Shown here piece after piece: positions 1 through 64,000 of a stretch of 64,000 nucleotides of DNA. The first letter of the stretch is position 1. Every line of letters begins with the position of its first letter. A program made the translations under genes and the position numbers. The notes beneath the pieces are model-generated. The model had not been told where the DNA came from and ran no database searches. It saw nothing but the letters and a program-made list of their open reading frames with translations. The stretch spans positions 62,001 to 126,000 of the forward strand of contig VHCL01000002.1 of NCBI GenBank assembly GCA_016871725.1. The letters are read 5' to 3'. Source of the stretch: Verrucomicrobiota bacterium. Lineage in GTDB: Bacteria; Verrucomicrobiota; Verrucomicrobiia; Opitutales; UBA953.

Positions 1-565
1 TGCCGACGCAGGTCGACTGGCCCTTGCCGCGGCAGGTGAGCTGCCAGACGGCCTCATAAGTGAGGGTTCCGGAGCGGGAGACCACGCCGACGTTGCCGCG
101 CTTGTGGATGTAGCCCGGGGCGATGCCGATGCGGCAGCCGCCGGAGGACTTGTCGCCACGGCCCGGGGTCACGAGGCCGGGGCAGTTCGGGCCGATGAGG
201 CGGGTGCGGCGACCGGCCATGGCGCGCTTGGCGCGGACCATGTCGCGGACCGGGATGCCTTCCGTGATGGCCACGGCGAGGTCGAGGTCGGCGTCGAAGC
301 ACTCGAGGATGGCGTCGGCCGCGAAGGGCGGCGGGACGAAGATCGCGGAGACCGTGGCGCCGGTCTGCTTGGCCGCTTCGGCGACGGTGTTGAAGATCGG
401 GACCTTCTTGCCGGCGTGCTCGAAGACCTGGCCGCCTTTGCCCGGGGTGACGCCGGCGACGACCTGCGAGCCGTAGTCGAGCGAGAGGCGGGCGTGGCGC
501 GCGCCGAAATCGCCCGTGATGCCTTGGACGAGGATGCGGGTGTCTTCTTTGACGAGGATGGACAT
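1..565 (-). CDS. sucD: Succinate-CoA ligase alpha subunit (3' end outside window)
   Basis: This subunit works with SucC in the cytoplasmic TCA cycle, interconverting succinyl-CoA and succinate with nucleotide phosphorylation. The ATG is at 565, and 188 codons are visible of a family length near 290. The N-terminal CoA-binding domain has [11 protein letters not shown] (about residue 15) and TPGKGG (about 40). IGPNCPG (about 124) and [11 protein letters not shown] (about 163) are family hallmarks. The phosphorylated histidine would lie beyond the edge. A short insertion (about residues 134-142, GRGDKSSGG) follows IGPNCPG compared with the E. coli protein as I remember it. The gene starts 19 bp after sucC ends, so the two are probably co-transcribed. 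Confidence 0.96.
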
Positions 566-584
566 GAGAGTGGGCGGCGAGGGG

Positions 585-1796
585 TTACTTGTGGTTGACC
601 AGCTTCACGATCTTCTGGGCCGCGTCGGCCATGGAGTCGCCGGACACGATGGTCAGGCCGGAGGCGGCGAGGGTGGCCTTGCCGGCCTCCACGTTGTTGC
701 CTTCGAGGCGCACCACGAGGGGCAGCTTGAGGCCGGTCTCCTTGACCGCCTCGATGATGCCCGTGGCGATCACGTTGCAGTCCATGATGCCGCCGAAGAT
801 GTTCACCAGTATGCCCTTCACGTTGGCGTCGCCCAGGATGATCTTGAAGGCCGCCGTCACCTGGTCCTTGGTCGCGCCGCCGCCGACGTCGAGGAAGTTG
901 GCCGGGCTGCCGCCGAAGTGCTGGATGATGTCCATCGTGGACATCGCGAGGCCGGCGCCGTTGACGAGGCAGGCGATGTTGCCGTCGAGGGCGATGTAGG
1001 AGAGGCCGTACTTCGAGGCTTCGATCTCCTTGGCGTCCTCCTCGTTGAGGTCGCGGAGGGCGACCACGTCCGGGTGACGGAACAGGGCGTTGTCGTCGAA
1101 CGACACCTTGGCGTCGAGGGCGAGGAGCTTGCCTTCCTTCGTGACGAGGAGCGGGTTCACCTCGACCATCGCGCAGTCCTTCTCCCAGTAGAAGTGGTAG
1201 AGCTTCGTGACGAGCGTCACGCACTGCTTGAAGAGGTCGCCGGAGAAGCCGAGGGCGAAGGCGATCTGGCGGGCCTGGTAGGCCTGGAGGCCGACGGCGG
1301 GGTCGACCTGCACCTTGAAGATCTTCTCGGGGGTGTGGTGGGCGACGTGCTCGATCTCCATGCCGCCTTCGGTCGAGGCGACGATGACCGGGCAGGAGGT
1401 CGCGCGGTCGAGGAGGATGGCGAGGTAGTACTCGTCGTCCCGGCCGTCAGGGCGCTTGCCGAGGTTGGCGGCCTCGGTGAAGTAGATCGTCTGGACCTTG
1501 CGGCCCTCCGGGCCCGTCTGGGCGGTGACGAGGGTGTTGCCGAGCATCGCCTTGGCGTTCTCGAGCGCCTTCTCCTTGGTCGGCGAGAACTTCACGCCGC
1601 CCTTGAAGCCGTCGGTGAAGGTGCCCTTGCCGCGGCCGCCCGCGTGGATCTGGGACTTCACCATGATGCCGCCGGCGGTGTCGATCTTGGCGAGCGCGCC
1701 TTCGAATTCGGCGACGGATCTGACCGCCACGCCCTTCGGAACGGCGACGCCGAACTTCTCGAAGAGTTCCTTGGCTTGGTATTCGTGAATGTTCAT
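585..1796 (-). CDS. sucC: Succinate-CoA ligase beta subunit
   Basis: This is the nucleotide-binding subunit of succinyl-CoA synthetase. The protein has 403 residues (E. coli has 388). It begins [12 protein letters not shown], typical of the family. The ATP-grasp region carries [10 protein letters not shown] (51-60) and the metal-binding segment VEVNPLL (211-217). The C-terminal ligase domain has [11 protein letters not shown] (279-289) and [10 protein letters not shown] (332-341). On the coding strand the frr-sucC gap ends in a C5T7 run just before the ATG. No hairpin precedes it, so it does not look like a terminator. The order frr-sucC-sucD suggests one transcript. Confidence 0.97.
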
Positions 1797-1826
1797 GGAA
1801 ATGAAAAAAAGGGGGCGGGGAGGTGG

Positions 1827-2390
1827 TCAGCCCTTCAGCTCGGCTTCCTTCGCCTTCAGGTTCTTCTCGATCTCGGCGATGAACTTGTCGGTGTTCGTCT
1901 GCACGTCCTTTTCGGAGCGCTTCAGCTCGTCGTCGGTGACGACCTTTTCCTTGTTGCCCTTCTTGAGGAGCTCGAGGGCGTCGCGACGGGCGTTGCGCAC
2001 GCGGACCTTGCCTTCTTCGGCCATCTGGGTGGCCTTCTTGGCGAGCTCGAGGCGGCGTTCGCCGGAGAGGGACGGGACGGGGCAGCGGAGGAAGTTGCCC
2101 TGGGGGACGGGGTTGATCCCGATGTTCGCGGCCTGGATGGCCTTGCGGATGTCCTCCATCGCGGCCTTGTCGAACGGCTGCACGACGATGTTCTGGGCGT
2201 CGGGCGTGGTGATGGCGGCCATGTCCTTGAGGCGCTGGGTCATGCCGTAGGCTTCGACGTGGACCTGGAGGTTCTCGATCATGCCGGGCGAGGCCTTGCC
2301 GGTGTGCAGCGTGGCGAACTCGTGGGAGGTGTGATCGACCGCCTTCTTCATGGCGGTGGCGCCGTCGGCGATGACTTTCTTGATGTCCAT
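1827..2390 (-). CDS. frr: Ribosome recycling factor
   Basis: RRF splits post-termination ribosomes together with EF-G. The length of 187 residues is normal. The first helix carries LHTGKASPGM, the counterpart of the usual R-T-G-R-A segment. The family segments VQPFDKAAMEDIRKAI and GINPVPQGN follow, and the C-terminal helix is lysine/glutamate rich. It lies 33 bp downstream of pyrH, the classic pyrH-frr order. The start MDIKKVIADG has no in-frame competitor nearby. Confidence 0.96.
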   Translation of the reverse strand: MDIKKVIADGATAMKKAVDHTSHEFATLHTGKASPGMIENLQVHVEAYGMTQRLKDMAAITTPDAQNIVVQPFDKAAMEDIRKAIQAANIGINPVPQGNFLRCPVPSLSGERRLELAKKATQMAEEGKVRVRNARRDALELLKKGNKEKVVTDDELKRSEKDVQTNTDKFIAEIEKNLKAKEAELKG

Positions 2391-2423
2391 TGGATAGGGT
2401 AGGGGTGTCGGGTTGTTGGAAAA

Positions 2424-3158
2424 TCAGGCGACGAGCGTGCCGATGCGCTGGCCGAGGACGGCCTTCTTCACGGCGCCCTTCTCGGACATCGAGAGCACGA
2501 TGATCGGGAGCTTGTTGGCCTCGCAGAGGGAGAACGCCTCGGCGTCCATGACGCCGAGGCGCTTCTGGAGGGCTTCGGCGTGCGAGACGCGGTCGTAGCG
2601 CTTGGCGTCCTTGTGCTTCATCGGGTCCTTGTCGTAGACGCCGTCGACCTTGGTGGCCTTCAGGATGGCGTCGGCGCCGATCTCATTGGCGCGGAGGGCG
2701 GAAGCGTAGTCGGTGGTGCAGTACGGGTTGCCCGTGCCGGCGACGAAGATCACGATGCGGCCGCGTTCCAGGTGGCGGGTGGCGCGGCGCTGGATGAAGG
2801 GCTCCGCGATGCGGTCCATGGGGATGGCCGTCATCACGCGGCATTCGAGGCCCGCCTTCTCGAGGCGATCCATCAGGGCGAGGCCGTTGATGACCGTGGC
2901 GAGCATGCCCATGTTGTCGCCGGTGGTCCGGTCGGTGCCGTTGGCGCGCGCGCCGGCGAGGCCGCGGAAGATGTTGCCGCCGCCGACCACGACCGCGACC
3001 TGGGTGCCGACTTTCTGCACCGCGCGCAGCTCCTCGGCCAGGCGGTCGAGGACGGCGCTGTCGATCGATTCGCCGGTGGCGTCATTGCGGAGGGCTTCGC
3101 CGCTGATCTTGAGCACGATCCGACGATACTTCGGCTTCTGGGAGGCGGAGGCGGGCAT
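2424..3158 (-). CDS. pyrH: UMP kinase
   Basis: Bacterial UMP kinase of the amino-acid-kinase fold phosphorylates UMP to UDP for pyrimidine nucleotide synthesis. The protein has 244 residues, normal for PyrH. Visible motifs are KISGEAL near residue 18, GGGNIFRG near 59 and GADAILKATKVDGVYDKDP near 170. The C-terminus, MSEKGAVKKAVLG, is also typical. It leads the pyrH-frr-sucCD group. The gene reads away from the tRNA-Gln gene on the opposite strand. Confidence 0.96.
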   Translation of the reverse strand: MPASASQKPKYRRIVLKISGEALRNDATGESIDSAVLDRLAEELRAVQKVGTQVAVVVGGGNIFRGLAGARANGTDRTTGDNMGMLATVINGLALMDRLEKAGLECRVMTAIPMDRIAEPFIQRRATRHLERGRIVIFVAGTGNPYCTTDYASALRANEIGADAILKATKVDGVYDKDPMKHKDAKRYDRVSHAEALQKRLGVMDAEAFSLCEANKLPIIVLSMSEKGAVKKAVLGQRIGTLVA

Positions 3159-3250
3159 ACAGGGGAAATGAGACAGACCTCCCCCAGCGTCAACCCCGCC
3201 TTGGTCTCGCTTGACTCCGCCCCCCGAGTCGCTGTTCAGTCGGGGTGCGC

Positions 3251-3321
3251 AGACCCGTGGTGTAACGGTAGCACAAATGATTTTGGTTCATTTTGTCGGG
3301 GTTCGAATCCCTGCGGGTCTA
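3251..3321 (+). tRNA. tRNA-Gln (anticodon UUG)
   Basis: A cloverleaf can be folded by eye. The acceptor stem pairs AGACCCG (3251-3257) with CGGGTCT (3314-3320), followed by discriminator A. The D-arm contains GGTGTAACGGTAGCAC. The anticodon stem AATGA/TCATT encloses the loop TTTTGGT, giving anticodon TTG. The T-arm is CGGGG-TTCGAAT-CCCTG. No CCA is encoded. It is a lone tRNA between divergent pyrH and convergent efp. Confidence 0.95.
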
Positions 3322-3349
3322 CGCTCCTTCCGGTCGTTCCGGCCAAGAA

Positions 3350-3378
3350 AGAACCCCGGCGGCCCGGGGTTCTGGCGG
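3350..3378 (-). terminator. Hairpin terminator downstream of efp
   Basis: A perfect 10-bp stem (AGAACCCCGG / CCGGGGTTCT, 3350-3373) has a 4-nt loop. Read on the minus strand it is followed by TTTCTT, a weak U-tract, just after the efp stop. It may also stop transcription of the tRNA from the other side, although that side lacks a T run. Confidence 0.6.
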
Positions 3379-3395
3379 AGGGCTGTAAGGGCGGC

Positions 3396-3959
3396 TTAAG
3401 CGCGACCGAGGTATTCCTTATTCTCGGTGCTGACCTTGATCTTCTCGCCCTGCTTGATGAAGAGCGGGACGTTGACCTGGAGGCCGTTCTCGCACGTGAC
3501 GGTCTTCTGGACGTTGCCGGCGGTGTCGCCCTTGACGGCGGGCGGGGCTTCCAGGACCTCGACGGTGACGGAGGGGGGCAGGTCGACGGTGACCGGCTTC
3601 TCCTCGACGAAGAGGACCATGTAGGAGGTGCCCGGGATCAGGAACTCCTTGGATTCTTCGAGGGAGACCTCGGAGATGTAGTATTCCTCGAAGGTGTTGG
3701 GGTCGGAGAAGACGTAGCTGCCGTCGGCTTGGTAGGACAGCTCGAGCTGCTTGATGGAGTTGTCGAAGACCTCGAAGCTGACGCCGATGCCGCAACGGAC
3801 GGGGATCTTGGCGCCGGTCTTGATGGAGCGGAGTTCCATCTGGACGTAGGAGGCGTTGTTCGGGGGGGTGCGGACGACGCACTCGAGAACGATGCAGAGC
3901 TCGCCGTTGTAGCTCATGATGTTCTTCTTCTTGATACGATTGACGGGAAGGTTGGCCAT
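3396..3959 (-). CDS. efp: Elongation factor P with non-lysine loop tip
   Basis: EF-P relieves ribosome stalling at polyproline stretches. The start is taken as the ATG at 3959 (187 residues). An in-frame GTG at 3977 would add six residues and has no better ribosome site. The KOW-like N-domain and two OB folds are present, including LLEGDTAG-like VKGDTAG and the C-terminal VPLFIKQGEKIKVST. The domain I loop reads TPPNN, where E. coli has PGKGQ. Residue 34, normally the modified lysine, is asparagine, preceded by two prolines. None of the modification genes epmA, epmB, earP or ymfI is in this window. The ortholog assignment is firm; the mode of activation is unknown. Confidence 0.9.
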   Translation of the reverse strand: MANLPVNRIKKKNIMSYNGELCIVLECVVRTPPNNASYVQMELRSIKTGAKIPVRCGIGVSFEVFDNSIKQLELSYQADGSYVFSDPNTFEEYYISEVSLEESKEFLIPGTSYMVLFVEEKPVTVDLPPSVTVEVLEAPPAVKGDTAGNVQKTVTCENGLQVNVPLFIKQGEKIKVSTENKEYLGRA

Positions 3960-4075
3960 GGGAGTAAGGGCGGACACAAGCGAAGCCCTTCGGGACGGTC
4001 AAGCCGGACTTGCCCGCAAGGGCGGGGAGCCCCCCGGGACCCTTGGAAACAGGCTCTCCGCGGGGGTTCGGCGGA

Positions 4076-4756
4076 CTATTCGACGGTGAAAAGGACCCCG
4101 CCGATCTGGTTGATCTTGATGGTCGGGGCCGCGCCGCTGGTCGTCATGCTGGCCTTGGCCGCGTTGGCGGCGTTGGCGCCCTCGACCGAGGCGCCGTCCA
4201 CGGCTTCGACCTCGAAGCCGGTGTAGAGGGTGATCAGGTTGGCGTAGAGCCGCTGCAGTTCCGCCTTGGAGGCGACGACCATCTCGACGGTCTTCGCGTG
4301 GGTGGTGGTCGGGTAGGTCTTCACGACGATGTCACCGGTGGTGCCGGCGATCATGTTGTTGACCTTCGTTTCGACGGCCGCGAGCTGGCTCGGGATCGGC
4401 AGCCGGGAAGCCTGGCTGGGGTCGAGTCCGCGGTTCTGGGAGTTGGCTTCGCTGGCCCGGTTGACGCGGTTGGCGACGTCGTCCGTGCCCGGCGGCCGGG
4501 CGGCGTAGAGGCGGAGCTGCTGGTGCGAGTCCTTCATGTCGATGACGACTTCGGCGACGATGAACGAACCGGTGGTGTACTCCTGGAAGGAGATCGAGAG
4601 GATGGCGTCGGCGCGGCCGTAGAAAGCCATGTCGGTCCGGGCGATCTTGATCCCGAAGATGCCTTGGTTGCGGATGGCTCTCTTGGTCATCTGCAGGGCT
4701 TCGGCCTGCGGGACGAGGGCCAGGGCGGCGAGCAGCGCGAGGGCGAGGGGTCTCAT
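4076..4756 (-). CDS. Exported protein of unknown function
   Basis: I do not recognise this 226-residue protein. Residues 1-20 (MRPLALALLAALALVPQAEA) form a clear Sec signal peptide ending in an AxA-type cleavage site. The mature part has no cysteine pair or lipobox. It contains alternating beta-like segments, a basic/aspartate middle (DDVANRVNRASEAN) and an alanine-rich stretch near 195-205. It is monocistronic, lying between efp downstream and the divergent ABC transporter upstream. A periplasmic or outer-envelope role is inferred from the signal peptide alone. Confidence 0.7.
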   Translation of the reverse strand: MRPLALALLAALALVPQAEALQMTKRAIRNQGIFGIKIARTDMAFYGRADAILSISFQEYTTGSFIVAEVVIDMKDSHQQLRLYAARPPGTDDVANRVNRASEANSQNRGLDPSQASRLPIPSQLAAVETKVNNMIAGTTGDIVVKTYPTTTHAKTVEMVVASKAELQRLYANLITLYTGFEVEAVDGASVEGANAANAAKASMTTSGAAPTIKINQIGGVLFTVE

Positions 4757-4803
4757 GGTGATAAGCCTTTACGATGAGGTGGGGGGAGGCAAGACTGCAA
4801 CCG

Positions 4804-6501
4804 ATGCTGAGCTGCGAGAATCTCACCGTAAGGGCGGGCGCCGACGGCCCCGTCATCCTCGACGGCGCCAACGCCCGCTTCCTCCCCCGCGGGCTCAACG
4901 CCGTCATCGGGCCTTCGGGCTGCGGCAAGACGACCCTGATGAAGGCCATCCTGGGCATCCTGCCTTCGACGGGGGTGGCCAGCCTCGCCGGCCAGCCGAT
5001 CACCTGCACCGAAGACCTCATCGGCAAGGTCGGTTTCGCCCCGCAGTTCACCGCCGCCCAGGCGCAGCTGACCGTCGCGGAGTCCTTGGAGTACGCCTTG
5101 CGGCTCGCCGTCCCCGACGCGTCCGAGCGCGCCCGTCGGCTGGAGTCCGTGCTCGGCGTGACCGGCATGGCCCCGCACCGGGACAAGCGGGTCTCGGCCC
5201 TTTCCGGCGGCCAGTTGCGCCGCCTCTCCCTCGGCCTGGAACTGACCCTCGACCCGGCCTGCATGGTCTGCGACGAGGTCACTTCGGGCCTGGATCCGCA
5301 GTCGGAGGACCAGATCCTCGCGCTGCTGCGCGACCTCGCGGAGTCCCATCACAAGAGCTTCGTCTGCATCATCCATAATCTCGGCAAGCTGAACCAGTTC
5401 GACTGGGTCACGGTCGTGTATCAGGGCGACGTGGTCTTCCAAGGTTCGCCTGACGAGCTGCTGGCCTACTTCGGGATCCCGGACGGGCTGCGGCTCTACG
5501 AGGTGCTCAACGCCTCCGACCTCGCGACCTGGCGCGACCGCTGGGCCATCCATCAGGCCGAGCACCCGGAGGCCTACGCCACGGCGGTCGCCAAGGTCGG
5601 CGCGCCGGCCGAGGTCGAGCCGCTGCCCGAGCCCGTCGTCCCCGGCGGCGTGTCCCAGTTCAACACGCTGCTCGCGCGCCGGCTCAAGCTCTTCTTACGC
5701 GACACCGGCTACCTCGGGCTCACGCTCGCCATCACCTTCGGTTTCCCGCTGCTCGTCATCATCTTCAACCTCGAGGGCTCCTGGGACGTCCTGAAGATCC
5801 CGATGGACCGCAACATGGCGTCGATGGAGGAGGTCAAGCAGGCCTTGAACGTCCAGGTGGCCAACGCCCAGCTGGCGGGCCTCGCCGCCGGCCTCGTGAT
5901 GTTCCAGGTCATCCTGCTCACGCTCATGGGCGCCAACAACGGCGGCCGCGAGATCTCGGCCGAGCGCGTGCTCTACGAGAAGGAGCGGATGACCGGGCTG
6001 CGTCCCTGGGCCTACGCGTTCTCGAAGATCGTCTTCGTCTCCCTCATCGGCGTCGCCCAAGGCGTCTGGATGTGTTTCTTCGTGAAGCTCATCTGCAACT
6101 TCCCGGGTCCGTGGGCCGAGCAGCTGGCGATCCTGGCCGGCAGCTGCGTCTCCATGTCGGTGGTCTGCCTGGGCTTCTCGGCCATGCTCACCTCGCCGGA
6201 GAAATCGTCGCTGCTCTCGATCTACCTCGTGGGCTTCCAGCTGCCCCTCTCGGGGGTCGTCCTGGCCCTGCCGCCGGCGCTGACCTGGCTCTGCCGTCCT
6301 TTCATCAACGCCTACTGGGGTTGGTCGGGCTACATGAAGTCCATGATGGGCCTGCCATTGTATGATGCTTATACGGCGAGCATGCCCAACCAGAGCGCCT
6401 ACGTGGCCAGCACGCCCGAAGGCCTGGCGGTCCTCCTGATCCAAGGCCTTTTCGGCATCTGCCTGGTCGTCTTCGGCTGCCAGCAGAAGCGCTGGAGCTG
6501 A
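4804..6501 (+). CDS. ABCG-type half transporter (ATPase fused to ABC-2 permease)
   Basis: This is an ATP-driven membrane exporter of unknown substrate, about 565 residues. The N-terminal nucleotide-binding domain has the P-loop GPSGCGKTT (about residue 36), signature LSGGQLRRLS, Walker B CMVCDEVTSGLD and an H-loop histidine in CIIHNLG. A linker (about 235-290) leads to a C-terminal ABC-2-like permease. About six hydrophobic segments are visible there, for example GYLGLTLAITFGFPLLVII and LLSIYLVGFQLPLSGVVLAL. ATPase-before-permease order in one chain is the ABCG (White/PDR) layout. The ATG at 4804 is preferred over one at 4774 because the ABC domain starts there and a GGGGGAGG run lies upstream. 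It is divergent from the preceding gene. Confidence 0.88.
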   Translation: MLSCENLTVRAGADGPVILDGANARFLPRGLNAVIGPSGCGKTTLMKAILGILPSTGVASLAGQPITCTEDLIGKVGFAPQFTAAQAQLTVAESLEYALRLAVPDASERARRLESVLGVTGMAPHRDKRVSALSGGQLRRLSLGLELTLDPACMVCDEVTSGLDPQSEDQILALLRDLAESHHKSFVCIIHNLGKLNQFDWVTVVYQGDVVFQGSPDELLAYFGIPDGLRLYEVLNASDLATWRDRWAIHQAEHPEAYATAVAKVGAPAEVEPLPEPVVPGGVSQFNTLLARRLKLFLRDTGYLGLTLAITFGFPLLVIIFNLEGSWDVLKIPMDRNMASMEEVKQALNVQVANAQLAGLAAGLVMFQVILLTLMGANNGGREISAERVLYEKERMTGLRPWAYAFSKIVFVSLIGVAQGVWMCFFVKLICNFPGPWAEQLAILAGSCVSMSVVCLGFSAMLTSPEKSSLLSIYLVGFQLPLSGVVLALPPALTWLCRPFINAYWGWSGYMKSMMGLPLYDAYTASMPNQSAYVASTPEGLAVLLIQGLFGICLVVFGCQQKRWS

Positions 6502-6613
6502 GACCGGGCGGCCGGGGCGGCGTCGGATTGCCCTCAGGCGGGGAAATCGCTGGAACAAATCCCAAAGGGGGCTAGGATGAGGAGGCAGGGCAGCCTGCGC
6601 CCTCTTCTTCCGC

Positions 6614-7000
6614 ATGTCCAAGATCAACCCCCTTTTCTTCGCCCTCGGCATCCCCGTCGTGGTCATCGTGATCCTGGTCGCGATCGTCGTGCCGCGCATG
6701 GGCGGCGGCGGCCGCTTCGCCGACCTGACGCCGTTCTCCGTCGACACCTATCGCCGCGACTGGGCGACGCTCCAGGGCAACAGCTATCGCCTCGAGTGCC
6801 AGGTCGAGCAGCAGCTGGCCTTCGTCGAAGGCCGGGGCCGCGTCCTCGCCGTGAAGCCGATCGGCAAGGAGCCCGTCGGCCGCATCCCCGTCTTCATCCC
6901 CGCGGGCTCCGCCGACTCGTTCGAGGTCGGCCAGCGCTTCAAGTGCAAGCTGCGCGTCACCCGCGACCTCCTGGTCGTCGAAGCCCTGGAGCGCTTCTGA
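6614..7000 (+). CDS. Small membrane-anchored protein of unknown function
   Basis: A 128-residue protein with one N-terminal transmembrane segment (about residues 8-28, PLFFALGIPVVVIVILVAIVV) followed by a glycine-rich hinge (MGGGGR). The soluble domain of about 90 residues is beta-rich, perhaps OB-like (YRLECQVEQQL, GQRFKCKLRVTRDLLVVEAL). That fold guess is inference only. Its stop is 10 bp before the ATG of the next, longer exported protein, so the two are likely a unit. Confidence 0.72.
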   Translation: MSKINPLFFALGIPVVVIVILVAIVVPRMGGGGRFADLTPFSVDTYRRDWATLQGNSYRLECQVEQQLAFVEGRGRVLAVKPIGKEPVGRIPVFIPAGSADSFEVGQRFKCKLRVTRDLLVVEALERF

Positions 7001-7010
7001 TTCTCCCGCC

Positions 7011-8921
7011 ATGCGTCACCTCATCCTTTCCTGCTTCGGTTGGTGCGCCCTGACCGTGCTCGGTTTCGCGCAGGCGCCGCCGCCCGCGCCCGCGCCGGGC
7101 GGCACCGCCGGCGACTACAAGAGCTCGACGGCCGAGGGCGGCGCCGACCGCCTCTTCAACGTCAACAGCGATTCCGTGGACCTCGAGAACGGGACCATGC
7201 AATGGAAGGGCACCACGATGAACCTCGGCAACACCCGCTCCGTGCGGGCCCGTTTCGAGCGCTACCTCGCGGCGCCGACCGACAACGGCGACATGAAGCG
7301 TTACGTCGCGATCCTCGACCAGATCCAGCTCCTCCTTTCGCCGCAGACCCTCAACCGCGACAACTACTTCCGCAACCAGCAGGAGGCCTTCAACCTGCTC
7401 TTCAAGGCCGCCGAATTCGAGTTCGACGCCGAAGGCTGCCTCACCATCGCCAGCCAGGTCCAGAAGGCCTGGCGCATGAAGAGCGAGTACAAGGACATCG
7501 AGGTCACCCTCAACCAGCTGGAGATGCTGCGCAAGGTGCAGGAGTCCGTGATCGTCAACCGCGCCGACCGCGTCGAGGAGGCCAACGCCGAGCGCATGTC
7601 GGGCAAGGGGAAGATGGTCTCCAAGGGCGCCACGGGCGCGACCGAGCTGGGCTTCAAGGTCAAGGACGAGGCCCGCACGCAGGCCCAGATGCTCGCCCAG
7701 GGCACGAAGCTCTCCGCCGTCGGCCTCAAGGCCAAGATCGAGTTCCAGTCCCAGATGGTGGCCTTCCTGATGGCCCGCCGCTACCGCCATGCTCTCACGA
7801 CCAGCGCCTTCTACCGCGTCATCTTCAACGCCAGCAACCAGGAGGTCGTCGTCGGGGCCAAGGAAGTGAAGGAGTTCTTCCCGGTCTCGGATTTCGTGCC
7901 GACCCTCGAGTCCATCGACCTGCTCGCCCGCGAGGCGATCAAGGACGTGGGCAAGGGCATGCAGACGGTCGACGACCTGATGAAGCAGGAGGAGCTCTAC
8001 GGCGCCTTCGAGCGGCTCCAGGAGACCTTCTTCCTCGGTGAATTCGAGCCGCCCGTGATGCTCTACCCGCAGGAGAAGAAGCGCCAGATGCTGGCGCTCT
8101 GGAAGGACCTCCGCGAACTGCAGCGCCTCGGCGACGAGCGTGACCTCGCGAGCGTCGAGGCCTACGTGAACAAGGTCCGCGGGCAGGCCCGCGACTTCCC
8201 CGGCGCCCCGGTGCTCTCGAAGGTCAACAACGCGATGAACGCGTCGAACATGTCGCTGCTCTCCGCCAAGGCGGCCGCCCTCGCCGGCGACAACGCCAAG
8301 GCCGAGGCCGCCCTCGAGCGCGCCACGAAGATCTGGCCGCAGAACCCGGGCGTGAAGGAGTTCGCCAACCAGGTCGTGAGCCGCCAGGACACCCTCGCCC
8401 AGAAGATCCCCGAGTTCGACCGGCTGATGGCCGAGGCCAAGTGGCGCGAGATCTTCAACAAGAAGCTCGAGTACGCGCTGGCGCTCGCCCAGGACAAGGA
8501 GCGCTCAGAGAAGCTCCGCAAGGTCGTCCAGCGCGTCGGCGAGCTCGACGCCAACATCCAGAAGGCCTCCATGCTCGCGGCCCAGAACAATCCCTACCTC
8601 GCGTGGGACGTGATCGTGGAGATCCACAAGACGGAGTCCGACGACCTCGTGCTCGCCAAGACCCGTTCGGACATCGCCCCGCTCGTCGCCGGCTACGCCC
8701 AGCTCATCGGCCGCGCCGAGAAGCTCGAGAAGGAAGGCGCCGAGGCCGCGGCCTTGGCCGCCTGGCTCTCCGCCCAGGACATGAACCCGGCTTCGCCGAC
8801 CTGCGGCGCCGCCGTCAAGCGCCTGGCGCGCGCGGTCGCCGAGAGCGCCGTCATCCGGACCGAGGGCGCCGTGCCCACGCCGCCGGCCGCCGACGACATC
8901 CCGGCGCCGCCGACGAAGTGA
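7011..8921 (+). CDS. Large exported helical protein of unknown function
   Basis: A 636-residue protein with an N-terminal signal peptide (about residues 1-21, cleavage after GFAQ or nearby) and a proline/alanine-rich linker. The rest is long, charged and largely alpha-helical, with TPR-like alanine/leucine spacing around residues 410-520 (AKAAALAGDNAKAEAALERA). The C-terminus is again proline rich (PTPPAADDIPAPP). I recognise no family. Its close link to the anchored protein upstream suggests a shared periplasmic job. It is convergent with the MBL hydrolase, with only 3 bp between the stops. Confidence 0.72.
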   Translation: MRHLILSCFGWCALTVLGFAQAPPPAPAPGGTAGDYKSSTAEGGADRLFNVNSDSVDLENGTMQWKGTTMNLGNTRSVRARFERYLAAPTDNGDMKRYVAILDQIQLLLSPQTLNRDNYFRNQQEAFNLLFKAAEFEFDAEGCLTIASQVQKAWRMKSEYKDIEVTLNQLEMLRKVQESVIVNRADRVEEANAERMSGKGKMVSKGATGATELGFKVKDEARTQAQMLAQGTKLSAVGLKAKIEFQSQMVAFLMARRYRHALTTSAFYRVIFNASNQEVVVGAKEVKEFFPVSDFVPTLESIDLLAREAIKDVGKGMQTVDDLMKQEELYGAFERLQETFFLGEFEPPVMLYPQEKKRQMLALWKDLRELQRLGDERDLASVEAYVNKVRGQARDFPGAPVLSKVNNAMNASNMSLLSAKAAALAGDNAKAEAALERATKIWPQNPGVKEFANQVVSRQDTLAQKIPEFDRLMAEAKWREIFNKKLEYALALAQDKERSEKLRKVVQRVGELDANIQKASMLAAQNNPYLAWDVIVEIHKTESDDLVLAKTRSDIAPLVAGYAQLIGRAEKLEKEGAEAAALAAWLSAQDMNPASPTCGAAVKRLARAVAESAVIRTEGAVPTPPAADDIPAPPTK

Positions 8922-8924
8922 GCC

Positions 8925-9719
8925 TCACCAGAGGCTGACCGGATTGTCTTCCAGGGGGTCGACCACCGTCACGCGGAGGTCGGTCTTCCGGTCGCGCACC
9001 TCGTTCATCAGGGCGTCGACGATGACGGTGCGGTTGCACTCCTTGCTGAGGTGGCCGAGGTAGAGCTCGGTCGCCTGCCATTCCCGGAGGCCGACGAGCA
9101 GGTCCTTGGTCTGGGTGTTGGAGAGGTGGCCGAAGTTGCCCCGGATGCGCTGCTTCAGGGAGAGCGGCCGCTTGGAGAGGCCGAGCATCTCGTCGTCGTA
9201 GTTCGCCTCGAGCACGAGGATGTCGGCGAGGGCGACGTGGTGGCGGACGACCGGCGTCACGTGGCCGAGGTCGGTCAGCCAGGTGAGGCGTTTCGCCGGT
9301 CGCGCCTCTTCGGCCGGGAGGTCGAAGGCGAAGCCGACCGGGTCGGCGGCGTCGTGCGGGATGGGGATCGCGGTGACCTGCAGGTCCTTGAATTCGAACG
9401 TCGTGCCGGTCTCGAAGAGCTGCCAGTCGGGCTGCGACTTGAAGGCGTCCTTGATGCGCCGGGCGGTCTCGCGGTTGGCGAAGACCTTGAGGCGCGGGTT
9501 CTGGCGGAGCAGGGCGGGCAGGCCGACGCAGTGGTCGGAGTGCTCGTGCGTGATGAACACGGCGTCCAGGGCGCGCGCCTCGATGCCGAGTTTCTGCAGG
9601 GAGGCATCGAGCCGCGGTCCTTGGAAGCCCGCGTCGAGCATCACCCGGGTCCCGCCGACCTCCAGCAGGGAGCAGTTGCCGGAACTGCTGGTGCCGAGGA
9701 TGTGGAAGGCGAAGGCCAT
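8925..9719 (-). CDS. MBL-fold metallohydrolase, WalJ/YycJ-like
   Basis: A 264-residue metallo-beta-lactamase-fold hydrolase. It begins FHILGTSSSGNCSLLE, typical of the YycJ/WalJ group of putative nucleases. The metal motif is THEHSDHC (H-x-H-x-D-H), and later metal ligands are plausible in TDLGHVTP and LGHLSKECN. The start at 9719 is the ATG giving MAFAFHILG; the open frame further upstream is antisense to glgC. Substrate and role are inferred only from family resemblance. It is divergent from glgC across about 100 bp. Confidence 0.85.
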   Translation of the reverse strand: MAFAFHILGTSSSGNCSLLEVGGTRVMLDAGFQGPRLDASLQKLGIEARALDAVFITHEHSDHCVGLPALLRQNPRLKVFANRETARRIKDAFKSQPDWQLFETGTTFEFKDLQVTAIPIPHDAADPVGFAFDLPAEEARPAKRLTWLTDLGHVTPVVRHHVALADILVLEANYDDEMLGLSKRPLSLKQRIRGNFGHLSNTQTKDLLVGLREWQATELYLGHLSKECNRTVIVDALMNEVRDRKTDLRVTVVDPLEDNPVSLW

Positions 9720-9821
9720 GCGGGAGGCGATGCAACCCCGCGGAGGCGCCGTCTTCAAGCCGCCATTCGACCTTTTCCGCTTGAGGGCGACCGCGACCGG
9801 AGGGAAGGTAGCCACCCCGCC

Positions 9822-11117
9822 ATGCCCTCCCTTCCTCGCGTCATCAGCATCATCATGGGGGGCGGCCGCGGCTCCCGCCTCTACCCCCTGACCAAGGACC
9901 GTTGCAAGCCGGCGGTGCCCCTCGCGAGCAACTACCGGCTCGTCGACATCCCGATCAGCAACTGCCTGAACTCGGGCTTCAACCAGATCTTCGTCCTCAC
10001 GCAGTTCAACACGGCTTCCCTGCACAAGCACATCCAGCAGACCTACAAGTTCGACGGTTTCGGCCGCGGCTTCGTCGATATCCTCGCCGCCGAGCAGACC
10101 GGTGACAAGGAGACCTGGTACCAGGGCACGGCCGACGCCGTCCGCCAGAACCTGCACCACTACAACCTCCGGGACGAGGACCTCGTCCTGATCCTGTCAG
10201 GCGACCAGCTCTACCGCCTCGATTTCGACGAGCTCGCCCGTCAGCACATGGAGAACGCCGCCGACGTCACCATCGCCGCCAAGGCCATGCCTTCGGACCA
10301 GGTCTCCGCCCTCGGCGTCATGCGCGTCAACGCCGACCTGCGCATCGTCGAGTTCGTCGAGAAGCCCAAGGATCCCGCGGTCATCTCCTCCCTGGTGCTC
10401 GGCGGCAACGCCCGCGCCCGCCTGTCCGACAAGTCGGACCGTCCCTACTGCCTGGCCTCGATGGGCATCTACATGTTCTCCGGCAAGGTCATGCGCGAGG
10501 CCCTCGCGGACCACACCCAGACCGACTTCGGCAAGGAGGTCATCCCGGGGCTGCTCGCCTCGAAGCGCATGATGGCCTACGTCTTCGACGGCTACTGGGA
10601 GGACATCGGCACCGTCGGCTCCTTCTGGGAGTGCAACCTCACCCTCACGGACCCGGTGCCCCCGTTCGACTTCTTCGACGGCCAGAATCCCGTCTACACC
10701 CACGCCCGTTACCTCCCGCCGGCCAAGCTCAACGGCGCCCGCTCCTCCCGCGTCCTGATGGCCGACGGCGCGATCGTCGACGACTCCGAGCTGAATCGCT
10801 GCGTCATCGGCGTGCGCTCCGTGATCCGCGGCGGTTCCCGCCTCGAGAACGTCGTGATGATGGGCGCCGACGCCTTCGAGCGTCCGCATGACCTCGCCCG
10901 GAACAACTCCCTCGGCCGGCCGGACATCGGCGTCGGCCCGAACTGCCTCATCCGCAACGCGATCATCGACAAGAACGCGCGCATCGGCGAGGGCTGCCGT
11001 CTGGCGCCCACGGGCCTGCCCGAGAAGTGGGAGACCGAGGCTTTGTTCGTCCGGGACGGCGTCATCGTCGTCAAGAAGGGCGCGATCGTGCCCCCGGGCA
11101 CGGTGGTCGGGGAATGA
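9822..11117 (+). CDS. glgC: Glucose-1-phosphate adenylyltransferase
   Basis: ADP-glucose pyrophosphorylase commits glucose-1-phosphate to glycogen. The protein has 431 residues, the usual length. The N-terminal nucleotidyltransferase domain starts with IIMGGGRGSRLYPLTKDR and CKPAVPLASNYRLVDIPISN. Further conserved parts are WYQGTADAVRQN, ILSGDQLYRLD and FVEKPKDP. SMGIYMFS and YWEDIGTVGSFWE lead into a C-terminal left-handed beta-helix. The start at 9822 is set by MPSLPRVISI; upstream open sequence is antisense to the divergent MBL gene. A GGAGGGAAGG ribosome site lies upstream. Its stop overlaps the next start as ATGA. Confidence 0.97.
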   Translation: MPSLPRVISIIMGGGRGSRLYPLTKDRCKPAVPLASNYRLVDIPISNCLNSGFNQIFVLTQFNTASLHKHIQQTYKFDGFGRGFVDILAAEQTGDKETWYQGTADAVRQNLHHYNLRDEDLVLILSGDQLYRLDFDELARQHMENAADVTIAAKAMPSDQVSALGVMRVNADLRIVEFVEKPKDPAVISSLVLGGNARARLSDKSDRPYCLASMGIYMFSGKVMREALADHTQTDFGKEVIPGLLASKRMMAYVFDGYWEDIGTVGSFWECNLTLTDPVPPFDFFDGQNPVYTHARYLPPAKLNGARSSRVLMADGAIVDDSELNRCVIGVRSVIRGGSRLENVVMMGADAFERPHDLARNNSLGRPDIGVGPNCLIRNAIIDKNARIGEGCRLAPTGLPEKWETEALFVRDGVIVVKKGAIVPPGTVVGE

Positions 11118-12172
11118 AGACCTACGCGCTGACCTACTGGTTCACCTGGGCGTTCCTGGTGGTCGCCGCGGCCTTCACGGGCGTGGCCTCCCTCAAGGAC
11201 GCCTTCTTCGGCGGCCTCTTCGCCTCCGGCCTCTCGGCGCTGCTCACCCGCACCTACGTCCGCGCCGGCGCGCGCTATGCGCCGTTGCTCGGCGCCACCG
11301 CAGGCACGCTGTGGGTGGTCGCGATGTTCCTAAGGCTGCGCTGGTTCGGCCAGCCCGATGATTTCCTCTCGGCGCAGTGGACCCTGGGCATCGACATCTC
11401 CGTGCATGCCGCGGGCTTCGCCGGCGCGGGCCTGCTGGTCGCCCTGCGCGAACGTCATGACTTCGGCCGGGCGCTGGCGGGCGGCCTGTCGCTCGCGGCG
11501 GCCATGACGGCGATCCCTTACGGCGTGATCGCCTGGATCGACCATCGCGTCGCGGGTCCGCTCGAGGTCGTCCTGCTGGTCAACGCCGACGTCCGGCCCG
11601 ACGAGGGGCCCGTCCGGCGCGTCGGCGCCGTCCGCGCCGAGCTGACTCCGCCGGAAGATGCTTTCCTGAAGGAGCGCATGCTGGTCGTCGACGGCCCGGG
11701 CGGGACGGAAGTCCTCGACGAGGCGGGCCGTCGTTACTGGCCGCTCTGGCGTCGGCGGCTCATCTATCCGGGCAATCCCGGCGGCCCGGTCCGCACCTTG
11801 GTGGTGCTCCTGCCGCCGGACCTTTCCGCGGAGACCTGGGAACTGCCGGTCCATCAGGAACCGACGGGCCTGGCCCTCGCGGTCCTCGGTCCGGCCAAAT
11901 CCGTCCGTTTCAGCGGCGGGCCGGCGAGCCAGGCCGTCCGCGTCGAACTTACGCTCGCCGTCGGCGAACGCGACGGCGCGCCCTTCTACCGTCACCTGCA
12001 GGCGGAGGTCTTCCGGCGTTCCCCGGTCGGTGATTTCTACGCGCCGGTCCCGGCCAAAGGATTGGCGCCGGCTTTCCCCACCGCCGCGGAAGACGCCCCG
12101 GCCAGGCCGGCCGATCCCGTCAAGGGACGTCCGGTCCGCCCGCGCTTCGGCGAGCCGCCCGCGGCCAAGTGA
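11114..12172 (+). CDS. Membrane protein of unknown function
   Basis: A 352-residue protein with about five or six hydrophobic segments in its first 150 residues, for example WFTWAFLVVAAAFTGVAS and ALAGGLSLAAAMTAIPYGVI. A hydrophilic beta-rich C-terminal half follows, ending in a proline/arginine-rich tail. I do not recognise the family. Its ATG (11114) overlaps the glgC stop, so translation is probably coupled. Whether it takes part in glycogen metabolism is unknown. Confidence 0.75.
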   Translation: MKTYALTYWFTWAFLVVAAAFTGVASLKDAFFGGLFASGLSALLTRTYVRAGARYAPLLGATAGTLWVVAMFLRLRWFGQPDDFLSAQWTLGIDISVHAAGFAGAGLLVALRERHDFGRALAGGLSLAAAMTAIPYGVIAWIDHRVAGPLEVVLLVNADVRPDEGPVRRVGAVRAELTPPEDAFLKERMLVVDGPGGTEVLDEAGRRYWPLWRRRLIYPGNPGGPVRTLVVLLPPDLSAETWELPVHQEPTGLALAVLGPAKSVRFSGGPASQAVRVELTLAVGERDGAPFYRHLQAEVFRRSPVGDFYAPVPAKGLAPAFPTAAEDAPARPADPVKGRPVRPRFGEPPAAK

Positions 12173-12178
12173 GCGCGC

Positions 12179-13983
12179 TCAGGTCGTCGCGCTGAGGAAG
12201 TCGCGGTGCAGCGCCGCGTAGGCGCCTCGCCGGGCGAGGAGTTCGTCGTGGGTGCCGCGCTCGACGATGCGTCCGGCGTCCAGGACCAGGACGCAGTCCG
12301 CCCGGCGGATGGTGCTGAGACGGTGCGCGACCACGAAGCTGGTGCGGCCTTTCATCAGGCGCGTGAGGGCCATCTGCAGCCGCGCCTCGGTCAGCGTGTC
12401 GACCGCGCTCGTGGCCTCGTCGAGCACCAGGATGCGCGGGTCGGCCAGCAGGGCGCGGGCGAAGGCCACGAGCTGCTGCTGGCCCATCGACAGGCCCCGG
12501 CCTTTCTCCGAGCACGGCGTGTGGATGCCCGCGGGCAGGGCCTCGATGAGGTCGAGGCAGTCCAGGTCGCGGAACGCCTGGCGGATCTCTTCGTCGGTCG
12601 CCGCGGGGCGGGCGGCCTTCACGTTCTCCGCGATGGTGCCGGCGAACAGGAAGTTCTGCTGGAAGACGAAGCCCATCTGCCGGCGGAGCGTCTCCTGCCG
12701 CAGGTCGGCCAAGTCGTGACCGTCGACGAGCACCTGCCCGGCGAGCGGCAGCTGGAACTTGGCAAGCAGCCCGATGATCGTCGACTTGCCCGAGCCCGTG
12801 TGGCCGACGAGGGCGATGACCTGGCCCGGCTGCGCCGTGAAGGAGACCCCGTGCAGAACGGGCCGGTCCGGGACGTAGGCGAAACCCACGTCGCGGAACT
12901 CGACGTGTCCGCTCAGGCGGGGGCACTCGCCGGCGCCGGGCTTGTCCGTCCAGGCGGGCGGGGTGTCGAGCACCCGGAAGTAGCGTTCCGCGCCGGCCAT
13001 GGCGAGCGTCGCTTCGGAGAGCTGCGTCCCGATGATCGTGATGGGCGAGAAGAAGAGGTCGGCCAGGAAGAAGAACGTCACCAGGTCGCCCAGGCCCGTG
13101 CCCGTGCCGGCGAGGGCGGCCCAGCCGCCGACGCCGATGAGCGCGGCCATGAAGCCGTGGGCGTTGAGTTCCAGCAAGGGCAGGTAGAGCGAGGTCAGGC
13201 TGGCCGTGCGCACGACGTTCCCGGCCAGGCTGCGCACGAGGCGCGTGAAGATGCCGGCGTTGGTGTCCTCGCGCGCGAAGCCCTGCGTGACGCGGATGCC
13301 CTGGACCGTCTCGGCCAGCGCGGAGGTGACGCGGGAGAAGGTCTCCTGCTGCACGCGGGAGGCGTGCAGGATCCGGCCGCGGAAGAAGGCGTGCACGAGC
13401 AGCAGGCAGGGGACGATGGCCAGGAGGACCAGGAAGAGCCGCGGGTTGGCCAGGAGCATCAGGGCCGCGGCGCAGGTCATCTGGCCGAACGAGACGAAGG
13501 TGATGAAGAAGTTGTTCTGGACGCCGTTGCGCATCGCCTCGATGTCCGAGATCATGCGGCTGATCAGGCTGCCATGGCGGCGGGCGTGGAAGAACGACAG
13601 CGGCTGCGTGAGCAGGTGGGCCATCAGCCGGTCGCGGAGGTCGCGCAGGACGTTCTCGCCGATCTGGTGGGCCAGCCGGATGCGCCAGTACAGCGCGACG
13701 TCGGCCACGACGAAGAACACCGCGAAGAGGGCCAGGGCCCGGAAGGTCGCGGGTCCGTCGCCGGCCTGCACCGGGCCCTTGATGATGGCGCCGACCAGCC
13801 AGGCCAGGCCCGGGAGCGCCATCGCGCGGAAGACGCACAGGGCGAGCAGCGTGTCGCGCATCCGGCGGTGCGGGGCCGTGAAGGCGAACAGCCGGGTGAT
13901 GGTCGACCAGCGCAGGGGCAGCCGGTCCGGTTCTTCCTCGTCGGGCCGCAGGCGGCGGACGGCGATCTCGAGGGGCGGCCGGC

Positions 13984-13987
<4 letters not shown>
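12179..13987 (-). CDS. ABC exporter half, catalytically competent Walker B (partner B)
   Basis: A 602-residue MsbA-type half transporter: six-helix membrane domain (about 35-320), then an ATPase domain. Walker A is GHTGSGKST and the Q-loop is in VFQQNFLFAG. The signature is LSMGQ instead of LSGGQ. Walker B is ILVLDEATSAVD with the catalytic glutamate, and the switch histidine is in AHRLST. The start at 13987 (MSRPPLEIAV) overlaps the stop of the upstream exporter gene as ATGA. The frame stays open upstream but is antisense or shifted there. Together the two genes look like a heterodimeric lipid or drug exporter; the substrate is unknown. Confidence 0.9.
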
Positions 13988-15813
<1,826 letters not shown>

Positions 15814-15835
15814 GCGCGTCGGGGCGCAGGCGGGC

Positions 15836-16705
15836 TCAGCGGATCATCTGGCCTTCGCGCGAAGCCTTCTTGCGGAACTCGGCGAGGATACGCGCGGTGT
15901 GCGGGCCGGGCTTGCCGGTGCCTATCTTGCGGGCGTCGACTTCGATGACCGGGATGACTTCGGCGGCGGTGCCCGTGAGGAAGCATTCGTCGGCGTTCCA
16001 GACGTCGTAGCGGGTGATGTTCGTCTCGACGGTCGGGATGCCGAGGGCGGCGGCGACTTCCAGGGCGACCTGGCGGGTGATGCCCACGAGGGCGCCCGCG
16101 TGGGAGGCCGGGGTGATCAGGCGGCCCTTGTGGATGAGGAAGACGTTGTCGCCGGTGCACTCGGAGACGTAGCCCTGTTCGTTGAGCATCAGGCACTCGT
16201 GGAAGCCGTGCTGCTGGGCTTCCATCTTCGCCATGATGTTGTTCAGGTAGTTGAGGGACTTGATCATCGGCGGCAGCGCGGCCGGGCTGATGCGGCGAGT
16301 CGGCGCGGTGATGATGCGCATGCCCGTGGTGTAGAGTTCCTCGGGGTAGAGCTTGATGGAGTCGGCGATGCAGACGATCGAGGGCTCGGGGCAGTTCTTG
16401 GGGGAGAGGCCCAGGTCGCCGAAGCCGCGGGAGACGACGAGGCGGATGTAGCCGTCGGTCAGGTTGTTGCGGCGGCAGGACTCGCAGACGATCTCGGCGA
16501 TCTCGGCGCGGGTCCACGGCATCTCGAGGCAGAGGGCCTTGGCCGACATCTCGAGGCGCTCCAGATGCTCGTCGAGACGGAAGACGCAGCCCTGATAAAG
16601 GCGGATGCCTTCGAAGATGCCGTCACCATAGAGGAAACCGTGGTCGAAGACGGAGATCTTGGCCTCGGCCTTGGGGTAGAACTTGCCGTCGATGTAGACT
16701 TCCAT
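15836..16705 (-). CDS. ilvE: Branched-chain amino acid aminotransferase (class IV)
   Basis: A PLP-dependent class IV aminotransferase for the last step of Leu/Ile/Val synthesis, 289 residues. The start MEVYIDGKFYPKAEAKISV at 16705 is the family's normal N-terminus; the longer open frame is spurious. DHGFLYGDGIFEGIRLY, the PLP lysine in MIKSLNYLNNI and the phosphate-binding segment YVSECTGDNVFLI are visible. A D-amino-acid transaminase is a less likely alternative in the same fold. It lies downstream of the PaaK-like gene with an 80-bp gap, so the two may or may not share a transcript. Confidence 0.88.
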   Translation of the reverse strand: MEVYIDGKFYPKAEAKISVFDHGFLYGDGIFEGIRLYQGCVFRLDEHLERLEMSAKALCLEMPWTRAEIAEIVCESCRRNNLTDGYIRLVVSRGFGDLGLSPKNCPEPSIVCIADSIKLYPEELYTTGMRIITAPTRRISPAALPPMIKSLNYLNNIMAKMEAQQHGFHECLMLNEQGYVSECTGDNVFLIHKGRLITPASHAGALVGITRQVALEVAAALGIPTVETNITRYDVWNADECFLTGTAAEVIPVIEVDARKIGTGKPGPHTARILAEFRKKASREGQMIR

Positions 16706-16785
16706 GGTGATGAAAAGCCCACCTTGGGGGTTACGGAGGGGTTTTTCCAGCCCGAAAGCCCCTTTGCCGGCGGTAATCAGCCCGC

Positions 16786-18018
16786 TCAGGCCGTCTCCCT
16801 TAAGGTCAGGCGGAATTTGCCCGAGTCTTCCGGGGTCAGCAAACCGACCGTGGCGGCGGTGACCGGCGCGCCGAGGAGGCGGGAGAGTCGTCCGACGAGG
16901 GTGGCTCGGGCCGCGACCAGCTCGTCGCCCGCCCGCTCGGGGAGGAGGCTGAGGTGGGCCGAACCGTCCGGGCGTTGGCGCAGCTGGTAATGGGCGATGC
17001 CGCCGACGCCGGCGAAGGCCGCGTCCGCCTGACGGGTCGTGAGGGGCCTGCCATCCGGACCGCGGAGCGCGTCCCGTCTGCGTCCGTGGACGAGATAGCC
17101 GCCGTCGACCGGCTCGACGTAATCGCCGATCTCGTAGCGCACCAAGGGAAGGTAAGGATTCGTGAGGGTGGTGACCAGCAGTTCGCCGACGCCCTCCGCG
17201 GCCGTCGACTCCAGGAGCGCGGTCTCCGGGCTCGGCCGCATGACGCCGGCCGACTCGACCAGCAGGTGGCCGGACTCGCTGGAGCCGTAGAGGTCGATCA
17301 CCGGCACGCCGAAGACCCGTTCCAGGATCGCCCGGTGCGTGACGCTGGTGAACTCGTAGCTCGTCAGGATGAAGCGCAGGGAAGGGAAGCGCCGGCCGTG
17401 GCGTTCGCAGTGCAGGGCGAACCAGGCCCCGTGGACCGGGTCGACGTCGAGGAAGGCGGGTTCCCAGGTCGCGACCTCGTCCGCCATGACGGCCAGCTTG
17501 TCGTCGCCCAGCGTGAAGGGGATCCGCGTCTGGTTGACGTAACGGCTGTCGCCGAGGGTGCGCTGCTCGAGGTTGAGCCAGCGGTTGTAGCAGCTGACCC
17601 CGCTGCAGCCGGGGGTCGTCAGCACCGCGCGCCGGAGGCCGGCCCGTTCGCCGAAGCAGGCGTCGAGGAAAGGATTGCGGCGCAGGGCGCGGAGTTCCTG
17701 CTCGGCCCACCAGGTCCGGCCGAAGACCACGCGCACGCTGGCGCCGGAGGTGCCCGACGTGCTTTCCTCCTCGATCAGTCCGCGGTCGAGGAGCGAGCCG
17801 ACGGTCAGGCCGTCCCGGAGGAAGCCTTCGGGCGAATGTTCGCGCAGCTGGCTCTTGGTGATGCGAGGCAGGTCGGCGAGCCGGACCGAAGGATCGGCGA
17901 AAGCCTCCGGCCAGGCGCCGGCCGCGTAGAACGGCACCCCGACGGTCTGGGCGATGGCGGCGCGCAGGCGCTCGACCTCTTCGGTGGCGCGGGCGGCGGG
18001 CGGGGAGGTGGGCGGCAT
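16786..18018 (-). CDS. PaaK/CapK-like adenylate-forming enzyme
   Basis: A 410-residue member of the phenylacetate-CoA-ligase-like part of the acyl-adenylate-forming superfamily. The AMP-binding loop is STSGTSGASVRVVFGR (about residue 85). YGSSESGHLL (about 240) supplies the adenine-binding motif. RYEIGDYVEP corresponds to the G/R-Y-x-x-G-D motif. The short C-terminal lid ends near DSGKFRLT. The acyl substrate cannot be told. No aromatic-degradation or capsule genes are nearby, so the name PaaK should not be taken as function. It is divergent from the oxidoreductase gene. Confidence 0.78.
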   Translation of the reverse strand: MPPTSPPAARATEEVERLRAAIAQTVGVPFYAAGAWPEAFADPSVRLADLPRITKSQLREHSPEGFLRDGLTVGSLLDRGLIEEESTSGTSGASVRVVFGRTWWAEQELRALRRNPFLDACFGERAGLRRAVLTTPGCSGVSCYNRWLNLEQRTLGDSRYVNQTRIPFTLGDDKLAVMADEVATWEPAFLDVDPVHGAWFALHCERHGRRFPSLRFILTSYEFTSVTHRAILERVFGVPVIDLYGSSESGHLLVESAGVMRPSPETALLESTAAEGVGELLVTTLTNPYLPLVRYEIGDYVEPVDGGYLVHGRRRDALRGPDGRPLTTRQADAAFAGVGGIAHYQLRQRPDGSAHLSLLPERAGDELVAARATLVGRLSRLLGAPVTAATVGLLTPEDSGKFRLTLRETA

Positions 18019-18159
18019 GACGTCAACGAGCAGGCAAGGTCGGCGAAAGCAAAGCGTCGGCGTGATTTAACGGCGGAATCTCGGCATATCAGCCGCCCGC
18101 GCCCGTCTGGTCGGAACTATCAGGGTTGAACGCGGTCTGTCGTCCTCATATCACCCCGC

Positions 18160-19446
18160 ATGCGATCACCCCGTCGTTCGTTCCTCCGTAAGGCCGCCGT
18201 CGCCGCGCTCGGCTTCACGATCCTGCCCCGGCACGTCCTCGGCCGGGGTTTCGTGCCCCCCAGCGAGACCTTGAACCACGTCATCGTCGGTTGCGGCGGC
18301 ATCTCCGCGATGCACTCCGAGCCGCGCATGACCGGCAAGAACCGCATCGTCGGCATCTGCGACGTCGACGCCCAGCGCGTGCAGAAGAAGCTCGAGCGCA
18401 TCAAGCAGGCGGGCGGCGGCACGCCGCTGACGGCCGAGGATTTCCGCGAGGTCATCGCGTTGCCCGACGCCGACGTCGTGCACGTCTGCACGCCGCCCCA
18501 CTGGCACGGGGTCATCGCCGCCATGGCGGCCCGCCGCGGCAAGGCCGTCTGGTGCGAGAAGCCGCTCACGCGCACCATCGGCGAAGGCCTCGCCCTCAGC
18601 CGCGTCGTGCAGCAGACCGGCGTGCCTTTCAGGGTGAACACCTGGTTCCGCCTCAACCGCACCAACTATTACGGCGTCGGCCCGGCCCGGGAGATCCGCC
18701 GCGTCGTCGCGAGCGGCGTCCTCGGCGGTCCGCTGACGGTCCGGCTCGCCCCGGTCGGCGGCATCCAGTGGAAGGTGAACCTCTGGACCGGCAAGCCGGA
18801 CCTCAAGCCGGAGCCCGTCCCCGCGCACCTGAACTGGGACCTCTACTGCGGCCCTTCGCAGCTCATCCCTTATCACCCGCACCGCTGCCACGGTTCCTTC
18901 CGCGGCTACTGGAACTTCGACCAAGGCGGCCTCGGCGACATGGGGCAGCACTTCCTCGATCCCGTGCAGTATTTCCTCGGCAAGGACGGCGAGTCGCCCG
19001 TTTCCGTCGAGTGCGACGCCCCGCCGCAGGACGCCATGGCGTGCGGCGTGTGGAAGACGGTCACCCTGACCTACAAGGACGGCACGCGCATCATCCTCGA
19101 ATCCGAGCTCGCCGCGCGCAATCCGGACAACCCTTTCCTGGAAGGACCGAACGGCAAGCTCTTCGCCGGCATGCGTTGCGACCGTCCCGAGCTGCTCGCC
19201 AAGGCCGCCGAGTTCCCGCTGCCGGAATACCAGGAAGACGACTTCGACGCGTGCGCCCGTGAGAAGCGGCCGTTCGGCTACGGCGTCAACGAGGCGTTCC
19301 GCAGCTCCACGCTCGTCAACCTCGCCGCCCTCAGCGTCCGCCTGGGCCGTAAGCTCACGTTCAAGGCCGATGGTTCCGGCTTCGTCGGCGACGACCAGGC
19401 CAACCAGCTCCATTCGCCCGCCCTGCGTGGTAACTGGTCCCTCTGA
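18160..19446 (+). CDS. Tat-exported Gfo/Idh/MocA-family oxidoreductase
   Basis: A 428-residue NAD(P)-dependent sugar-type oxidoreductase. The N-terminus MRSPRRSFLRKAAVAALGF carries a twin-arginine motif (S-P-R-R-S-F-L-R-K), implying folded export. The Rossmann part begins HVIVGCGGISAMH. WCEKPLTR is the conserved E-K-P motif (catalytic lysine), and GDMGQHFLDPVQYFLG matches the family's C-terminal domain. Many such exported dehydrogenases are found in Planctomycetes and Verrucomicrobia. The substrate is unknown. The following exported protein starts 19 bp downstream. Confidence 0.9.
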   Translation: MRSPRRSFLRKAAVAALGFTILPRHVLGRGFVPPSETLNHVIVGCGGISAMHSEPRMTGKNRIVGICDVDAQRVQKKLERIKQAGGGTPLTAEDFREVIALPDADVVHVCTPPHWHGVIAAMAARRGKAVWCEKPLTRTIGEGLALSRVVQQTGVPFRVNTWFRLNRTNYYGVGPAREIRRVVASGVLGGPLTVRLAPVGGIQWKVNLWTGKPDLKPEPVPAHLNWDLYCGPSQLIPYHPHRCHGSFRGYWNFDQGGLGDMGQHFLDPVQYFLGKDGESPVSVECDAPPQDAMACGVWKTVTLTYKDGTRIILESELAARNPDNPFLEGPNGKLFAGMRCDRPELLAKAAEFPLPEYQEDDFDACAREKRPFGYGVNEAFRSSTLVNLAALSVRLGRKLTFKADGSGFVGDDQANQLHSPALRGNWSL

Positions 19447-19465
19447 ATCCCGCGCCCGAACGACC

Positions 19466-20356
19466 ATGAAGACCTTCGTCCTTTTTCTCGCCTGCGCCGC
19501 CGCCCTGATGGGCCGGGCCGCCGACGCCCCGACCGACGCCACCTTCGCGGACCTCGCGGTCCCGGAGAAGCGGCTCGCCGCCCAGCAGGCGATCCTCGAC
19601 CACTCGCGCGGCTTCCCGGTCGCCTCGCCCGAAGCCAAGGCCTGGTTCGAGCGCGTCCGCGCCGCGGCCAAGTCGGTCGAGCATCCCGAGGCGCAGGCGG
19701 CCCTCCAGCAGATCCTGCTCTTCGAGCCGAACGCCAAGCCACGACTCCCGCTCAACCCCAGGCAGCCGAACACCTACGAGGATCCCGTGGGCACCACGCC
19801 CGAGACCAAGCTCGCCCACCTCGAGCGCGTGCTCGACCAGCGGCGCTCCGCCAAGGAATACCCGCTCACCGTCGACGAGCTCGTCGCGCTGACCAAGCAT
19901 GAGGACTTCGCGACCGCGCAGCGGGCGAACCGGCTGCTCCGCCGCGTCAGCTCCGCGACCGCTGCGCCGATCCTCTGGGAGCGGCTCGGCAAGCTCACGC
20001 AACGCTCGCAGGTCCAGGAGGTCGAGGATGAGATCCTCCGTCTGCCCGTCTCGCTGGCCGCCAAGCATGTCCCGACCGAACTCGCGGGCGCCTCGCTCGC
20101 CGCCAAGGCCGCCTGGGCTCGTATCGTCGCCGTCCGCGGAAGCCGTGTCGGCGGCAAGAGCCGCCCGGCGCTCAAGACGACCGTCCTGCCCTTGCTGAAA
20201 GGCCCGGCCAACGAACTCACCGAAGCCGCCTGGGCCATCGTGCCCCGGCTCTTCGCCGAAGCCGACCGCGCCGTCCTGACCGAGGCCGCGCAGGGGCTCT
20301 CCGAACGCCTGGCGCCGAAGGCCAAGGCCGCGTTGGACGCCTTGCCCGCCAAGTAG
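19466..20356 (+). CDS. Exported helical-repeat protein of unknown function
   Basis: A 296-residue protein with a signal peptide (about residues 1-18, MKTFVLFLACAAALMGRA). The mature part is alanine/leucine rich and looks like HEAT-type helical repeats (for example TEAAWAIVPRLFAEADRAVL). I recognise no catalytic motif. The ATG at 19466 is chosen because the signal peptide starts there; the open frame further upstream overlaps the oxidoreductase gene. Close spacing suggests co-expression with that oxidoreductase. Confidence 0.72.
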   Translation: MKTFVLFLACAAALMGRAADAPTDATFADLAVPEKRLAAQQAILDHSRGFPVASPEAKAWFERVRAAAKSVEHPEAQAALQQILLFEPNAKPRLPLNPRQPNTYEDPVGTTPETKLAHLERVLDQRRSAKEYPLTVDELVALTKHEDFATAQRANRLLRRVSSATAAPILWERLGKLTQRSQVQEVEDEILRLPVSLAAKHVPTELAGASLAAKAAWARIVAVRGSRVGGKSRPALKTTVLPLLKGPANELTEAAWAIVPRLFAEADRAVLTEAAQGLSERLAPKAKAALDALPAK

Positions 20357-20409
20357 GCGGCCGACGCTTGTCGCTTGCCGAGGGGCGGGCGGAGCCTTGC
20401 TATGGACGC

Positions 20410-20979
20410 ATGTCGCCCGTGGCCAACAAGGACAACTCGCCGAACCTGATCCTCGCCGGATTCATGGGCACGGGGAAGTCCGCGCTCGGCCGGCAGCTGG
20501 CCAAGCGTTGGCGCCGCCGTTTCTTCGACACCGACGAACTCGTCGAGAAGCTCGCCGGGGCCACGATCGCCGACATCTTCGCGCAGCACGGCGAGGAGCA
20601 TTTCCGCGGGCTCGAGCGGCAGGTCGTCGAGACGATGCTCCCGGAGTGCGGCGCGGTCATCGCCTGCGGCGGCGGGCTCGTGGTGCCGCCCGGCATGGGC
20701 GAACTCGTCCGCTCCAAGGGCATCGTCGTCACTTTGTTCGCCTCGGTGGACACCATCCTGCGGCGGACCGCCGGCAACTCCCGGCGCCCCTTGCTCAAGG
20801 GCGAGGATCCCGAGGCCCGCATCCGCGAGCTGATGAAGAAGCGCGAGCAGGCCTACATGCAGGCGGGCATCGCCGTCTACACCGACGGCCGCTCCCTGCA
20901 GCAGCTGTGCGTGATCGTCGAACGCGTCTATGAGCGCGAGGCCCGCGCCTTGCTCAAGTCCCGCCCGAAGCCGGAGTGA
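20410..20979 (+). CDS. aroK: Shikimate kinase
   Basis: Phosphorylates shikimate in the chorismate pathway. The protein has 189 residues from the ATG at 20410. The P-loop is GFMGTGKSALGRQLAK, with FFDTDELVEKL for Mg2+/shikimate binding, then FRGLERQVVE and the glycine motif ACGGGLV. The lid contains RRPLL. Its 3' end overlaps the convergent aat gene by 26 bp. With the DAHP synthase gene a few kilobases on, it gives this region an aromatic-biosynthesis flavour. Confidence 0.94.
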   Translation: MSPVANKDNSPNLILAGFMGTGKSALGRQLAKRWRRRFFDTDELVEKLAGATIADIFAQHGEEHFRGLERQVVETMLPECGAVIACGGGLVVPPGMGELVRSKGIVVTLFASVDTILRRTAGNSRRPLLKGEDPEARIRELMKKREQAYMQAGIAVYTDGRSLQQLCVIVERVYEREARALLKSRPKPE

Positions 20980-21634
20980 CGAACGCGTCCCCGTCCGGCG
21001 GGCGGTCCCGGAAGAGCCGGACGGCGGCCAGGAATTCGTCGCGGTCGACCGCGTAGGCGCCGAGGCTGGCGAGGTGCGCCGTCGGCACCTGGCAATCGAT
21101 GAGCGCGTAGCCGGCGGCGGCGAGCCGCGCCACGAGCGTGGCGAAGCCGACCTTCGACGCGTCGGCCTTGAGGTGGAACATCGACTCGCCGTGGAAGAGC
21201 CGGCCCAGCGCCACGCCGTAGAGGCCGCCGACGAGTTCGCCCTGCCAGCTCACCTCGACGCTGTGGGCGAAGCCGCGGCGGTGCAGCTCGCAGTAGGCGG
21301 CGACCATCTCCTCGGTGATCCAGGTGCCGTCCTGACCGGGGCGGGGGACGGCCGCGCAGCGGCGCATGACCGTCTCGAACGCGTGGTCGAACGTCACGCT
21401 CCAGCCCGCCTTGCGCAGCGTCTTGCGGAGGCTGTCGGTCAGCCGGAAGTCGCCGGGGCGCATCACGAACCGCGGGTCCGGGCACCACCATTTCACCGGT
21501 TCGCCCGCGGAATACCAGGGGAACACGCCGGCCCGATAGGCGCCGATGAGCGTGTCCGCGTCCAAGCGGCCGCCGCGCGCCACCGGGCCTTGCGTGGGGC
21601 CTTTGGCCGGGTCGCCGCGGATCCATTCCTGCAT
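20954..21634 (-). CDS. aat: Leucyl/phenylalanyl-tRNA--protein transferase
   Basis: Adds Leu or Phe to N-terminal Arg/Lys, marking proteins for ClpAP degradation. The 226-residue length is normal. Hallmarks are YRAGVFPWYSAGEPVKWWCP, the family segment GTWITEEMVAAYCELHRRG, HSVEVW-like HSVEVSWQGELVGGLYGV, GESMFH and LIDCQVPTAHLASLGA. The C-terminal coding end overlaps the convergent aroK end by 26 bp. Confidence 0.95.
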   Translation of the reverse strand: MQEWIRGDPAKGPTQGPVARGGRLDADTLIGAYRAGVFPWYSAGEPVKWWCPDPRFVMRPGDFRLTDSLRKTLRKAGWSVTFDHAFETVMRRCAAVPRPGQDGTWITEEMVAAYCELHRRGFAHSVEVSWQGELVGGLYGVALGRLFHGESMFHLKADASKVGFATLVARLAAAGYALIDCQVPTAHLASLGAYAVDRDEFLAAVRLFRDRPPDGDAFVTPASGGT

Positions 21635-21671
21635 CGGCGGAGCATCGCCGGGCAGGGGGCCGCGGGCAAGT

Positions 21672-22007
21672 TCAGTCCTTGGTGATGTTGTAGACCGAAG
21701 GGATCGAGATGCCGAGCTCGGCCGCGATCTCGCGGACCGGGGCGCCCTTGCGGCGCATCGCCTGGGCCTTGCTGCGCATGCTGTCGGAGATCTGGGCGCG
21801 GGCGCGGTTGGGGCGGGAAAGGAGCTTGATCAGGCGCTTGGCCAGCTCGGGCTTCGAGAGGCCGGCGACTTCGCGTTCGATGAGGGACCGACGTTCGCTG
21901 TGCTCGTCCTCCCAGGCCTGCACGGCGAGGTCGCGGGCCTTGGAGAGGGCGGCGCGGACATAGGCGTCCTTGGAGCTGAAGGCGGAGGGGTCGAGGTCGA
22001 TTTTCAT
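21672..22007 (-). CDS. Small HTH DNA-binding protein
   Basis: A 111-residue protein. The last 40 residues (RAQISDSMRSKAQAMRRKG then APVREIAAELGISIPSVYNI) form a clear helix-turn-helix of the resolvase/invertase C-terminal type. The first 70 residues are helical and charged. No recombinase catalytic domain is attached, so it is a stand-alone DNA-binding protein, not a recombinase. Its upstream region is the most AT-rich patch I see in the window. Its target is unknown. Confidence 0.75.
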   Translation of the reverse strand: MKIDLDPSAFSSKDAYVRAALSKARDLAVQAWEDEHSERRSLIEREVAGLSKPELAKRLIKLLSRPNRARAQISDSMRSKAQAMRRKGAPVREIAAELGISIPSVYNITKD

Positions 22008-22080
22008 GAGCGGTCTTGAGGGGGGGGATTTTCCAGTCCTTGTCTGCGATAAGGATGGGATGTTTCCGTACCTTCAAATG

Positions 22081-22130
22081 GTTTTATAATAAACCGAATT
22101 GTCAAACTTTGGTAAAAAGTTTTCACCCCA
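22081..22130 (-). promoter_or_regulatory. AT-rich upstream region of the HTH gene
   Basis: About 50 bp are strikingly AT-rich in a GC-rich genome. On the minus strand the text reads TTGACAATTCGGTTTATTATAAAAC. TTGACA to TATAAA has a spacer of only 11 bp, too short for a normal sigma-70 pair. TTACCA to TATTAT with an 18-bp spacer fits better. A promoter somewhere here is likely; exact elements are uncertain. Confidence 0.4.
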
Positions 22131-22154
22131 CCTGGCCTCTTAGGCCGCGGGTGC

Positions 22155-23132
22155 TCACTTGCTCCAATCGAGCATGCGGCGCAGCGGGATCTCGGCGGCC
22201 GCGCGGACGTCCTCGGGCAGGAAGATCTCGGGCGTGCCGTCGCGCAGGCAGTCGCGGACTTTCGTCAGCGTGTTCATCTTCATGAACTTACAGTCGTTGC
22301 AGGAACAGCGGTCGGTGGGCGCGGCGACGAACGTCTTGCCGGGCACCTCCTTGCGGAGGCGGTGGATCATCCCGGATTCCGTCGTGATGATGATGGTATT
22401 CGCGGTCTGCTGCTTGCACCAGCCCACCATCAGCTCGGTCGAGCAGACCATGTCGGCCAGGTCGCGGACGGCCTCGGTGCACTCGGGGTGCGCCACGACC
22501 GGCGCGCCCGGATGGGCCGCCTTGGTGCGCAGCAGCGCGCCCGGCGTGAACTGCACGTGGGCGTAGCAGTTGCCCGGCCAGAGCTGCATCGCGCGGCCGG
22601 TCTTGCCGGAGACCCAGCGGCCGAGGTTCTGGTCAGGGACGAAGAGGATGTTCCGGTCGGCGGGCACGCGGCTGACGATCTTGGAGGCGTTGCCGCTGGT
22701 GACGATGACGTCGCAGAGCGCCTTCACCGCGGCGCTGCAGTTGATGTACGCGACGACGTAGAGGGAAGGGTCCTTGGCCTTGGCGGCGGCGAGCTTCTCC
22801 GCCGGGCAGGAGTCGGCGAGCGAGCAGCCGGCCGCGAGGTCGGGCAGGAGCACGCGGCGCGTCGGGTTCACGATCTTCGCCGTCTCGGCCATGAAGTGGA
22901 CGCCGCAGAAGACGATGGTGGACTGCTTCGCTTCGGCCGCCTTGTAGGCGAGGCCGAGCGAATCGCCGACGTAATCGGCCACGCCTTGGATGTCCTCGCA
23001 CTGGTAGTTGTGCGCGAGGATGAGGGCGTCCTTGGCCTTCTTCAGCGCGATGACTTCCTGCTGCAGGGCGGAGAGGGGCGTCCCGCCGGCGGGCAGGGGA
23101 GGGAAGACGGAGGCGGTCGGGTAGTTGTTCAT
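22155..23132 (-). CDS. nadA: Quinolinate synthase
   Basis: This [4Fe-4S] enzyme condenses iminoaspartate with DHAP to quinolinate in NAD synthesis. The protein has 325 residues. LILAHNYQ, FCGVHFMAETAKI, the segment with CSLADSC, YINCSAAVKA, HPECTEAV and TESGMIHRL are visible, as is TDRCSCNDCKFMKMNTL near the C-terminus. Cysteines suitable for cluster binding are all present. The ATG at 23132 overlaps the stop of the Fur-family gene as ATGA, so the two form a tight pair. No nadB or nadC is in the window. Confidence 0.95.
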   Translation of the reverse strand: MNNYPTASVFPPLPAGGTPLSALQQEVIALKKAKDALILAHNYQCEDIQGVADYVGDSLGLAYKAAEAKQSTIVFCGVHFMAETAKIVNPTRRVLLPDLAAGCSLADSCPAEKLAAAKAKDPSLYVVAYINCSAAVKALCDVIVTSGNASKIVSRVPADRNILFVPDQNLGRWVSGKTGRAMQLWPGNCYAHVQFTPGALLRTKAAHPGAPVVAHPECTEAVRDLADMVCSTELMVGWCKQQTANTIIITTESGMIHRLRKEVPGKTFVAAPTDRCSCNDCKFMKMNTLTKVRDCLRDGTPEIFLPEDVRAAAEIPLRRMLDWSK

Positions 23133-23623
23133 GAGCGGGCGGGCTTGCGGCGCGGGCAACGTTCGTTGAGGCAGGCCGCGGTGACCTGAAGCTTCTGCGA
23201 GAGCGGGCGCATGCCGTGCTTGGCGGCCACGGCCTTGCCGTACCATTCCATGAACGGGGCGTCGACCTCGACGATGGAGTCGCAGTTCTCGCAGATCAGC
23301 TGCGCGCGGAAGGTGGCGCTGCCCGCCTCGGCGAGGTAGTACTTCTGGTCGCGGCCGACGTCCATCTCGCGGATGACGTTGCTGCCGACCAGGAGGGGCA
23401 GGGCGCGGTAGATCGTCGCGCGCGAGACGCTGCGGTCGAGCGAGCGGGCCTTCTTCAGCAGGTCCTCGGCCGTGTAGTGGCCCTGGATCGACCGGGCCGC
23501 CTCGAACACCGCCATCCGCTGGCGCGTCGCCCGGAGGCCTTTTTCGGCGATGAACGCCTTGAAGGCGCCGGATTGGACGGCGGATTCTGGATTGGTTTGC
23601 TTGGGCATGCCGATTTGAGACAC
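23129..23623 (-). CDS. Fur-family transcriptional regulator
   Basis: A 164-residue ferric-uptake-regulator-family protein. The winged helix contains GLRATRQRMAVFEAARSIQGHY and SRATIYRALPLLV. The dimerisation half has CENC (C-x-x-C) and a second C-x4-C pair (CLNERC), the structural zinc site of the family. Whether it is Fur, PerR or Zur cannot be decided from these motifs. A second ATG at 23608 (MPKQTN) could be the true start. It is the first gene of a two-gene unit with nadA, which suggests control by metal or oxidative status. Confidence 0.88.
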   Translation of the reverse strand: MSQIGMPKQTNPESAVQSGAFKAFIAEKGLRATRQRMAVFEAARSIQGHYTAEDLLKKARSLDRSVSRATIYRALPLLVGSNVIREMDVGRDQKYYLAEAGSATFRAQLICENCDSIVEVDAPFMEWYGKAVAAKHGMRPLSQKLQVTAACLNERCPRRKPARS

Positions 23624-23665
23624 TTTTGATACTGAAACCCCTTCGCGTCAACTCGGGACGCGACA

Positions 23666-23694
23666 TTGACACCCGCCCTCCGGAGTCCTTCATT
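23666..23694 (+). promoter_or_regulatory. Possible promoter for the DAHP synthase gene
   Basis: TTGACA (23666-23671) matches the -35 consensus. Spaced 17-18 bp downstream are TTCATT/TCATTT, only weak -10 matches. The site is about 35 bp before the DAHP synthase ATG, in the short divergent region shared with the Fur-family gene. Confidence 0.35.
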
Positions 23695-23729
23695 TGCCCT
23701 CTTTTCCCCTCGGGAAAGCCCGCCCACCG

Positions 23730-24800
23730 ATGACCCAGAACACGGACGACCTACGCATCCGCAGCCAGCACCCCCTGCTGTCTCCCGCCCTCGTGCTCGC
23801 CGACCTGCCGGTCTCCGAGCGCGCCGCCGAGGTCGTCGCCGGCGCCCGCCGCGACGCCGCCCGGGTCATCTCCGGCCAGGACGACCGTCTCCTGGTCGTC
23901 GTCGGCCCCTGTTCCGTCCATGACACCAAGGCCGCCCTGGAGTACGCCGCCCTGCTGAAGAAGGAAGCGCAGAAGCACGCGGGCGATCTGCTCGTCGTCA
24001 TGCGCGTCTATTTCGAGAAGCCCCGCACGACGGTCGGCTGGAAGGGGCTCATCAACGACCCGCTGGTCGACGGCTCGTTCCGCATCAACGACGGCCTGCG
24101 CCTCGCCCGCGGCCTCCTCGCGCAGATCGCCGAGGCCGGCCTGCCCGCCGCGACCGAGTTCCTCGATCCGATCACGCCGCAGTACGTCGCCGACCTCGTC
24201 GCCTACGGCGCCATCGGCGCGCGCACCACGGAAAGCCAGATCCACCGCGAGCTCGCCTCCGGCCTGTCGATGCCCGTCGGGTTCAAGAACGGCACCGACG
24301 GCTCGGTCCAGGTCGCCGTCGACGCCTGCCTCTCCGCCCGTTCCTCGCACTGGTTCCCCTCCGTCACCAAGGACGGCGTCGTGGCCATCTTCCAGACCTC
24401 GGGCAATCCGGACGCGCACGTCATCCTGCGCGGCGGTTCGCGCACCGGCCCCAATTACGGCGCCGAGTTCGTGACCGACGCCGCCGCCCGCATCCAGAAG
24501 GCCGGCCTCACCACGCGCCTCGTCATCGACTGCTCCCACGGCAACAGCTCCAAGGACCACCGCCGCCAGCCCCTCGTCGCCGCCGAGATCGCCGCGCAGG
24601 TCGCCGCGGGCTCCCGCGTCATCGCCGGCGTGATGATCGAAAGCCATCTCACCGAAGGCCGCCAGGACTGGAAGGGCAAGGACGCATCCGCCTACGGCTG
24701 CAGCATCACCGACGCCTGCATCTCCTTCGAACAGACCGTGCCCGTCCTCGACGGCCTCGCCGCCGCGGTCCGTGCCCGCCGCGCGCTCCCGGCGTCCTGA
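23730..24800 (+). CDS. aroF: 3-deoxy-7-phosphoheptulonate synthase (class I)
   Basis: DAHP synthase performs the first step of the shikimate pathway from PEP and erythrose-4-phosphate. The protein has 356 residues, close to E. coli AroF/G/H. VGPCSVHD, VYFEKPRTTVGWKGLIND, PAATEFLD and GARTTESQIHRELASGL are family hallmarks, as are FKNGTDG and DCSHGNSSKDHRRQ. ATG 23730 (MTQNTDD) is preferred to an in-frame codon at 23694. The feedback specificity (Phe, Tyr or Trp) is not evident, so the letter F is provisional. An Lrp-type regulator follows within 8 bp. Confidence 0.93.
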   Translation: MTQNTDDLRIRSQHPLLSPALVLADLPVSERAAEVVAGARRDAARVISGQDDRLLVVVGPCSVHDTKAALEYAALLKKEAQKHAGDLLVVMRVYFEKPRTTVGWKGLINDPLVDGSFRINDGLRLARGLLAQIAEAGLPAATEFLDPITPQYVADLVAYGAIGARTTESQIHRELASGLSMPVGFKNGTDGSVQVAVDACLSARSSHWFPSVTKDGVVAIFQTSGNPDAHVILRGGSRTGPNYGAEFVTDAAARIQKAGLTTRLVIDCSHGNSSKDHRRQPLVAAEIAAQVAAGSRVIAGVMIESHLTEGRQDWKGKDASAYGCSITDACISFEQTVPVLDGLAAAVRARRALPAS

Positions 24801-24808
24801 ACTTCGCC

Positions 24809-25291
24809 ATGAACTCCGTACTCAAGCTCATCCTCGACGGGGAAGCCCTCGACACCGCCCAGATCGGCCGCATCCTCGGCCTCGGCGCCGAAGCCGTGGA
24901 CCGTGAGCTGGCGGCCCTGCGGCAGCAGGGCGTGCTCCTCGGCATGCGCCCCGTGCTCAACCCGGGCTTCGAGTCCGAGCACCGCGTGCGCGCCGTCATC
25001 GAGATCAAGGTCCGCACCGAGGGCGTCGGCGGTTTCGACGCGATCGCCGAGCGCATCTCCGCCTTCGAACAGGTCGAGAGCTGCTATCTGATGTCGGGCG
25101 GCTATGACCTCCTGGTGGTCGTCACCGCGGACAACCTCTACAAGGTCGCGGGCTTCGTCCACGAGCGCCTGGCCCGCATCGACGGCGTCCAGGGCACGTC
25201 CACCCACTTCTTCCTCCGCGCCTACAAGAAGGACGGCTTCATCGTCTCGTCCGACGCCGCCGGCCGCGACCGCCCCTCGGTCAGCCCCTGA
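24809..25291 (+). CDS. Lrp/AsnC-family regulator
   Basis: A 160-residue protein with an N-terminal winged helix (about 1-60; LDTAQIGRILGLGAEAVDRE) and a C-terminal RAM (effector-binding) domain (about 68-150). FEQVESCYLMSGGYDLLVVV is the typical RAM core. It sits 8 bp after DAHP synthase and 13 bp before an aminotransferase. It may respond to an amino acid made by these neighbours, which is inference from position. Confidence 0.87.
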   Translation: MNSVLKLILDGEALDTAQIGRILGLGAEAVDRELAALRQQGVLLGMRPVLNPGFESEHRVRAVIEIKVRTEGVGGFDAIAERISAFEQVESCYLMSGGYDLLVVVTADNLYKVAGFVHERLARIDGVQGTSTHFFLRAYKKDGFIVSSDAAGRDRPSVSP

Positions 25292-25304
25292 GCCCCGCCT
25301 GACC

Positions 25305-26480
25305 ATGGATTCCTCCGGACGTTTCGTGGCGCGGCATGTCGCGACCCTGCCCAAGTCGGGCATCCGCGACTTCTTCGCCATCGTCTCCAAGATGAAGGAC
25401 GCGGTCTCGCTCGGCATCGGCGAGCCGGACTTCGTCACGCCGTACCACATCCGCGAGGCCGCCATCGCCTCGCTCGAGAAGGGCCGCACGTCCTACACCG
25501 ACAACCGCGGCACCCAGCAGTTCCGCGAGGAAGTCTCCCGTTACGTCGCCCGGAACTACGGTCCGGAGTACGATCCGGACACCGAGATCCTGGGCACCAT
25601 CGGCGTCTCCGAGGCCCTCGACATCCTCCTGCGCGCGGTGCTCAACCCGGGCGACAAGGTCCTCTACCACGAGCCCTGCTACGTGAGCTACGCCCCGAGC
25701 GTCACGCTCTGCCACGCCGAGGCCATCCCGATCCGCACCGTCTCCGCCGACCAGTTCGCGCTCGACCCGGCCGCCCTCCGCGCCGCCTGGCAGCCCGGCT
25801 GCAAGCTCCTCGTCCTCAACTTCCCGACCAATCCGACCGGCGGCACCGCCGACCGCGCCAAGCTCGAGGCCATCGCCAAGTTCGCCATCGAGAAGGACCT
25901 GCTGGTCGCTTCCGACGAGATCTACTCCGAGCTCACCTTCGAGGGCGACCACGTCTCCATCGCCTCCCTGCCGGGCATGCGCGAGCGCACGGTCTTCCTG
26001 CACGGCTTCTCGAAGGCCTTCGCGATGACCGGCTTCCGCATCGGCTACGCCTGCGGCCCCGCCGCCGTCATCGACGGCATGCTCAAGGTGCACCAGTACG
26101 GCATCATGTGCGCCCCCATCATGAGCCAGGAGGCCGCCGTCGAGGCCCTCCGCAACGGCCGTGACTCGATGCTGCACATGCGCGACAAGTACCGTGAGCG
26201 CCGCGACTTCATCGTCCGCCGCTTCAACGAGCTCGGCCTGAAGTGCCATCTCCCCCGCGGCGCGTTCTACGCCTTCCCTGACATCACCTCGACGGGGCTG
26301 GATTCGATGACCTTCGCTCAGAAGCTGCTCGAGCAGCAGAAGGTCGCCATGGTCCCGGGCACGGCCTTCGGCGCGGCCGGCGCGGGCTTCTGCCGCGCGT
26401 CGTTCTCGACCAGCTACGAGCGCATCCACGAGGCCGGCGAGCGGATCGCCCGCTTCCTGGACGGACTGCCGCGGCGCTGA
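25305..26480 (+). CDS. Class I/II aminotransferase (aspartate/aromatic type)
   Basis: A fold-type I PLP aminotransferase, 391 residues from ATG 25305. Visible are SLGIGEPDFVTP at the N-terminus, YTDNRGTQQFREEVSRY, NFPTNPTGG and ASDEIYSELTF. The PLP lysine is in HGFSKAFAMTGFRIGY, and the substrate-binding arginine is plausibly the one in GFCRASFSTSYERI. Such enzymes include AspC-, ArAT- and PatA-like members and the exact substrate is open. Its place after DAHP synthase and an Lrp-type regulator favours an aromatic amino acid role. Confidence 0.88.
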   Translation: MDSSGRFVARHVATLPKSGIRDFFAIVSKMKDAVSLGIGEPDFVTPYHIREAAIASLEKGRTSYTDNRGTQQFREEVSRYVARNYGPEYDPDTEILGTIGVSEALDILLRAVLNPGDKVLYHEPCYVSYAPSVTLCHAEAIPIRTVSADQFALDPAALRAAWQPGCKLLVLNFPTNPTGGTADRAKLEAIAKFAIEKDLLVASDEIYSELTFEGDHVSIASLPGMRERTVFLHGFSKAFAMTGFRIGYACGPAAVIDGMLKVHQYGIMCAPIMSQEAAVEALRNGRDSMLHMRDKYRERRDFIVRRFNELGLKCHLPRGAFYAFPDITSTGLDSMTFAQKLLEQQKVAMVPGTAFGAAGAGFCRASFSTSYERIHEAGERIARFLDGLPRR

Positions 26481-26525
26481 GCATCCTTGCTTGCTAGCCG
26501 GGCGGGTAGCCCTGACTGTCCCCTC

Positions 26526-28181
26526 ATGGAACGGAACACTGAACTTTCCCGCGCGGTTGCCATCGTGGGCCGTCCCAACGTCGGCAAGAGCCGCCTCTTC
26601 AACCGTCTGGTCGGCCGGCGCATCTCGATCGTCCACGACCAGCCGGGCGTCACCCGCGACCTCATCACGGCCGACGTCTTCGAAGGGCGCTACACCCTGA
26701 TGGACACGGGCGGCATCGGCCTCTACCGCGCCGAGCTGACGCCGAAGGTCGTGGCCGACGCGGTCGAGGAGCAGGTCGACTTCGCCCTGGCCGCCGCCGC
26801 CCTCGTCCTGCTCGTCGTCGACGCCGCCGAGGGCTGCGCCCCGCTCGACCTCGAGGTCGCCGCCAAGCTCCGCCAGGCCGGCAAGAAGGTCATCGTCGTC
26901 GCCAACAAGGCCGACACCGAGGAGCGCGACGGGCTGATGTCCGAGTTCTTCGCGCTCGGTTTCGGGGAGCCGCTGCTCATCTCCGCCGAGCATGGCCGCG
27001 GCGTCCCGCGCCTGCAGGCCCTGATCGTCAAGCTGCTCGGGCCCGAGCCGACGACGCCCCGCGAGGAAGGCCCCCGGCCGATCCGGCTGGCCCTCGCCGG
27101 CCGCCCCAACGTCGGCAAGAGCTCGCTCGGCAACCGCCTGCTGGGCGGTTCGCGCCTCATCGTCAGCGAGGTCGCGGGCACCACGCGCGACCCCGTGCGC
27201 GCCCGCCTTTCCCGCACCAAGGCCGACGGCACGCAGGCGAAGTTCTCGCTCGTCGACACCGCCGGCCGCCGCACCGCGAACAAGCGCGACACGCTCGACT
27301 TCTACTCGCAGGTCCGCGCCGACGAGATCCTCGCGGAGACCGACGTGGTCTTCCTCGTGCTCGACGCCGGCCAGGGCGTGACGCGCATCGACAAGCAGCT
27401 GGCCGGGGAGCTCGCGCTCCTGGGCTGCGGTCTCGTCGTGGTCGTCAACAAGTGGGACCTCGCGAAGACGGCCTTCCGCGAGAAGAACATCGACGGCTTC
27501 GAGGACGAGGAGGAGTTCCGCGCGAAGTTCCGCGCGGCCATCCGGCGCGAGCTCTTCTTCCTGCCGGATCCGCCCATCCTCTTCGTGTCCGCCCAGACGG
27601 GCCTGCGCGCCGAGGACATGCTCGACGCCGCCGAGGGCGTCTTCGTGCGCGCCGGCACGGCGATCTCGACCGGCCGCCTCAACCGCGTCGTCCAGGAACT
27701 GATGATCAAGCGTCCGCCCCGCATGGTGTCGGGCAAGCGCTTCAAGTGCTACTACGTGACGCAGGTCTCCAAGCGGCCCATCCGCTTCCGGCTCTTCTGC
27801 AATTCCGAGGAACGCCTCGAGGACGCCTACCAGCGCTTCCTCGTCAAGGGCGTGCACGAGAGCTTCGACCTCGCCGGGGTCCCGCTCTTCCTCGACATCG
27901 TCGGCAAGCCCAAGCAGTCCGGCCGTCGCTCGGGCGGCCCCGGCGCCATGGGCGGGGCGCTGCCCGCCGACGAAGGCGAGGTCCGCAAGCCTTCCGCGAA
28001 GGTCGCCGGCAAGGCCGTCGTCGACGCCGCGCCTAAGAAGGCGATCGGCCCGTCCGGCCCGCGTCTGGGCAAGTCCAAGAATCCGCGGAGCAAGGTCGCC
28101 CCGGTCCGCAAGAAAGCCTACACCCGCTGGGATAAGCCGCGTTCGCTGAAAGGTCGCGCCGCGCGCCAGGCCCGCAAGTGA
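26526..28181 (+). CDS. der: GTPase Der with basic C-terminal extension
   Basis: An essential 50S-assembly GTPase with two tandem G domains and a KH-like domain. G domain 1: GRPNVGKSRLFNRLVGRR, DTGGIGLY, NKAD. G domain 2: GRPNVGKSSLGNRLL, DTAGRRTANK, NKWD. The KH-like part ends near FLDIVGKPKQSGR. The protein has 551 residues against about 440-490 usually. The extra ~85 residues are low-complexity and lysine/arginine rich, ending KGRAARQARK. ATG 26526 (MERNTELSRAV) is chosen over 26487 because it directly precedes the first G domain. fmt follows 3 bp later. Confidence 0.95.
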   Translation: MERNTELSRAVAIVGRPNVGKSRLFNRLVGRRISIVHDQPGVTRDLITADVFEGRYTLMDTGGIGLYRAELTPKVVADAVEEQVDFALAAAALVLLVVDAAEGCAPLDLEVAAKLRQAGKKVIVVANKADTEERDGLMSEFFALGFGEPLLISAEHGRGVPRLQALIVKLLGPEPTTPREEGPRPIRLALAGRPNVGKSSLGNRLLGGSRLIVSEVAGTTRDPVRARLSRTKADGTQAKFSLVDTAGRRTANKRDTLDFYSQVRADEILAETDVVFLVLDAGQGVTRIDKQLAGELALLGCGLVVVVNKWDLAKTAFREKNIDGFEDEEEFRAKFRAAIRRELFFLPDPPILFVSAQTGLRAEDMLDAAEGVFVRAGTAISTGRLNRVVQELMIKRPPRMVSGKRFKCYYVTQVSKRPIRFRLFCNSEERLEDAYQRFLVKGVHESFDLAGVPLFLDIVGKPKQSGRRSGGPGAMGGALPADEGEVRKPSAKVAGKAVVDAAPKKAIGPSGPRLGKSKNPRSKVAPVRKKAYTRWDKPRSLKGRAARQARK

Positions 28182-28184
28182 CGC

Positions 28185-29177
28185 ATGCCGCGGAGACTGG
28201 TCCTGCTCGGTTCGGATGAGATCGCGCTCCCGGCGTTCGCCGCGGTCCGCGCCTTGCCCGACGCCGAGGTCGTGGCGGTCTACGCGCAGCCGGACCGGCC
28301 CGCCGGCCGGGGCCAGGAAATCCGGCCTAACCCCGTGGCCGCCTGGGCGCAGGCCGCCGGCCTGCCGCTCCGTCAGCCCGAGAAGCTCGGCCCGGAAGAC
28401 GCGCAGGAACTGGCCGCGCTCGGCGCCGACCTCGGCGTGGTGATGGCTTACGGCCAGCTGCTGAAGGCCGACTTCCTCGCCGCGACGCGGCTGGGCTTCG
28501 TCAATTTCCATGGGTCGCTCCTCCCGGCCTTGCGCGGGGCGACGCCCGTCGAAGGCGCGCTCGCGCTCGGGCTCGCGGAGACGGGCGTGTCCCTGCAGCA
28601 GGTGGTCCTGAAGCTCGACGCAGGCCCCATCCATGCGGCGCGGAGCCTGCGTCCGTCGCCCGGCGAAGGTCGCGCGGCCCTGCGCGCCCGTCTCGGCCTG
28701 CTCGCCGGCGAACTCGCGTCCGCGGCTTTGCCGGCGGTGCTGGCCGGCGTCTCGACGCCCGTCCCGCAGGACGAGTCCATGGTCACGTATGCGCGCCGGC
28801 TGAACCGCGGCGACGCGCCGCTCGACTTCCGCCAGCCGGCCGTCGTGCTCGGCCGGCGCGTGCTCGCCCTCGAAGGCTGGCCGGGTTCGACCTGCGAGCA
28901 TCGGGGCGTCACGATCAAGGTGGGCGAAGCGCAGGCCGAAGAGACGGCCTCGGGCGGCCCGCCCGGCCTGATCCTGTCCGCGGACCGCGCCGGCGTCCGC
29001 GTCGCCTGCGGGCAAGGCGTGCTCGTCCTCCGACGCCTGCAACGCCCCGGCGGCAAGATGCTTCCCGCGGGAGAATTCCTCGCGGGCTTCCCGCTGGCCG
29101 CCGGCGAGACGCTGGCCTCCGCCGAGATGCCGGCCTTCGTCGCCGACGTCCCGTTTCCCCGGGCGCCCAAGGCGTAA
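28185..29177 (+). CDS. fmt: Methionyl-tRNA formyltransferase
   Basis: Formylates initiator Met-tRNA from 10-formyl-THF. The protein has 330 residues. The catalytic site is visible: FVNFHGSLLPALRGATPVE carries the conserved Asn and His, and LKLDAGPI the catalytic Asp. VYAQPDRPAGRGQ is the usual N-terminal loop. The C-terminal domain is divergent but of normal size. No def gene is adjacent, although fmt and def are often paired elsewhere. It lies 3 bp after der. Confidence 0.93.
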   Translation: MPRRLVLLGSDEIALPAFAAVRALPDAEVVAVYAQPDRPAGRGQEIRPNPVAAWAQAAGLPLRQPEKLGPEDAQELAALGADLGVVMAYGQLLKADFLAATRLGFVNFHGSLLPALRGATPVEGALALGLAETGVSLQQVVLKLDAGPIHAARSLRPSPGEGRAALRARLGLLAGELASAALPAVLAGVSTPVPQDESMVTYARRLNRGDAPLDFRQPAVVLGRRVLALEGWPGSTCEHRGVTIKVGEAQAEETASGGPPGLILSADRAGVRVACGQGVLVLRRLQRPGGKMLPAGEFLAGFPLAAGETLASAEMPAFVADVPFPRAPKA

Positions 29178-29215
29178 TCGCTTGATAAGCGTTCCCGGCT
29201 TGCTGTCATAGCCGC

Positions 29216-31288
29216 ATGCGCGCCGCCATCCTCTGCCTTTGCCTGGCCGTCGGCGCCGTGGCGCAGACCAAGGATCTTTCCTTCCAGCAGGTGACGGGCG
29301 GCGTGTTCGCCGGTTTTTCCGAGGACGCCAAGGCCGAGAAGGTCTGGGAGGCCGCGGCCCGGCAGATGCGTCCGGCGGCCAAGGAAGGGCAGTGGGACAT
29401 GGAGGACATCACCCTCCGCTCCTTCCGGGACGGCCGTCCGCTGGCCCGGTTCGAGAGTCCCTCCGGCGTGATGACGCCGGCCGTGCGCGCCGCGCAGGGC
29501 GCCGACAAGGTGCGGGCGAACTCGCCGAGCTTCGGGCTCGCGGGGAAAGGCTGGAGCTGGCGTTCCACCCCGCAGGGAGACGCCTTCGCGATCTTCGCCG
29601 AGGTCGTCGCGGAACTCGATCTCACGAAGCCGGCGGCCCGTCGTCTGCGTCTCCAGGCGCGGCGGCTCGACGCTGCGCCGACCGCCGGCGGCACGCTGAT
29701 GGTCTTCACGGGCGGCGTGGTCGCGGAACGCGTCGGCGAGCGGACCACGTGCGAACGTCTCGAATGCCTCGTCAGCGACGGGCCGGGGGGCGACGCCGAA
29801 GTGCGTTCCCTCGTCGCCCTGGGAAGCGTCGTGCGCGTCGTCGGCGCGCAGACCCTGCGGGGCGACCGCGCGACCTTCGACCCCAAGGCGGATACCGCCG
29901 AACTCGTCGGTCAGGTCGAGATCGAGGAGCCGGAGGCCAAGGGTTCCGCCCAGCGTCTCCGCCACCAGCCCAAGCTCGGTCTGACGGAACTCTACGCCGG
30001 CGACGGCCGGGCGGTCCGTCTCCAGCTGCGGCGCAAGCAGGAGGCGCCCGCCGACCTGACCGGCGCGCGCATCACGCTGCGGCGCGATCCCGCCGCCGGT
30101 CTCACCCGCGTCGAAGTCCAGGACGAGGCGACCTATGTCTCGGCCGACACGCGCCTCACCGCGCGCCGCCTGGTCGCCACCGAGGCCCAGGCCGGCGGCG
30201 GGCAGCTCGAAGCCGAAGGGGACGTGAAAGGGCGGCTCGAAGGTTCCGAATTCACCGCGGGCCGCGCTCGTTGGGACCGTAAGTCCAAGGTGGTCGACCT
30301 GGCCGAGGCGCCCCGCCTGCGTGAACAGCGCGGGCTCGAGGCGGCCGGTTTCGCGATCCGCACCGACGCGCTCAAGGACCGCATCGAGATCCGCTCGGGA
30401 CCCGGCGTGCGCGCCGCCTTGCGCCTGCCGCCCGAGGAGAACGGAGGCGTCCCCGGTCTCGCCGAAGCGGACCAGGTCGTGGTCGTGACCGAAGACGGCG
30501 CGATGCAGGCCGAGCTGCTCGGCGACGTCCGCTATGTCGCCGGCCCGATCGTCACTTCCTCCGACCTGATGGTCGCCTTCGCCTTGCCCGTCCCGAAGAA
30601 GCGGGGCGAGTACGCGCTGCACAAGGTCATCCTCTCCGGCAAGGTCCGTTACGCCCAGCCGGGCCTCCGTTGCCTCGGCGAACGCCTCGACCTCACTCCG
30701 GCCGTCCAGATCGAGGAGGTCCTCGCGCAGGACGCGCTCGTGGGGCAGCCGCGCCTGCTCACGCTGTCGGGCGGCGTCGGTCCGACCCGCCCGCGGCTCT
30801 TCGTCTCGCAGGGCCCCGGCCAGGAAGTCGCCTTCGTGGCCGATGCGCACGAGGTCCTCCACACCCCGGCCCTGACCAAGTTCTTCCTGCGCGGCGCGGT
30901 CGCGATCGATTCCGAAGCCACGGACGCCACCTGCGACCTCCTCGAAGGACTCGCCTCCCCGGACAAGTCCGGCCGGCTCGTCGCCCGACGCGTGGTCGGC
31001 CGCGGCAACGTGGGCGTGGTCGCGGGCGGCGCCAGCGCCAAAGGCCGCTCGTTGGAGATGAATCCGGAGCTCGGCACGGCGCGGCTGCTGGGCGACGCGC
31101 GCATCCTCGACAAGAACGGCAACGAGGGCGTCCCGGCGAAGGAGGTCACCTACGACCATAAGACGAAGTCCTGGCGGATGGACTCGGCGCCCGACGACCT
31201 CAACCCCGGCCAGGTGGTGCGTCCGAAGATCTTCCTCGGCCGCGACTTCACCTTGCCCGAGGTCAAAAGCCTCGACAAGGCACGCTGA
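29216..31288 (+). CDS. Large LptA/OstA-like exported protein
   Basis: A 690-residue protein with a signal peptide (residues 1-16, MRAAILCLCLAVGAVA). The remainder is a long run of short beta repeats resembling OstA/LptA/LptC jelly-roll units. Examples are GGVVAERVGERTTCERLECL, GDVKGRLEGSEFTAGRARW, SGKVRYAQPGLRCLGERLDL and LGDARILDKNGNEG. It lies 18 bp before lptB, so a periplasmic LPS-bridge role (LptA, perhaps combined with LptC) is likely. Normal LptA is about 180 residues, so this is nearly four times longer. No separate lptC is seen nearby. Confidence 0.72.
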   Translation: MRAAILCLCLAVGAVAQTKDLSFQQVTGGVFAGFSEDAKAEKVWEAAARQMRPAAKEGQWDMEDITLRSFRDGRPLARFESPSGVMTPAVRAAQGADKVRANSPSFGLAGKGWSWRSTPQGDAFAIFAEVVAELDLTKPAARRLRLQARRLDAAPTAGGTLMVFTGGVVAERVGERTTCERLECLVSDGPGGDAEVRSLVALGSVVRVVGAQTLRGDRATFDPKADTAELVGQVEIEEPEAKGSAQRLRHQPKLGLTELYAGDGRAVRLQLRRKQEAPADLTGARITLRRDPAAGLTRVEVQDEATYVSADTRLTARRLVATEAQAGGGQLEAEGDVKGRLEGSEFTAGRARWDRKSKVVDLAEAPRLREQRGLEAAGFAIRTDALKDRIEIRSGPGVRAALRLPPEENGGVPGLAEADQVVVVTEDGAMQAELLGDVRYVAGPIVTSSDLMVAFALPVPKKRGEYALHKVILSGKVRYAQPGLRCLGERLDLTPAVQIEEVLAQDALVGQPRLLTLSGGVGPTRPRLFVSQGPGQEVAFVADAHEVLHTPALTKFFLRGAVAIDSEATDATCDLLEGLASPDKSGRLVARRVVGRGNVGVVAGGASAKGRSLEMNPELGTARLLGDARILDKNGNEGVPAKEVTYDHKTKSWRMDSAPDDLNPGQVVRPKIFLGRDFTLPEVKSLDKAR

Positions 31289-31306
31289 CCGCTTCCTCTT
31301 ATCCGC

Positions 31307-32047
31307 ATGGCCGCAACGAGCGAGAAGGGCGTCATCCGGGCGCAGGCCTTGGCCAAGCACTACGACGCCAAGGTGGCCGTGCAGGACGTCAGCCTGTTCC
31401 TGCAGGGCGGCGAGATCGTCGGCCTGCTCGGGCCGAACGGCGCGGGCAAGACCACCACTTTCTACATGGTCGTCGGGCTGATCCCGTCGACGCACGGCCG
31501 CGTCTTCCTCGACGGCCAGAACATCACCGGGGCCCCCATGTGGCGGCGCGCCCGCGCCGGCGTCGGCTACCTGCCGCAGGAGGCTTCGGTCTTCCGTAAG
31601 CTCACCGTCTGGGAGAACGTCATGGCCGTGGTCGAGACGCTCGACCTCGGCGAACGGGAGCGCAAGGAGCGCACGGCGGAACAGCTCGCCGAGCTCGGGC
31701 TGGAGAAGCTCGCCCGCCAGCCCGCCTTCACGCTTTCCGGGGGCGAACGGCGCCGACTGGAGATCGCCCGGGCGCTGGCCACCCGGCCGCGTTTCCTGCT
31801 GATGGACGAGCCGTTCAGCGGGGTCGACCCGATCTCGGTCGCCGAAGTCCAGTCCATCATCCGCAAGCTCAAGGCCCGCGGCATCGGCGTCCTCATCACG
31901 GACCATAACGTCCGCGAGACCCTCGCCATCGTCGACCGGGCCTACCTGATCCACCAGGGCAGGGTGCTGGTCTCCGGGACGCCCGCCGAAATCGTGGACA
32001 ATCCCGAAAGCCGCCGCCATTATCTCGGCGAAGGCTTCAAACTCTGA
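31307..32047 (+). CDS. lptB: LPS export ABC transporter ATPase
   Basis: The cytoplasmic ATPase that powers LPS transport with LptF/G/C. The length of 246 residues is standard. Walker A is [17 protein letters not shown] and the Q-loop is in [19 protein letters not shown]. The signature is [16 protein letters not shown], Walker B is [16 protein letters not shown] and the switch His is in [10 protein letters not shown]. All match LptB rather than amino-acid LivF/G paralogues. It sits between the LptA-like gene and hprK. Confidence 0.96.
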
Positions 32048-32052
32048 CGTCC

Positions 32053-33027
32053 ATGTCCGACCCCGCCCCCGATACCCGCCCAGAATCCGTCTCGGTGCGG
32101 GAGTTCCTGACCTCCTTCCAGGACATGCTCCAGATGGAGCTCCTCGCCGGCGCCGAGGGCCTCGACAACGTCATCGCCGAGAAGTCGCTCAACCGTCCGG
32201 CCCTCGCCGTCACCGGTTACTTCAAGGAGTTCGCCTACAAGCGCCTCCAGCTCTTCGGCGCGGGCGAGATGGCCTACCTCGCCGACCAGGCCGACGCGGT
32301 CCGCGAGAAGCTGCTCGACGACGTCTTCTCCAAGCGCATCCCCGCCGTGGTGATCTCGCGCGGCCTGCCGGCCGACGAGGTGCTCCTGCGCATCGCCGAC
32401 CGCCACAAGGTCCCGCTCATCCGCACGCAGCTCAAGTCGAAGGACTTCTCGGCGGAGGCGACCGTGCTCCTCGAGGAGAAGTTCGCGCCCCGCACGAACA
32501 TGCACGCCACCCTGGTCGACATCAAGGGCGTGGGCGTGCTGCTCCGCGGCGACTCCGGCATCGGCAAGAGCGAGTGCGCCCTCGCGCTCATCGAGCGCGG
32601 GCACTCCCTGGTCGCGGACGACTTCGTCATCGTGACGCTCATCGGCGACCGCGAGCTGCAGGGCACCGCCAAGGAGCTCAACCGCGGCTACATGGAGTGC
32701 CGCGGCATCGGCATCATCAACATCCCCTCGATCTTCGGCGTCCGTTCCATCCGCCGCGAGAAGCGCGTCGACCTCGTCGTCACGTTCGTGCTCTGGCAGC
32801 CGGGCATGGACGAGGAGCGCTCCGGGCTCGAGGTGGAGACCTTCGAGATCCTCGGCCGCAAGGTGCCGCACATGACGATCCCGGTCCGGCCGGGCCGTGA
32901 CATGGCCCGCCTCGTCGAGGTGGCCGCCTCGGTGCAGGCCCTGCGCGGGATGGGGCATGACTCCGCCAAGGAGTTCAGCGAACGCCTCATCCAGTTCATG
33001 GCGAAGGGCAAGGCCGGCGAGGCCTGA
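32053..33027 (+). CDS. hprK: HPr kinase/phosphorylase
   Basis: A bifunctional enzyme phosphorylating a serine of HPr. The protein has 324 residues. The N-terminal domain has [14 protein letters not shown] at its end. The P-loop is [14 protein letters not shown], followed by [22 protein letters not shown] matches the HprK signature (E-x-R-G-x-G-I-I-N). No ptsH or ptsI is in the window. The link to lptB recalls the lpt-rpoN-hpf-hprK order of proteobacteria, with the intervening genes missing. Confidence 0.95.
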
Positions 33028-33028
33028 G

Positions 33029-33688
33029 CTACTTCTTCCGTCCGTCCCAGCGGCAGTCGGCCATCACGCGCAGGCAGACTTCGCGGAGGTCGAACAGCGT
33101 GGCTTCGAGGTCATGCGCCGCCTCGGCCGACGAGAGGCGCGCGCCGGCGGGCAGGCCGGCGGTGAGGCCGATGGAATAGTTGATGGCCGCGAGGGCGCGC
33201 TTCATGTGCACGAGCGCCAGGGGCAGGTCGCCGGTGTCGGTGGCGTTGATCGCCATGACCATCTGGTGCTGAGCGTCCCAGAAGGAGTGCATGATGTTGG
33301 TCGCCTCGAGCGCGGTGAGCTGGGCCCCGGCGTCGACGTTCAGGCGGCGGAAGGACTGCGTGAGCTGGAGGGACAGCGCCCGGGCCACGACGTAGACGGG
33401 ATGCTGGTGGATGCAGTAGGGGAGGTCGGGGCCTTCGTCCTCGTCGTCGTTGACCTCCTCGGGTCCGTCGCCGGGCGCCCAGTCGGCGTTCTCCCAGCCC
33501 ATCCGGCGGGCGCTGATGTCCAGGCGGTCGGGCAGGTTCTTGACCTCGTTGTAGTAGGCGAGGAAGCGGCCGACCTCGAGGTCGTTGCGCTGCAGGTAGC
33601 CGGACCAGTCGGCTTCGCCCCAGGAGGCGTTGCCGGAACCGTCGAAGTCGCCAAGGGGTTGGTCGCCATCGTCCATAGGGCCCATCAT
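33029..33688 (-). CDS. Conserved-looking cytoplasmic protein of unknown function
   Basis: A 219-residue protein without signal peptide or membrane segment. The N-terminal 20 residues are acidic/glycine rich. An acidic linker (EEVNDDEDEGPD) near residue 80 separates a short N-part from a helical C-terminal domain of about 120 residues (LTALEATNIMHSFWDAQHQM; LVHMKRALAAINYSIGL). I recognise no family. The ATG at 33688 is one of three close candidates (33688, 33685, 33676); a GGGGGAAAAG run lies upstream of the first. It is convergent with hprK, with a 1-bp gap. Confidence 0.72.
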   Translation of the reverse strand: MMGPMDDGDQPLGDFDGSGNASWGEADWSGYLQRNDLEVGRFLAYYNEVKNLPDRLDISARRMGWENADWAPGDGPEEVNDDEDEGPDLPYCIHQHPVYVVARALSLQLTQSFRRLNVDAGAQLTALEATNIMHSFWDAQHQMVMAINATDTGDLPLALVHMKRALAAINYSIGLTAGLPAGARLSSAEAAHDLEATLFDLREVCLRVMADCRWDGRKK

Positions 33689-33767
33689 TGGGTGCTTTTC
33701 CCCCGTTGCAAACCCCTTGTGGCGAAAATGCCCTTGTCCCGCCCGCCCCGAACGTGGCTAATCCGGC

Positions 33768-34814
33768 ATGGCCCCGGCCCTTCCTGCCCTGACCGCCGCC
33801 CTGACGGCCGGTCGCGACCTCGCCCCCGCGGAGGCCGCCGCCGCGGCCTTGGCCATGGCGGACGCCGCCGTGACCGACGCCGACAAGGCGGCGTTCCTGC
33901 TTGCCTTGGCGCGCAAGGGGGAGACGGCCGCGGAGGTCACCGGTTTCGCGCGGACCTACCGCGACCTCGCCCGCCGGACCGACTTCGGCGACTGGCCGGC
34001 CCGCGCCATCGACATCGTCGGCACGGGCGGCGACCGTTCCGGCAGCTTCAACATCTCGTCGGCGAGCGCGCTCATCGTCGCCGCGGACGGCGTTCCGGTG
34101 CTCAAGCACGGCAACCGCTCGATCACCTCGAAATCGGGCAGCGCGGACTTCCTCGCCGGCCTCGGGGTCGTGCTCGAAGCCACCGACGAACAGCTGCGCC
34201 GCGGCCTCGCGGAGGCGAACTTCTGCTATCTCTACGCGCCGGCTTTCCATCCCGCCTTCAAGGCCGTGCTCGGCGTGCGCAAGCAGCTCGCCGAGGGCGG
34301 GACCAAGACCGTGTTCAACGTCCTCGGGCCGCTGATCAATCCGGCCCGCCCGGCCCACATGGTCGTCGGCGTCTACGACGAACGCTGGGTCGAGCCCCTC
34401 GCGGCGACGCTCGGCGAGCTCGGCGTGAAGCGGGGCCTCGTGACGCATTCCCGCGCCGGCGGCGGCATGGACGAGATCACCACGGCCGGCGAAGTGCGCG
34501 TCCGCGGCTGCGGCGAGCTCGCCTCGGTCGACGCGGTCTGGCTGCCCGGTGATTTCGGTTTCAAGACCTGCGCGGTCGCCGACCTGCGCGGGGGCACGCC
34601 CGAGGAGAACATCGCGATGTTCAGCGACCTGCTCGTGGGCGGCGTCTCCGACGGCCTGCTGGACACCCTTTGCCTCAGCGCGGGCACGGCCCTCTGGGTC
34701 GCGGGCCGGGCGGCCGATCCGGCCGCCGGCGCCAAGCGCGCCCGGGAGATCGTGCTCGGAGGCGAACTGCGTGAAGAGGCCCGGCGGCTGCGCGCGGCCT
34801 TCCGCGTCGCCTGA
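33768..34814 (+). CDS. trpD: Anthranilate phosphoribosyltransferase
   Basis: Transfers phosphoribose from PRPP to anthranilate in tryptophan synthesis. The protein has 348 residues. DIVGTGGDRSGSFNISSASA (about 84-103) is the PRPP-binding motif. KHGNRSITSKSGSADFLAGLG and YLYAPAFHPAFKAV are further hallmarks. NVLGPLINPARPAHMVVGVY and HSRAGGGMDEIT follow. No other trp gene is nearby, so the pathway is dispersed. It is convergent with waaA; the two coding regions abut at 34814/34815. Confidence 0.95.
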   Translation: MAPALPALTAALTAGRDLAPAEAAAAALAMADAAVTDADKAAFLLALARKGETAAEVTGFARTYRDLARRTDFGDWPARAIDIVGTGGDRSGSFNISSASALIVAADGVPVLKHGNRSITSKSGSADFLAGLGVVLEATDEQLRRGLAEANFCYLYAPAFHPAFKAVLGVRKQLAEGGTKTVFNVLGPLINPARPAHMVVGVYDERWVEPLAATLGELGVKRGLVTHSRAGGGMDEITTAGEVRVRGCGELASVDAVWLPGDFGFKTCAVADLRGGTPEENIAMFSDLLVGGVSDGLLDTLCLSAGTALWVAGRAADPAAGAKRAREIVLGGELREEARRLRAAFRVA

Positions 34815-36095
34815 TCAGCGCGCCAGCAGGATCTCCAGGGTGCGGCCGGTGGCGCCCCGGTTGCCTTGGTGCCACGCGGCCGCCCGGCGGCCCGGCTCGC
34901 TTCGGTCGCGCTCGTCGGCGCAGAGCACGGTGAGCCTCGCCTCGAGGGCGTCGGCGTCCTCCGCGCGGAACGCGGCCCCGGCTTTCTCGAGTCCGCGGCA
35001 GATGTCGCGGAAGTTGGACATGCGCGGTCCGTAGACGATGCCCACGCCCGCCGCGGCGCATTCGATCGGCGTCTGCCCGCCTTCGTGCGGAGGCAGGCTC
35101 TTGCCGCAGAAAGCGACGTCGGCGGCGCGGGTGAGGCGGCGCAGTTCGCCGGTGGTGTCGGCGAGGTGCACGACCGTGCCGGCCGGCGCGACGGGCCCGC
35201 CGGAGGAGCGCTGGTGCCAGTCCAGGCCGCTGGCGCTGACTTCCGCGGCGACCTCGGCGCGGCGTTCGGAGTGGCGCGGGACGAGCAGGAGGCGGACGTC
35301 CGTGCCCGCCGCGCGCAGGTCGCGGACGGTGCGGAGGAGCAAGGTCTCTTCGCCCCTCCATGTCGACGACCCCAGGAGGACGACCGTGCGCGGATCGGCG
35401 CCGAAGCCCAGTTCCGCGCGGAGCCGCGCGCGTTCGTCGGCCGGCATCGGCGCGTCGCCGGCGACGTCGAACTTGATGTTGCCGGTGAGCACGGCGTCAA
35501 AGCCGAGCTCGCGGAAGCGGCGCGCGTCCTCCTCGCTGCCGGCGGCGATCCGCCGGAAGTGGCCGAGGACGTAATGCGAAAGTTTCCGGAAGCGTCGGTG
35601 ACGCGCGAAGGACTTGTCGGAGATGCGCCCGTTGATGAGGTAGGCCGGCACGCCCCGGGCGCGCGCCTGGGCGAGGTGCTCGGGCCAGAGTTCGCCTTCC
35701 ACGAGGACGACGACGTCGGGGCGGATGCGGCGCCAGGCGAGGGCGCTGCAGGGCCACAGGTCGGCCGGGAAGACGCCGATCGCGTCCGCCACGTCGGCAT
35801 ACCGTTCCTTGGCGAGGCGCAGGCCCGTGCTCGTGGTCGTGGTGAGGATGATCTCGGCTTCGTCCGTGGCCCGCAGTTGTCGGAGCAGGGGGCCGATGGC
35901 CTCGATTTCCCCGACCGAGACCGCCTGGATCCAGAACCGGCGTTTCCCGGGGGTCTTGGGGCCGGGGGCGGGGAAGAAGCCGAAACGCTGGCTGAAGCCC
36001 GTGCCGTAGCCCCCGCGGCGGAGCATCCGCCAGAAATAGTAGGGGAGGGCCGGGATCAGCAGCAGCGGGAAGAGTATCCGGTAGGCCCAAGACAT
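34815..36095 (-). CDS. waaA: 3-deoxy-D-manno-octulosonic acid (Kdo) transferase
   Basis: An inner-membrane GT30 glycosyltransferase adding Kdo to lipid A precursor. The protein has 426 residues from ATG 36095 (MSWAYRILFPLL), which begins the family's N-terminal membrane anchor (residues 5-20). The open frame further upstream is antisense to rpsB and discarded. Conserved parts are QAVSVGEIEAIGPLL, the segment EGELWPEHL, RISDKSFARHRRF, GNIKFD, GSSTWRGEE, LVPRHSERR and the C-terminal GGQTPIECAAAGVGIVYGPR. It indicates Kdo-containing LPS, agreeing with lptB. Confidence 0.95.
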   Translation of the reverse strand: MSWAYRILFPLLLIPALPYYFWRMLRRGGYGTGFSQRFGFFPAPGPKTPGKRRFWIQAVSVGEIEAIGPLLRQLRATDEAEIILTTTTSTGLRLAKERYADVADAIGVFPADLWPCSALAWRRIRPDVVVLVEGELWPEHLAQARARGVPAYLINGRISDKSFARHRRFRKLSHYVLGHFRRIAAGSEEDARRFRELGFDAVLTGNIKFDVAGDAPMPADERARLRAELGFGADPRTVVLLGSSTWRGEETLLLRTVRDLRAAGTDVRLLLVPRHSERRAEVAAEVSASGLDWHQRSSGGPVAPAGTVVHLADTTGELRRLTRAADVAFCGKSLPPHEGGQTPIECAAAGVGIVYGPRMSNFRDICRGLEKAGAAFRAEDADALEARLTVLCADERDRSEPGRRAAAWHQGNRGATGRTLEILLAR

Positions 36096-36213
36096 CGCGT
36101 TGCGCCGACCCTGCCGAGGCGGCCTCCGGCTGTCAGTTCCAAAGGAGGCAGTTTGGGCTGATTTTCCCGCTTGCCCCGGGCGGTCAGGGGTGTTTGAACC
36201 CACTTTCCACCGT

Positions 36214-36243
36214 TTGAAGCGACCGCCGATCGCTTCGGACATA
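36214..36243 (+). promoter_or_regulatory. Possible promoter of rpsB-tsf in a 228-bp leader
   Basis: The 228 bp between divergent waaA and rpsB hold no gene. TTGAAG (36214-36219) with an 18-bp spacer to GACATA/ACATAAAA is a weak sigma-70-like pair. A near-copy of the -35 box, GTTTGAAC, occurs 20 bp earlier. The remaining leader of about 80 nt may carry ribosomal-protein feedback control, but I could not fold a convincing element by eye. Confidence 0.3.
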
Positions 36244-36323
36244 AAACCCAAAACCCAGTCAGCCATACCTGATCCAATGTCCCCTCCTTCGGCAGGAAAA
36301 GGGATACGGAGCCAAAAAACACC

Positions 36324-37178
36324 ATGAACATCACAGTCAAAGACCTCCTCGATGCCGGCGTCCACTTCGGACACCAGACCCGTCGCTGGAATCCCCGCAG
36401 CCGTCCGTACATCTTCGACCACCGCAACGGCGTGTCGATCATCGACCTCGAGAAGACCCACGCGTGCCTCGCCGCCGCGGCCGCCTTCGTCGAGGACACC
36501 GCCGCCAAGGGCAAGGAAGTGCTCTTCGTCGCGACCAAGCCCCAGGCGCAGGAAGTCGTCCGCCAGGCCGCCAAGTCGACCGGCATGCCCTTCGCCGTGA
36601 ACCGCTGGCTCGGCGGCACGCTCACCAACTTCGCGACCATCAAGCGCTCGCTCGACAAGTACCGCACCTACCTCCGCATGGAGCAGGACGGTTCCCTCGC
36701 CAAGATGCACAAGAAGGAAGCCGCCGCCGTGAAGCGCGAGATGTCGCGCATGGCCCGTAACTTCGAAGGCCTCCTCGAGTACCGCGACCTCCCGGCCGCC
36801 ATGATCGTCGTCGACACCAAGCTCGAAGAGATCGCCGTCAACGAAGCCGTCCGTCTCGGCATCCCCGTGATCGGCCTCTGCGACTCCAACTCCGACCCGA
36901 CCCTCCTCAAGTTCCCCGTCCCGGGCAACGACGACGCCGCCAAGTCCATCCGCCTGGTCGTCGAAGTCCTCACCCAGGCCGTCCAGAACGGTCTCGCCCG
37001 CCGCAAGGTGGTCGCCCAGGACCGCAAGACCGTCACCCCGGTGTCCCGCCAGGACGCCGGCGAGTCCGTCCAGCCCGAGGTCCAGATCTCGGAAGAGCTC
37101 CTCAAGGCCAACGAAGGCGCGGAAGCCGTCGAAGGCGCCGCTCCCGCCAAGCGCCCGTCCCCTCGCAAGTCCAAGTAA
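36324..37178 (+). CDS. rpsB: Ribosomal protein uS2
   Basis: A small-subunit ribosomal protein, 284 residues. LLDAGVHFGHQTRRWNPRSRPYIF in two parts (LLDAGVHFGHQTRRW and NPRSRPYIFDHRNG) is the canonical start. NRWLGGTLTNFATI and VVDTKLEEIAVNEAVRLGIP are further signature regions, as is LCDSNSDPT. A roughly 40-residue C-terminal tail beyond the E. coli length ends in PAKRPSPRKSK. It is immediately followed by tsf (7-bp gap), the universal rpsB-tsf pair. Confidence 0.97.
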   Translation: MNITVKDLLDAGVHFGHQTRRWNPRSRPYIFDHRNGVSIIDLEKTHACLAAAAAFVEDTAAKGKEVLFVATKPQAQEVVRQAAKSTGMPFAVNRWLGGTLTNFATIKRSLDKYRTYLRMEQDGSLAKMHKKEAAAVKREMSRMARNFEGLLEYRDLPAAMIVVDTKLEEIAVNEAVRLGIPVIGLCDSNSDPTLLKFPVPGNDDAAKSIRLVVEVLTQAVQNGLARRKVVAQDRKTVTPVSRQDAGESVQPEVQISEELLKANEGAEAVEGAAPAKRPSPRKSK

Positions 37179-37185
37179 TCCGACC

Positions 37186-38226
37186 ATGTCCGCTATCACC
37201 GCCCAGACGGTCAACGATCTGCGCCAGCGTACCGGCGCGGGTCTGATGGATTGCAAGAAGGCCCTGACCGAGGCCGCCGGCGACATGGAGAAGGCCGTCG
37301 AGATCCTCCGCATCAAGGGCGTCGCCACGCGCAACAAGAAGGCCGACCGTAAGGCGAGCGAGGGCATCCTCGCCGTCAACGTGTCCGCCGACGGCCGCGT
37401 CGCGACCCTCCTCGAGCTGAACTGCGAGACCGACTTCGTCGCCAAGAACGAGGCCTTCATCGCCCTCGCCAAGGAGCTCACCGCCCAGGCCGCCGCCAAC
37501 GGCGTCGACGGTCTCCTCGACCAGCCTTACCACGCCGACAAGTCCCGCAAGGTGAACGACTACCTGAACGACCAGGTGCTCAAGATCGGCGAGAACCTCA
37601 AGGTCGCCCGCGTCCTGAAGTTCGAAGCCTCCGGCGTGGGTCGCGTCTCCGCGTACGTCCACACCGGCGCCAAGATCGCCGTCCTCCTCGAACTGGGTCT
37701 CAAGACCCAGGCCGCCGCCGCCAACCCGGAGGTCGCCGAACTGGCCCGTCAGCTCGCCATGCAGGTCGTCGCCAACAACGCCCGCTTCGTCCGTCGCGAG
37801 GAAGTCTCCGCCGAGGTCGTCGCCAAGGAGCGTGAGATCGCCGCCGAGTTCACGAAGTCCGAGGCCGACAAGGCCATCGAGGAAGCCAAGCGCGTCGTCG
37901 AGGACTACAAGGGCCAGCTCGCCGAGCAGCAGGCCGCGAACAACGCCGAAGCCGTCGCCGAGCTCGAGAAGCGCATCGCCGTGGGCGAGAAGCAGGTCGT
38001 CGCCGCCGAAGGCCGCAAGAAGGGCCAGCTCTCCAACATGGAGAAGATCGTCTCCGGCCGCGTGGACAAGTTCTTCGCCGACTCCTGCCTCCTCGAACAG
38101 GCTTACTTCCGCGATCCCGAGCAGAAGATCCAGGCCCTCATCGCCGCCGCCAAGACCAAGGTCGGCGAAGAGGTCTCGATCGTCCGCTTCACCCGCTTCC
38201 AGGTGGGTGAGACCGCCGCCGAGTAA
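37186..38226 (+). CDS. tsf: Elongation factor Ts with long coiled-coil insertion
   Basis: The guanine-nucleotide exchange factor for EF-Tu. The N-terminal UBA-like domain has VNDLRQRTGAGLMDCKKAL and the core has LNCETDFVAKNEAF. The C-terminal part has VSGRVDKFFADSCLLEQAYF. The protein has 346 residues against about 283 in E. coli. The excess maps to about 225-285, a charged heptad-like stretch (for example EEAKRVVEDYKGQLAEQQ and AVAELEKRIAVGEKQVV), extending the coiled-coil region. A clear terminator follows. Confidence 0.96.
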   Translation: MSAITAQTVNDLRQRTGAGLMDCKKALTEAAGDMEKAVEILRIKGVATRNKKADRKASEGILAVNVSADGRVATLLELNCETDFVAKNEAFIALAKELTAQAAANGVDGLLDQPYHADKSRKVNDYLNDQVLKIGENLKVARVLKFEASGVGRVSAYVHTGAKIAVLLELGLKTQAAAANPEVAELARQLAMQVVANNARFVRREEVSAEVVAKEREIAAEFTKSEADKAIEEAKRVVEDYKGQLAEQQAANNAEAVAELEKRIAVGEKQVVAAEGRKKGQLSNMEKIVSGRVDKFFADSCLLEQAYFRDPEQKIQALIAAAKTKVGEEVSIVRFTRFQVGETAAE

Positions 38227-38249
38227 TCCGCGCCGAGCCCGGGCCCGCC

Positions 38250-38283
38250 AAGGCCGGCTGCCGCGAGGTGGCCGGCCTTTTGC
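38250..38283 (+). terminator. Rho-independent terminator after tsf
   Basis: A 9-bp GC-rich stem, AAGGCCGGC (38250-38258) and GCCGGCCTT (38271-38279), has a 12-nt loop. The 3' arm runs into TTTTG. It closes the rpsB-tsf transcript. Confidence 0.8.
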
Positions 38284-38322
38284 TTGGCTTGCGCCCCCGG
38301 TCGGTGCGCGCAGACTCCGGGC

Positions 38323-38727
38323 ATGGCCTTCCGCGCGGACATCTTCTGGCAATCAGCCTGCGGACGTTGTCCGGACTGCGGCGCGCCGATCCGCGCCGAG
38401 GGCGACCGGACGGGACGGTTCGCGCGTCTCTGGGACACGCCGACGCATTGCGCGGGCTGCGGCATGACCCTGCGGCGCAAGGAAGGTTTCTTCCTCGGCG
38501 CGATCGTCTGGAACTACGGACTCACCGCTTTCGGCGTGCTCCCGCTCGTGCTCGTCGCCTATCGCCTGGGCTGGATCGGCGGCGACTGGGCGGTGCGTCT
38601 CGCGGTGGGGGCGATCTTCGTGGTGCCGCCGCTCATCCACGCTTTCGCCTGGCGGCTGTGGGTCGGCACTTACTACGGTTTCCTGCCCGACCAGCTTCCC
38701 TCCGGCGGCCGTCGGCTCGACGACTGA
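38323..38727 (+). CDS. DUF983-like small membrane protein with zinc ribbon
   Basis: A 134-residue protein. CGRCPDCGAPI and CAGCGMTLRRKEGFFLG give a two-pair cysteine (zinc-ribbon-like) N-terminus. Two hydrophobic segments follow (about 55-75 and 84-106). The layout fits the DUF983 family; its function is unknown to me. ATG 38323 (MAFRADIFW) is chosen because upstream in-frame codons overlap the terminator. It is convergent with the ispA-type gene: both stops abut. Confidence 0.78.
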   Translation: MAFRADIFWQSACGRCPDCGAPIRAEGDRTGRFARLWDTPTHCAGCGMTLRRKEGFFLGAIVWNYGLTAFGVLPLVLVAYRLGWIGGDWAVRLAVGAIFVVPPLIHAFAWRLWVGTYYGFLPDQLPSGGRRLDD

Positions 38728-39615
38728 TCAGGTGCGGCGCGCCGCCATCCGGCGCACCAGCTCCACGAGGAAGGCCGTATCGCCCCGGGTCGATTGCAGA
38801 TGCGAGACGGCTTCGGCGGTCAGCTGCTCGATCCGCCGCTTCGTCGCGTCGACGCCGTGCAGGCCGGCATAGGTGAACTTGCCGTTCTGCGCGTCGGCCC
38901 CGACGGGCTTGCCCAGCTGGGCGGCGTCGGCGGTGAGGTCGAGGAGGTCGTCGACCAGCTGGAAGGCGATGCCCGCGGCACGGCCGGCGCGCCGGCAGCG
39001 TTCGACGTCTTCGGCCGACGCACCGCCGACCAGCGCGCCCATGGCGCAGGAGGCGCTGAGCATCGCGGCGGTCTTGCCGAGCAGGATGAACTCGAGGCGG
39101 TCGGCGGACGCGCCGGCGGCGAGTCCGCCCATGTCCTCGGTCTGTCCGCCGACCAGGAGCGTCGACCCGGCCGTCACGGCGAGTTCGCGCACGAGGGCGG
39201 TGGCGAGGGCGGGCCGGTCGGCGTAGCCGACGGCGAGCAGTTCGAAGGCGAGCGGCTGCAGGGCGTCGCCGGCGAGCAAGGCCGTCGCTTCGTCGAAGGC
39301 CTTGTGGCAGGAGGGCCGGCCCCGGCGGAGGTCGGAGTCGTCCATGCACGGCAGGTCGTCGTGGATCAGCGAATAGGTGTGGACGCACTCCAGCGCGGTG
39401 GCCGCGTGGTCGGCGTCGGCCCCGGGGTCGAAGGCGGCGGCCGCGGCGAGGCACAGCACGGGTCGCAGGCGTTTGCCGCCGGCCTCGAGCGAATAGCGCA
39501 TGGCGCCATGCAGCCGCGCCGGCCGGGCCGTCGCCGCCGGGGTCAGCCGGCGCAGGGCGCTTTCCGCCTGCGTGATGAAGGCCTCGTGTCGGGACTGGAA
39601 CAGCGAGGCTTCCAT
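38728..39615 (-). CDS. ispA: Short-chain polyprenyl diphosphate synthase (farnesyl/geranylgeranyl type)
   Basis: An isoprenyl chain elongase of 295 residues. The first aspartate-rich motif is [18 protein letters not shown], of D-D-x4-D-D type. The second is [16 protein letters not shown] (PP-binding), GKTAAM and the sequence THKAFDEA-like [15 protein letters not shown] are typical of IspA. Product chain length cannot be settled; C15 is likely by similarity. It follows the YhbY gene by 3 bp. Confidence 0.88.
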
Positions 39616-39618
39616 GGC

Positions 39619-39918
39619 TTACTCCGCGGCCGCGCCGAGCTTGAAGAACGTGGCCGTGCGCCCGACGCTGCCGATGACCTCGCTCTCGGTGAGGCGGGCC
39701 AGTTCCCGGGCCTGTTGCTCCATCTCTTCGCGTTCGGCGGTGAAGCGGACCTTGACCAGGTCGGCGTTGCGGAAGGCGTCGGCGAGGAGCTTGGCGATCC
39801 CGGCGTTCACGCCGGCCTTGCCCACGAACACCTTGGGGTCGAGCGTCTGCGCCAGGCTGCGCAGCTTGCCGCGTTCGGCGCCGGTCAGGCGGGGTTGGTC
39901 TTCGGGGCCGGATTCCAT
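39619..39918 (-). CDS. yhbY: CRS1/YhbY-domain RNA-binding protein
   Basis: A 99-residue single-domain protein of the YhbY family, linked to 50S assembly in other bacteria. LTGAERGKLRSLAQTLDPKV, VGKAGVN (the G-K-x-G-loop), the central VKVRFTAER and IGSVGRTATFFK match the family. ATG 39918 is the family start; the longer frame upstream is antisense to the next gene. It is 3 bp upstream of the ispA-type gene. Confidence 0.88.
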   Translation of the reverse strand: MESGPEDQPRLTGAERGKLRSLAQTLDPKVFVGKAGVNAGIAKLLADAFRNADLVKVRFTAEREEMEQQARELARLTESEVIGSVGRTATFFKLGAAAE

Positions 39919-39999
39919 GCCCGCTATGACGCTAAGGCGGGGCAGGGGAGTCAACGGACTAATCGGGCGCGTCTTGCCCTCCTTGCTCCGTCGAGGATA

Positions 40000-40395
40000 A
40001 TGGACGGACCGATGAGTGCCTCTCCCCGTTCGCCCGCCGTCCTCCCCGAGCTCGAAGCCGCGCCGGAAGTCCGTCCGTTGGAGCCGGTCGTCGTGCACGT
40101 GCGCTGCGCTCCGGATTACGCCGACGCCCTGCGCATCTGGCAGAGCACGTTCCTGCTCGACCGTGATTCCTCCCACACCAGCCCGCTGATCGGTTTCGAG
40201 AACATCTCGCTCTATCCTCACTGGACCAGGGTGCCGTCCGGTCGGCCGTATCGGTTCACCTTGTTCTTCGAGCCGCTGCCCAAGTCGGTCCAGGTCTTCG
40301 ACCTATCCGAGATCATCCCCGAGCCCCTGGGCTGGCATTTCCCGGCGATCCGCCGGAATCAGGAAGATGTCTATTGGCTGGACCTGCCCAACTGA
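40000..40395 (+). CDS. Small protein of unknown function
   Basis: A 131-residue soluble protein. Its first 30 residues are proline/alanine rich. The rest is a compact beta-rich domain (PYRFTLFFEPLPKSVQVFDL and WHFPAIRRNQEDVYWLDL). I recognise no family. ATG 40000 is preceded closely by GAGG; an in-frame ATG at 40012 is an alternative. It is followed by a weak hairpin (AATCCC...GGGATT). Confidence 0.68.
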   Translation: MDGPMSASPRSPAVLPELEAAPEVRPLEPVVVHVRCAPDYADALRIWQSTFLLDRDSSHTSPLIGFENISLYPHWTRVPSGRPYRFTLFFEPLPKSVQVFDLSEIIPEPLGWHFPAIRRNQEDVYWLDLPN

Positions 40396-40620
40396 CGGAA
40401 AACAGGCTTTTAATCCCGGTCCGGGGCGGGGATTCCTGCTTGCTAAGGGGGAGGGGGACTGTCATTTCCATGGGTCAACTTCGTTAGGGAGAGGGGCGGA
40501 GCCCTTCTCACGCTGGTCGGCGGGCGCAAGCCTGTTCCAGACGGAGAGTCCGGCCAAACGGCGGGGCTTTCGGGAATTTCTCCCAAGTCGGCCATCCTCA
40601 ACCCAAAACTAACCACCACC
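40396..40620 (+). promoter_or_regulatory. Gene-free 225-bp leader of rpsO
   Basis: No gene is seen here. The first 40 bp hold a weak terminator-like hairpin (AATCCC/GGGATT). The last 120 bp contain GC-rich inverted segments before the rpsO ATG, where an S15 autoregulatory RNA would sit. I could not identify a known S15 element by eye. Confidence 0.3.
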
Positions 40621-40881
40621 ATGTCGGTCAATAAGTCTGAAGTCATCAAGAAGCACCAGCAGGACGCCAAGGACACCGGTTCCCCGGAAGTCCAGGTCGC
40701 CCTGATCACCGCCCGCGTCACCCACCTGACCGAGCACCTGCGCACCCACCGCAAGGATTTCCACTCCCGTCGCGGCCTGATCATGCTGACGAACCGTCGT
40801 CGCAAGCTCCTCGCCTACCTGAAGTCGAGCGACCTGGACCGCTACAACGCGCTCCTCGCCAAGCTCAACCTCCGCAAGTGA
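40621..40881 (+). CDS. rpsO: Ribosomal protein uS15
   Basis: A small-subunit ribosomal protein of 86 residues, binding the central domain of 16S r[23 protein letters not shown] and [20 protein letters not shown] (two adjoining signature regions), then [13 protein letters not shown], are canonical. It precedes pnp, the widely conserved rpsO-pnp order. A terminator and a second perfect hairpin separate them. Confidence 0.97.
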
Positions 40882-40884
40882 ACG

Positions 40885-40903
40885 GCGCCCCCGGGCGCTT
40901 TTG
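40885..40903 (+). terminator. Terminator after rpsO
   Basis: A compact stem, GCGCCC (40885-40890) with GGGCGC (40893-40898), is followed at once by TTTTGTT. It starts 3 bp after the rpsO stop and probably gives partial termination before pnp. Confidence 0.65.
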
Positions 40904-40910
40904 TTCACCG

Positions 40911-40945
40911 AGCGTCCCAGCCTAGGCTGGGACGTCCGCTTTTCA
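40911..40945 (+). promoter_or_regulatory. Perfect palindrome in the rpsO-pnp spacer
   Basis: GTCCCAGCCTAGGCTGGGAC (40914-40933) is an unbroken 20-nt palindrome, followed by CGTCCGCTTTTC. In RNA it would be a strong hairpin in the pnp leader. In E. coli the pnp leader has an RNase III-cleaved hairpin used for PNPase autocontrol; the same role here is inference. A second terminator is the alternative. Confidence 0.5.
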
Positions 40946-41009
40946 CCCACCCCAACCACAACCCGCCGGGCACTCCCGCCCGGCACAACGCAACAAGCAA
41001 AAACACACC

Positions 41010-43250
41010 ATGAAACAGAAACACTCCGTGACCATCGACGAACTCGGTATCACGATCAGCACGGGCTCCATCGCCCGCCTCGCCAACGGCGCGGTCACCA
41101 TCAGCAAGGGCGAGACCACGCTCTTCGTGTCGGCCACCGCCGCCGAAGACCTGCGCTCCCCCGACCAGGACTTCTTCCCCCTGACCGTCGACTACCGCGA
41201 GAAGTTCGCGGCGGCCGGCCGTTTCCCGGGCGGCTACTTCCGTCGTGAAGGCAAGCCTTCCGACAAGGAGATCCTGACCTCGCGCCTCTGCGACCGTCCC
41301 CTCCGTCCGCTCTTCCCCGAAGGCTTCCTCAACGAAGTCCAGGTCATCGGCCTCCTCCTCTCCGCCGACCAGATCAACGACTCCGACGTGCTCATGGTGA
41401 ACGGCGCCTCCGCCGCGCTCCTCTGCTCCGACATCCCGTGGAACGGCCCGATCGCCGGCATCCGCCTCGGCCGCATCAACGGCCAGTTCGTCGTCAACCC
41501 GACCCACGAACAGCAGTATGAGTCCGACCTGGACCTCATCTACGTCGGCAACGAGAACGACATGATGATGATCGAAGGTTCGGCCGACCAGCTGCCCGAA
41601 GCCGACTTCATCGCCGCCCTCGAATACTCCCAGAAGGCCATCCAGCCGATCATCGCCGCCCAGCGCAAGCTCGCCGCGATGTACTCCAAGGCCAAGCGCG
41701 TCTTCCCGCTCGTCGTCTGCGAGCCGAAGGCCCTCGCCATCTGCGAACGCGTGGCCGCCGAAGGCGACCAGCTCAAGAAGGCGATCTTCCTCGCCTCCAA
41801 GAAGGAACGCGGCGACGCCGTGAAGGCCGTGGTCGAGAAGGCCAAGGCCGCCTGCAAGGCCGAGCTCGGCGACGTCTTCGACGCCCGCCAGATCAAGATG
41901 GCCTTCGAGAAGCTCCAGGAGAAGGTCTACCGCAACGCCATCATCCAGAGCGGCGAGCGCGCCGACGGCCGCAAGCCGCTGGACCTGCGCCCGATCTCCT
42001 GCGACGTCGACGTCCTGCCCCGCGTCCACGGTTCCTCGCTCTTCCAGCGCGGCGAGACCCAGGGTCTCGTCCTCGCCACCCTCGGCACCTCCAAGGACGC
42101 CCAGGAAGTCGACGCCATCACCGGCGGTCCGAGCAAGCGCTCGTTCCTCCTGCACTACAACTTCCCGCCCTTCTCGGTGGGCGCCGCCGGCCGCTTCGGC
42201 ATGACCTCCCGCCGCGAGACCGGCCACGGCAACCTCGCCGAGCGCTCGCTGCTCTCCGTCCTCCCGTCCGAGCAGGACTTCCCGTACTCCATCCGCCTCG
42301 TCTCCGAGATCATGGAGTCCAACGGCTCCACCTCGATGGCGTCCGTCTGCGGCGGCACCCTCGCGCTCCTCGACGCCGGCGTGCCCATCAAGGCCCCGGT
42401 CGCCGGCATCTCCTGCGGCCTCGTGACCGAGGACGCCTCCGGCAAGATCGTGAAGCACCGCGTGCTCACCGACATCATCGGCGCCGAAGACCACTACGGC
42501 GACATGGACTTCAAGATCTGCGGCACCCGCGAAGGCATCACCGCCTTCCAGCTCGACCTCAAGATCCACGGCCTGCCGATCGCCATCGCCAAGGAAGCCA
42601 TCGCCCAGAACAAGGGCGCCCGTGACGCCATCCTGGACATCATGACGAAGCGCATGCCGGCCACCCGCGCCGAGCTCAAGTCCTGCGCCCCCCGCACCCA
42701 CCGCATCAAGATCCCGGCGGACAAGATCGGCGCCCTCATCGGCCCGGGCGGCAAGAACATCAAGCGCATCACGGAGTACACCGGCTGCCAGCTCGACATC
42801 GACCAGGACGACTCCGGCTGGGTCACGATCTTCGCGACCAACGGCGAGTCCCTCGCCCGCGCGGTCAACGAGGTCAACCTCCTCTCGGCCCAGATCGAGA
42901 TCAACAAGACCTACAAGGGCATCATCCGCTCCGTGAAGGAATTCGGCGCCTTCGTCGAATGCCTCCCCGGACAGGAAGGCCTCGTGCACGTCTCCGAGCT
43001 CGCCGACCACCGCGTCGAGCGCGTCGAGGACATCTGCAAGCTCGGCGACGAGATCATCGTCAAGTGCGTCGGCATCGACGACAAGGGCCGCGTGCGCCTC
43101 TCGCGCCGCGCCGCCATCGCCGAGAAGGAAGGCCGCGAATACACCCCGGCCCCGAAGCCGATGGACCGCCCCCGCGGCGACCGTCCGGACCGCGGCGAGC
43201 GCCGTCCCTTCCGCGAACGCGGCGGTGACAGCGAAGGCGGCCAGGGTTGA
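41010..43250 (+). CDS. pnp: Polyribonucleotide nucleotidyltransferase
   Basis: A phosphorolytic 3'-5' exoribonuclease of the RNA degradosome, 746 residues. The two RNase PH domains show [20 protein letters not shown] and [50 protein letters not shown] and GRRETGHG-like [13 protein letters not shown] follow. A KH domain ([15 protein letters not shown]) and an S1 domain ([27 protein letters not shown]) come next. The C-terminus is arginine/glycine rich ([19 protein letters not shown]). A terminator follows 22 bp after the stop. Confidence 0.98.
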
Positions 43251-43272
43251 GCCCGGCTGACTCCGACCTGAC

Positions 43273-43303
43273 AAGGCCCCGGCTCACCCCGGGGCCTTTT
43301 TCG
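43273..43303 (+). terminator. Rho-independent terminator after pnp
   Basis: AAGGCCCCGG (43273-43282) and CCGGGGCCTT (43289-43298) form a 10-bp stem with a 6-nt loop, running into TTTTT. It lies between pnp and the convergent ccoI, and the A-rich 5' side could also serve the opposite strand. Confidence 0.8.
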
Positions 43304-43314
43304 TGCCGGGCGGC

Positions 43315-45666
43315 TCAGGCCTTCCGCATCCGCCAGGTGACGTGCAGGAGCGTGAGGATGGCGCTCGTCGGCATCATGACCGTCGCGAGCAAGGGCGACA
43401 TCGCGCCCGCGGCGGAGAGGCCGATGGCGACGAGGTTGTAGAGGGTCGTGAAGACGAAGACTTCGGTGAGCACCCGTCTCCGATGACGGACCACGGCGAA
43501 CAGCCGGCCCAGTCCGCGTAGGTCGCGACCGAGCAGGTAGAAGTCGGCTTTCTGTTCGAGCAGCCCGAGGTCGACGACCGGCGTGCCGCGCAGCGTCGCC
43601 TCGGAGAACGCGAGCGCGTCGTTGGCCCCGTCGCCGACCATGAGCGTCGCGGCGCCGTCATGCCGTCGGATCCAGTCCGCCTTCTGCTCGGGCGAGAGGC
43701 CCCCCAGTCCGCTGTCGGCGGCCAGCCCCAGCTGGCCCAGCAGCGACGTCACCTTCCCCTGTTGGTCGCCGGAGAGGATGAAGACCGCGATCCCGTCGGC
43801 GCGAAGGGCGTCGATGACCTCCCGGGCGTAGGCCCGCGGCTGTTCCGCGAAAAGGAAGAGGGCGAGGCGGACGCCGTCGCGGCAGAACTCCGCCGCGGAC
43901 ATCCCGGCCGGAGCGGGGAGGCTGCCCTGCCAGCCCGGCCGGCCGATCGTCCAGGTGACGCCCTGGGCGTCCGTCAGCATCACGCCGGCTCCCGGCACGT
44001 TGCGCAGGTCGCCGCGGCGCGGCGGCGGGTCCTCGTGCTGCGCCAAGGCCTCCCGCAGGCTCCGTCCGAACGGGTGCAGGTTGGCGTCGACCAGCGCGAA
44101 CAGCGCCCGTCGCGCCTCCGCCGGCAGGGCGGCCAGCTGCTCCGGGTCGCCGAGCCGCGGGCTTTCGAGGGTGAGCGTGCCGGTCTTGTCGAAGACGACC
44201 TGACGGACGCGCAGGGCCCGCTCCCAGACGCGGTGGTCGCGCACGTAGACGCCGGCCCGGCGAAGGGCGCCGACGGCGAGTTCGGTCGCGAGGGGGAAGG
44301 CCAGGCCGATGGCGCAGGGGCAGGAGACGATCAGGATCGAGATCGCCGTCTGCAGCGCCTGCGGCCAGTCGCCGGTGAGCGTCCCGCGGAGGCCGAAGGC
44401 GAGCGCGGCGAGCGTGAGCACGACGCCCAGGTATAGGCTGAGGATGCGTTCGAGCTGGCGGGGCACGAAGGCGCCGTCGCCGCCGGCCTCGTTGAGGCGA
44501 CGGAGCATGGCGTCGTGCCAGGCTTCGGTGGCTTCGAGGCGGAGCGGCGCGGCGCCGAGGTTGAGCGCGCCCGACGGGACGAGCCGTCCGGCCGGATAGA
44601 CGACCGGTTCGGATTCGCCGTTGATCCAGGCGAGGCTGAGTTCGGCGTCCGTCCCGAGCAGCCGTCCGCAGACCGGCGCGACCTGTCCGCCCGGGACGGC
44701 GTAGATCTGGCCCGCACGCAAGGCCTCGACGGGGATCCGGCGGAGCGGCGCGGGGCTGTCGGCCCGCTCGAAGACGTCGACGGGCCGGAGCGCCGGCGTG
44801 CTGGCGGGCAGGCGGCGGCGGTTCTGTTCGATCGCCCGCTCCTGCGTCCAACGTCCCACCAGCATCAGGAAGGTGAACAGGCTGACGAAATCCCAGTATT
44901 CCAGGCTCGGCAGGCCGAGCGCCCAGCCGGCGAAGGCGGCCAGATAAGCGGAGACCAGGCCCAGCGCGATCGGCAGGTCCATGTGCAGCTTGCCGCGGCG
45001 CAACGCCGCCCAGGCCCGGGTCGCGAAGTAGCTCCCGCCGACCAGCATGGACAGCGTCGCGAAGAAGACCGCGAGCAGGCGGAACAGGCCGGCGAACTCC
45101 TCGTCCGCCTTCATGCCGAGGTAGGCGGGGACGGAGTTGAGCATCGCGTTCATCGCGAACGCCGCGCACAGGCCGAGGCGCGTCGTCAGCCCGTCTTCCT
45201 CGCGATGCTCCTCGCCGTCGTCGGGGACCATCAGGTAGCCGAAGCCCGCGAGCCGGGCGGCGGCCGCCGCCAGGTCCGCGCCCGCCCGCCATTCGAGGCG
45301 CAACGTCCCGCGATGCGCGTTGACCCGGGCGGCCAGCACGCCCGGGCTTTCGGCCAGCAGCTTCTCGATCAGCCAGACGCAGCCGACGCAGGCGAGGCCC
45401 CGCAGGGCGACGCGGAGGCTGCGGCGGCCGGCGGCGTCGGCGGCGGCCTGGGCCTCCTGCAGCCAGTCGAAGTCGCGCGCGCCGAGGATGGTCTCGTTGA
45501 TCGGCGCGATGGCTTCGGCGCGCAGTTCGTAATAACGCCCGAGCCCGCAGCCGACGATCAGCCCGTGGACCTGTTCGCAGCCGGCGCAGCAGAAGCCCGC
45601 CGGGGCCAGCCGGCTGAGGATGGCGGAGCCGCAATGACGGCAGGTCGCGGGATCAGAGGCAGACAT
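43315..45666 (-). CDS. ccoI: Copper-translocating P1B-type ATPase for oxidase assembly
   Basis: A 783-residue heavy-metal P-type ATPase (CcoI/FixI group). The N-terminus has a double cysteine ribbon (CRHCG and CCAGCEQ), then a heavy-metal-binding domain with [15 protein letters not shown]. The membrane metal motif is SCPCAIGLA, the phosphorylation site DKTGTLTLE and the hinge [15 protein letters not shown]. The usual T-G-E of the actuator domain appears as INGESEP. Its position last in the cbb3 operon supports copper supply to the CcoN active site. It overlaps the SafE-like gene by 14 bp. Confidence 0.92.
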
Positions 45667-46327
45667 CGCCGGGCGCGTTGAACCAGACCGTCTTCACGAA
45701 GAGCGCGAGCGCCGCGGCCGCCGCGAGTCCGCGGCGCAGGCGGATGCTCCGTGCTTCGCCGAGCCGGAGGGTGAGCCGATGGTAGCCCATCTGCGCGGCC
45801 CAGAGCAGCGGGATGGTGCCGAGGGCGAAGCCGAAGCCGATCTCCGCGCCGCGCAGGGCCTGGCCGCTGAGCAGCGCGAGGCCGAACAAGGCGTGGAGCG
45901 GGCCGCAGGGGAGCAGGGGGCTGAGGGCGCCGAGCCAGGCGCCGGCGAACGCGGGGCCGCGGCCCTGCGTCCGTTCCATCCAGCGCGCGTGGCGCCGGCG
46001 CAGGAAGGCCGGGGCGGGGAAGCCCCGGTCCAGGCCGAGGGCCAAGGCGACGAGGAAGATCACCATCGCCCAAGGCAGGTAATCCATCAGCGGCAAGGCC
46101 ATCCAGCGTCCGAATTTCGCCCCGACCGCCCCGGCCAGGCCGCCGAGCGAAGCATAGGCCAGCGTGCGGCTCAGGTGATAGGCGGTGGTGAAGCCCAGCC
46201 GTTGGTCGGCCGTCGCCCGCCAAGGGCCGAGCGCGCAGGTGAGCGGGGCGCACATCGCGCCGCAGTGCGGCGAGACGGCCAGTCCGGCGAGGAAGGCGCC
46301 GGCGCCGGTCTCAACGAGCGGGAGCAT
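45653..46327 (-). CDS. SafE/DsbD_2-like membrane protein of the cbb3 operon
   Basis: A 224-residue membrane protein with about six hydrophobic segments. The motif SPHCGAMCAPLTCAL near the N-terminus (H-C-x-x-M-C) marks the sulfite-exporter TauE/SafE-like group that often accompanies ccoI and is thought to help copper handling. PLLPCGPLHALFGLALLSG is a second conserved patch. It overlaps ccoI downstream by 14 bp and the small membrane gene upstream by 17 bp. Function is inferred from neighbours. Confidence 0.82.
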   Translation of the reverse strand: MLPLVETGAGAFLAGLAVSPHCGAMCAPLTCALGPWRATADQRLGFTTAYHLSRTLAYASLGGLAGAVGAKFGRWMALPLMDYLPWAMVIFLVALALGLDRGFPAPAFLRRRHARWMERTQGRGPAFAGAWLGALSPLLPCGPLHALFGLALLSGQALRGAEIGFGFALGTIPLLWAAQMGYHRLTLRLGEARSIRLRRGLAAAAALALFVKTVWFNAPGDVCL

Positions 46328-46466
46328 GGTCGGACGGAGGGTGGGCGGGGGTGACGGCTTCCGGCGCGTGGCGGAGCGCGATGAGGAGCCAGCAGGCCCA
46401 GACCACGACGAAGCCCAGGAACAGGGCCGCGAGGGGGATCCAAGGATGCCGGCGGAGGAGGTTCAT
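46311..46466 (-). CDS. 51-residue single-pass membrane protein in the CcoH/FixH position
   Basis: A tiny protein with a short basic N-terminus (MNLLRRHPW), one transmembrane helix (about 10-31, IPLAALFLGFVVVWACWLLIAL) and a short proline-rich tail. Its ATG overlaps the ccoG stop as ATGA, and its end overlaps the SafE-like gene. In proteobacteria this place is held by ccoH/fixH, a longer protein with a similar N-terminal helix. It could be a reduced CcoH; the sequence alone does not prove that. Confidence 0.7.
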   Translation of the reverse strand: MNLLRRHPWIPLAALFLGFVVVWACWLLIALRHAPEAVTPAHPPSDHAPAR

Positions 46467-47863
46467 CGGGCGAGGGTGCGCGGGTCGGGTCCGATGAAGT
46501 GGGCTTTCTGCAGCACCGAGACCTTGCCGTCGTCGCTGCGCAGGCGGAGCGTGAAGTTGAATTCGCCGCGGTAATCGCGGCGGTCGACGAGCAACGTGAG
46601 CGGGAGGGTGACTTCCGCCTGGGGCGCGATGATCAGGCCGGCCGACTGGTTGAGGATCGTGAGGCGGGTGCCCGTGGCCTCGGCTTCGACGAAGAAACGA
46701 CGCTCGACGTCGTCCTTGTTCTGGATCTTGGCGCGGAAGACGTTGGCGACCGAATCGGCGCTGACCACGTAGAGCTCGGTCTGCGGCGGGCGGCTCAGCT
46801 TGAAGCCCGCGGGCTGGACGCGGAGGAGCGAGACCGTGGCGACGATCAATCCGACCGTCAGCAGGGCGGCGTAGAGCAGCGTCCGGGGGCGCAGGAAGCG
46901 CGTGCGGCCGCCGGCCAGCTCGCGCAGGGAGGCGTAACGCACCAGCCCGGCGGGGCGTTTCAGCTTCGTCATGACGTCGTCGCAGGCGTCGACGCAGGCC
47001 GTGCAGGCGACGCACTCCATCTGCAGGCCTTGACGGATGTCGATGCCGGTCGGGCAGACCTGCACGCAGCGACGGCAATCGACGCAGTCGCCGGCGACGA
47101 CGCCCGGGGCGGCCTTGCCCCGGGGTTCGCCGCGCTTCTCGTCGTAGCCGACGATGACGGAGTCGTCGTCGATCAGGGCGGACTGGAGCCGGCCGTAGGG
47201 ACAGATGATCAGGCAGAGCTGCTCGCGGAACCACCAGAAGTTGAAGAAGAGGACGCCGGTCGCCACGGCCATCGCGACGAACGCCGCCGGATGGGCCTGC
47301 GGCGCGGCGGTGATCATCGGGTAGAGCCCGGGGATCGAGATGAAGTAGGCCAGGAAGATGTGCGCGACCGCCCAGCAGAGCACCAGGTAGGCCAGCGCGC
47401 GGCCGCCGCGGCGGAGGAACTTGGCCGGCCGGCTCCACGGTTCGGCGTCGAGCTTCGCCCGGCTGACGTGGTCGCCCTCGAAGAAGCGGTCGACGACGCG
47501 GAAGACATGTTCGAGGTAGACCGTCTGCGGGCAGGTCCAGCCGCACCAGATGCGGCCGAGCAGGGCCGTGGTCGCGTAGATGAGGAAGCCCCAGCCGGTG
47601 ATGACGAAGAAAAGGAGCCACACGTCGCCGAGGCCCAGCGTCGCGCCGAGCAGGTGGAAGCGGCGGTGCTCGACGTCGAGGAACACCGCGGGGAAGCCGC
47701 CGACTTCGATCCAGGGCAGCAGGGCGAAGAAGGCGATGAGCAGCCAGGCCACGAGGCGGCGGGCCCGCCACCAGGCGCCGATGACGATGGCCGGCTGCAG
47801 GAAGCGGCGGGTGCCGTCCCGGCCGATCGTCGTGACGCTCTCGCGGACGGGGCTTCGGCTCAC
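46463..47863 (-). CDS. ccoG: cbb3 oxidase accessory ferredoxin-like protein CcoG
   Basis: A 466-residue CcoG/FixG/RdxA-type membrane protein, implicated in copper reduction during cbb3 maturation. Membrane helices are visible in the first 230 residues, with WCGWTCPQTVYLEH, a typical CcoG motif, near 106. CLIICPYGRLQSALID follows. Two ferredoxin-type cysteine clusters are CVDCRRCVQVCPTGID and CVACTACVDACDDVMTK; the second has D in place of the final proline. A C-terminal Ig-like domain (about 345-466) is present. The start overlaps the ccoP stop by 4 bp. Confidence 0.94.
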   Translation of the reverse strand: MSRSPVRESVTTIGRDGTRRFLQPAIVIGAWWRARRLVAWLLIAFFALLPWIEVGGFPAVFLDVEHRRFHLLGATLGLGDVWLLFFVITGWGFLIYATTALLGRIWCGWTCPQTVYLEHVFRVVDRFFEGDHVSRAKLDAEPWSRPAKFLRRGGRALAYLVLCWAVAHIFLAYFISIPGLYPMITAAPQAHPAAFVAMAVATGVLFFNFWWFREQLCLIICPYGRLQSALIDDDSVIVGYDEKRGEPRGKAAPGVVAGDCVDCRRCVQVCPTGIDIRQGLQMECVACTACVDACDDVMTKLKRPAGLVRYASLRELAGGRTRFLRPRTLLYAALLTVGLIVATVSLLRVQPAGFKLSRPPQTELYVVSADSVANVFRAKIQNKDDVERRFFVEAEATGTRLTILNQSAGLIIAPQAEVTLPLTLLVDRRDYRGEFNFTLRLRSDDGKVSVLQKAHFIGPDPRTLAR

Positions 47864-48456
47864 GGGGTCAGTTGCGAGGGTTCCTTCGTGCGGTCGATGG
47901 CCTGCATGCGCCCCTGCTGCTGGAAGGAGAGCAGGTAGGCCGTGACGGCGGCCACGCGGCCGGCCCCGAGCGCCTTCTGCGCCGCCATGCCGGTCGGCTT
48001 GCCGTCGAAGACCACGCCTTCGTTGATGTTACGGAAGACGGCCATGCCCGTGTTGCCATGGACCCAGAGGTCGTCGTTGAGGCGGAAGCCGACGCCCTTG
48101 ATGCCCTCCATCTTGGGGCCGTGGCAGCTGAAGCACAGGCCGGCGTAGACCGCCTGTCCCTCGGCGAGCGTCGTCGGGTTGCGGCTCATCTTCCACAGGG
48201 TCGCTTCGTCGAGGTCCTTCACCGCCGCCAGCTGCCGGGCTTCGAGGGCGGCGAGCTCGGCGTCGAGCGCCACGCGGTCGTCGGGCAGCGTCCCGGTGGT
48301 GAAGTTCGCGAGCCAGTAGACGAACGCGAAGGCGATCGAGGCGAAGAGCGTGAAGAGCCACCAGTTCGGCAGGCTCTGGTCGTATTCCTGGATGCCGTCG
48401 TAGGAGTGCGGCATGATCACGGGTTGTTCGTCGTCTTGCATGGGCGAGGGTCTCAT
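47860..48456 (-). CDS. ccoP: cbb3 oxidase cytochrome c subunit CcoP, single-haem form
   Basis: A 198-residue membrane-anchored cytochrome c. An N-terminal SYDGIQEYDQSLPNWWLFTL matches the CcoP start and leads to the membrane helix (about 31-51). There is only one haem motif, CFSCH (108-112), where standard CcoP has two. ATG 48456 overlaps the ccoQ stop as ATGA; ATG 48441 (MQDDEQP) is an alternative. Confidence 0.9.
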   Translation of the reverse strand: MRPSPMQDDEQPVIMPHSYDGIQEYDQSLPNWWLFTLFASIAFAFVYWLANFTTGTLPDDRVALDAELAALEARQLAAVKDLDEATLWKMSRNPTTLAEGQAVYAGLCFSCHGPKMEGIKGVGFRLNDDLWVHGNTGMAVFRNINEGVVFDGKPTGMAAQKALGAGRVAAVTAYLLSFQQQGRMQAIDRTKEPSQLTP

Positions 48457-48611
48457 TCGTCGTTGAGGGGCATTTCGGAGAGGCGCTTCACCTCGTCCTT
48501 GGGGGTGGTGAGCACGCGGGCGAGGAGCAGCACCATGGCCAGTCCCAGCAGGAACAGGCCGGTGGTCTGCGCGTCCCGCAGGAGTTCTTCCCAGGCGATG
48601 CGGCGGAACAT
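48453..48611 (-). CDS. ccoQ: cbb3 oxidase small subunit CcoQ-like
   Basis: A 52-residue protein: MFRRIAWEELLRDAQTTG, one transmembrane helix (about 19-33, GLFLLGLAMVLLLARV), then a short charged tail ending MPLNDE. It lies exactly between ccoNO and ccoP, the CcoQ position, where it is expected to stabilise the complex. Its ATG is 1 bp after the ccoNO stop, and its stop overlaps the ccoP ATG. Confidence 0.82.
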   Translation of the reverse strand: MFRRIAWEELLRDAQTTGLFLLGLAMVLLLARVLTTPKDEVKRLSEMPLNDE

Positions 48612-48612
48612 G

Positions 48613-50943
48613 TCAGCGACGGGCCTCCGGGCTGAGGGTTTCGACGTTCAGTCCCAGGCACTTGAGATAGGCCAGCAAGGCGACCATCTCGGAGTCCGTG
48701 GGGACGACGATGCCTTTGTCGGCGAGGGCCTTCGCGATCTCCTTCGCCTGGGCGTCATAGTCGTTCTGGATCGCAGCCGGCGTGCTGGCTTCGGCGCGAT
48801 AAGGCACGCCGAGGGTGCGCAAGGCGGAGATCTTTCCGAAGAGCAGCGATCGGTCGACGTCCTGCTCCTTCAGCCACGGGTAGGCCGGCATGATCGAGTC
48901 GGGTTCGAGCTCGCGGGGGTTGACGAGGTGGCGGTAGTGCCAGGCGAGGTCGGGCCGGAGCAGGCCTTCCCGGGCCAGGTCCGGTCCGGTGCGGCGCGAG
49001 CCCCACTGGAAGGGCCGGTCATAGATGGATTCGCCGAGGCGCGAGTAGCCTTGGCCGGCGCCGTAGCGGAGGATGTCCGGCTTCAGCGTGCGGATCATCT
49101 GGGAGTGGCAGTTGTAGCACCCTTCGCGGACATACAGGTCGCGGCCGGCGAGCTCGAGCGGACGGTAGGGCTTCTGGACGCGCCCTTCGAGCAGGCGGGC
49201 GTCGCCGTCCCCTTTGTAAAGGGCCACGGTGGGGATGATCTGCAGGGCGCCGCCGATGGCCACGGCGATGAGGCTGAGGACGGAGAAGGGGAACGCGTGG
49301 TGGAGGAGCTCCTCATGCCAGGTCTTCCAGGTGTACTGGTTGACCTCGAAGTGGGCGATGGTCGCCAGCACGGCCGTGACGAGCCCGACGAGGCCGGCGG
49401 TCGCCCAGCCGCCCTGGCCGAGCAGCCAGAGGCAGGCGGTGGCGATGATGGCCAGCGTGAAGAGCACCGGTGCGTTGGCGAAGCCCGCGAAGGGCCGGGC
49501 GGGCGGGAGGGCCGCGGCCTCGGCCGGGACTTCGGCGCCGCCGTCGGTCGGCGTGCCGGAGCGGATCGTGCGCCAGAGGTTGTAGACCATCAGCAGGAAG
49601 CCGCAGAGGTAGAGGCCGCCGCCGAGGGCGCGCAGGTAATACATCGGCAGGATGTTCTTCAGCGTCTCGATGAACGTGTTCGCCGGCGCCGAGCCGTCGG
49701 CCGTGAGCTCGTTGAGCGACAGGCCCTGGCCGATGCCGGCCACCCACATCGACGCCACGTAGAAGAGGATGCCCACCATGCCGACCCAGAAGTGGAGGTT
49801 CGCGAGGCGTTCGCTGTGGAGCTTCGTGCCCCAGAGGCGCGGGACCAACCAGTAGAACATGCCCGCGGCCATGAAGCCGTTCCAGCCGAGGGTGCCGGCG
49901 TGGACGTGGCCGACGATCCAGTCGGTGTAGTGGCCGAGCGCGTTGACGGCCTTGATCGAGAGCAGCGGGCCTTCGAACGTCGCCATGCCGTAGAACGTCA
50001 CCGCCGCGGCCATGAACTTGACGACGGGATCCGTCCGGAGCTTGTCCCACGCGCCGCGCAGGGTGAGCAGGCCGTTGAGCATGCCGCCCCAGGACGGCGC
50101 CCAGAGCATGAGCGAGAAGATCATCCCGAGGCCTTGCAGCCAGCCCGGAAGGGAGGTGTTCAGCAGGTGGTGCGGTCCGGCCCAGATGTAGAGGAAGATC
50201 AGCGACCAGAAGTGGATGATCGACAGGCGGTAGCTGTACACCGGCCGTCCCACGGCCTTGGGGACGAAGTAGTACATGATGCCGAGGATCGGCGTGGTGA
50301 GGAAGAACGCCACGGCGTTATGGCCGTACCACCATTGCACCAGTGCGTCCTGCACCCCGCCGAAGACCGGGTAGCTGTGCAGCAGGCTCGTCGGCAGGGA
50401 GAGGTGGTTGACGACGTAGAGGAGGGCGACGGTGATGATCGTGCCGACGTAGAACCAGACGGCGACGTAGAGGCTGCGTTCCCGGCGGCGGGCCAGCGTG
50501 CCGAAGAAGACGACCCCGAAGACGACCCAGACGAGGGCGACGAGCACGTCGATCGGCCAGATGAGCTCGGCGTATTCCTTGCTGCGGGAGTAGCCGAGGG
50601 GCAGGGTGACGGCGGCGAGGACGATGATGAGCTGCCAGCCCCAGAAGTGGACCTTGGTCAGGAAATCATAGGCGAGCCGCGCCTTCAGCAGGCGCTGGCT
50701 GGAGTAATAGACGCCGGCGAACACCATGTTCCCGACGAACGCGAAGATCGCCGCGTTGGTGTGGAGCGGGCGGAGCCGGCCGAACGTGGTGTAGGGCAGG
50801 CCGAGGTTGAGCGCCGGGAAGGCCAGCTGCAGGGCGATGACGACGCCGACCAGCAGGCCGACGACGCCCCAGAGGACCGAGGCGAGGGTGAACCGCCGGA
50901 CGATCTCGTCGTTGTAGCGGAGGGTGACAGGGCTATCGTTCAT
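48613..50943 (-). CDS. ccoNO: Fused cbb3 oxidase subunits I and II (CcoN-CcoO)
   Basis: One 776-residue chain carries both main oxidase subunits. Residues 1 to about 480 are CcoN, the haem-copper catalytic subunit, with RPLHTNAAIFAF, VQWWYGHNAVAFFLT and HVHAGTLGWNGF among the histidine-bearing helices. A linker of about 40 residues with a proline/alanine-rich stretch follows. Residues from about 560 are CcoO, a membrane-anchored mono-haem cytochrome c with CYNCHSQMIRTLKPD (haem site 609-613) and axial Met in IMPAYPW. The start is ATG 50943 (MNDSPVTLRYNDE). It is normally two genes. It overlaps ccoS by 4 bp upstream. Confidence 0.94.
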   Translation of the reverse strand: MNDSPVTLRYNDEIVRRFTLASVLWGVVGLLVGVVIALQLAFPALNLGLPYTTFGRLRPLHTNAAIFAFVGNMVFAGVYYSSQRLLKARLAYDFLTKVHFWGWQLIIVLAAVTLPLGYSRSKEYAELIWPIDVLVALVWVVFGVVFFGTLARRRERSLYVAVWFYVGTIITVALLYVVNHLSLPTSLLHSYPVFGGVQDALVQWWYGHNAVAFFLTTPILGIMYYFVPKAVGRPVYSYRLSIIHFWSLIFLYIWAGPHHLLNTSLPGWLQGLGMIFSLMLWAPSWGGMLNGLLTLRGAWDKLRTDPVVKFMAAAVTFYGMATFEGPLLSIKAVNALGHYTDWIVGHVHAGTLGWNGFMAAGMFYWLVPRLWGTKLHSERLANLHFWVGMVGILFYVASMWVAGIGQGLSLNELTADGSAPANTFIETLKNILPMYYLRALGGGLYLCGFLLMVYNLWRTIRSGTPTDGGAEVPAEAAALPPARPFAGFANAPVLFTLAIIATACLWLLGQGGWATAGLVGLVTAVLATIAHFEVNQYTWKTWHEELLHHAFPFSVLSLIAVAIGGALQIIPTVALYKGDGDARLLEGRVQKPYRPLELAGRDLYVREGCYNCHSQMIRTLKPDILRYGAGQGYSRLGESIYDRPFQWGSRRTGPDLAREGLLRPDLAWHYRHLVNPRELEPDSIMPAYPWLKEQDVDRSLLFGKISALRTLGVPYRAEASTPAAIQNDYDAQAKEIAKALADKGIVVPTDSEMVALLAYLKCLGLNVETLSPEARR

Positions 50944-51107
50944 GGAAGTTCGGTGTCGGCGGAGGGGCGGGCGTCTTCGTCCAGCGGGCGCAGGGAGTCC
51001 CGGTCGTAGCCGTCTTCGCCGCGGTTGCGCTGGTCCCAGAGGAACGCCAGCGCGGCCAGCAGGGCCAGGAGGACGGAGAAGAAGACGGTGAGAGCGAGGG
51101 CGGCCAT
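50940..51107 (-). CDS. ccoS: CcoS-like cbb3 assembly protein
   Basis: A 55-residue protein from ATG 51107, with a membrane helix (about 3-22, ALALTVFFSVLLALLAALAF) followed by WDQRNRGEDGYDRDSLRPL. The helix plus acidic 'DD.......' tail fits CcoS, needed for cofactor insertion in cbb3 oxidases. The match is by layout, not strong sequence motifs. An in-frame ATG at 51158 would add 17 residues. It is first in the operon, and its stop overlaps the ccoNO start. Confidence 0.7.
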   Translation of the reverse strand: MAALALTVFFSVLLALLAALAFLWDQRNRGEDGYDRDSLRPLDEDARPSADTELP

Positions 51108-51387
51108 ATGTCGCAAGGGACGACGCCCTGAGATTACCTTCCGGCCAGACGCATTCAATCCGCGTCACTGCGGCCTTCGTTGCCGTCCGGCTTTCAGGCG
51201 CTTATAGGGGTGTTAAGACAGACGCTTAAAATGGTTCTAAGGCGTCATCTGAAGTGATCTTACGCAAGCCCGGCGGGGTCGAATCGATTGTCCTTTTCAT
51301 GGGTCAGCAATCGTGTGCGCCGAGGATTAGCGAAACGTATGGGGCGATTAGGTCCGCTGAAACCATCCGGATCGCCGCCGCCGAGGA
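51108..51387 (-). promoter_or_regulatory. 280-bp gene-free upstream region of the cbb3 operon
   Basis: No gene is seen. On the minus strand TTTAAG (51225-51230) and TATAAG (51201-51206), 18 bp apart, make a weak promoter about 95 bp before ccoS. I looked for an FNR/ANR-type palindrome (TTGAT-N4-ATCAA) and found none. The rest has no structure I can name. Confidence 0.35.
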
Positions 51388-52269
51388 TTATTTCGCGCCT
51401 TTTTCCGTCTGCGTCGCGCGCTCGAACCATGCCCGCGCGGCGTCCGTCGCCGGTCCGTCCCGGAGAGGCCAGCGGTCGTTATGCGGATGCTTCACGAGAT
51501 CGTTGGGGAAGCTTCCGAAGAGCGCGGCCATGTCGACGTTCAGGTAGTCGACGTTGGTCGGCGCGACGGAGGCGATGAACTGCTTCGTCTCCGCGCCGGC
51601 CTGGGTGACGAGCAGCGGGCGGCCGGCGAGGCGACGCAGGCGGACCGTGGCTTCCTCGCGATAGCGGGCCAGGGGCGAACCCCAGGGCTGGCCCTTCCAC
51701 TCCCTGGCGCCGTCGAAATGGTCGTGGGCCCAGAGGCCGCACCAGAGCCGCGCGACTTCGTCGTCATGCAGGCCGAGGAACGAGACGCCGATGGCGCCGC
51801 GGGAGAAGCCGCAGAGGACGACCTGCTTGGGATCGCCGCCGAACTCCGCGCAGATCCGCGGGAGGTTCGTCTTGGCGTAACCGACCGTGGCGTCGACGTC
51901 GCCCCACCAGGTGCGCTCGTTCTTCCGCCGGTCCTTGGCGACGTAAGGCAGCACGACCCAGATGGCCCGCCCGCGCGCCACGCCGTAGCCGAGGGCGGCG
52001 CCTTCGACCTCGCCGGTCGAACCGGAGGTCGGGAAGTAGTTGCCGGTGTATTCGGCGATGACCGGCCAGCGCTTGCCCTTGGCCTGCCAGTCCGGCGTCC
52101 AGTCGTCCGGCAGGGCGATCAGATGACGGACCTGCGTGCCGGCGTATTCCGCCGGCGTCATGACGGCGCGTTTCCCCGGCTGCGGTCCGTTCGCCGTCAA
52201 CGGAGGCAACGTCAGGTCAGTCGCCGCGAGCGCGTCCGCCAAGGTCAGGAGCAGCAGGGCGAGGCGCAT
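51388..52269 (-). CDS. Exported alpha/beta hydrolase
   Basis: A 293-residue protein with a short signal peptide (residues 1-15, MRLALLLLTLADALA). VVLCGFSRGAIGVSFLGLHD carries the nucleophile elbow G-x-S-x-G. A catalytic Asp/His pair is plausible (the C-terminal His in VKHPHNDRW), but I cannot fix it. The substrate is unknown; esterase or peptidase activity is possible. It lies 7 bp downstream of the RDD gene and reads toward the cbb3 operon. Confidence 0.78.
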   Translation of the reverse strand: MRLALLLLTLADALAATDLTLPPLTANGPQPGKRAVMTPAEYAGTQVRHLIALPDDWTPDWQAKGKRWPVIAEYTGNYFPTSGSTGEVEGAALGYGVARGRAIWVVLPYVAKDRRKNERTWWGDVDATVGYAKTNLPRICAEFGGDPKQVVLCGFSRGAIGVSFLGLHDDEVARLWCGLWAHDHFDGAREWKGQPWGSPLARYREEATVRLRRLAGRPLLVTQAGAETKQFIASVAPTNVDYLNVDMAALFGSFPNDLVKHPHNDRWPLRDGPATDAARAWFERATQTEKGAK

Positions 52270-52276
52270 CGGACGT

Positions 52277-52876
52277 TCAGCCTCCCTTGCCGTCGACGAC
52301 CTGGGTGCGGGTCCAGAGGTCGTGCCAGGCGCGCTTGTCGCGCCGGAAGAGCGGCACGTGGAAGTTCACGATCCCGAGCAGCATGAAGAACGGGTTCGGC
52401 AGGGCGAAGAACGCCGCCTTCCAGGCCGAGCGCAGCAGGGCCGGGAGGAAGCCGGGCGCCTCGGCGTCGGGCAGGCCGATCGTCCGGAGGTTGAAGATGC
52501 GTTTGCCGAGCGTCCGGCCGGCGAGGAGCCACTCCTGCAGCGCGAGCGCGAGGAGCATCGTCACGAAGCACACGTTGCCTTGGAAGCCGTACCAGGTCGC
52601 GAACGCCTGGACGTCGGCGTCCTTCGGGTTCATGGCCATGTCCTTGAAGGCCTGCAGGTCCCGGGGGCTGCCCGATTTCAGCGCCTTCATGTATTGGTCG
52701 GTGAAGCGCCGGGTCCAGGCGTCGGCCTGCTCGCGGGCGGCGAGTTCCTCCGGGCCGGCGACGAGACCGGCCAAGGCCCAGCCGAGGATCAGCAGCGGGA
52801 CGATGTCCGCGAGGCAGGCCAAGGTCCGCCACCCGTATCCCGCGGGAGGCGGCGGGATCGGGGGCGGATTAGCCAC
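52277..52876 (-). CDS. RDD-family membrane protein
   Basis: A 199-residue protein with a proline-rich N-terminus ([20 protein letters not shown]), then a membrane helix with the R/D pattern of the RDD family ([19 protein letters not shown]). A second region [17 protein letters not shown] is the typical G-x-T-x-G-K motif. The function of RDD proteins is mostly unknown. Its 5' end overlaps the folD stop by 8 bp. Confidence 0.85.
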
Positions 52877-53741
52877 GGCCTTGGGCGCGCTCGCAGGCGT
52901 CGAGCGTGTTCTTCATCAGCATCGCCACCGTCATCGGGCCGACGCCTCCGGGGACGGGCGTGATGGCCTCGCACTGCGGAGAGACCGCGTCGAAGTCGAC
53001 GTCGCCGACGATGCGGTAACCGGTCTTCTTGGTCGCGTCGGGCACGCGGTTGATGCCGACGTCGATGACGACCGCGCCCGGCTTGACCATGTCGGCCGTG
53101 ATGAAGCGGGGCTTGCCGATCGCGGCGACGACGATGTCGGCCTGACGCACGATCGCCGGCAGGTCCTTGGTGCGGGAATGGGCGATGGTCACGGTGCAGT
53201 CGCAGCCCTTGGCGAGCAGCAGGGCGGCGGCGGGCTTGCCGACGATCAGCGAGCGGCCGACGACGACGGCGTGCTTGCCCGCGGTCTCCACGCCCGAGCG
53301 GCGCAGGAGCTCGACGACGCCGGCGGGCGTGCAGGCGGCGAAGGCGCCCGGCAGTTCCTGGACGAGCCGGCCGATGCTCTGCGTGCCGAAGCCGTCGACG
53401 TCCTTGTCGGGCGAGACGCGGTTGAAGACCTCGGTCTCGGGCAGGTGCTTGGGCAGGGGGGCCTGGATGAGGATGCCGTGGACCGCCCGGTCGGCGTTGA
53501 GGGCGTCGAGGTGCGCGAAGAGCTCGGCCTTGGACACGGTCTCGGGGAAGAGCTGGAGCGAAGCCCGCATGCCGACCTCGGCCGCGGTCTTCTGTTTCTT
53601 GGTGACGTAGGAGACGGAGGCGGGGTCGTCGCCGACGCGGACGAAGGCCACGTGGGGCACGACCGGGGCGAGCTTGGCCACGCGTTCCTTGACTTCCGCG
53701 AGGACTTGTTGGGCGATGGCGTTTCCGTCGATGAGGCGCAT
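52869..53741 (-). CDS. folD: Methylenetetrahydrofolate dehydrogenase/cyclohydrolase
   Basis: A bifunctional one-carbon enzyme, 290 residues. The catalytic lysine region is [38 protein letters not shown] and [10 protein letters not shown] are typical. The NADP-binding segment [18 protein letters not shown] carries the FolD signature, and the end has [18 protein letters not shown]. It leads the minus-strand folD-RDD-hydrolase group. Confidence 0.96.
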
Positions 53742-53863
53742 GGGGGACGACTAAGACGACCGCCCCGCCGAGGGCGAGAAAAGTCCTCCGCCGGCCCCCG
53801 GATGATTGTCTCGCCCTGCGGGTCAAAAGCCTCAAAGGGTAGGGCGTGCCCTCCGAAGGACCC

Positions 53864-54568
53864 ATGCGCATCCACAAGTTCCTCGCCCAGGCGGGGGTCT
53901 GCTCCCGTCGCGAGGCGGAGCGGCTGGTCGCCGCGGGGGCCGTGAAGATCAACGGGCAGGTCGCCGTCACCGGCCAGCCGGTCGACCCGGCCGTGGACAC
54001 GGTCATCTGTCAGGGCCAGCACATCAAACCCCTGAGCCGGACGGTCGTGCTGATGATGAACAAGCCGCGCGGCTACCTCTGCACCAATGACGACTCGCAC
54101 GGCGGCCAGACCGTCTTCGACATGGTGCCGCCCGAGTATGGCTCGCTGCGGCTCTTCTGCGTGGGGCGTCTCGACAAGGATTCCGAAGGCCTGCTCATCC
54201 TGACCAACGACGGCGAACTCGCCAACAAGGTCATGCATCCTTCCGGCGGCGTGATCAAACGCTACGAGATCACCTTGAACCGCGACTATGATCCGGCCCT
54301 GACCCCGCGCCTGCTCAAGGGCGCCGTGGAGGACGGCGAGCACCTGCGCCTCAAGAAGCTCATCCGCCACCCGGACGATCCGACGCAGCTCGAGGTCCAT
54401 CTCGACCAAGGGCGTAAGCGCGAGATCCGCCGCCTCTTCGAGATCTTCGGCTTCCATGTGAAGACCCTGCGTCGTTTCCAGATCGGCGGCCTGGTCCTGC
54501 GCAAGATGCCCTTGGGCGATTGCCGACCGCTTTCCCGCAAGGAAATCGACATGATTTTCGAGAACTGA
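53864..54568 (+). CDS. rRNA pseudouridine synthase, RsuA/RluB type
   Basis: A 234-residue enzyme. The N-terminal S4 RNA-binding domain is HKFLAQAGVCSRREAERLV. The catalytic domain has VLMMNKPRGYLCTN and the active aspartate in FCVGRLDKDSEGLLILTNDG. QGRKREIRRLFEIFGFHVKT is the conserved end. ATG 53864 has a GAAGGA site upstream; a GTG at 53846 is less likely. The target is probably 16S or 23S rRNA; RsuA and RluB cannot be separated by eye. Confidence 0.92.
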   Translation: MRIHKFLAQAGVCSRREAERLVAAGAVKINGQVAVTGQPVDPAVDTVICQGQHIKPLSRTVVLMMNKPRGYLCTNDDSHGGQTVFDMVPPEYGSLRLFCVGRLDKDSEGLLILTNDGELANKVMHPSGGVIKRYEITLNRDYDPALTPRLLKGAVEDGEHLRLKKLIRHPDDPTQLEVHLDQGRKREIRRLFEIFGFHVKTLRRFQIGGLVLRKMPLGDCRPLSRKEIDMIFEN

Positions 54569-54638
54569 GCGGGGGAAGGCATCAAGGCTTGCACCCTTGG
54601 GCTAGGGGTTTTTGCTTAGAGATACCCCCCGTCTTGCC

Positions 54639-54710
54639 GTGTATCCCTCGCGTCTGTTCGCCTTGTTGCTCTGCCTGACTTCCCTTTGGGCCGGTCCGGA
54701 GACCTCGCTC
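54639..54710 (+). pseudogene. Out-of-frame signal peptide of the first GH16-like gene
   Basis: From GTG 54639 this frame encodes M-YPSRLFALLLCLTSLWA-GPETSL, a convincing Sec signal peptide with a W-A cleavage site. The other three GH16-like paralogues have such a peptide just before their mature domain. Here it lies one base out of frame with that domain, which resumes at 54710 (HKLVWSDEF). One missing base would join the two. Either the gene is inactivated, or a base was lost in sequencing/assembly. Confidence 0.55.
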
Positions 54711-55345
54711 ACAAGCTCGTCTGGTCCGACGAGTTCAATGACAAGGAACTCGACAAGAAGAAGTGGAACATCGCCAACGCCGACGGCGTCCGCATCGTCG
54801 ACGGTCAGCTTTCGCTCGAGATCACCCCGGGCTCCAAGCCGATGTTCTGGCGTGGTTCGAGCGTCAACACCCGGGGTAAGTACAGCTCCAAGGCCGGTTA
54901 CATCGAGGCCTCGATCATGTTCGTCCAGACCGGCGGACACGGCTGCGGTTTCGGCATCGGCAACGAAGACGAACGCCCGCCCTCCGCGGGCATGGGCTTC
55001 AGCAACGGCGGCGGCAACACCGTCGGCCTGGGGCTTTATGTCCGGAACGAAGACCGGGGTCGCTCGTTGAACCCCAAGGAGAATCCGGTCCCCCGGGATG
55101 ACTCCTATTCCAAGAAGTTCCACCGCTTCGGTTTCCAGTGGGGGCCGAACGACTACCGCTGGTACGTGGACGGCCGGCTGGCCTACACGATCCGGATTTC
55201 CCCCACCATCCCGGCCACCCCTAAGCCGATGTACATCTCCCTGGACCATAACCGGCTGCCCGAGGCCGGCCTGCTCAAAAGCTTCAAAGACCCGAAAATG
55301 GGGCCTGAACCGATGCGCGTCGACTGGGTCAAGGTCTACCAGTGA
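54686..55345 (+). CDS. GH16-like jelly-roll protein 1 (subfamily A, 5' frameshift suspected)
   Basis: The in-frame part has 219 residues with only a TTG as start. LVWSDEFNDKELDKKKWNI is the canonical GH16 N-terminal motif. KAGYIEASIMFVQ corresponds to the Y-G-x-x-E-A-R-I strand. KKFHRFGFQWGPNDYRWYVD corresponds to the F-H-x-Y-x-x-x-W segment, and MRVDWVKVYQ is the family end. The acidic catalytic motif E-x-D-x-x-E is absent: the aligned segment reads SAGMGFSNGG. It shares EAGLLKSF.DPKMGPEPM with paralogue 2. The missing in-frame signal peptide is discussed in the adjacent entry. Confidence 0.7.
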   Translation: MGRSGDLAHKLVWSDEFNDKELDKKKWNIANADGVRIVDGQLSLEITPGSKPMFWRGSSVNTRGKYSSKAGYIEASIMFVQTGGHGCGFGIGNEDERPPSAGMGFSNGGGNTVGLGLYVRNEDRGRSLNPKENPVPRDDSYSKKFHRFGFQWGPNDYRWYVDGRLAYTIRISPTIPATPKPMYISLDHNRLPEAGLLKSFKDPKMGPEPMRVDWVKVYQ

Positions 55346-55401
55346 GCCGCCCGGACTTGCTTCCCCTCGGACCCCGGATTAACCTGAGACATTCCCCTTT
55401 C

Positions 55402-56097
55402 ATGAAAGCCCTCCCGCTTTTCTCCCTCCTCGTCGCCCTGTCGTTGGGCGCCGCTCCCAATACCGGCCTGAAGCCGGTCTGGGAGGATAACTTCGACGCC
55501 AAGGAGCTCGACAAGACCAAGTGGAACGCCGGCGGCCAGGCCCGCATCGTCGACGGCAAGCTCCAGATCGAGACGACCCCCAAGGACAAGGCCGGCTTCT
55601 GGAACGGAAGCCATGCGCATACGATCGGCAAGTTCTCCTACGGCCAGGGCTACTTCGAGGCCTCCATCCGCGCCGTGCAGACCAAGAACCGCGGTTGGAC
55701 GGTCTTCGGCATCCGCAATCAGAACATGGAGAAGGTCCCCGCCGCCTCGATGTATTTCGTCTTCACCGGGGCCGACCGCATCGAGCCGACCCTCAACATC
55801 GTCGACGAATCCGGCTCCCATCGCCTCGCGCCGAAGGAGCGGGTCATAGCGATGGACGGCGGCAAGTCCTACAAGAAGTTCCTCACCTACGGACTCCAGT
55901 GGAACGCGACGTCCTACATGTGGTACGTCGAAGGTCGCCTGGTCCATAAGCTCGCGCGCCCGATCCCGAAGGAGCCCATGAGCATCGAATTCCACCAGTC
56001 GCTGCCGGAAGGCGGCCTGCTCAAGGACTTCATGAACCCGAAGATGGGTCCCGAGCCGATGCAGATCGACTGGGTCAAGGTCTTCAAGATTCCCTGA
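55402..56097 (+). CDS. GH16-like exported protein 2 (subfamily A)
   Basis: A 231-residue protein from ATG 55402. Signal peptide about 1-18 (MKALPLFSLLVALSLGAA). The mature part starts PVWEDNFDAKELDKTKWN. GQGYFEASIRAVQTKNRGW follows, then KKFLTYGLQWNATSYMWYVE and the end MQIDWVKVFKIP. The stretch where active GH16 enzymes have E-x-D-x-x-E reads ASMYFVFTG. It is therefore predicted non-hydrolytic; glycan binding is inference. It lies 56 bp after paralogue 1. Confidence 0.8.
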   Translation: MKALPLFSLLVALSLGAAPNTGLKPVWEDNFDAKELDKTKWNAGGQARIVDGKLQIETTPKDKAGFWNGSHAHTIGKFSYGQGYFEASIRAVQTKNRGWTVFGIRNQNMEKVPAASMYFVFTGADRIEPTLNIVDESGSHRLAPKERVIAMDGGKSYKKFLTYGLQWNATSYMWYVEGRLVHKLARPIPKEPMSIEFHQSLPEGGLLKDFMNPKMGPEPMQIDWVKVFKIP

Positions 56098-56122
56098 GCC
56101 TCGGATTTCGCCTACCCATCCC

Positions 56123-56815
56123 ATGAAAAACCTCCTCAGCCTCCTCGCCCTGACGGCCACCCTGAGCGCCGTCAACCCGGCTTCGAACATGAAGCTGGCC
56201 TTCTCCGATGAGTTCGACGGTCCGGCCCTCGACGCCTCCAAGTGGTCCGTCTACGGCGAGCCGACCGCGATGTCCTTCGTGACCGTCGGCAAGTCCAAGG
56301 CCCTCCGCATCACGCTGATGAAGCGCGAGGACATGATCCAGACCAACGGCATCCGCAGCAAGCATGAGCAGGTCCGCGGTTATTTCGAGGCGTCCATCCG
56401 CATGAACGCCAATCCCGGCCACACCGGCAACATGTCCATCCGCGGGAAGGACGACAAGGTGGTGCCTTATATCCTCGCGCTCTGGGAGGGCACCGGCGAC
56501 GACTATCTGCAACCTTGGGCCCGTTATCTTGACGACAAGGGGCAGCATGACCTGCGCTCCACCGAGGGAGGCAAGAAGATCCTCAAAGGCGGCGAGCCTT
56601 CCAAGAAGTTCAACACCTACGGCCTCCTCTGGACCGAGAAGGGCTTCGCCTGGTTCGTGAACGGCAAGCAGATCCACAAGGTCGACCGCATCTCGATCAC
56701 CGAGCCGATGAACGTCCAGTTCTCGCACCGCTGCGGCGAGTGGGAGCGCCCGAAGCTCGTCCTGAAGGACCTGCCGGACGACGTCGACATCGACTGGGTC
56801 AAGGTCTGGAAGTGA
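56123..56815 (+). CDS. GH16-like exported protein 3 (subfamily B)
   Basis: A 230-residue protein. Signal peptide about 1-16 (MKNLLSLLALTATLSA). LAFSDEFDGPALDASKWSVY, VRGYFEASIRMNANPGHTGN, KKFNTYGLLWTEKGFAWFVN and DVDIDWVKVWK give the GH16-like layout. The catalytic segment reads PYILALWEGTG, without the acidic triad at the expected spacing. It shares RPKLVLKDLPDDVD with paralogue 4, which defines subfamily B. The spacing to its neighbours is 25 bp and 5 bp. Confidence 0.8.
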   Translation: MKNLLSLLALTATLSAVNPASNMKLAFSDEFDGPALDASKWSVYGEPTAMSFVTVGKSKALRITLMKREDMIQTNGIRSKHEQVRGYFEASIRMNANPGHTGNMSIRGKDDKVVPYILALWEGTGDDYLQPWARYLDDKGQHDLRSTEGGKKILKGGEPSKKFNTYGLLWTEKGFAWFVNGKQIHKVDRISITEPMNVQFSHRCGEWERPKLVLKDLPDDVDIDWVKVWK

Positions 56816-56820
56816 TCCGC

Positions 56821-57510
56821 ATGCGTCTCCTCTCCTTCCTCTTCCTGTCCGTGCTCCCGGCCTTCGCCGCGGACCCCTCGGTCGGCAAGAAGCTCGTCTT
56901 CTCCGACGACTTCGACGGCGACAAGATCGACGAGACCAAGTGGAGCGTCCTCGGCGCCCGCGAAGTCTTCACCTTCGTCAAGGTCGGCAAGGGAGGCGCC
57001 CTGCGGATCGGGCTCAAGATGAAGGAGGACATGATCCAGACCCACACGCTCTCCACGCGCGGCAAGTTCAGTCAGCAGTTCGGCTACTTCGAGGTCTCCA
57101 TGCGCATGCATGCCGGCGAAGGCCATGCCGGGGCCTTTCGCCTCTCGACCGACGACGACAAGTCGCCGCCCATCATCACCACCTCGTTCCATGGCACCGG
57201 CAAGGAGCGCGTCAGCCCCTGGGCCCGGGCCGTGCTCGAGTCGGGCGCGCAGGACTTCCGGCCCGACAAGGCGATCGGCAAGTTCACGGACATCTCCAAG
57301 AAGTTCCATACCTACGGCATCCTCTGGAACGAGAAGGGCTTCACCTGGTACCTCGACGGAAAGGCCGTCCACAAACTGGAGCGCAAGGAGTTCGTCCGCC
57401 CCATGTCGCTCACCCTGACCCATCGCATCGAGGAGCAGGACCGTCCGAAGCTGGTGCTCAAGAGCCTCCCGGACGACGTCGACGTCGACTGGGTGAAGGT
57501 CTGGAAGTAA
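56821..57510 (+). CDS. GH16-like exported protein 4 (subfamily B)
   Basis: A 229-residue protein from ATG 56821. Signal peptide about 1-17 (MRLLSFLFLSVLPAFAA). LVFSDDFDGDKIDETKWSVL, QFGYFEVSMRMHAGEGHAGA, KKFHTYGILWNEKGFTWYLD and DVDVDWVKVWK are GH16 landmarks. The catalytic region reads PPIITTSFHG in place of an E-I-D-I-x-E type motif. It is the most similar of the set to paralogue 3 and lies 5 bp after it. It could be a lectin-like binder or a member of a neighbouring concanavalin-fold family. Confidence 0.8.
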   Translation: MRLLSFLFLSVLPAFAADPSVGKKLVFSDDFDGDKIDETKWSVLGAREVFTFVKVGKGGALRIGLKMKEDMIQTHTLSTRGKFSQQFGYFEVSMRMHAGEGHAGAFRLSTDDDKSPPIITTSFHGTGKERVSPWARAVLESGAQDFRPDKAIGKFTDISKKFHTYGILWNEKGFTWYLDGKAVHKLERKEFVRPMSLTLTHRIEEQDRPKLVLKSLPDDVDVDWVKVWK

Positions 57511-57537
57511 GCCCGCCTCCAAAAGAGGTTTGCATCA

Positions 57538-57569
57538 GTACCCCGCTGGGCATCCTGCGGGGTACTTTC
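57538..57569 (+). promoter_or_regulatory. Strong hairpin touching the reductase start codon
   Basis: GTACCCCGC (57538-57546) pairs perfectly with GCGGGGTAC (57557-57565) around a 10-nt loop, followed by TTTC and then ATG at 57570. It can act as a terminator for the GH16-like genes. It also leaves no room for a free ribosome site before the reductase. Translation control or a leaderless start is possible. Confidence 0.55.
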
Positions 57570-58718
57570 ATGTCCGCTCCTTACGACAAGAACAACCCGT
57601 TCCCGGCCCGCCTCGTCGACCGTCGTCGCCTGAGCTCGCCGGCCAGCCAGAAGGACACGCAGCACTTCTCGGTCTCCCTCGCCGGCAGCGGCCTGACCTA
57701 CAAGTGCGGCGACAGCCTCGGGGTCTTCCCGACCAATAATCCGAAGGCCGTGGCGGCCTTGCTCCAGGCCGCCGGCTTCACGGGCGACGAACCGGTGACC
57801 ATCCCGAAGGACGCCGCCCCGATCGCGCTCCGCCAGGCGCTCTCCACCCGCCTAGCCCTCAACGGCCCGACCTACAAGTTCGCCCAGCTCCTCCACGACC
57901 GCGCGACGGACGCCGCCGACAAGGCCCGCCTCGCCGCCGCCATCGGCGAAGCCGACCCGGAGAAGAAGAAGGCCTGGATGGAACAGCGCGAGTTCCTTGA
58001 CCTCTTCCTGGAGAATCCCTCCGCCCGTCCGTCCGCGCAGGAAGTCATCGAACTCATGCGCAAGCTGATGCCGCGCCTGTATTCGATCTCATCCGCGCCT
58101 TCGAAGTATCCGCAGGAGATCCACCTGACCGTCGCCGTCGTGCGTTACGAGACCAACGGCCGCCCGCGCGAAGGCGTCTGCTCCAGCTACCTCGCCGACC
58201 GCGCCCGGATGAACGAGCCCGACCTCCCGGTCTTCGTGGCGGAGTCGCACTTCGGCCTGCCGGCCGACGACAATGTCCCCGTCATCATGGTCGGACCCGG
58301 CACCGGCGTCGCGCCGTTCCGCAGCTTCGTCATGGACCGTGCCACCCGTGGCGCGAAGGGCCCGAACTGGCTTTTCTTCGGCGACCAGCGCAAGGATCAC
58401 GATTTCCTCTACGCCGACGAGTGGGCGGAGTATCTCAGGTCCGGCGCGCTCACGCGCCTCGACACCGCCTTCTCCCGTGACCAGGCCGCCAAGGTCTACG
58501 TCCAGGACCGCATGCGCGAGAACGCCGCCGAGCTCTGGAAGTGGATCCAGCAGGGCGCTTATTTCTACGTCTGCGGCGACGCCAAGCGCATGGCCAAGGA
58601 CGTCGACGCGGCGCTCCACGCCATCGTGGCCGAGCAGGGCGGGATGACGCCCGAGGCCGCCGTGGAGTGGGTGAAGCAGTTCAAGAAGGACGGCCGCTAC
58701 CAGCGCGACGTCTATTGA
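57570..58718 (+). CDS. CysJ-like FAD/NADPH reductase without flavodoxin domain
   Basis: A 382-residue protein matching the C-terminal two thirds of sulfite reductase flavoprotein CysJ. The FAD-binding part has LMPRLYSISSAPSKYPQEIH (R-x-Y-S) and GVCSSYLAD. The NADPH part has VPVIMVGPGTGVAPFRSF and YFYVCGDAKRMAKDVDAAL, ending in GRYQRDVY as in E. coli CysJ. The FMN flavodoxin domain is absent, so it would need a separate electron acceptor. No cysI or cysH is in the window. ATG 57570 sits directly after a hairpin. Confidence 0.87.
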   Translation: MSAPYDKNNPFPARLVDRRRLSSPASQKDTQHFSVSLAGSGLTYKCGDSLGVFPTNNPKAVAALLQAAGFTGDEPVTIPKDAAPIALRQALSTRLALNGPTYKFAQLLHDRATDAADKARLAAAIGEADPEKKKAWMEQREFLDLFLENPSARPSAQEVIELMRKLMPRLYSISSAPSKYPQEIHLTVAVVRYETNGRPREGVCSSYLADRARMNEPDLPVFVAESHFGLPADDNVPVIMVGPGTGVAPFRSFVMDRATRGAKGPNWLFFGDQRKDHDFLYADEWAEYLRSGALTRLDTAFSRDQAAKVYVQDRMRENAAELWKWIQQGAYFYVCGDAKRMAKDVDAALHAIVAEQGGMTPEAAVEWVKQFKKDGRYQRDVY

Positions 58719-58799
58719 GCGGCCGGGGCGGGGCAGGGGGCTTCCGGCGGGGCATTAGCCACTTGCCAGCAGCCCGCTTTCCTTGCACATAAAACGCCG

Positions 58800-59543
58800 A
58801 TGCATCTCACGCACTCTCCTCGCGTCGCCCTCGTCACCGGAGCCGGTCGCGGCATCGGCAAGGCCATCGCGGAACGTCTCGCCGCCCACGGTCACACCGT
58901 GCTCTGCGTCTCGAAGTCCGACACCTGCGTGCAGGTCGCCAACGACATCCTCGCCAAGGGCCAGAAGGCCAAGGCCTTCCAGGTCGACGTCTCCGACGCC
59001 GCCGCGGTCGCCAAGGCCTGCGAGCAGATCGTCGCCGAGTTCGGCGCCGTCGAGATCCTCGTCAACAACGCCGGCATCACCCGCGACAAGCTCGTCATGG
59101 CGATGTCCGAACAGGACTGGAACGACGTCATCTCCACCAACCTCTCCTCCGCCTTCTACTGGACCAAGGGCCTCGTGCGTCCGATGACCAAGAAGCGCTG
59201 GGGCCGCATCATCAGCATCTCGTCCGTCACCGGCGTGCAGGGCAACGCCGGCCAGGCCAACTACGCCGCCGCCAAGGCCGGTCTGCACGGCCTCACGATG
59301 ACCCTCGCCCGCGAACTCGCCGGCCGCTCGATCACCGCCAACGCCGTCGCCCCTGGTTTCATCACCACCGACATGACCGGCGAGCTCTCCGACGAGGTGA
59401 AGCAGAAGATCCTCGGCGTCATCCCGCTGGGACGATTTGGCTCAGTCGACGATATCGCCGCCATGGTCGATTACCTCGCCTCGGAAGAGGGGGGCTACGT
59501 CACCGGGCAGGTCTTTTCGATTGACGGAGGCATGGCCATCTGA
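58800..59543 (+). CDS. fabG: 3-oxoacyl-ACP reductase
   Basis: An NADPH-dependent short-chain dehydrogenase for fatty acid elongation, 247 residues. TGAGRGIGKAIAERLA is the cofactor motif, with LVNNAGITRD next. The catalytic Ser is in ISSVTG and the Y-x-x-x-K is NYAAAKAGLHG. GYVTGQVFSIDGGMA is the FabG end. It starts the fabG-acpP-fabF cluster, which supports FabG over other dehydrogenases. Confidence 0.94.
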   Translation: MHLTHSPRVALVTGAGRGIGKAIAERLAAHGHTVLCVSKSDTCVQVANDILAKGQKAKAFQVDVSDAAAVAKACEQIVAEFGAVEILVNNAGITRDKLVMAMSEQDWNDVISTNLSSAFYWTKGLVRPMTKKRWGRIISISSVTGVQGNAGQANYAAAKAGLHGLTMTLARELAGRSITANAVAPGFITTDMTGELSDEVKQKILGVIPLGRFGSVDDIAAMVDYLASEEGGYVTGQVFSIDGGMAI

Positions 59544-59575
59544 CACCCCAAAACCCACCAAAACACCCTTTTATT

Positions 59576-59818
59576 ATGCCCGAAAACATCGAACAGCGCG
59601 TCAAGGACATCATCGTCAAGCAGCTCTCCGTCACCCCGGAGCAGCTCACCCCCGGTGCTAGCTTCCAGGGCGACCTGAAGGCCGACTCCCTTGACCTCGT
59701 CGAGATCATCATGGCTTTCGAAGACGAGTTCGGCATCACGATTCCGGAAGACAAGGCCGCCGGCATCAAGACCCTTGGTGACGCCATCGAGCACATCAAG
59801 GCCCACGCCACCAAGTAA
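59576..59818 (+). CDS. acpP: Acyl carrier protein
   Basis: An 80-residue acidic four-helix carrier. The phosphopantetheine serine is in LKADSLDLVEIIMAFEDEF. It begins MPENIEQRVKDIIVKQL. It lies 32 bp after fabG and 32 bp before fabF, the usual order. Confidence 0.96.
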   Translation: MPENIEQRVKDIIVKQLSVTPEQLTPGASFQGDLKADSLDLVEIIMAFEDEFGITIPEDKAAGIKTLGDAIEHIKAHATK

Positions 59819-59824
59819 CCAGAC

Positions 59825-59845
59825 CGGGCTTTTCGCGTAGGCCCG
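59825..59845 (+). promoter_or_regulatory. Small hairpin between acpP and fabF
   Basis: CGGGC (59825-59829) pairs with GCCCG (59841-59845) around an 11-nt loop, 5 bp before the fabF start. It may lower fabF expression relative to acpP, which is needed in much larger amounts. The stem is short, so this is tentative. Confidence 0.3.
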
Positions 59846-59850
59846 TCCCT

Positions 59851-61104
59851 TTGAGCTCCGACCGTAAAACTCGCCGGGTAGTCGTCACGGGCATCGGCTC
59901 GCTGACGGCCCTCGGTCATGACAACGCGACCTTCTGGGACGCCCTGATCAAGGGCCGTTCCGGCATCGGTCGCGTCACCCGTTTCGACCCCACGGACTTC
60001 CCGTCCAAGGTCGGCGCGGAAGTCCGCGACTTCGATCCCGCGAAGTATATGGACGGCAAGGAAGCCAAGCGTAACGACCGCTACACCCAGTACGCCGTCG
60101 CCGCCTCGCGCCTCGCCATCCAGGACGCCGGCGTCGACGTCACGAAGCTCGATTCCGACCGCTTCGGCGTGATCATCGGCTCGGGCATCGGCGGCATGGA
60201 GACCATCGAGAACCAGGCCCGCGTCCTCATCGAGCGCGGCCCGTCCCGCGTCTCGCCCTTCACGATCCCGTCGCTCATCGCCAACATCGCCTCCGGCGTC
60301 GTGGCCATCGAGTTCCAGGCCAAGTCCGTCAATTTCGGCGTCGTCTCGGCCTGCGCCTCCGGCTCCCACGCCCTCGGCGAAGCCCTCCGTCACATCCGCG
60401 ACGGCCACGCCGACATCATGCTCTCCGGCGGCTCCGAAGCCGCCATCACGCGCCTCGGCTACGCCGGGTTCTGCAACATGAAGGCGATGTCGACCGACTT
60501 CAACGACACGCCCGAGAAGGCCTCCCGTCCGTTCGACAAGCTGCGCGACGGCTTCGTGATGGGCGAAGGCGCCGGCGTCCTCGTCATCGAGACCCTCGAG
60601 CACGCCCAGGCCCGCGGCGCCCGCATCTACTGTGAGCTCGCCGGCTACGGCGCCACCTGCGACGCCTACCACATCACCGGTCAGGACCAGGAAGGTAAGG
60701 GCCTCGCGCTCTGCCTCACCCGCGCCCTCGCCGAGGCCGGCATCGATAAGTCCGCGGTGGGTTACATCAACGCCCACGGCACCTCGACCCCGATCAACGA
60801 CCGCTGCGAGACCCTCGCGATCAAGCGCACCTTCGGCGACCTCGCCCCCAAGATCTCCATCTCCTCGACCAAGTCGATGACCGGCCACCTCCTGGGCGCC
60901 GCCGGCGGCGTCGAGGCGGCCGCCTGCGTGATGGCCATCCACACCGGCATGATCCCGCCGACGATCAATTACGAGAACCCGGACCCCGACTGCGACCTCG
61001 ACTACACGCCGAACGTCGCCAAGGCCCGCAAGGTCGACGTCGCGATTTCGAACAACCTCGGTTTCGGCGGTCACAACGCCTCGCTGGTCTTCAAGCGGCT
61101 CTGA
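59851..61104 (+). CDS. fabF: 3-oxoacyl-ACP synthase II
   Basis: An elongating condensing enzyme of fatty acid synthesis, 417 residues. The catalytic Cys is residue 168 in VSACASGSHALGEAL. The two histidines are in NAHGTSTPINDRCE and KSMTGHLLGAAGG. VVVTGIGSLTALGHDN is the normal N-terminus. The only sensible start is TTG at 59851, giving MSSDRKTRR; no ATG or GTG lies in frame upstream of the domain. A rare start and an adjacent hairpin suggest weak initiation. Confidence 0.95.
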   Translation: MSSDRKTRRVVVTGIGSLTALGHDNATFWDALIKGRSGIGRVTRFDPTDFPSKVGAEVRDFDPAKYMDGKEAKRNDRYTQYAVAASRLAIQDAGVDVTKLDSDRFGVIIGSGIGGMETIENQARVLIERGPSRVSPFTIPSLIANIASGVVAIEFQAKSVNFGVVSACASGSHALGEALRHIRDGHADIMLSGGSEAAITRLGYAGFCNMKAMSTDFNDTPEKASRPFDKLRDGFVMGEGAGVLVIETLEHAQARGARIYCELAGYGATCDAYHITGQDQEGKGLALCLTRALAEAGIDKSAVGYINAHGTSTPINDRCETLAIKRTFGDLAPKISISSTKSMTGHLLGAAGGVEAAACVMAIHTGMIPPTINYENPDPDCDLDYTPNVAKARKVDVAISNNLGFGGHNASLVFKRL

Positions 61105-61167
61105 GGCCTTCCCGGCCGTCCGGACGCAACCTTTTGCCTCGCGACGGGGTATAAGGGAAATAGAACC

Positions 61168-61911
61168 ATGCCTACCCTCATGGCCCCCCGCTTCCTCCTG
61201 CTCGCGTTCGGCGTCCTGACGTCCCTCGGGGTCTGGGCCCAGACCTCGGCCCCGCCCGCCCCGCCGCCCACCGTGACGGTCCGCACGACCGTCTCGCACC
61301 TCGACCCGAAGACGGGCAAGTCCGACGTGATGTCGGCGCCTTCCGTCTCCGTGCTCTCCGGCTCCGAGGCGCGCGTCTCGGTCGCCGGCCGCCCTGACCC
61401 CAAGGATCCGAAGGGCAAGCCGGAGTCCTCGATGGACCTGGTCATCTCCCCGACCGTCCAGCCCGACGGGATGCTCAGCATCTCGGTCCGCGTCTCGATC
61501 AGCCACAAGGCGGAGGTCGTCGACCCGAAGGACGCCAAGCGCGAACGGAAGCGCGAATCCAAGGCCCATGACGGCTCGCTGGTCTTCTACTCGGTGCTCG
61601 CGAAGGAAGGTCTGTTCTCCATCCAGGACAGCCGCAGCGCCCGCCGCTGGTATAAGCTCGGCGCGGTCGTCGAGGGTTGGAAACTCGATGCCTTCGACGT
61701 CGAGACGAACGTGCTCACGGTCTCCCAAGGCGCGACCCACCAGGAACTCCATCTCTACAAGTCCTCCATCGAAGCCTCCGCCAGCGAACTGAGCACGGTC
61801 GTGACCGTCCGCCCCGGCGAGACCGCCAAGGTGCCCGGCGTCGGGGGCCTCGAGCTTTCCGTCAGCGGTACGGTGTCCGCCACGCCGGTCGCCGCGCCGG
61901 CCCCCCGCTAA
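61168..61911 (+). CDS. Exported secretin-like protein 1
   Basis: A 247-residue protein with a signal peptide (about 1-24, ending GVWAQ). The N-terminal half (MSAPSVSVLSGSEARVSVAG, then LVISPTVQPDGMLSISVRV) resembles the beta-domain segments of type II/III secretins. The C-terminal half (GLFSIQDSRSARRWYKLGAV and GWKLDAFDVETNVLTVSQG) resembles the small domain of GspC/PilP. A pore is unlikely at this size. Both halves recur in the next gene, 3 bp downstream. No other secretion genes are near. The resemblance is by eye; the function is unknown. Confidence 0.7.
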   Translation: MPTLMAPRFLLLAFGVLTSLGVWAQTSAPPAPPPTVTVRTTVSHLDPKTGKSDVMSAPSVSVLSGSEARVSVAGRPDPKDPKGKPESSMDLVISPTVQPDGMLSISVRVSISHKAEVVDPKDAKRERKRESKAHDGSLVFYSVLAKEGLFSIQDSRSARRWYKLGAVVEGWKLDAFDVETNVLTVSQGATHQELHLYKSSIEASASELSTVVTVRPGETAKVPGVGGLELSVSGTVSATPVAAPAPR

Positions 61912-61914
61912 GCC

Positions 61915-62595
61915 ATGCTGCGTCCGCTCCTCGCCGTCCTGCTGGTTTCCTCAGCCTTCGCGGCCGAGGAAGCCGTGCCGACCCACCTGAAGGTGAAGGC
62001 GACGTTCACGCGCCCCGACAAGGACGGCAAACCGGAGGTCTACGCCGAACCTTCCGTCATCACGGTCGACGGCAAGCAGACGACCATCCGCGTGGGCTCG
62101 GCCGATGAGGGCGTGGTCTTCACGGTCACCCCGAAGGTCAATAAGGATGGCACGCTCACGCTCGAAGCCGTCGCCGAGTCCCGCGAGGCCGCGCCTGAGC
62201 CGGTAGCTCCTCCGCCGGCCTCGGGTGCGTCTGTCGCTCCGGCCCGCGCCAAGAGCAACCTGCCTTTCTTCCATGGCGTGCTGACCAAGGACAAGCTGTT
62301 CTCGATCGAGGACTCCACGGGCAAGCGCCAGTGGGTCCCGCTGGGTCGCCGCATCGACGGCTGGACGTTGAAGTCCTACGACGAGAAGCGCGAGGCGCTC
62401 ACGCTCTCCCGACTCGGTCAGTCGGTCGAACTGGTCCTGCACAAGGCGGTCATTCTCGACGCCCCGGCTCCGCAGGTCGCGATCTCGCGCTCGAATACGA
62501 CGATCACGGTCAAGCCGGGTCAAAAGACGCTCCTCGGCGGCGCCGGCGGACGGACGATCGCGCTCGAGGCCGAGATCCTGGACGTCTCGAAGTGA
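61915..62595 (+). CDS. Exported secretin-like protein 2 (paralogue of 1)
   Basis: A 226-residue protein with a signal peptide (about 1-16, MLRPLLAVLLVSSAFA). The first half has AEPSVITVDGKQTTIRVGS and VFTVTPKVNKDGTLTLEAV. A proline-rich linker (PEPVAPPPASGASVAPA) leads to KLFSIEDSTGKRQWVPLGRR and DGWTLKSYDEKREALTLSR, parallel to the previous protein. This is a tandem duplication that has since diverged. Role unknown. Confidence 0.7.
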   Translation: MLRPLLAVLLVSSAFAAEEAVPTHLKVKATFTRPDKDGKPEVYAEPSVITVDGKQTTIRVGSADEGVVFTVTPKVNKDGTLTLEAVAESREAAPEPVAPPPASGASVAPARAKSNLPFFHGVLTKDKLFSIEDSTGKRQWVPLGRRIDGWTLKSYDEKREALTLSRLGQSVELVLHKAVILDAPAPQVAISRSNTTITVKPGQKTLLGGAGGRTIALEAEILDVSK

Positions 62596-63108
62596 TCAGT
62601 CGGCGAGGGCGCGCCGCCATTCGTCGATTTCACCGTTCACGCCATGGGTGCGGAGGCCGGCTTCGATGTCCGCGTGGGTGGGCTCGGTGACGACGTGCTT
62701 GGGGTCGCCGGCGAGGTCCGGACGCACGCATCGCGTGACCGCCCACGCGGCCCAGGCTCGCCACTTCTTGAGCTCGGCCCGCTCGCCGCGCACGCGGTCG
62801 GCGAGATGCTGGTAATGCACCCGCGCATTGCCGGTGAAGGCGTCGGCCGGCTGCTTCACCATCCACCCGATCGCCCGATAGGGCATGGGATACTCCTGCA
62901 AGACTTCGGCTCCCGTCGGGACGTCGCAATAGAGCGCCCGGTCGACCGCCAGCAGCGCCCGGGCAGGAAGCTCGTCCAGCCAGAGCTGCTGGCCGTATTC
63001 AAGGCAGAGGCGATAGAGCTCCGGCCCGCGGTCGTCGCGCAGGGCGTTGAGGTCGCGCCAGGAAAGCGCGCGGCCGCACGATGGCAGGAACGGGCAGGGG
63101 GTCGGCAC
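62596..63108 (-). CDS. Protein of unknown function with cysteine-bearing N-terminus
   Basis: A 170-residue soluble protein from GTG 63108 (VPTPCPFLPSCGRALSW). The helical middle (ELYRLCLEYGQQLWLDELPA, AELKKWRAWAAWAVTRC) and acidic end are visible. I recognise no family. The frame is open far upstream, but that part is out-of-frame overlap with the MBL gene, so the GTG 5 bp after that gene's stop is the likely start. It is probably co-transcribed with the MBL hydrolase. Confidence 0.65.
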   Translation of the reverse strand: MPTPCPFLPSCGRALSWRDLNALRDDRGPELYRLCLEYGQQLWLDELPARALLAVDRALYCDVPTGAEVLQEYPMPYRAIGWMVKQPADAFTGNARVHYQHLADRVRGERAELKKWRAWAAWAVTRCVRPDLAGDPKHVVTEPTHADIEAGLRTHGVNGEIDEWRRALAD

Positions 63109-63113
63109 GCGGC

Positions 63114-63764
63114 TCAGGGCTTGGCGTAAGGATTGGTCTGCTTCTCGACGCCCACCGAGGTCTGTCCGCCGTGGCCCGGCAGGAGGACGACGTCGTCCGG
63201 CAGGGTGTAGATGCGCTTCCGGATCGAGGTCAGGAGCTGGTTCCAGTCGCCGTTGGGGAGGTCGGTCCGCCCGACGGAGCCCTTGAAGATGGCGTCGCCG
63301 GTGAAGGCGATCTTCTGGTCGGCGGCGTAGAAGAGGATGCTGCCGGGGCAGTGGCCGGGGACGTGACGGATCTCGAATTTGTAGCCGCAGGCCTCGACCA
63401 AGTCGCCATCGTCCACCCATCGGTCGACCTTCACGGAACGGAAATCGTCGTCGGAGAGCGACGGGATCATCGACTGGTAACGGTTGCGATAGGCCTCGAT
63501 GTTCTCGATGAGCTGTTGGTCGTCCTTGTGCGCGATGACCTTGGCGCCGGCGTCGGCGAAATAGCGCCCATCGCACATGTGGTCCCAATGGCCGTGCGTG
63601 ATGAGCAGGTGGGTCAGGGTGAGACCCTGCTTCTTGATCTCCGCGAGCAGCAGCGGGCCGGCGTCCTTGGGGGCATCGATGACGCAGCAATCCCGGCCGT
63701 TCTCGGCGACGACGAGGTAGGCGTTGGTTTCGAAAGGCCCCAGCGGGGCGGCGGCGATCTTCAT
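63114..63764 (-). CDS. MBL-fold hydrolase, glyoxalase-II-like
   Basis: A 216-residue metallo-beta-lactamase-fold protein. LLITHGHWDHMCDG is the H-x-H-x-D-H metal motif. HVPGHCPGSILFY, FTGDAIFKGSVGRTDLPNGD and LLPGHGGQTSVGVEKQTNPY complete the glyoxalase-II-like pattern. The last part is shared by the broad hydroxyacylglutathione hydrolase group. The true thioester substrate is unknown. It lies 4 bp after a thioesterase gene. Confidence 0.9.
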   Translation of the reverse strand: MKIAAAPLGPFETNAYLVVAENGRDCCVIDAPKDAGPLLLAEIKKQGLTLTHLLITHGHWDHMCDGRYFADAGAKVIAHKDDQQLIENIEAYRNRYQSMIPSLSDDDFRSVKVDRWVDDGDLVEACGYKFEIRHVPGHCPGSILFYAADQKIAFTGDAIFKGSVGRTDLPNGDWNQLLTSIRKRIYTLPDDVVLLPGHGGQTSVGVEKQTNPYAKP

Positions 63765-63768
63765 GGAA

Positions 63769-64000
63769 TCAGGCTCCGAAGGCGCGGCGCATGGCGGCCT
63801 CGACGTTGTCCGGCGGGCGCACGGCCTTGAACTCGCGGTTCACGAAGGCGTGGACGGTGAAGCCTTCGACGAGCAGTTCGCCGTCGCGCTCGACCCGGTA
63901 GGTGAGTCGCAGGCGGGCCTTGGGTTTCTCGGCCAGGGTCACCGTGATGCGCACGCGGTCGTCGAAGCGGGAAGGGCGGTGGTAGGTCAGGCCGGTCTCC
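63769..64000 (-). CDS. Hotdog-fold thioesterase (5' end outside window)
   Basis: The C-terminal 76 residues of a YbgC/FadM-type acyl-CoA thioesterase are visible. YHRPSRFDDRVRITVTLAEK corresponds to the y-h-x-P-a-r-f-D-D segment of the family. The C-terminal LLVEGFTVHAFVNREFKAV and RPPDNVEAAMR also fit. The N-terminal catalytic region is beyond the right edge. It is followed 4 bp later by the MBL hydrolase, so the two may act together on thioesters. Confidence 0.82.
   Translation of the reverse strand, partial: ETGLTYHRPSRFDDRVRITVTLAEKPKARLRLTYRVERDGELLVEGFTVHAFVNREFKAVRPPDNVEAAMRRAFGA

Follow-up and report, generated by a model that had tools for sequence, protein, structure and literature searches.

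What is the role of four short, adjacent genes of a familiar glycanase fold lodged among housekeeping genes in a freshwater Verrucomicrobiota genome, and are their products glycanases at all? The window (the whole stretch of 64,000 nucleotides analysed here, from contig VHCL01000002.1 of assembly GCA_016871725.1) carries these genes at 54639-57510, a region that the initial annotation had read as four tandem genes for exported GH16-like proteins, arranged as two pairs and presumed to be differently tuned glycan binders of the surface or periplasm. The four tandem plus-strand genes are indeed present, and g2, g3 and g4 are each read in an uninterrupted frame that includes a Sec-type signal peptide, but g1 does not stand as a single open frame in the window, where its frames are split. 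The array genes and their immediate neighbours are as follows:

53846-54568, + strand: RluB-like pseudouridine synthase, left neighbour, outside the system (Pfam PF00849 and S4; synteny)
54639-55345, + strand: g1, type A1 GH16-fold protein with a GTG start (Pfam score, frame comparison with sisters, dN/dS of the body)
55402-56097, + strand: g2, type A2 GH16-fold exported protein (Pfam, AlphaFold2, Foldseek)
56123-56815, + strand: g3, type B1 GH16-fold exported protein (Pfam, AlphaFold2, Foldseek)
56821-57510, + strand: g4, type B3 GH16-fold exported protein (Pfam, residues at the catalytic positions)
57570-58718, + strand: FAD/NAD-binding reductase of the sulfite-reductase flavoprotein type, right neighbour, outside the system (PF00667 and PF00175; synteny)

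The array starts 70 nt after rluB and ends 59 nt before the flavoprotein reductase gene; its genes are separated by 56 nt (g1/g2), 25 nt (g2/g3) and 5 nt (g3/g4) and are probably co-transcribed. Their products are single-domain proteins of ~230 residues each (~210 when mature) that comprise the GH16 domain alone, without an extra N-terminal region or a glucan-binding domain. The export signals claimed for the quartet are present as Sec-type signal peptides; lipobox-like matches occur in just three array members and no anchor was seen, and the proteins are likely periplasmic or extracellular. The shared landmarks and two-pair structure are likewise borne out, with 47% identity between g1 and g2, 50% between g3 and g4, and ~25-35% between pairs, and with the pair signatures DPKMGPEPM (g1/g2) and RPKLVLK.LPDDVD (g3/g4) present in the sequence. 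Two further observations concern the surroundings of the array. The leader before the flavoprotein gene (57511-57572) is strongly conserved in the subclade of the window, where it includes a hairpin (AGTACCCCGC...GCGGGGTACT), and its segment TTGCATCCTGCGG is kept in more distant members; it is possibly that gene's own promoter or regulatory leader. Further along, at 61168-62595, a second tandem pair seems to be present: two neighbouring genes of like layout for exported proteins of 247 and 226 aa, which weakly resemble the secretin domain (PF00263, 0.0017 and 2.5e-6).

In g1, the signal peptide (VYPSRLFALLLCLTSLWAGPETS) is read in the frame of 54639 and the body in another frame, which is open from 54620 and has its first TTG at 54686. 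Compared with sister species, in which the counterpart is one continuous GTG-started gene, g1 has two extra nucleotides near 54710-54713, just past the signal peptide (within 54705-54715), the site reading CTCACAAG in the window and CTCAAG, CTCAGG or CTCAAA in relatives. The g1 body has a dN/dS of ~0.07-0.10 against sister species, and the frame shift is therefore either a recent mutation or an assembly error. Separately, g1 (54686-55345) has a dS of 0.83-1.76 against sister species, clearly more than its array partners and the neighbours, and recombination or conversion may have affected this gene.

Structurally, all four genes scored above the Pfam gathering cut-off of 22 for PF00722 (g1 30.5, g2 29.1, g3 36.2 and g4 56 bits), which sustains the GH16 affinity proposed at the outset and excludes four unrelated families. 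Across the wider set, PF00722 was matched by 83 of 84 diverse array members (E ≤0.01; best 3e-15), and the array profile matched the ULam111 laminarinase 5wut (E 2e-20) as well as lichenases. AlphaFold2 models of g2 (pLDDT 94.3, pTM 0.90) and g3 (pLDDT 95.2, pTM 0.91), searched with Foldseek, returned the GH16 fold, with GH16 laminarinases as the best matches of g2 and GH16 enzymes as those of g3 (TM ~0.7-0.8); the matches listed for the two were GH16-type laminarinases, lichenases, carrageenases and porphyranases, and close relatives. The array proteins are thus predicted, with high confidence, to adopt a beta-jelly-roll fold like that of GH16 laminarinases and lichenases. PF06439 (3-keto-disaccharide hydrolase, formerly DUF1080) is a related jelly-roll family, but its matches were much weaker, occurring in 10 of the 84 members with a best E of 8e-5, and membership of it was dropped in favour of the stronger and nearly universal PF00722 match.

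Catalytically, GH16 enzymes carry the motif ExDx(x)E (PMC6827312), and this motif is found in none of the 107 near-complete array members; a reading as ordinary GH16 glycanases was rejected on that ground. Because a MAFFT alignment against intact relatives was gapped at the motif, scoring relied on the HMMER alignment, which sets the lichenase strand PWVEVDIEVLG against the array strand PsasllfegtG without gaps, and on both spacings (ExDxE and ExDxxE); whichever spacing is used, the nucleophile Glu is missing in 99 of 107 members. At the three E/D/E positions, the window's proteins have G/G/S (g1), S/Y/V (g2), L/L/E (g3) and T/S/H (g4), and across the members these residues are largely class-specific, being mostly GGS for g1, LLE or NLE for g3, and TSH for g4. 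The A2 class is highly variable there, which fits either diversification or relaxed constraint. The array proteins have likewise lost WPAFW, a segment present in active GH16 enzymes, so that binding could have been lost as well. Two of the 107 members, both of type A (G005 and G019; the second type A gene of L055 and L056), read GELFFE, with both catalytic Glu but no Asp, and have possibly retained or regained activity.

In the same genome, the two GH16 genes outside the array keep the motif (EIDIME and EIDILE), as do nine stand-alone GH16 relatives of ~250-385 residues from the genus and family, and on these sequences the motif loss is confined to the array clade, save for one case. That exception is a non-array GH16 relative (L069; G034 C192, 2589-3344) with a degenerate motif, GFNIFEAF, in which catalytic loss may have occurred a second time.

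Genomically, the order folD-rluB-[array]-flavoprotein-fabG-acpP-fabF is invariant, with rluB and the flavoprotein gene flanking the array wherever a contig covers the slot, and folD, fabG and fabF present where the contig reaches them. These flanks are housekeeping genes and include no adjacent glycan-utilisation genes, so the locus gives no clue to a ligand; a SusC/D-type polysaccharide utilisation locus was excluded, as the flanks, in the loci that cover them, are folD, rluB, the flavoprotein gene, fabG, acpP and fabF and hold none of the transporter, binding and enzyme genes of such a locus. The 33 complete slots contained AABB (12), AB (8), AABBB (5), B (3), ABBB with a fusion (1) or nothing (4), with A genes upstream of B genes without exception. 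In the ABBB slot (G022), the second gene is an A-B fusion of 413 residues, and this minus-strand frame (L037; C358, 1858-3099), part type A and part type B, is a natural fusion. The four slots without array genes and two of the three with B genes alone fall in one clade of the neighbour-gene tree, and the genomes with an empty slot, where sizes were listed, measure 1.3-1.5 Mb; array loss coincides with genome reduction.

Array homologues were found in 35 of 57 relatives searched, nearly all of one genus, and among 273 genomes sampled evenly across the order strong matches were confined to that genus, scores outside it falling to the level of ordinary GH16 domains. An assembly oddity or single-genome array was excluded, the same slot being filled in most genomes of the genus, and the conserved system suggested initially holds on this count as well as on that of common family. 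The named carriers are metagenome-assembled genomes, many lake-derived, filed under Opitutae or Verrucomicrobiota, and the genus is apparently GTDB UBA953, a planktonic freshwater member of the Opitutales that has been counted among freshwater genome-reduced genera (PMC11039613) and found in Lake Erie (PMC12697132). Neither of these papers, both of which mention UBA953, mentions the array, and literature searches on UBA953, bacterial dead GH16 proteins and freshwater Verrucomicrobia with GH16 found no description of it.

Evolutionarily, the 107 members fall, in a midpoint-rooted tree, into 48 type A and 59 type B sequences, and either clade shows lineage-specific duplications of its own, in agreement with the within-type duplication first suggested by the A-A-B-B order. 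The g1 and g2 types are well-supported classes, and a second set of A pairs, from other lineages, forms its own clade. Grouping the first A copies together, or the second copies together, was rejected (p-AU 0.010 and 0.002, somewhat optimistic values given that the groups were defined after viewing the first tree), which tells against a single old A duplication common to all, and A genes must thus have duplicated twice or more, unless the copies were made alike by gene conversion. The neighbour-gene tree keeps the two lineages that carry the second A-pair set apart, so losses, conversion or transfer also contributed to the A history. In comparisons with six sister species, simple Nei-Gojobori counts gave a dN/dS of 0.07-0.29 for array genes versus 0.02-0.11 for neighbours, with array gene dN generally several-fold above that of neighbouring genes and no gene-wide positive selection in the array genes. 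This purifying selection shows that the array genes are functional, and they evolve faster than their neighbours.

Taken as a whole, we consider the array to be, probably, a lineage-specific tandem set of glycan-binding pseudoenzymes that have the GH16 fold and are exported. Binders are preferred over enzymes because the catalytic motif is absent from 107 of 107 members, and to this extent the initial glycan-binder reading stands, while binding itself is what we infer from sequence, predicted fold and precedent. Our confidence is moderate because the WPAFW segment is lost and the neighbours are uninformative, both of which count against binding. Under this reading, an ancestral GH16 glycanase gene in the ancestor of the genus would have lost ExDx(x)E, become established in the slot flanked by rluB and the flavoprotein gene, and split into types A and B, with in-type duplication following in several lineages. 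The proteins retain the predicted beta-jelly-roll and a Sec-type export signal, and their old substrate cleft would hold poly- or oligosaccharide chains without cleaving them, on a cleft floor that would differ by paralogue. Paralogues may accordingly differ in glycan preference, a possibility suggested by the way residues at the former catalytic positions vary with class, and the role could be capture, tethering or sensing of lake glycans or of envelope self-glycans.

A structural or envelope-packing role, in which the jelly-roll would serve as a rigid protein-protein or self-glycan module with no environmental ligand, strikes us as unlikely: it would suit the fact that the catalytic motif has been lost together with WPAFW, and also the fixed housekeeping neighbourhood without utilisation genes, but a copy number of 0 to 5 and the disappearance of the array from the smallest genomes would be odd for a core part, and the class-specific residues of the former cleft point more naturally to ligand specificity. 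More improbable still would be enzymes of changed mechanism, either one-Glu lyases or transferases or proteins acting on 3-keto-glycosides as PF06439 does. Of 102 aligned members, 50 retain the acid/base Glu, especially the B1, B2 and single-B proteins, and together with the two type A members that keep both Glu this speaks for such chemistry and counts against a pure binding reading, so that Glu-retaining members could have an altered chemistry; the weak PF06439 matches (10/84, best 8e-5) point the same way. Against this, the PF00722 profile is hit by almost the entire set, and with better scores (best 3e-15); tandem paralogues carry different residues at the three positions, which leaves no common new triad in view; and the B3 and A1 classes as a rule have no acidic residue at any of the three.

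Decay of the array, with redundant enzyme copies being lost, would account for the frameshift in g1 and for the small genomes with B-only and empty slots. Orthologues are nevertheless intact, with a dN/dS of 0.07-0.29 that extends to the frameshifted g1 body, and larger genomes show repeated duplication, not attrition; for the genus, decay is largely refuted by purifying selection and seems very improbable to us. Within the preferred reading of glycan-binding pseudoenzymes, a more ambitious version is tentative and rather doubtful, namely that the array is a bacterial glycan-recognition repertoire of copy-variable secreted receptors that differ in their cleft floor, expanded independently in several lineages, and serve to tell algal or bacterial polysaccharides apart. 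As part of the same speculative version, such a repertoire might be a bacterial counterpart of the insect beta-glucan recognition proteins.

Comparison with known systems places the array close to familiar proteins. With the bacterial GH16 laminarinases and lichenases (PF00722; ULam111 5wut, Fibrobacter lichenase 1zm1 and ZgLamC 4crq) it has in common the jelly-roll, predicted here, and the N-terminal DxF(D/N)...D..KW, the GYxE strand, W...WYVDG and the C-terminal DWVKVW/Y, whereas ExDx(x)E and WPAFW are gone, the proteins are single-domain without binding modules, and the genes stand in tandem in a housekeeping slot. The nearest intact homologues by profile score, among those read, are stand-alone GH16 genes from within the genus and family (G000 C39 and C7; G036 C175; G163 C11; G128 C61), which differ from the array in keeping ExDx(x)E, in lying outside the slot and in having longer insertions around the catalytic strand. 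GH16 has been described as including noncatalytic binding functions, with loss of catalytic residues in ~0.7-1% of GH16 outside the animal and fungal GH16_4 (PMC6827312), and catalytically dead GH16 proteins of insects are taken as beta-glucan binders (PMC6403176). Like the insect beta-1,3-glucan recognition proteins or GNBPs (GH16_4), compared here by description, the array has a GH16 domain without catalytic residues; the insect proteins are animal, serve in immunity and have a further N-terminal region or a carbohydrate recognition domain, whereas the array proteins are bacterial, single-domain and tandem. The precedent would be one of likeness in function, not of family membership.

In this sense the array is a little-known variation on a known noncatalytic GH16 kind, a bacterial noncatalytic GH16 family that is fixed at a single locus throughout a freshwater genus and has undergone repeated amplification. 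Annotation pipelines would label its genes glycanases, and the polysaccharide-degrading capacity of these lake bacteria would thereby be overstated. If the proteins do bind glycans, they would provide small binders of one domain each, naturally diversified among paralogues, and an example of the passage from enzyme fold to lectin.

Follow-up and report, generated by a model that had tools for sequence, protein, structure and literature searches.

The GH16 enzymes (PF00722), which include laminarinases, lichenases, agarases and carrageenases, are beta-jelly-roll proteins with a catalytic motif of the form E-x-D-x(x)-E, i.e., a nucleophile glutamate, an auxiliary aspartate and an acid/base glutamate. 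GH16 homologs that have lost the catalytic glutamates are known from insects, and the accessible text on these beta-1,3-glucan recognition proteins (GNBPs) describes them as binding beta-glucan and as having gained an N-terminal region or a carbohydrate-recognition domain (PMC6403176). The accessible part of a study of a GH16 laminarinase reports that SCLam E144S, a mutant of the nucleophile, retained its binding of oligosaccharides in ITC, and that nucleophile mutants show transglycosylation (PMC7961093). For bacteria, a report of an array of inactive or pseudo GH16 proteins was not found in literature searches of open-licence papers, and GH16 is not mentioned in the main text of a freshwater Verrucomicrobia genome study, as far as the accessible part of that article extends (PMC5615132).

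The window, the whole stretch of 64,000 nucleotides of a Verrucomicrobiota genome that was analyzed, contains four GH16-like genes, g1 to g4, on one strand between an rsu-type and a cysJ-like gene (Table 1). The gaps from stop to next start are 56, 25 and 5 bases, and this tight spacing suggests that the four genes form a single transcript. The surroundings consist of housekeeping genes and not of a polysaccharide-utilisation locus. Elsewhere in the window, a single ORF of 851 residues (48613-51168, minus strand) looks, by eye, like a CcoN-CcoO fusion of the cbb3 type, in which a putative subunit II with cytochrome c comes after a putative cytochrome oxidase subunit I.

Table 1. Positions of the array genes and their conserved neighbours, counted from the first nucleotide of the window.
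Feature	Position	Strand	Remark
rsu-type pseudouridine synthase gene (presumed)	53846..54568	+	conserved left neighbour of the array, by synteny
g1, GH16-like protein	54686..55345	+	catalytic strand PSAGMGFSNGG at 54980-55012
g2, GH16-like protein, secreted (predicted)	55402..56097	+	catalytic strand PAASMYFVFTG at 55738-55770
g3, GH16-like protein, secreted (predicted)	56123..56815	+	catalytic strand PYILALWEGTG at 56465-56497
g4, GH16-like protein, secreted (predicted)	56821..57510	+	catalytic strand PIITTSFHGTG at 57169-57201
cysJ-like sulfite reductase flavoprotein gene (presumed)	57570..58718	+	conserved right neighbour, followed by fabG, by synteny

The array proteins consist of one domain of about 212 residues after a leader. 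The N-termini of g2, g3 and g4 are hydrophobic, and leaders that are hydrophobic and modelled at low pLDDT are consistent with export of the array proteins. For g1, a leader can be read from a GTG at 54639 in another frame than the mature domain, and the break lies within 54639-54720. In eight relative loci (seven distinct ones, because L037 and L055 are apparently the same contig) leader and domain share one frame. The apparent break is either a real frameshift or an assembly error.

All four proteins exceeded the curated PF00722 cut-off of 22 bits, with 30.5, 29.1, 36.2 and 56 bits for g1 to g4, respectively. Their matches to NCBIfam models, mostly of glucanases and carrageenases, were all below the thresholds. 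AlphaFold2 models were generated for g2 (pLDDT 91.8, pTM 0.88, 58-row alignment) and g3 (pLDDT 92.3, pTM 0.88, 88-row alignment). VIA-align placed the g3 model on the GH16 structures 8va4 (Z 23.9, rmsd 2.5 over 202) and 6jh5 (Z 23.9, rmsd 2.0 over 197), the best match of g2 was the GH16 glucanase 6xqh (Z 22.1, rmsd 2.8 over 202), and Foldseek agreed that both models are GH16 beta-jelly-rolls. The array proteins share with the GH16 enzymes the Pfam family, the jelly-roll with Z values of 20-24, the export leader, and core strands of the types FHxYxxxW and DWVKV. A misassignment to GH16 is ruled out by the Pfam scores of g1 to g4 together with the fold of g2 and g3. The 3-keto-disaccharide hydrolases of PF06439 (DUF1080) are another jelly-roll family, frequent in this phylum and similar to GH16 in fold class. 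An enzyme of this type was rejected as the identity of the array proteins, because g1 to g4 had no PF06439 match at E values up to 1. An intact GH16 paralog of the same genome, L003, also exceeded the PF06439 cut-off (28.7 versus 26.8 bits).

In contrast to the GH16 enzymes, the array proteins lack the catalytic motif as well as the Trp of the W-P-A-F-W stretch. The original prediction had quoted the catalytic strands of the four proteins and stated that the motif is missing from each. All quoted sequences are indeed present in the translations, and neither E-x-D-x-E nor E-x-D-x-x-E occurs at this strand in any of the four. The register of the strand is based on profile alignments to the structures 5wut and 1zm1 and on the near-invariant residues P117 (97%) and G127 (99%, g4 numbering). 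A profile of 24 members aligned to the glucanase 1zm1 without a gap at the catalytic strand (PWVEVDIEVLG versus P-s-a-s-l-l-f-e-g-t-G), and its retained glutamate falls on the final glutamate of the motif of the laminarinase 5wut. An hhalign comparison of A4 with the intact set had a probability of 99.9, but placed a gap at the catalytic strand and is thus not informative on the register of that strand. Read against 1zm1, the residues at the three catalytic sites are G/G/S (g1), S/Y/V (g2), L/L/E (g3) and T/S/H (g4), which gives g4 a histidine at the acid/base position. The single catalytic acid left is E122 of g3 (codon 56486-56488), which aligns to the acid/base glutamate of both structures and which the original prediction did not mention. 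A loss of all three acids therefore holds for g1, g2 and g4, which have lost three of three acids, but not for g3, which has lost two and keeps one. As judged from the missing residues, it is very probable that g1 to g4 do not perform GH16-type hydrolysis.

The other two PF00722 matches of the genome have intact motifs, GEIDIME on contig 39 and VEIDILE on contig 7, and thus four of six matches are motif-less. With intact siblings (L001 and L003) in the same genome as g1, g2 and g4, which have lost all acids, and g3, which keeps one Glu, the array resembles the insect proteins, which are likewise GH16 homologs devoid of the catalytic glutamates. It differs from them in that its proteins are single-domain, bacterial and encoded in tandem, and because an additional N-terminal region is absent they were not placed in the insect beta-GRP/GNBP group.

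The state of the motif was compared in 138 distinct array-type proteins of at least 195 residues, a set from which the divergent L048 and L049 and eight shorter pieces were left out. The full E-x-D-x(x)-E was present at the site in none of them, whereas it was intact in all ten of the nearest domains from outside the order, and thus its absence is beyond chance. The aspartate column was not acidic in any of the 138 proteins in either register (columns 121 and 122). The nucleophile column was never acidic in the bulged E-x-D-x-x-E register (column 119), and in the unbulged E-x-D-x-E register (column 120) it contained E in ten and D in three proteins. E at this column is scattered among the relatives (L035, L043, L063, L065 and others), which could be due to retention in some lines or to regain. 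The acid/base column has D in four proteins and E in about half, and a few paralogs have kept both glutamates (ELFFE in L043 and L031; ELYIE in L092, which is a sister-genus gene).

At the level of the order, the survey comprised 16 loci (L110-L125) and two from this genome, L001 and L003. Besides these two, L115, L116, L117, L118, L120, L121, L123 and L125 have intact motifs, while L110 and the fragment L122 are of the array type, L124 contains EMDVVY in one of its ORFs, and the motif of L119 was unreadable. Four loci from other families of the order have a GH16 domain at the C-terminus of a longer ORF with EIDVLD (L111, L113, L114) or EIVVFD (L112), so that their catalytic motif is altered in part and independently of the array.

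Array-type genes were present in 43 of the 55 examined genomes of the genus, including that of the window; one of the twelve without them (G007) had matched via an intact GH16 only. In a draw of 273 genomes of the order, the array family (E < 1e-50) was confined to the genus, and matches outside it had E values above 1e-26; G294 and G296 of the sister genus g16 were not among the matches of this search. These two, out of six sister-genus genomes, contain a single array-type gene just upstream of cysJ. A draw of 387 genomes of the phylum yielded matches outside the order from eight genomes; the ten intact domains mentioned above were read from them. Named records of the family are mostly freshwater Opitutae/Verrucomicrobiota MAGs, and some are labelled Polynucleobacter or Akkermansia. 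Phage carriage of the array was rejected, because none of the 39 viral-contig stretches that matched the pattern encoded an array relative at the one sensitivity level applied.

The gene order in the fetched relatives was folD, rsu, one to five GH16-like genes, cysJ and fabG, as far as the contigs reach. Six genomes (G206, G260, G256, G006, G312, G315) have an empty site, with rsu directly followed by cysJ, and in G018 a contig ends with an array-type fragment. The completeness-scaled size of six array-less genomes was 1.48-1.83 Mb, versus a median of 2.54 Mb for genomes with at least two copies (Mann-Whitney P 0.0003), and copy number correlated with genome size (Spearman rho 0.36, P 0.011) in 49 of the 55 genomes, uncorrected for relatedness. 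This comparison set aside G007, G016, G018, G020, G309 and G314, in which no intact array site was found, and matches away from the array were not counted as copies. Lineages with small genomes may thus be able to do without the array, which is no more than a lead, since relatedness was uncorrected. In L045, an ORF of 414 residues (1858-3099, minus strand) contains two GH16-like domains arranged head to tail, of which the first is shortened; this is either a fusion of adjoining array genes or an assembly effect.

Two quick trees placed the array family in one clade against the intact GH16 domains (SH-aLRT 99), with some joins between long branches. The sister-genus genes fall outside the proteins of the genus, and the fork of 56 genus rows has a support of 93. 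The motifs of the two sister-genus genes, ELYIE and EIYVAE, contain both glutamates and a tyrosine in place of the aspartate, which suggests a stepwise loss. The tree, read by eye, suggests that the aspartate would have been lost first, then the nucleophile, and then the acid/base residue in the lines of g1, g2 and g4.

Nei-Gojobori omega values of g1 to g4 against the eight closest target loci were 0.06-0.27, leaving out the paralog match of g4 in L074 (53% identity, omega 0.69). Against two more distant loci (L071 and L070) they were 0.12-0.57, with g4 again matching a paralog. The flanking folD, rsu, cysJ and fabG had values of 0.02-0.11, and the rdd-type neighbour of 0.15-0.23. The array proteins are thus maintained by purifying selection and are less constrained than their housekeeping neighbours. 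The prediction that the four are pseudo-enzymes is supported by the sequences. That the change is old and selected and not a decay agrees with its family-wide occurrence and with the omega values, but the acids seem to have disappeared stepwise and not all at once. In the same genome pairs (L054-L074 loci), g1 (54716-55342) has a higher synonymous divergence (0.8-1.9) than the flanking genes (0.1-1.0), for which an older divergence, codon bias or gene conversion among the copies are possible reasons.

Taken together, the best explanation is that g1 to g4 are tandem secreted pseudo-glycosidases of the GH16 fold that arose from one enzyme gene, lost the catalytic acids stepwise and probably bind glycans, to which we assign a probability of roughly 0.6. 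The ancestor would have been a single GH16 enzyme gene located upstream of cysJ. Its auxiliary aspartate would have been lost first (a tyrosine in the sister genus), the nucleophile glutamate second, and the acid/base glutamate third in some paralog lines, among them those of g1, g2 and g4, while the beta-jelly-roll would have been retained under purifying selection. The proteins would probably bind glycans extracellularly or at the cell envelope, and the cleft would differ from paralog to paralog. The oligosaccharide binding of SCLam E144S and the insect proteins speak for this reading, and the housekeeping surroundings of the array speak against it.

Among 201 positions, the acid/base column takes the 7th rank in the information that separates the g1 to g4 groups. 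All 17 members of the g3 group have E in this column, 14 of the 15 in the g4 group have H, 17 of the 20 in the g1 group have S or G, and 13 of the 15 in the g2 group have V, T or S, which is compatible with an altered specificity of the former active site. Within ortholog groups the catalytic strand is more variable than the protein average (0.88 versus 0.59 bits), which argues against a single, fixed ligand site at this strand. A more far-reaching version, according to which the GH16 gene became a panel of tandem lectin-like glycan receptors by stepwise loss, with the acid/base residue setting the ligand of each and with copies gained and lost, is tentative and on balance unlikely.

It is rather unlikely that the array encodes an abundant basic protein of the envelope or matrix, or a variable surface target for phages or grazers, in both cases with no specific glycan ligand. 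The array genes are indeed divergent (35-44% versus 83-96% for rsu, folD, cysJ and fabG; L027), their copy number varies from one to five, and they are missing in some small genomes. In addition, the pI is above 8 in 133 of 140 array-family proteins (median 9.18), versus a median of 6.03 for twelve intact domains. However, the flanking proteins are basic as well; for the same reason binding of acidic polymers was dropped as an argument from the pI. Omega is far below 1 in the close pairs, a sign of diversifying selection is absent at the gene level, and relatives are absent from the viral contigs at the sensitivity level given above.

It is considerably less probable that g3 and the 66 other relatives with an acid/base glutamate are still enzymes, either as transferases that work without the nucleophile or with help from the substrate or from another residue. 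Of the 138 proteins, 67 have retained E124 (g4 numbering), among them the complete g3 group, H201 (86%) and E205 (92%) are conserved family-wide, at which sites the two intact paralogs have Q/G and S/E, and the transglycosylation by laminarinase nucleophile mutants, reported in the accessible part of PMC7961093, would be a precedent. Yet the acid/base glutamate is absent from three of the four proteins of the window, the aspartate is lost in all 138 relatives, and the nucleophile position is mostly occupied by A/I or S/L/G/T and not by a substitute acid. Decaying pseudogenes or assembly artefacts, to which the apparent frame break of g1 in this assembly might point, are highly improbable, because the frames are open and under purifying selection in many species, the locus recurs in independent assemblies, and decay of g1 to g4 is contradicted by the low omega values of the close pairs and the conservation in many species.

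The motif-less array has consequences for the annotation of lake bacteria and for the study of pseudoenzymes. Counts of GH16 matches overstate the glucan- or galactan-cutting capacity of these bacteria, as the fraction of motif-less matches in this genome illustrates. The locus is a natural series for pseudoenzyme evolution, with relatives that have both glutamates, the acid/base residue only, or none, and the fixed address, the empty sites and the intact paralogs in the same genome make it possible to test in which order the acids were lost and what each loss entailed. GH16 pseudoenzymes are already known in insects, and the array suggests that here, too, a former enzyme has been reused, probably to hold sugars and not to cut them.
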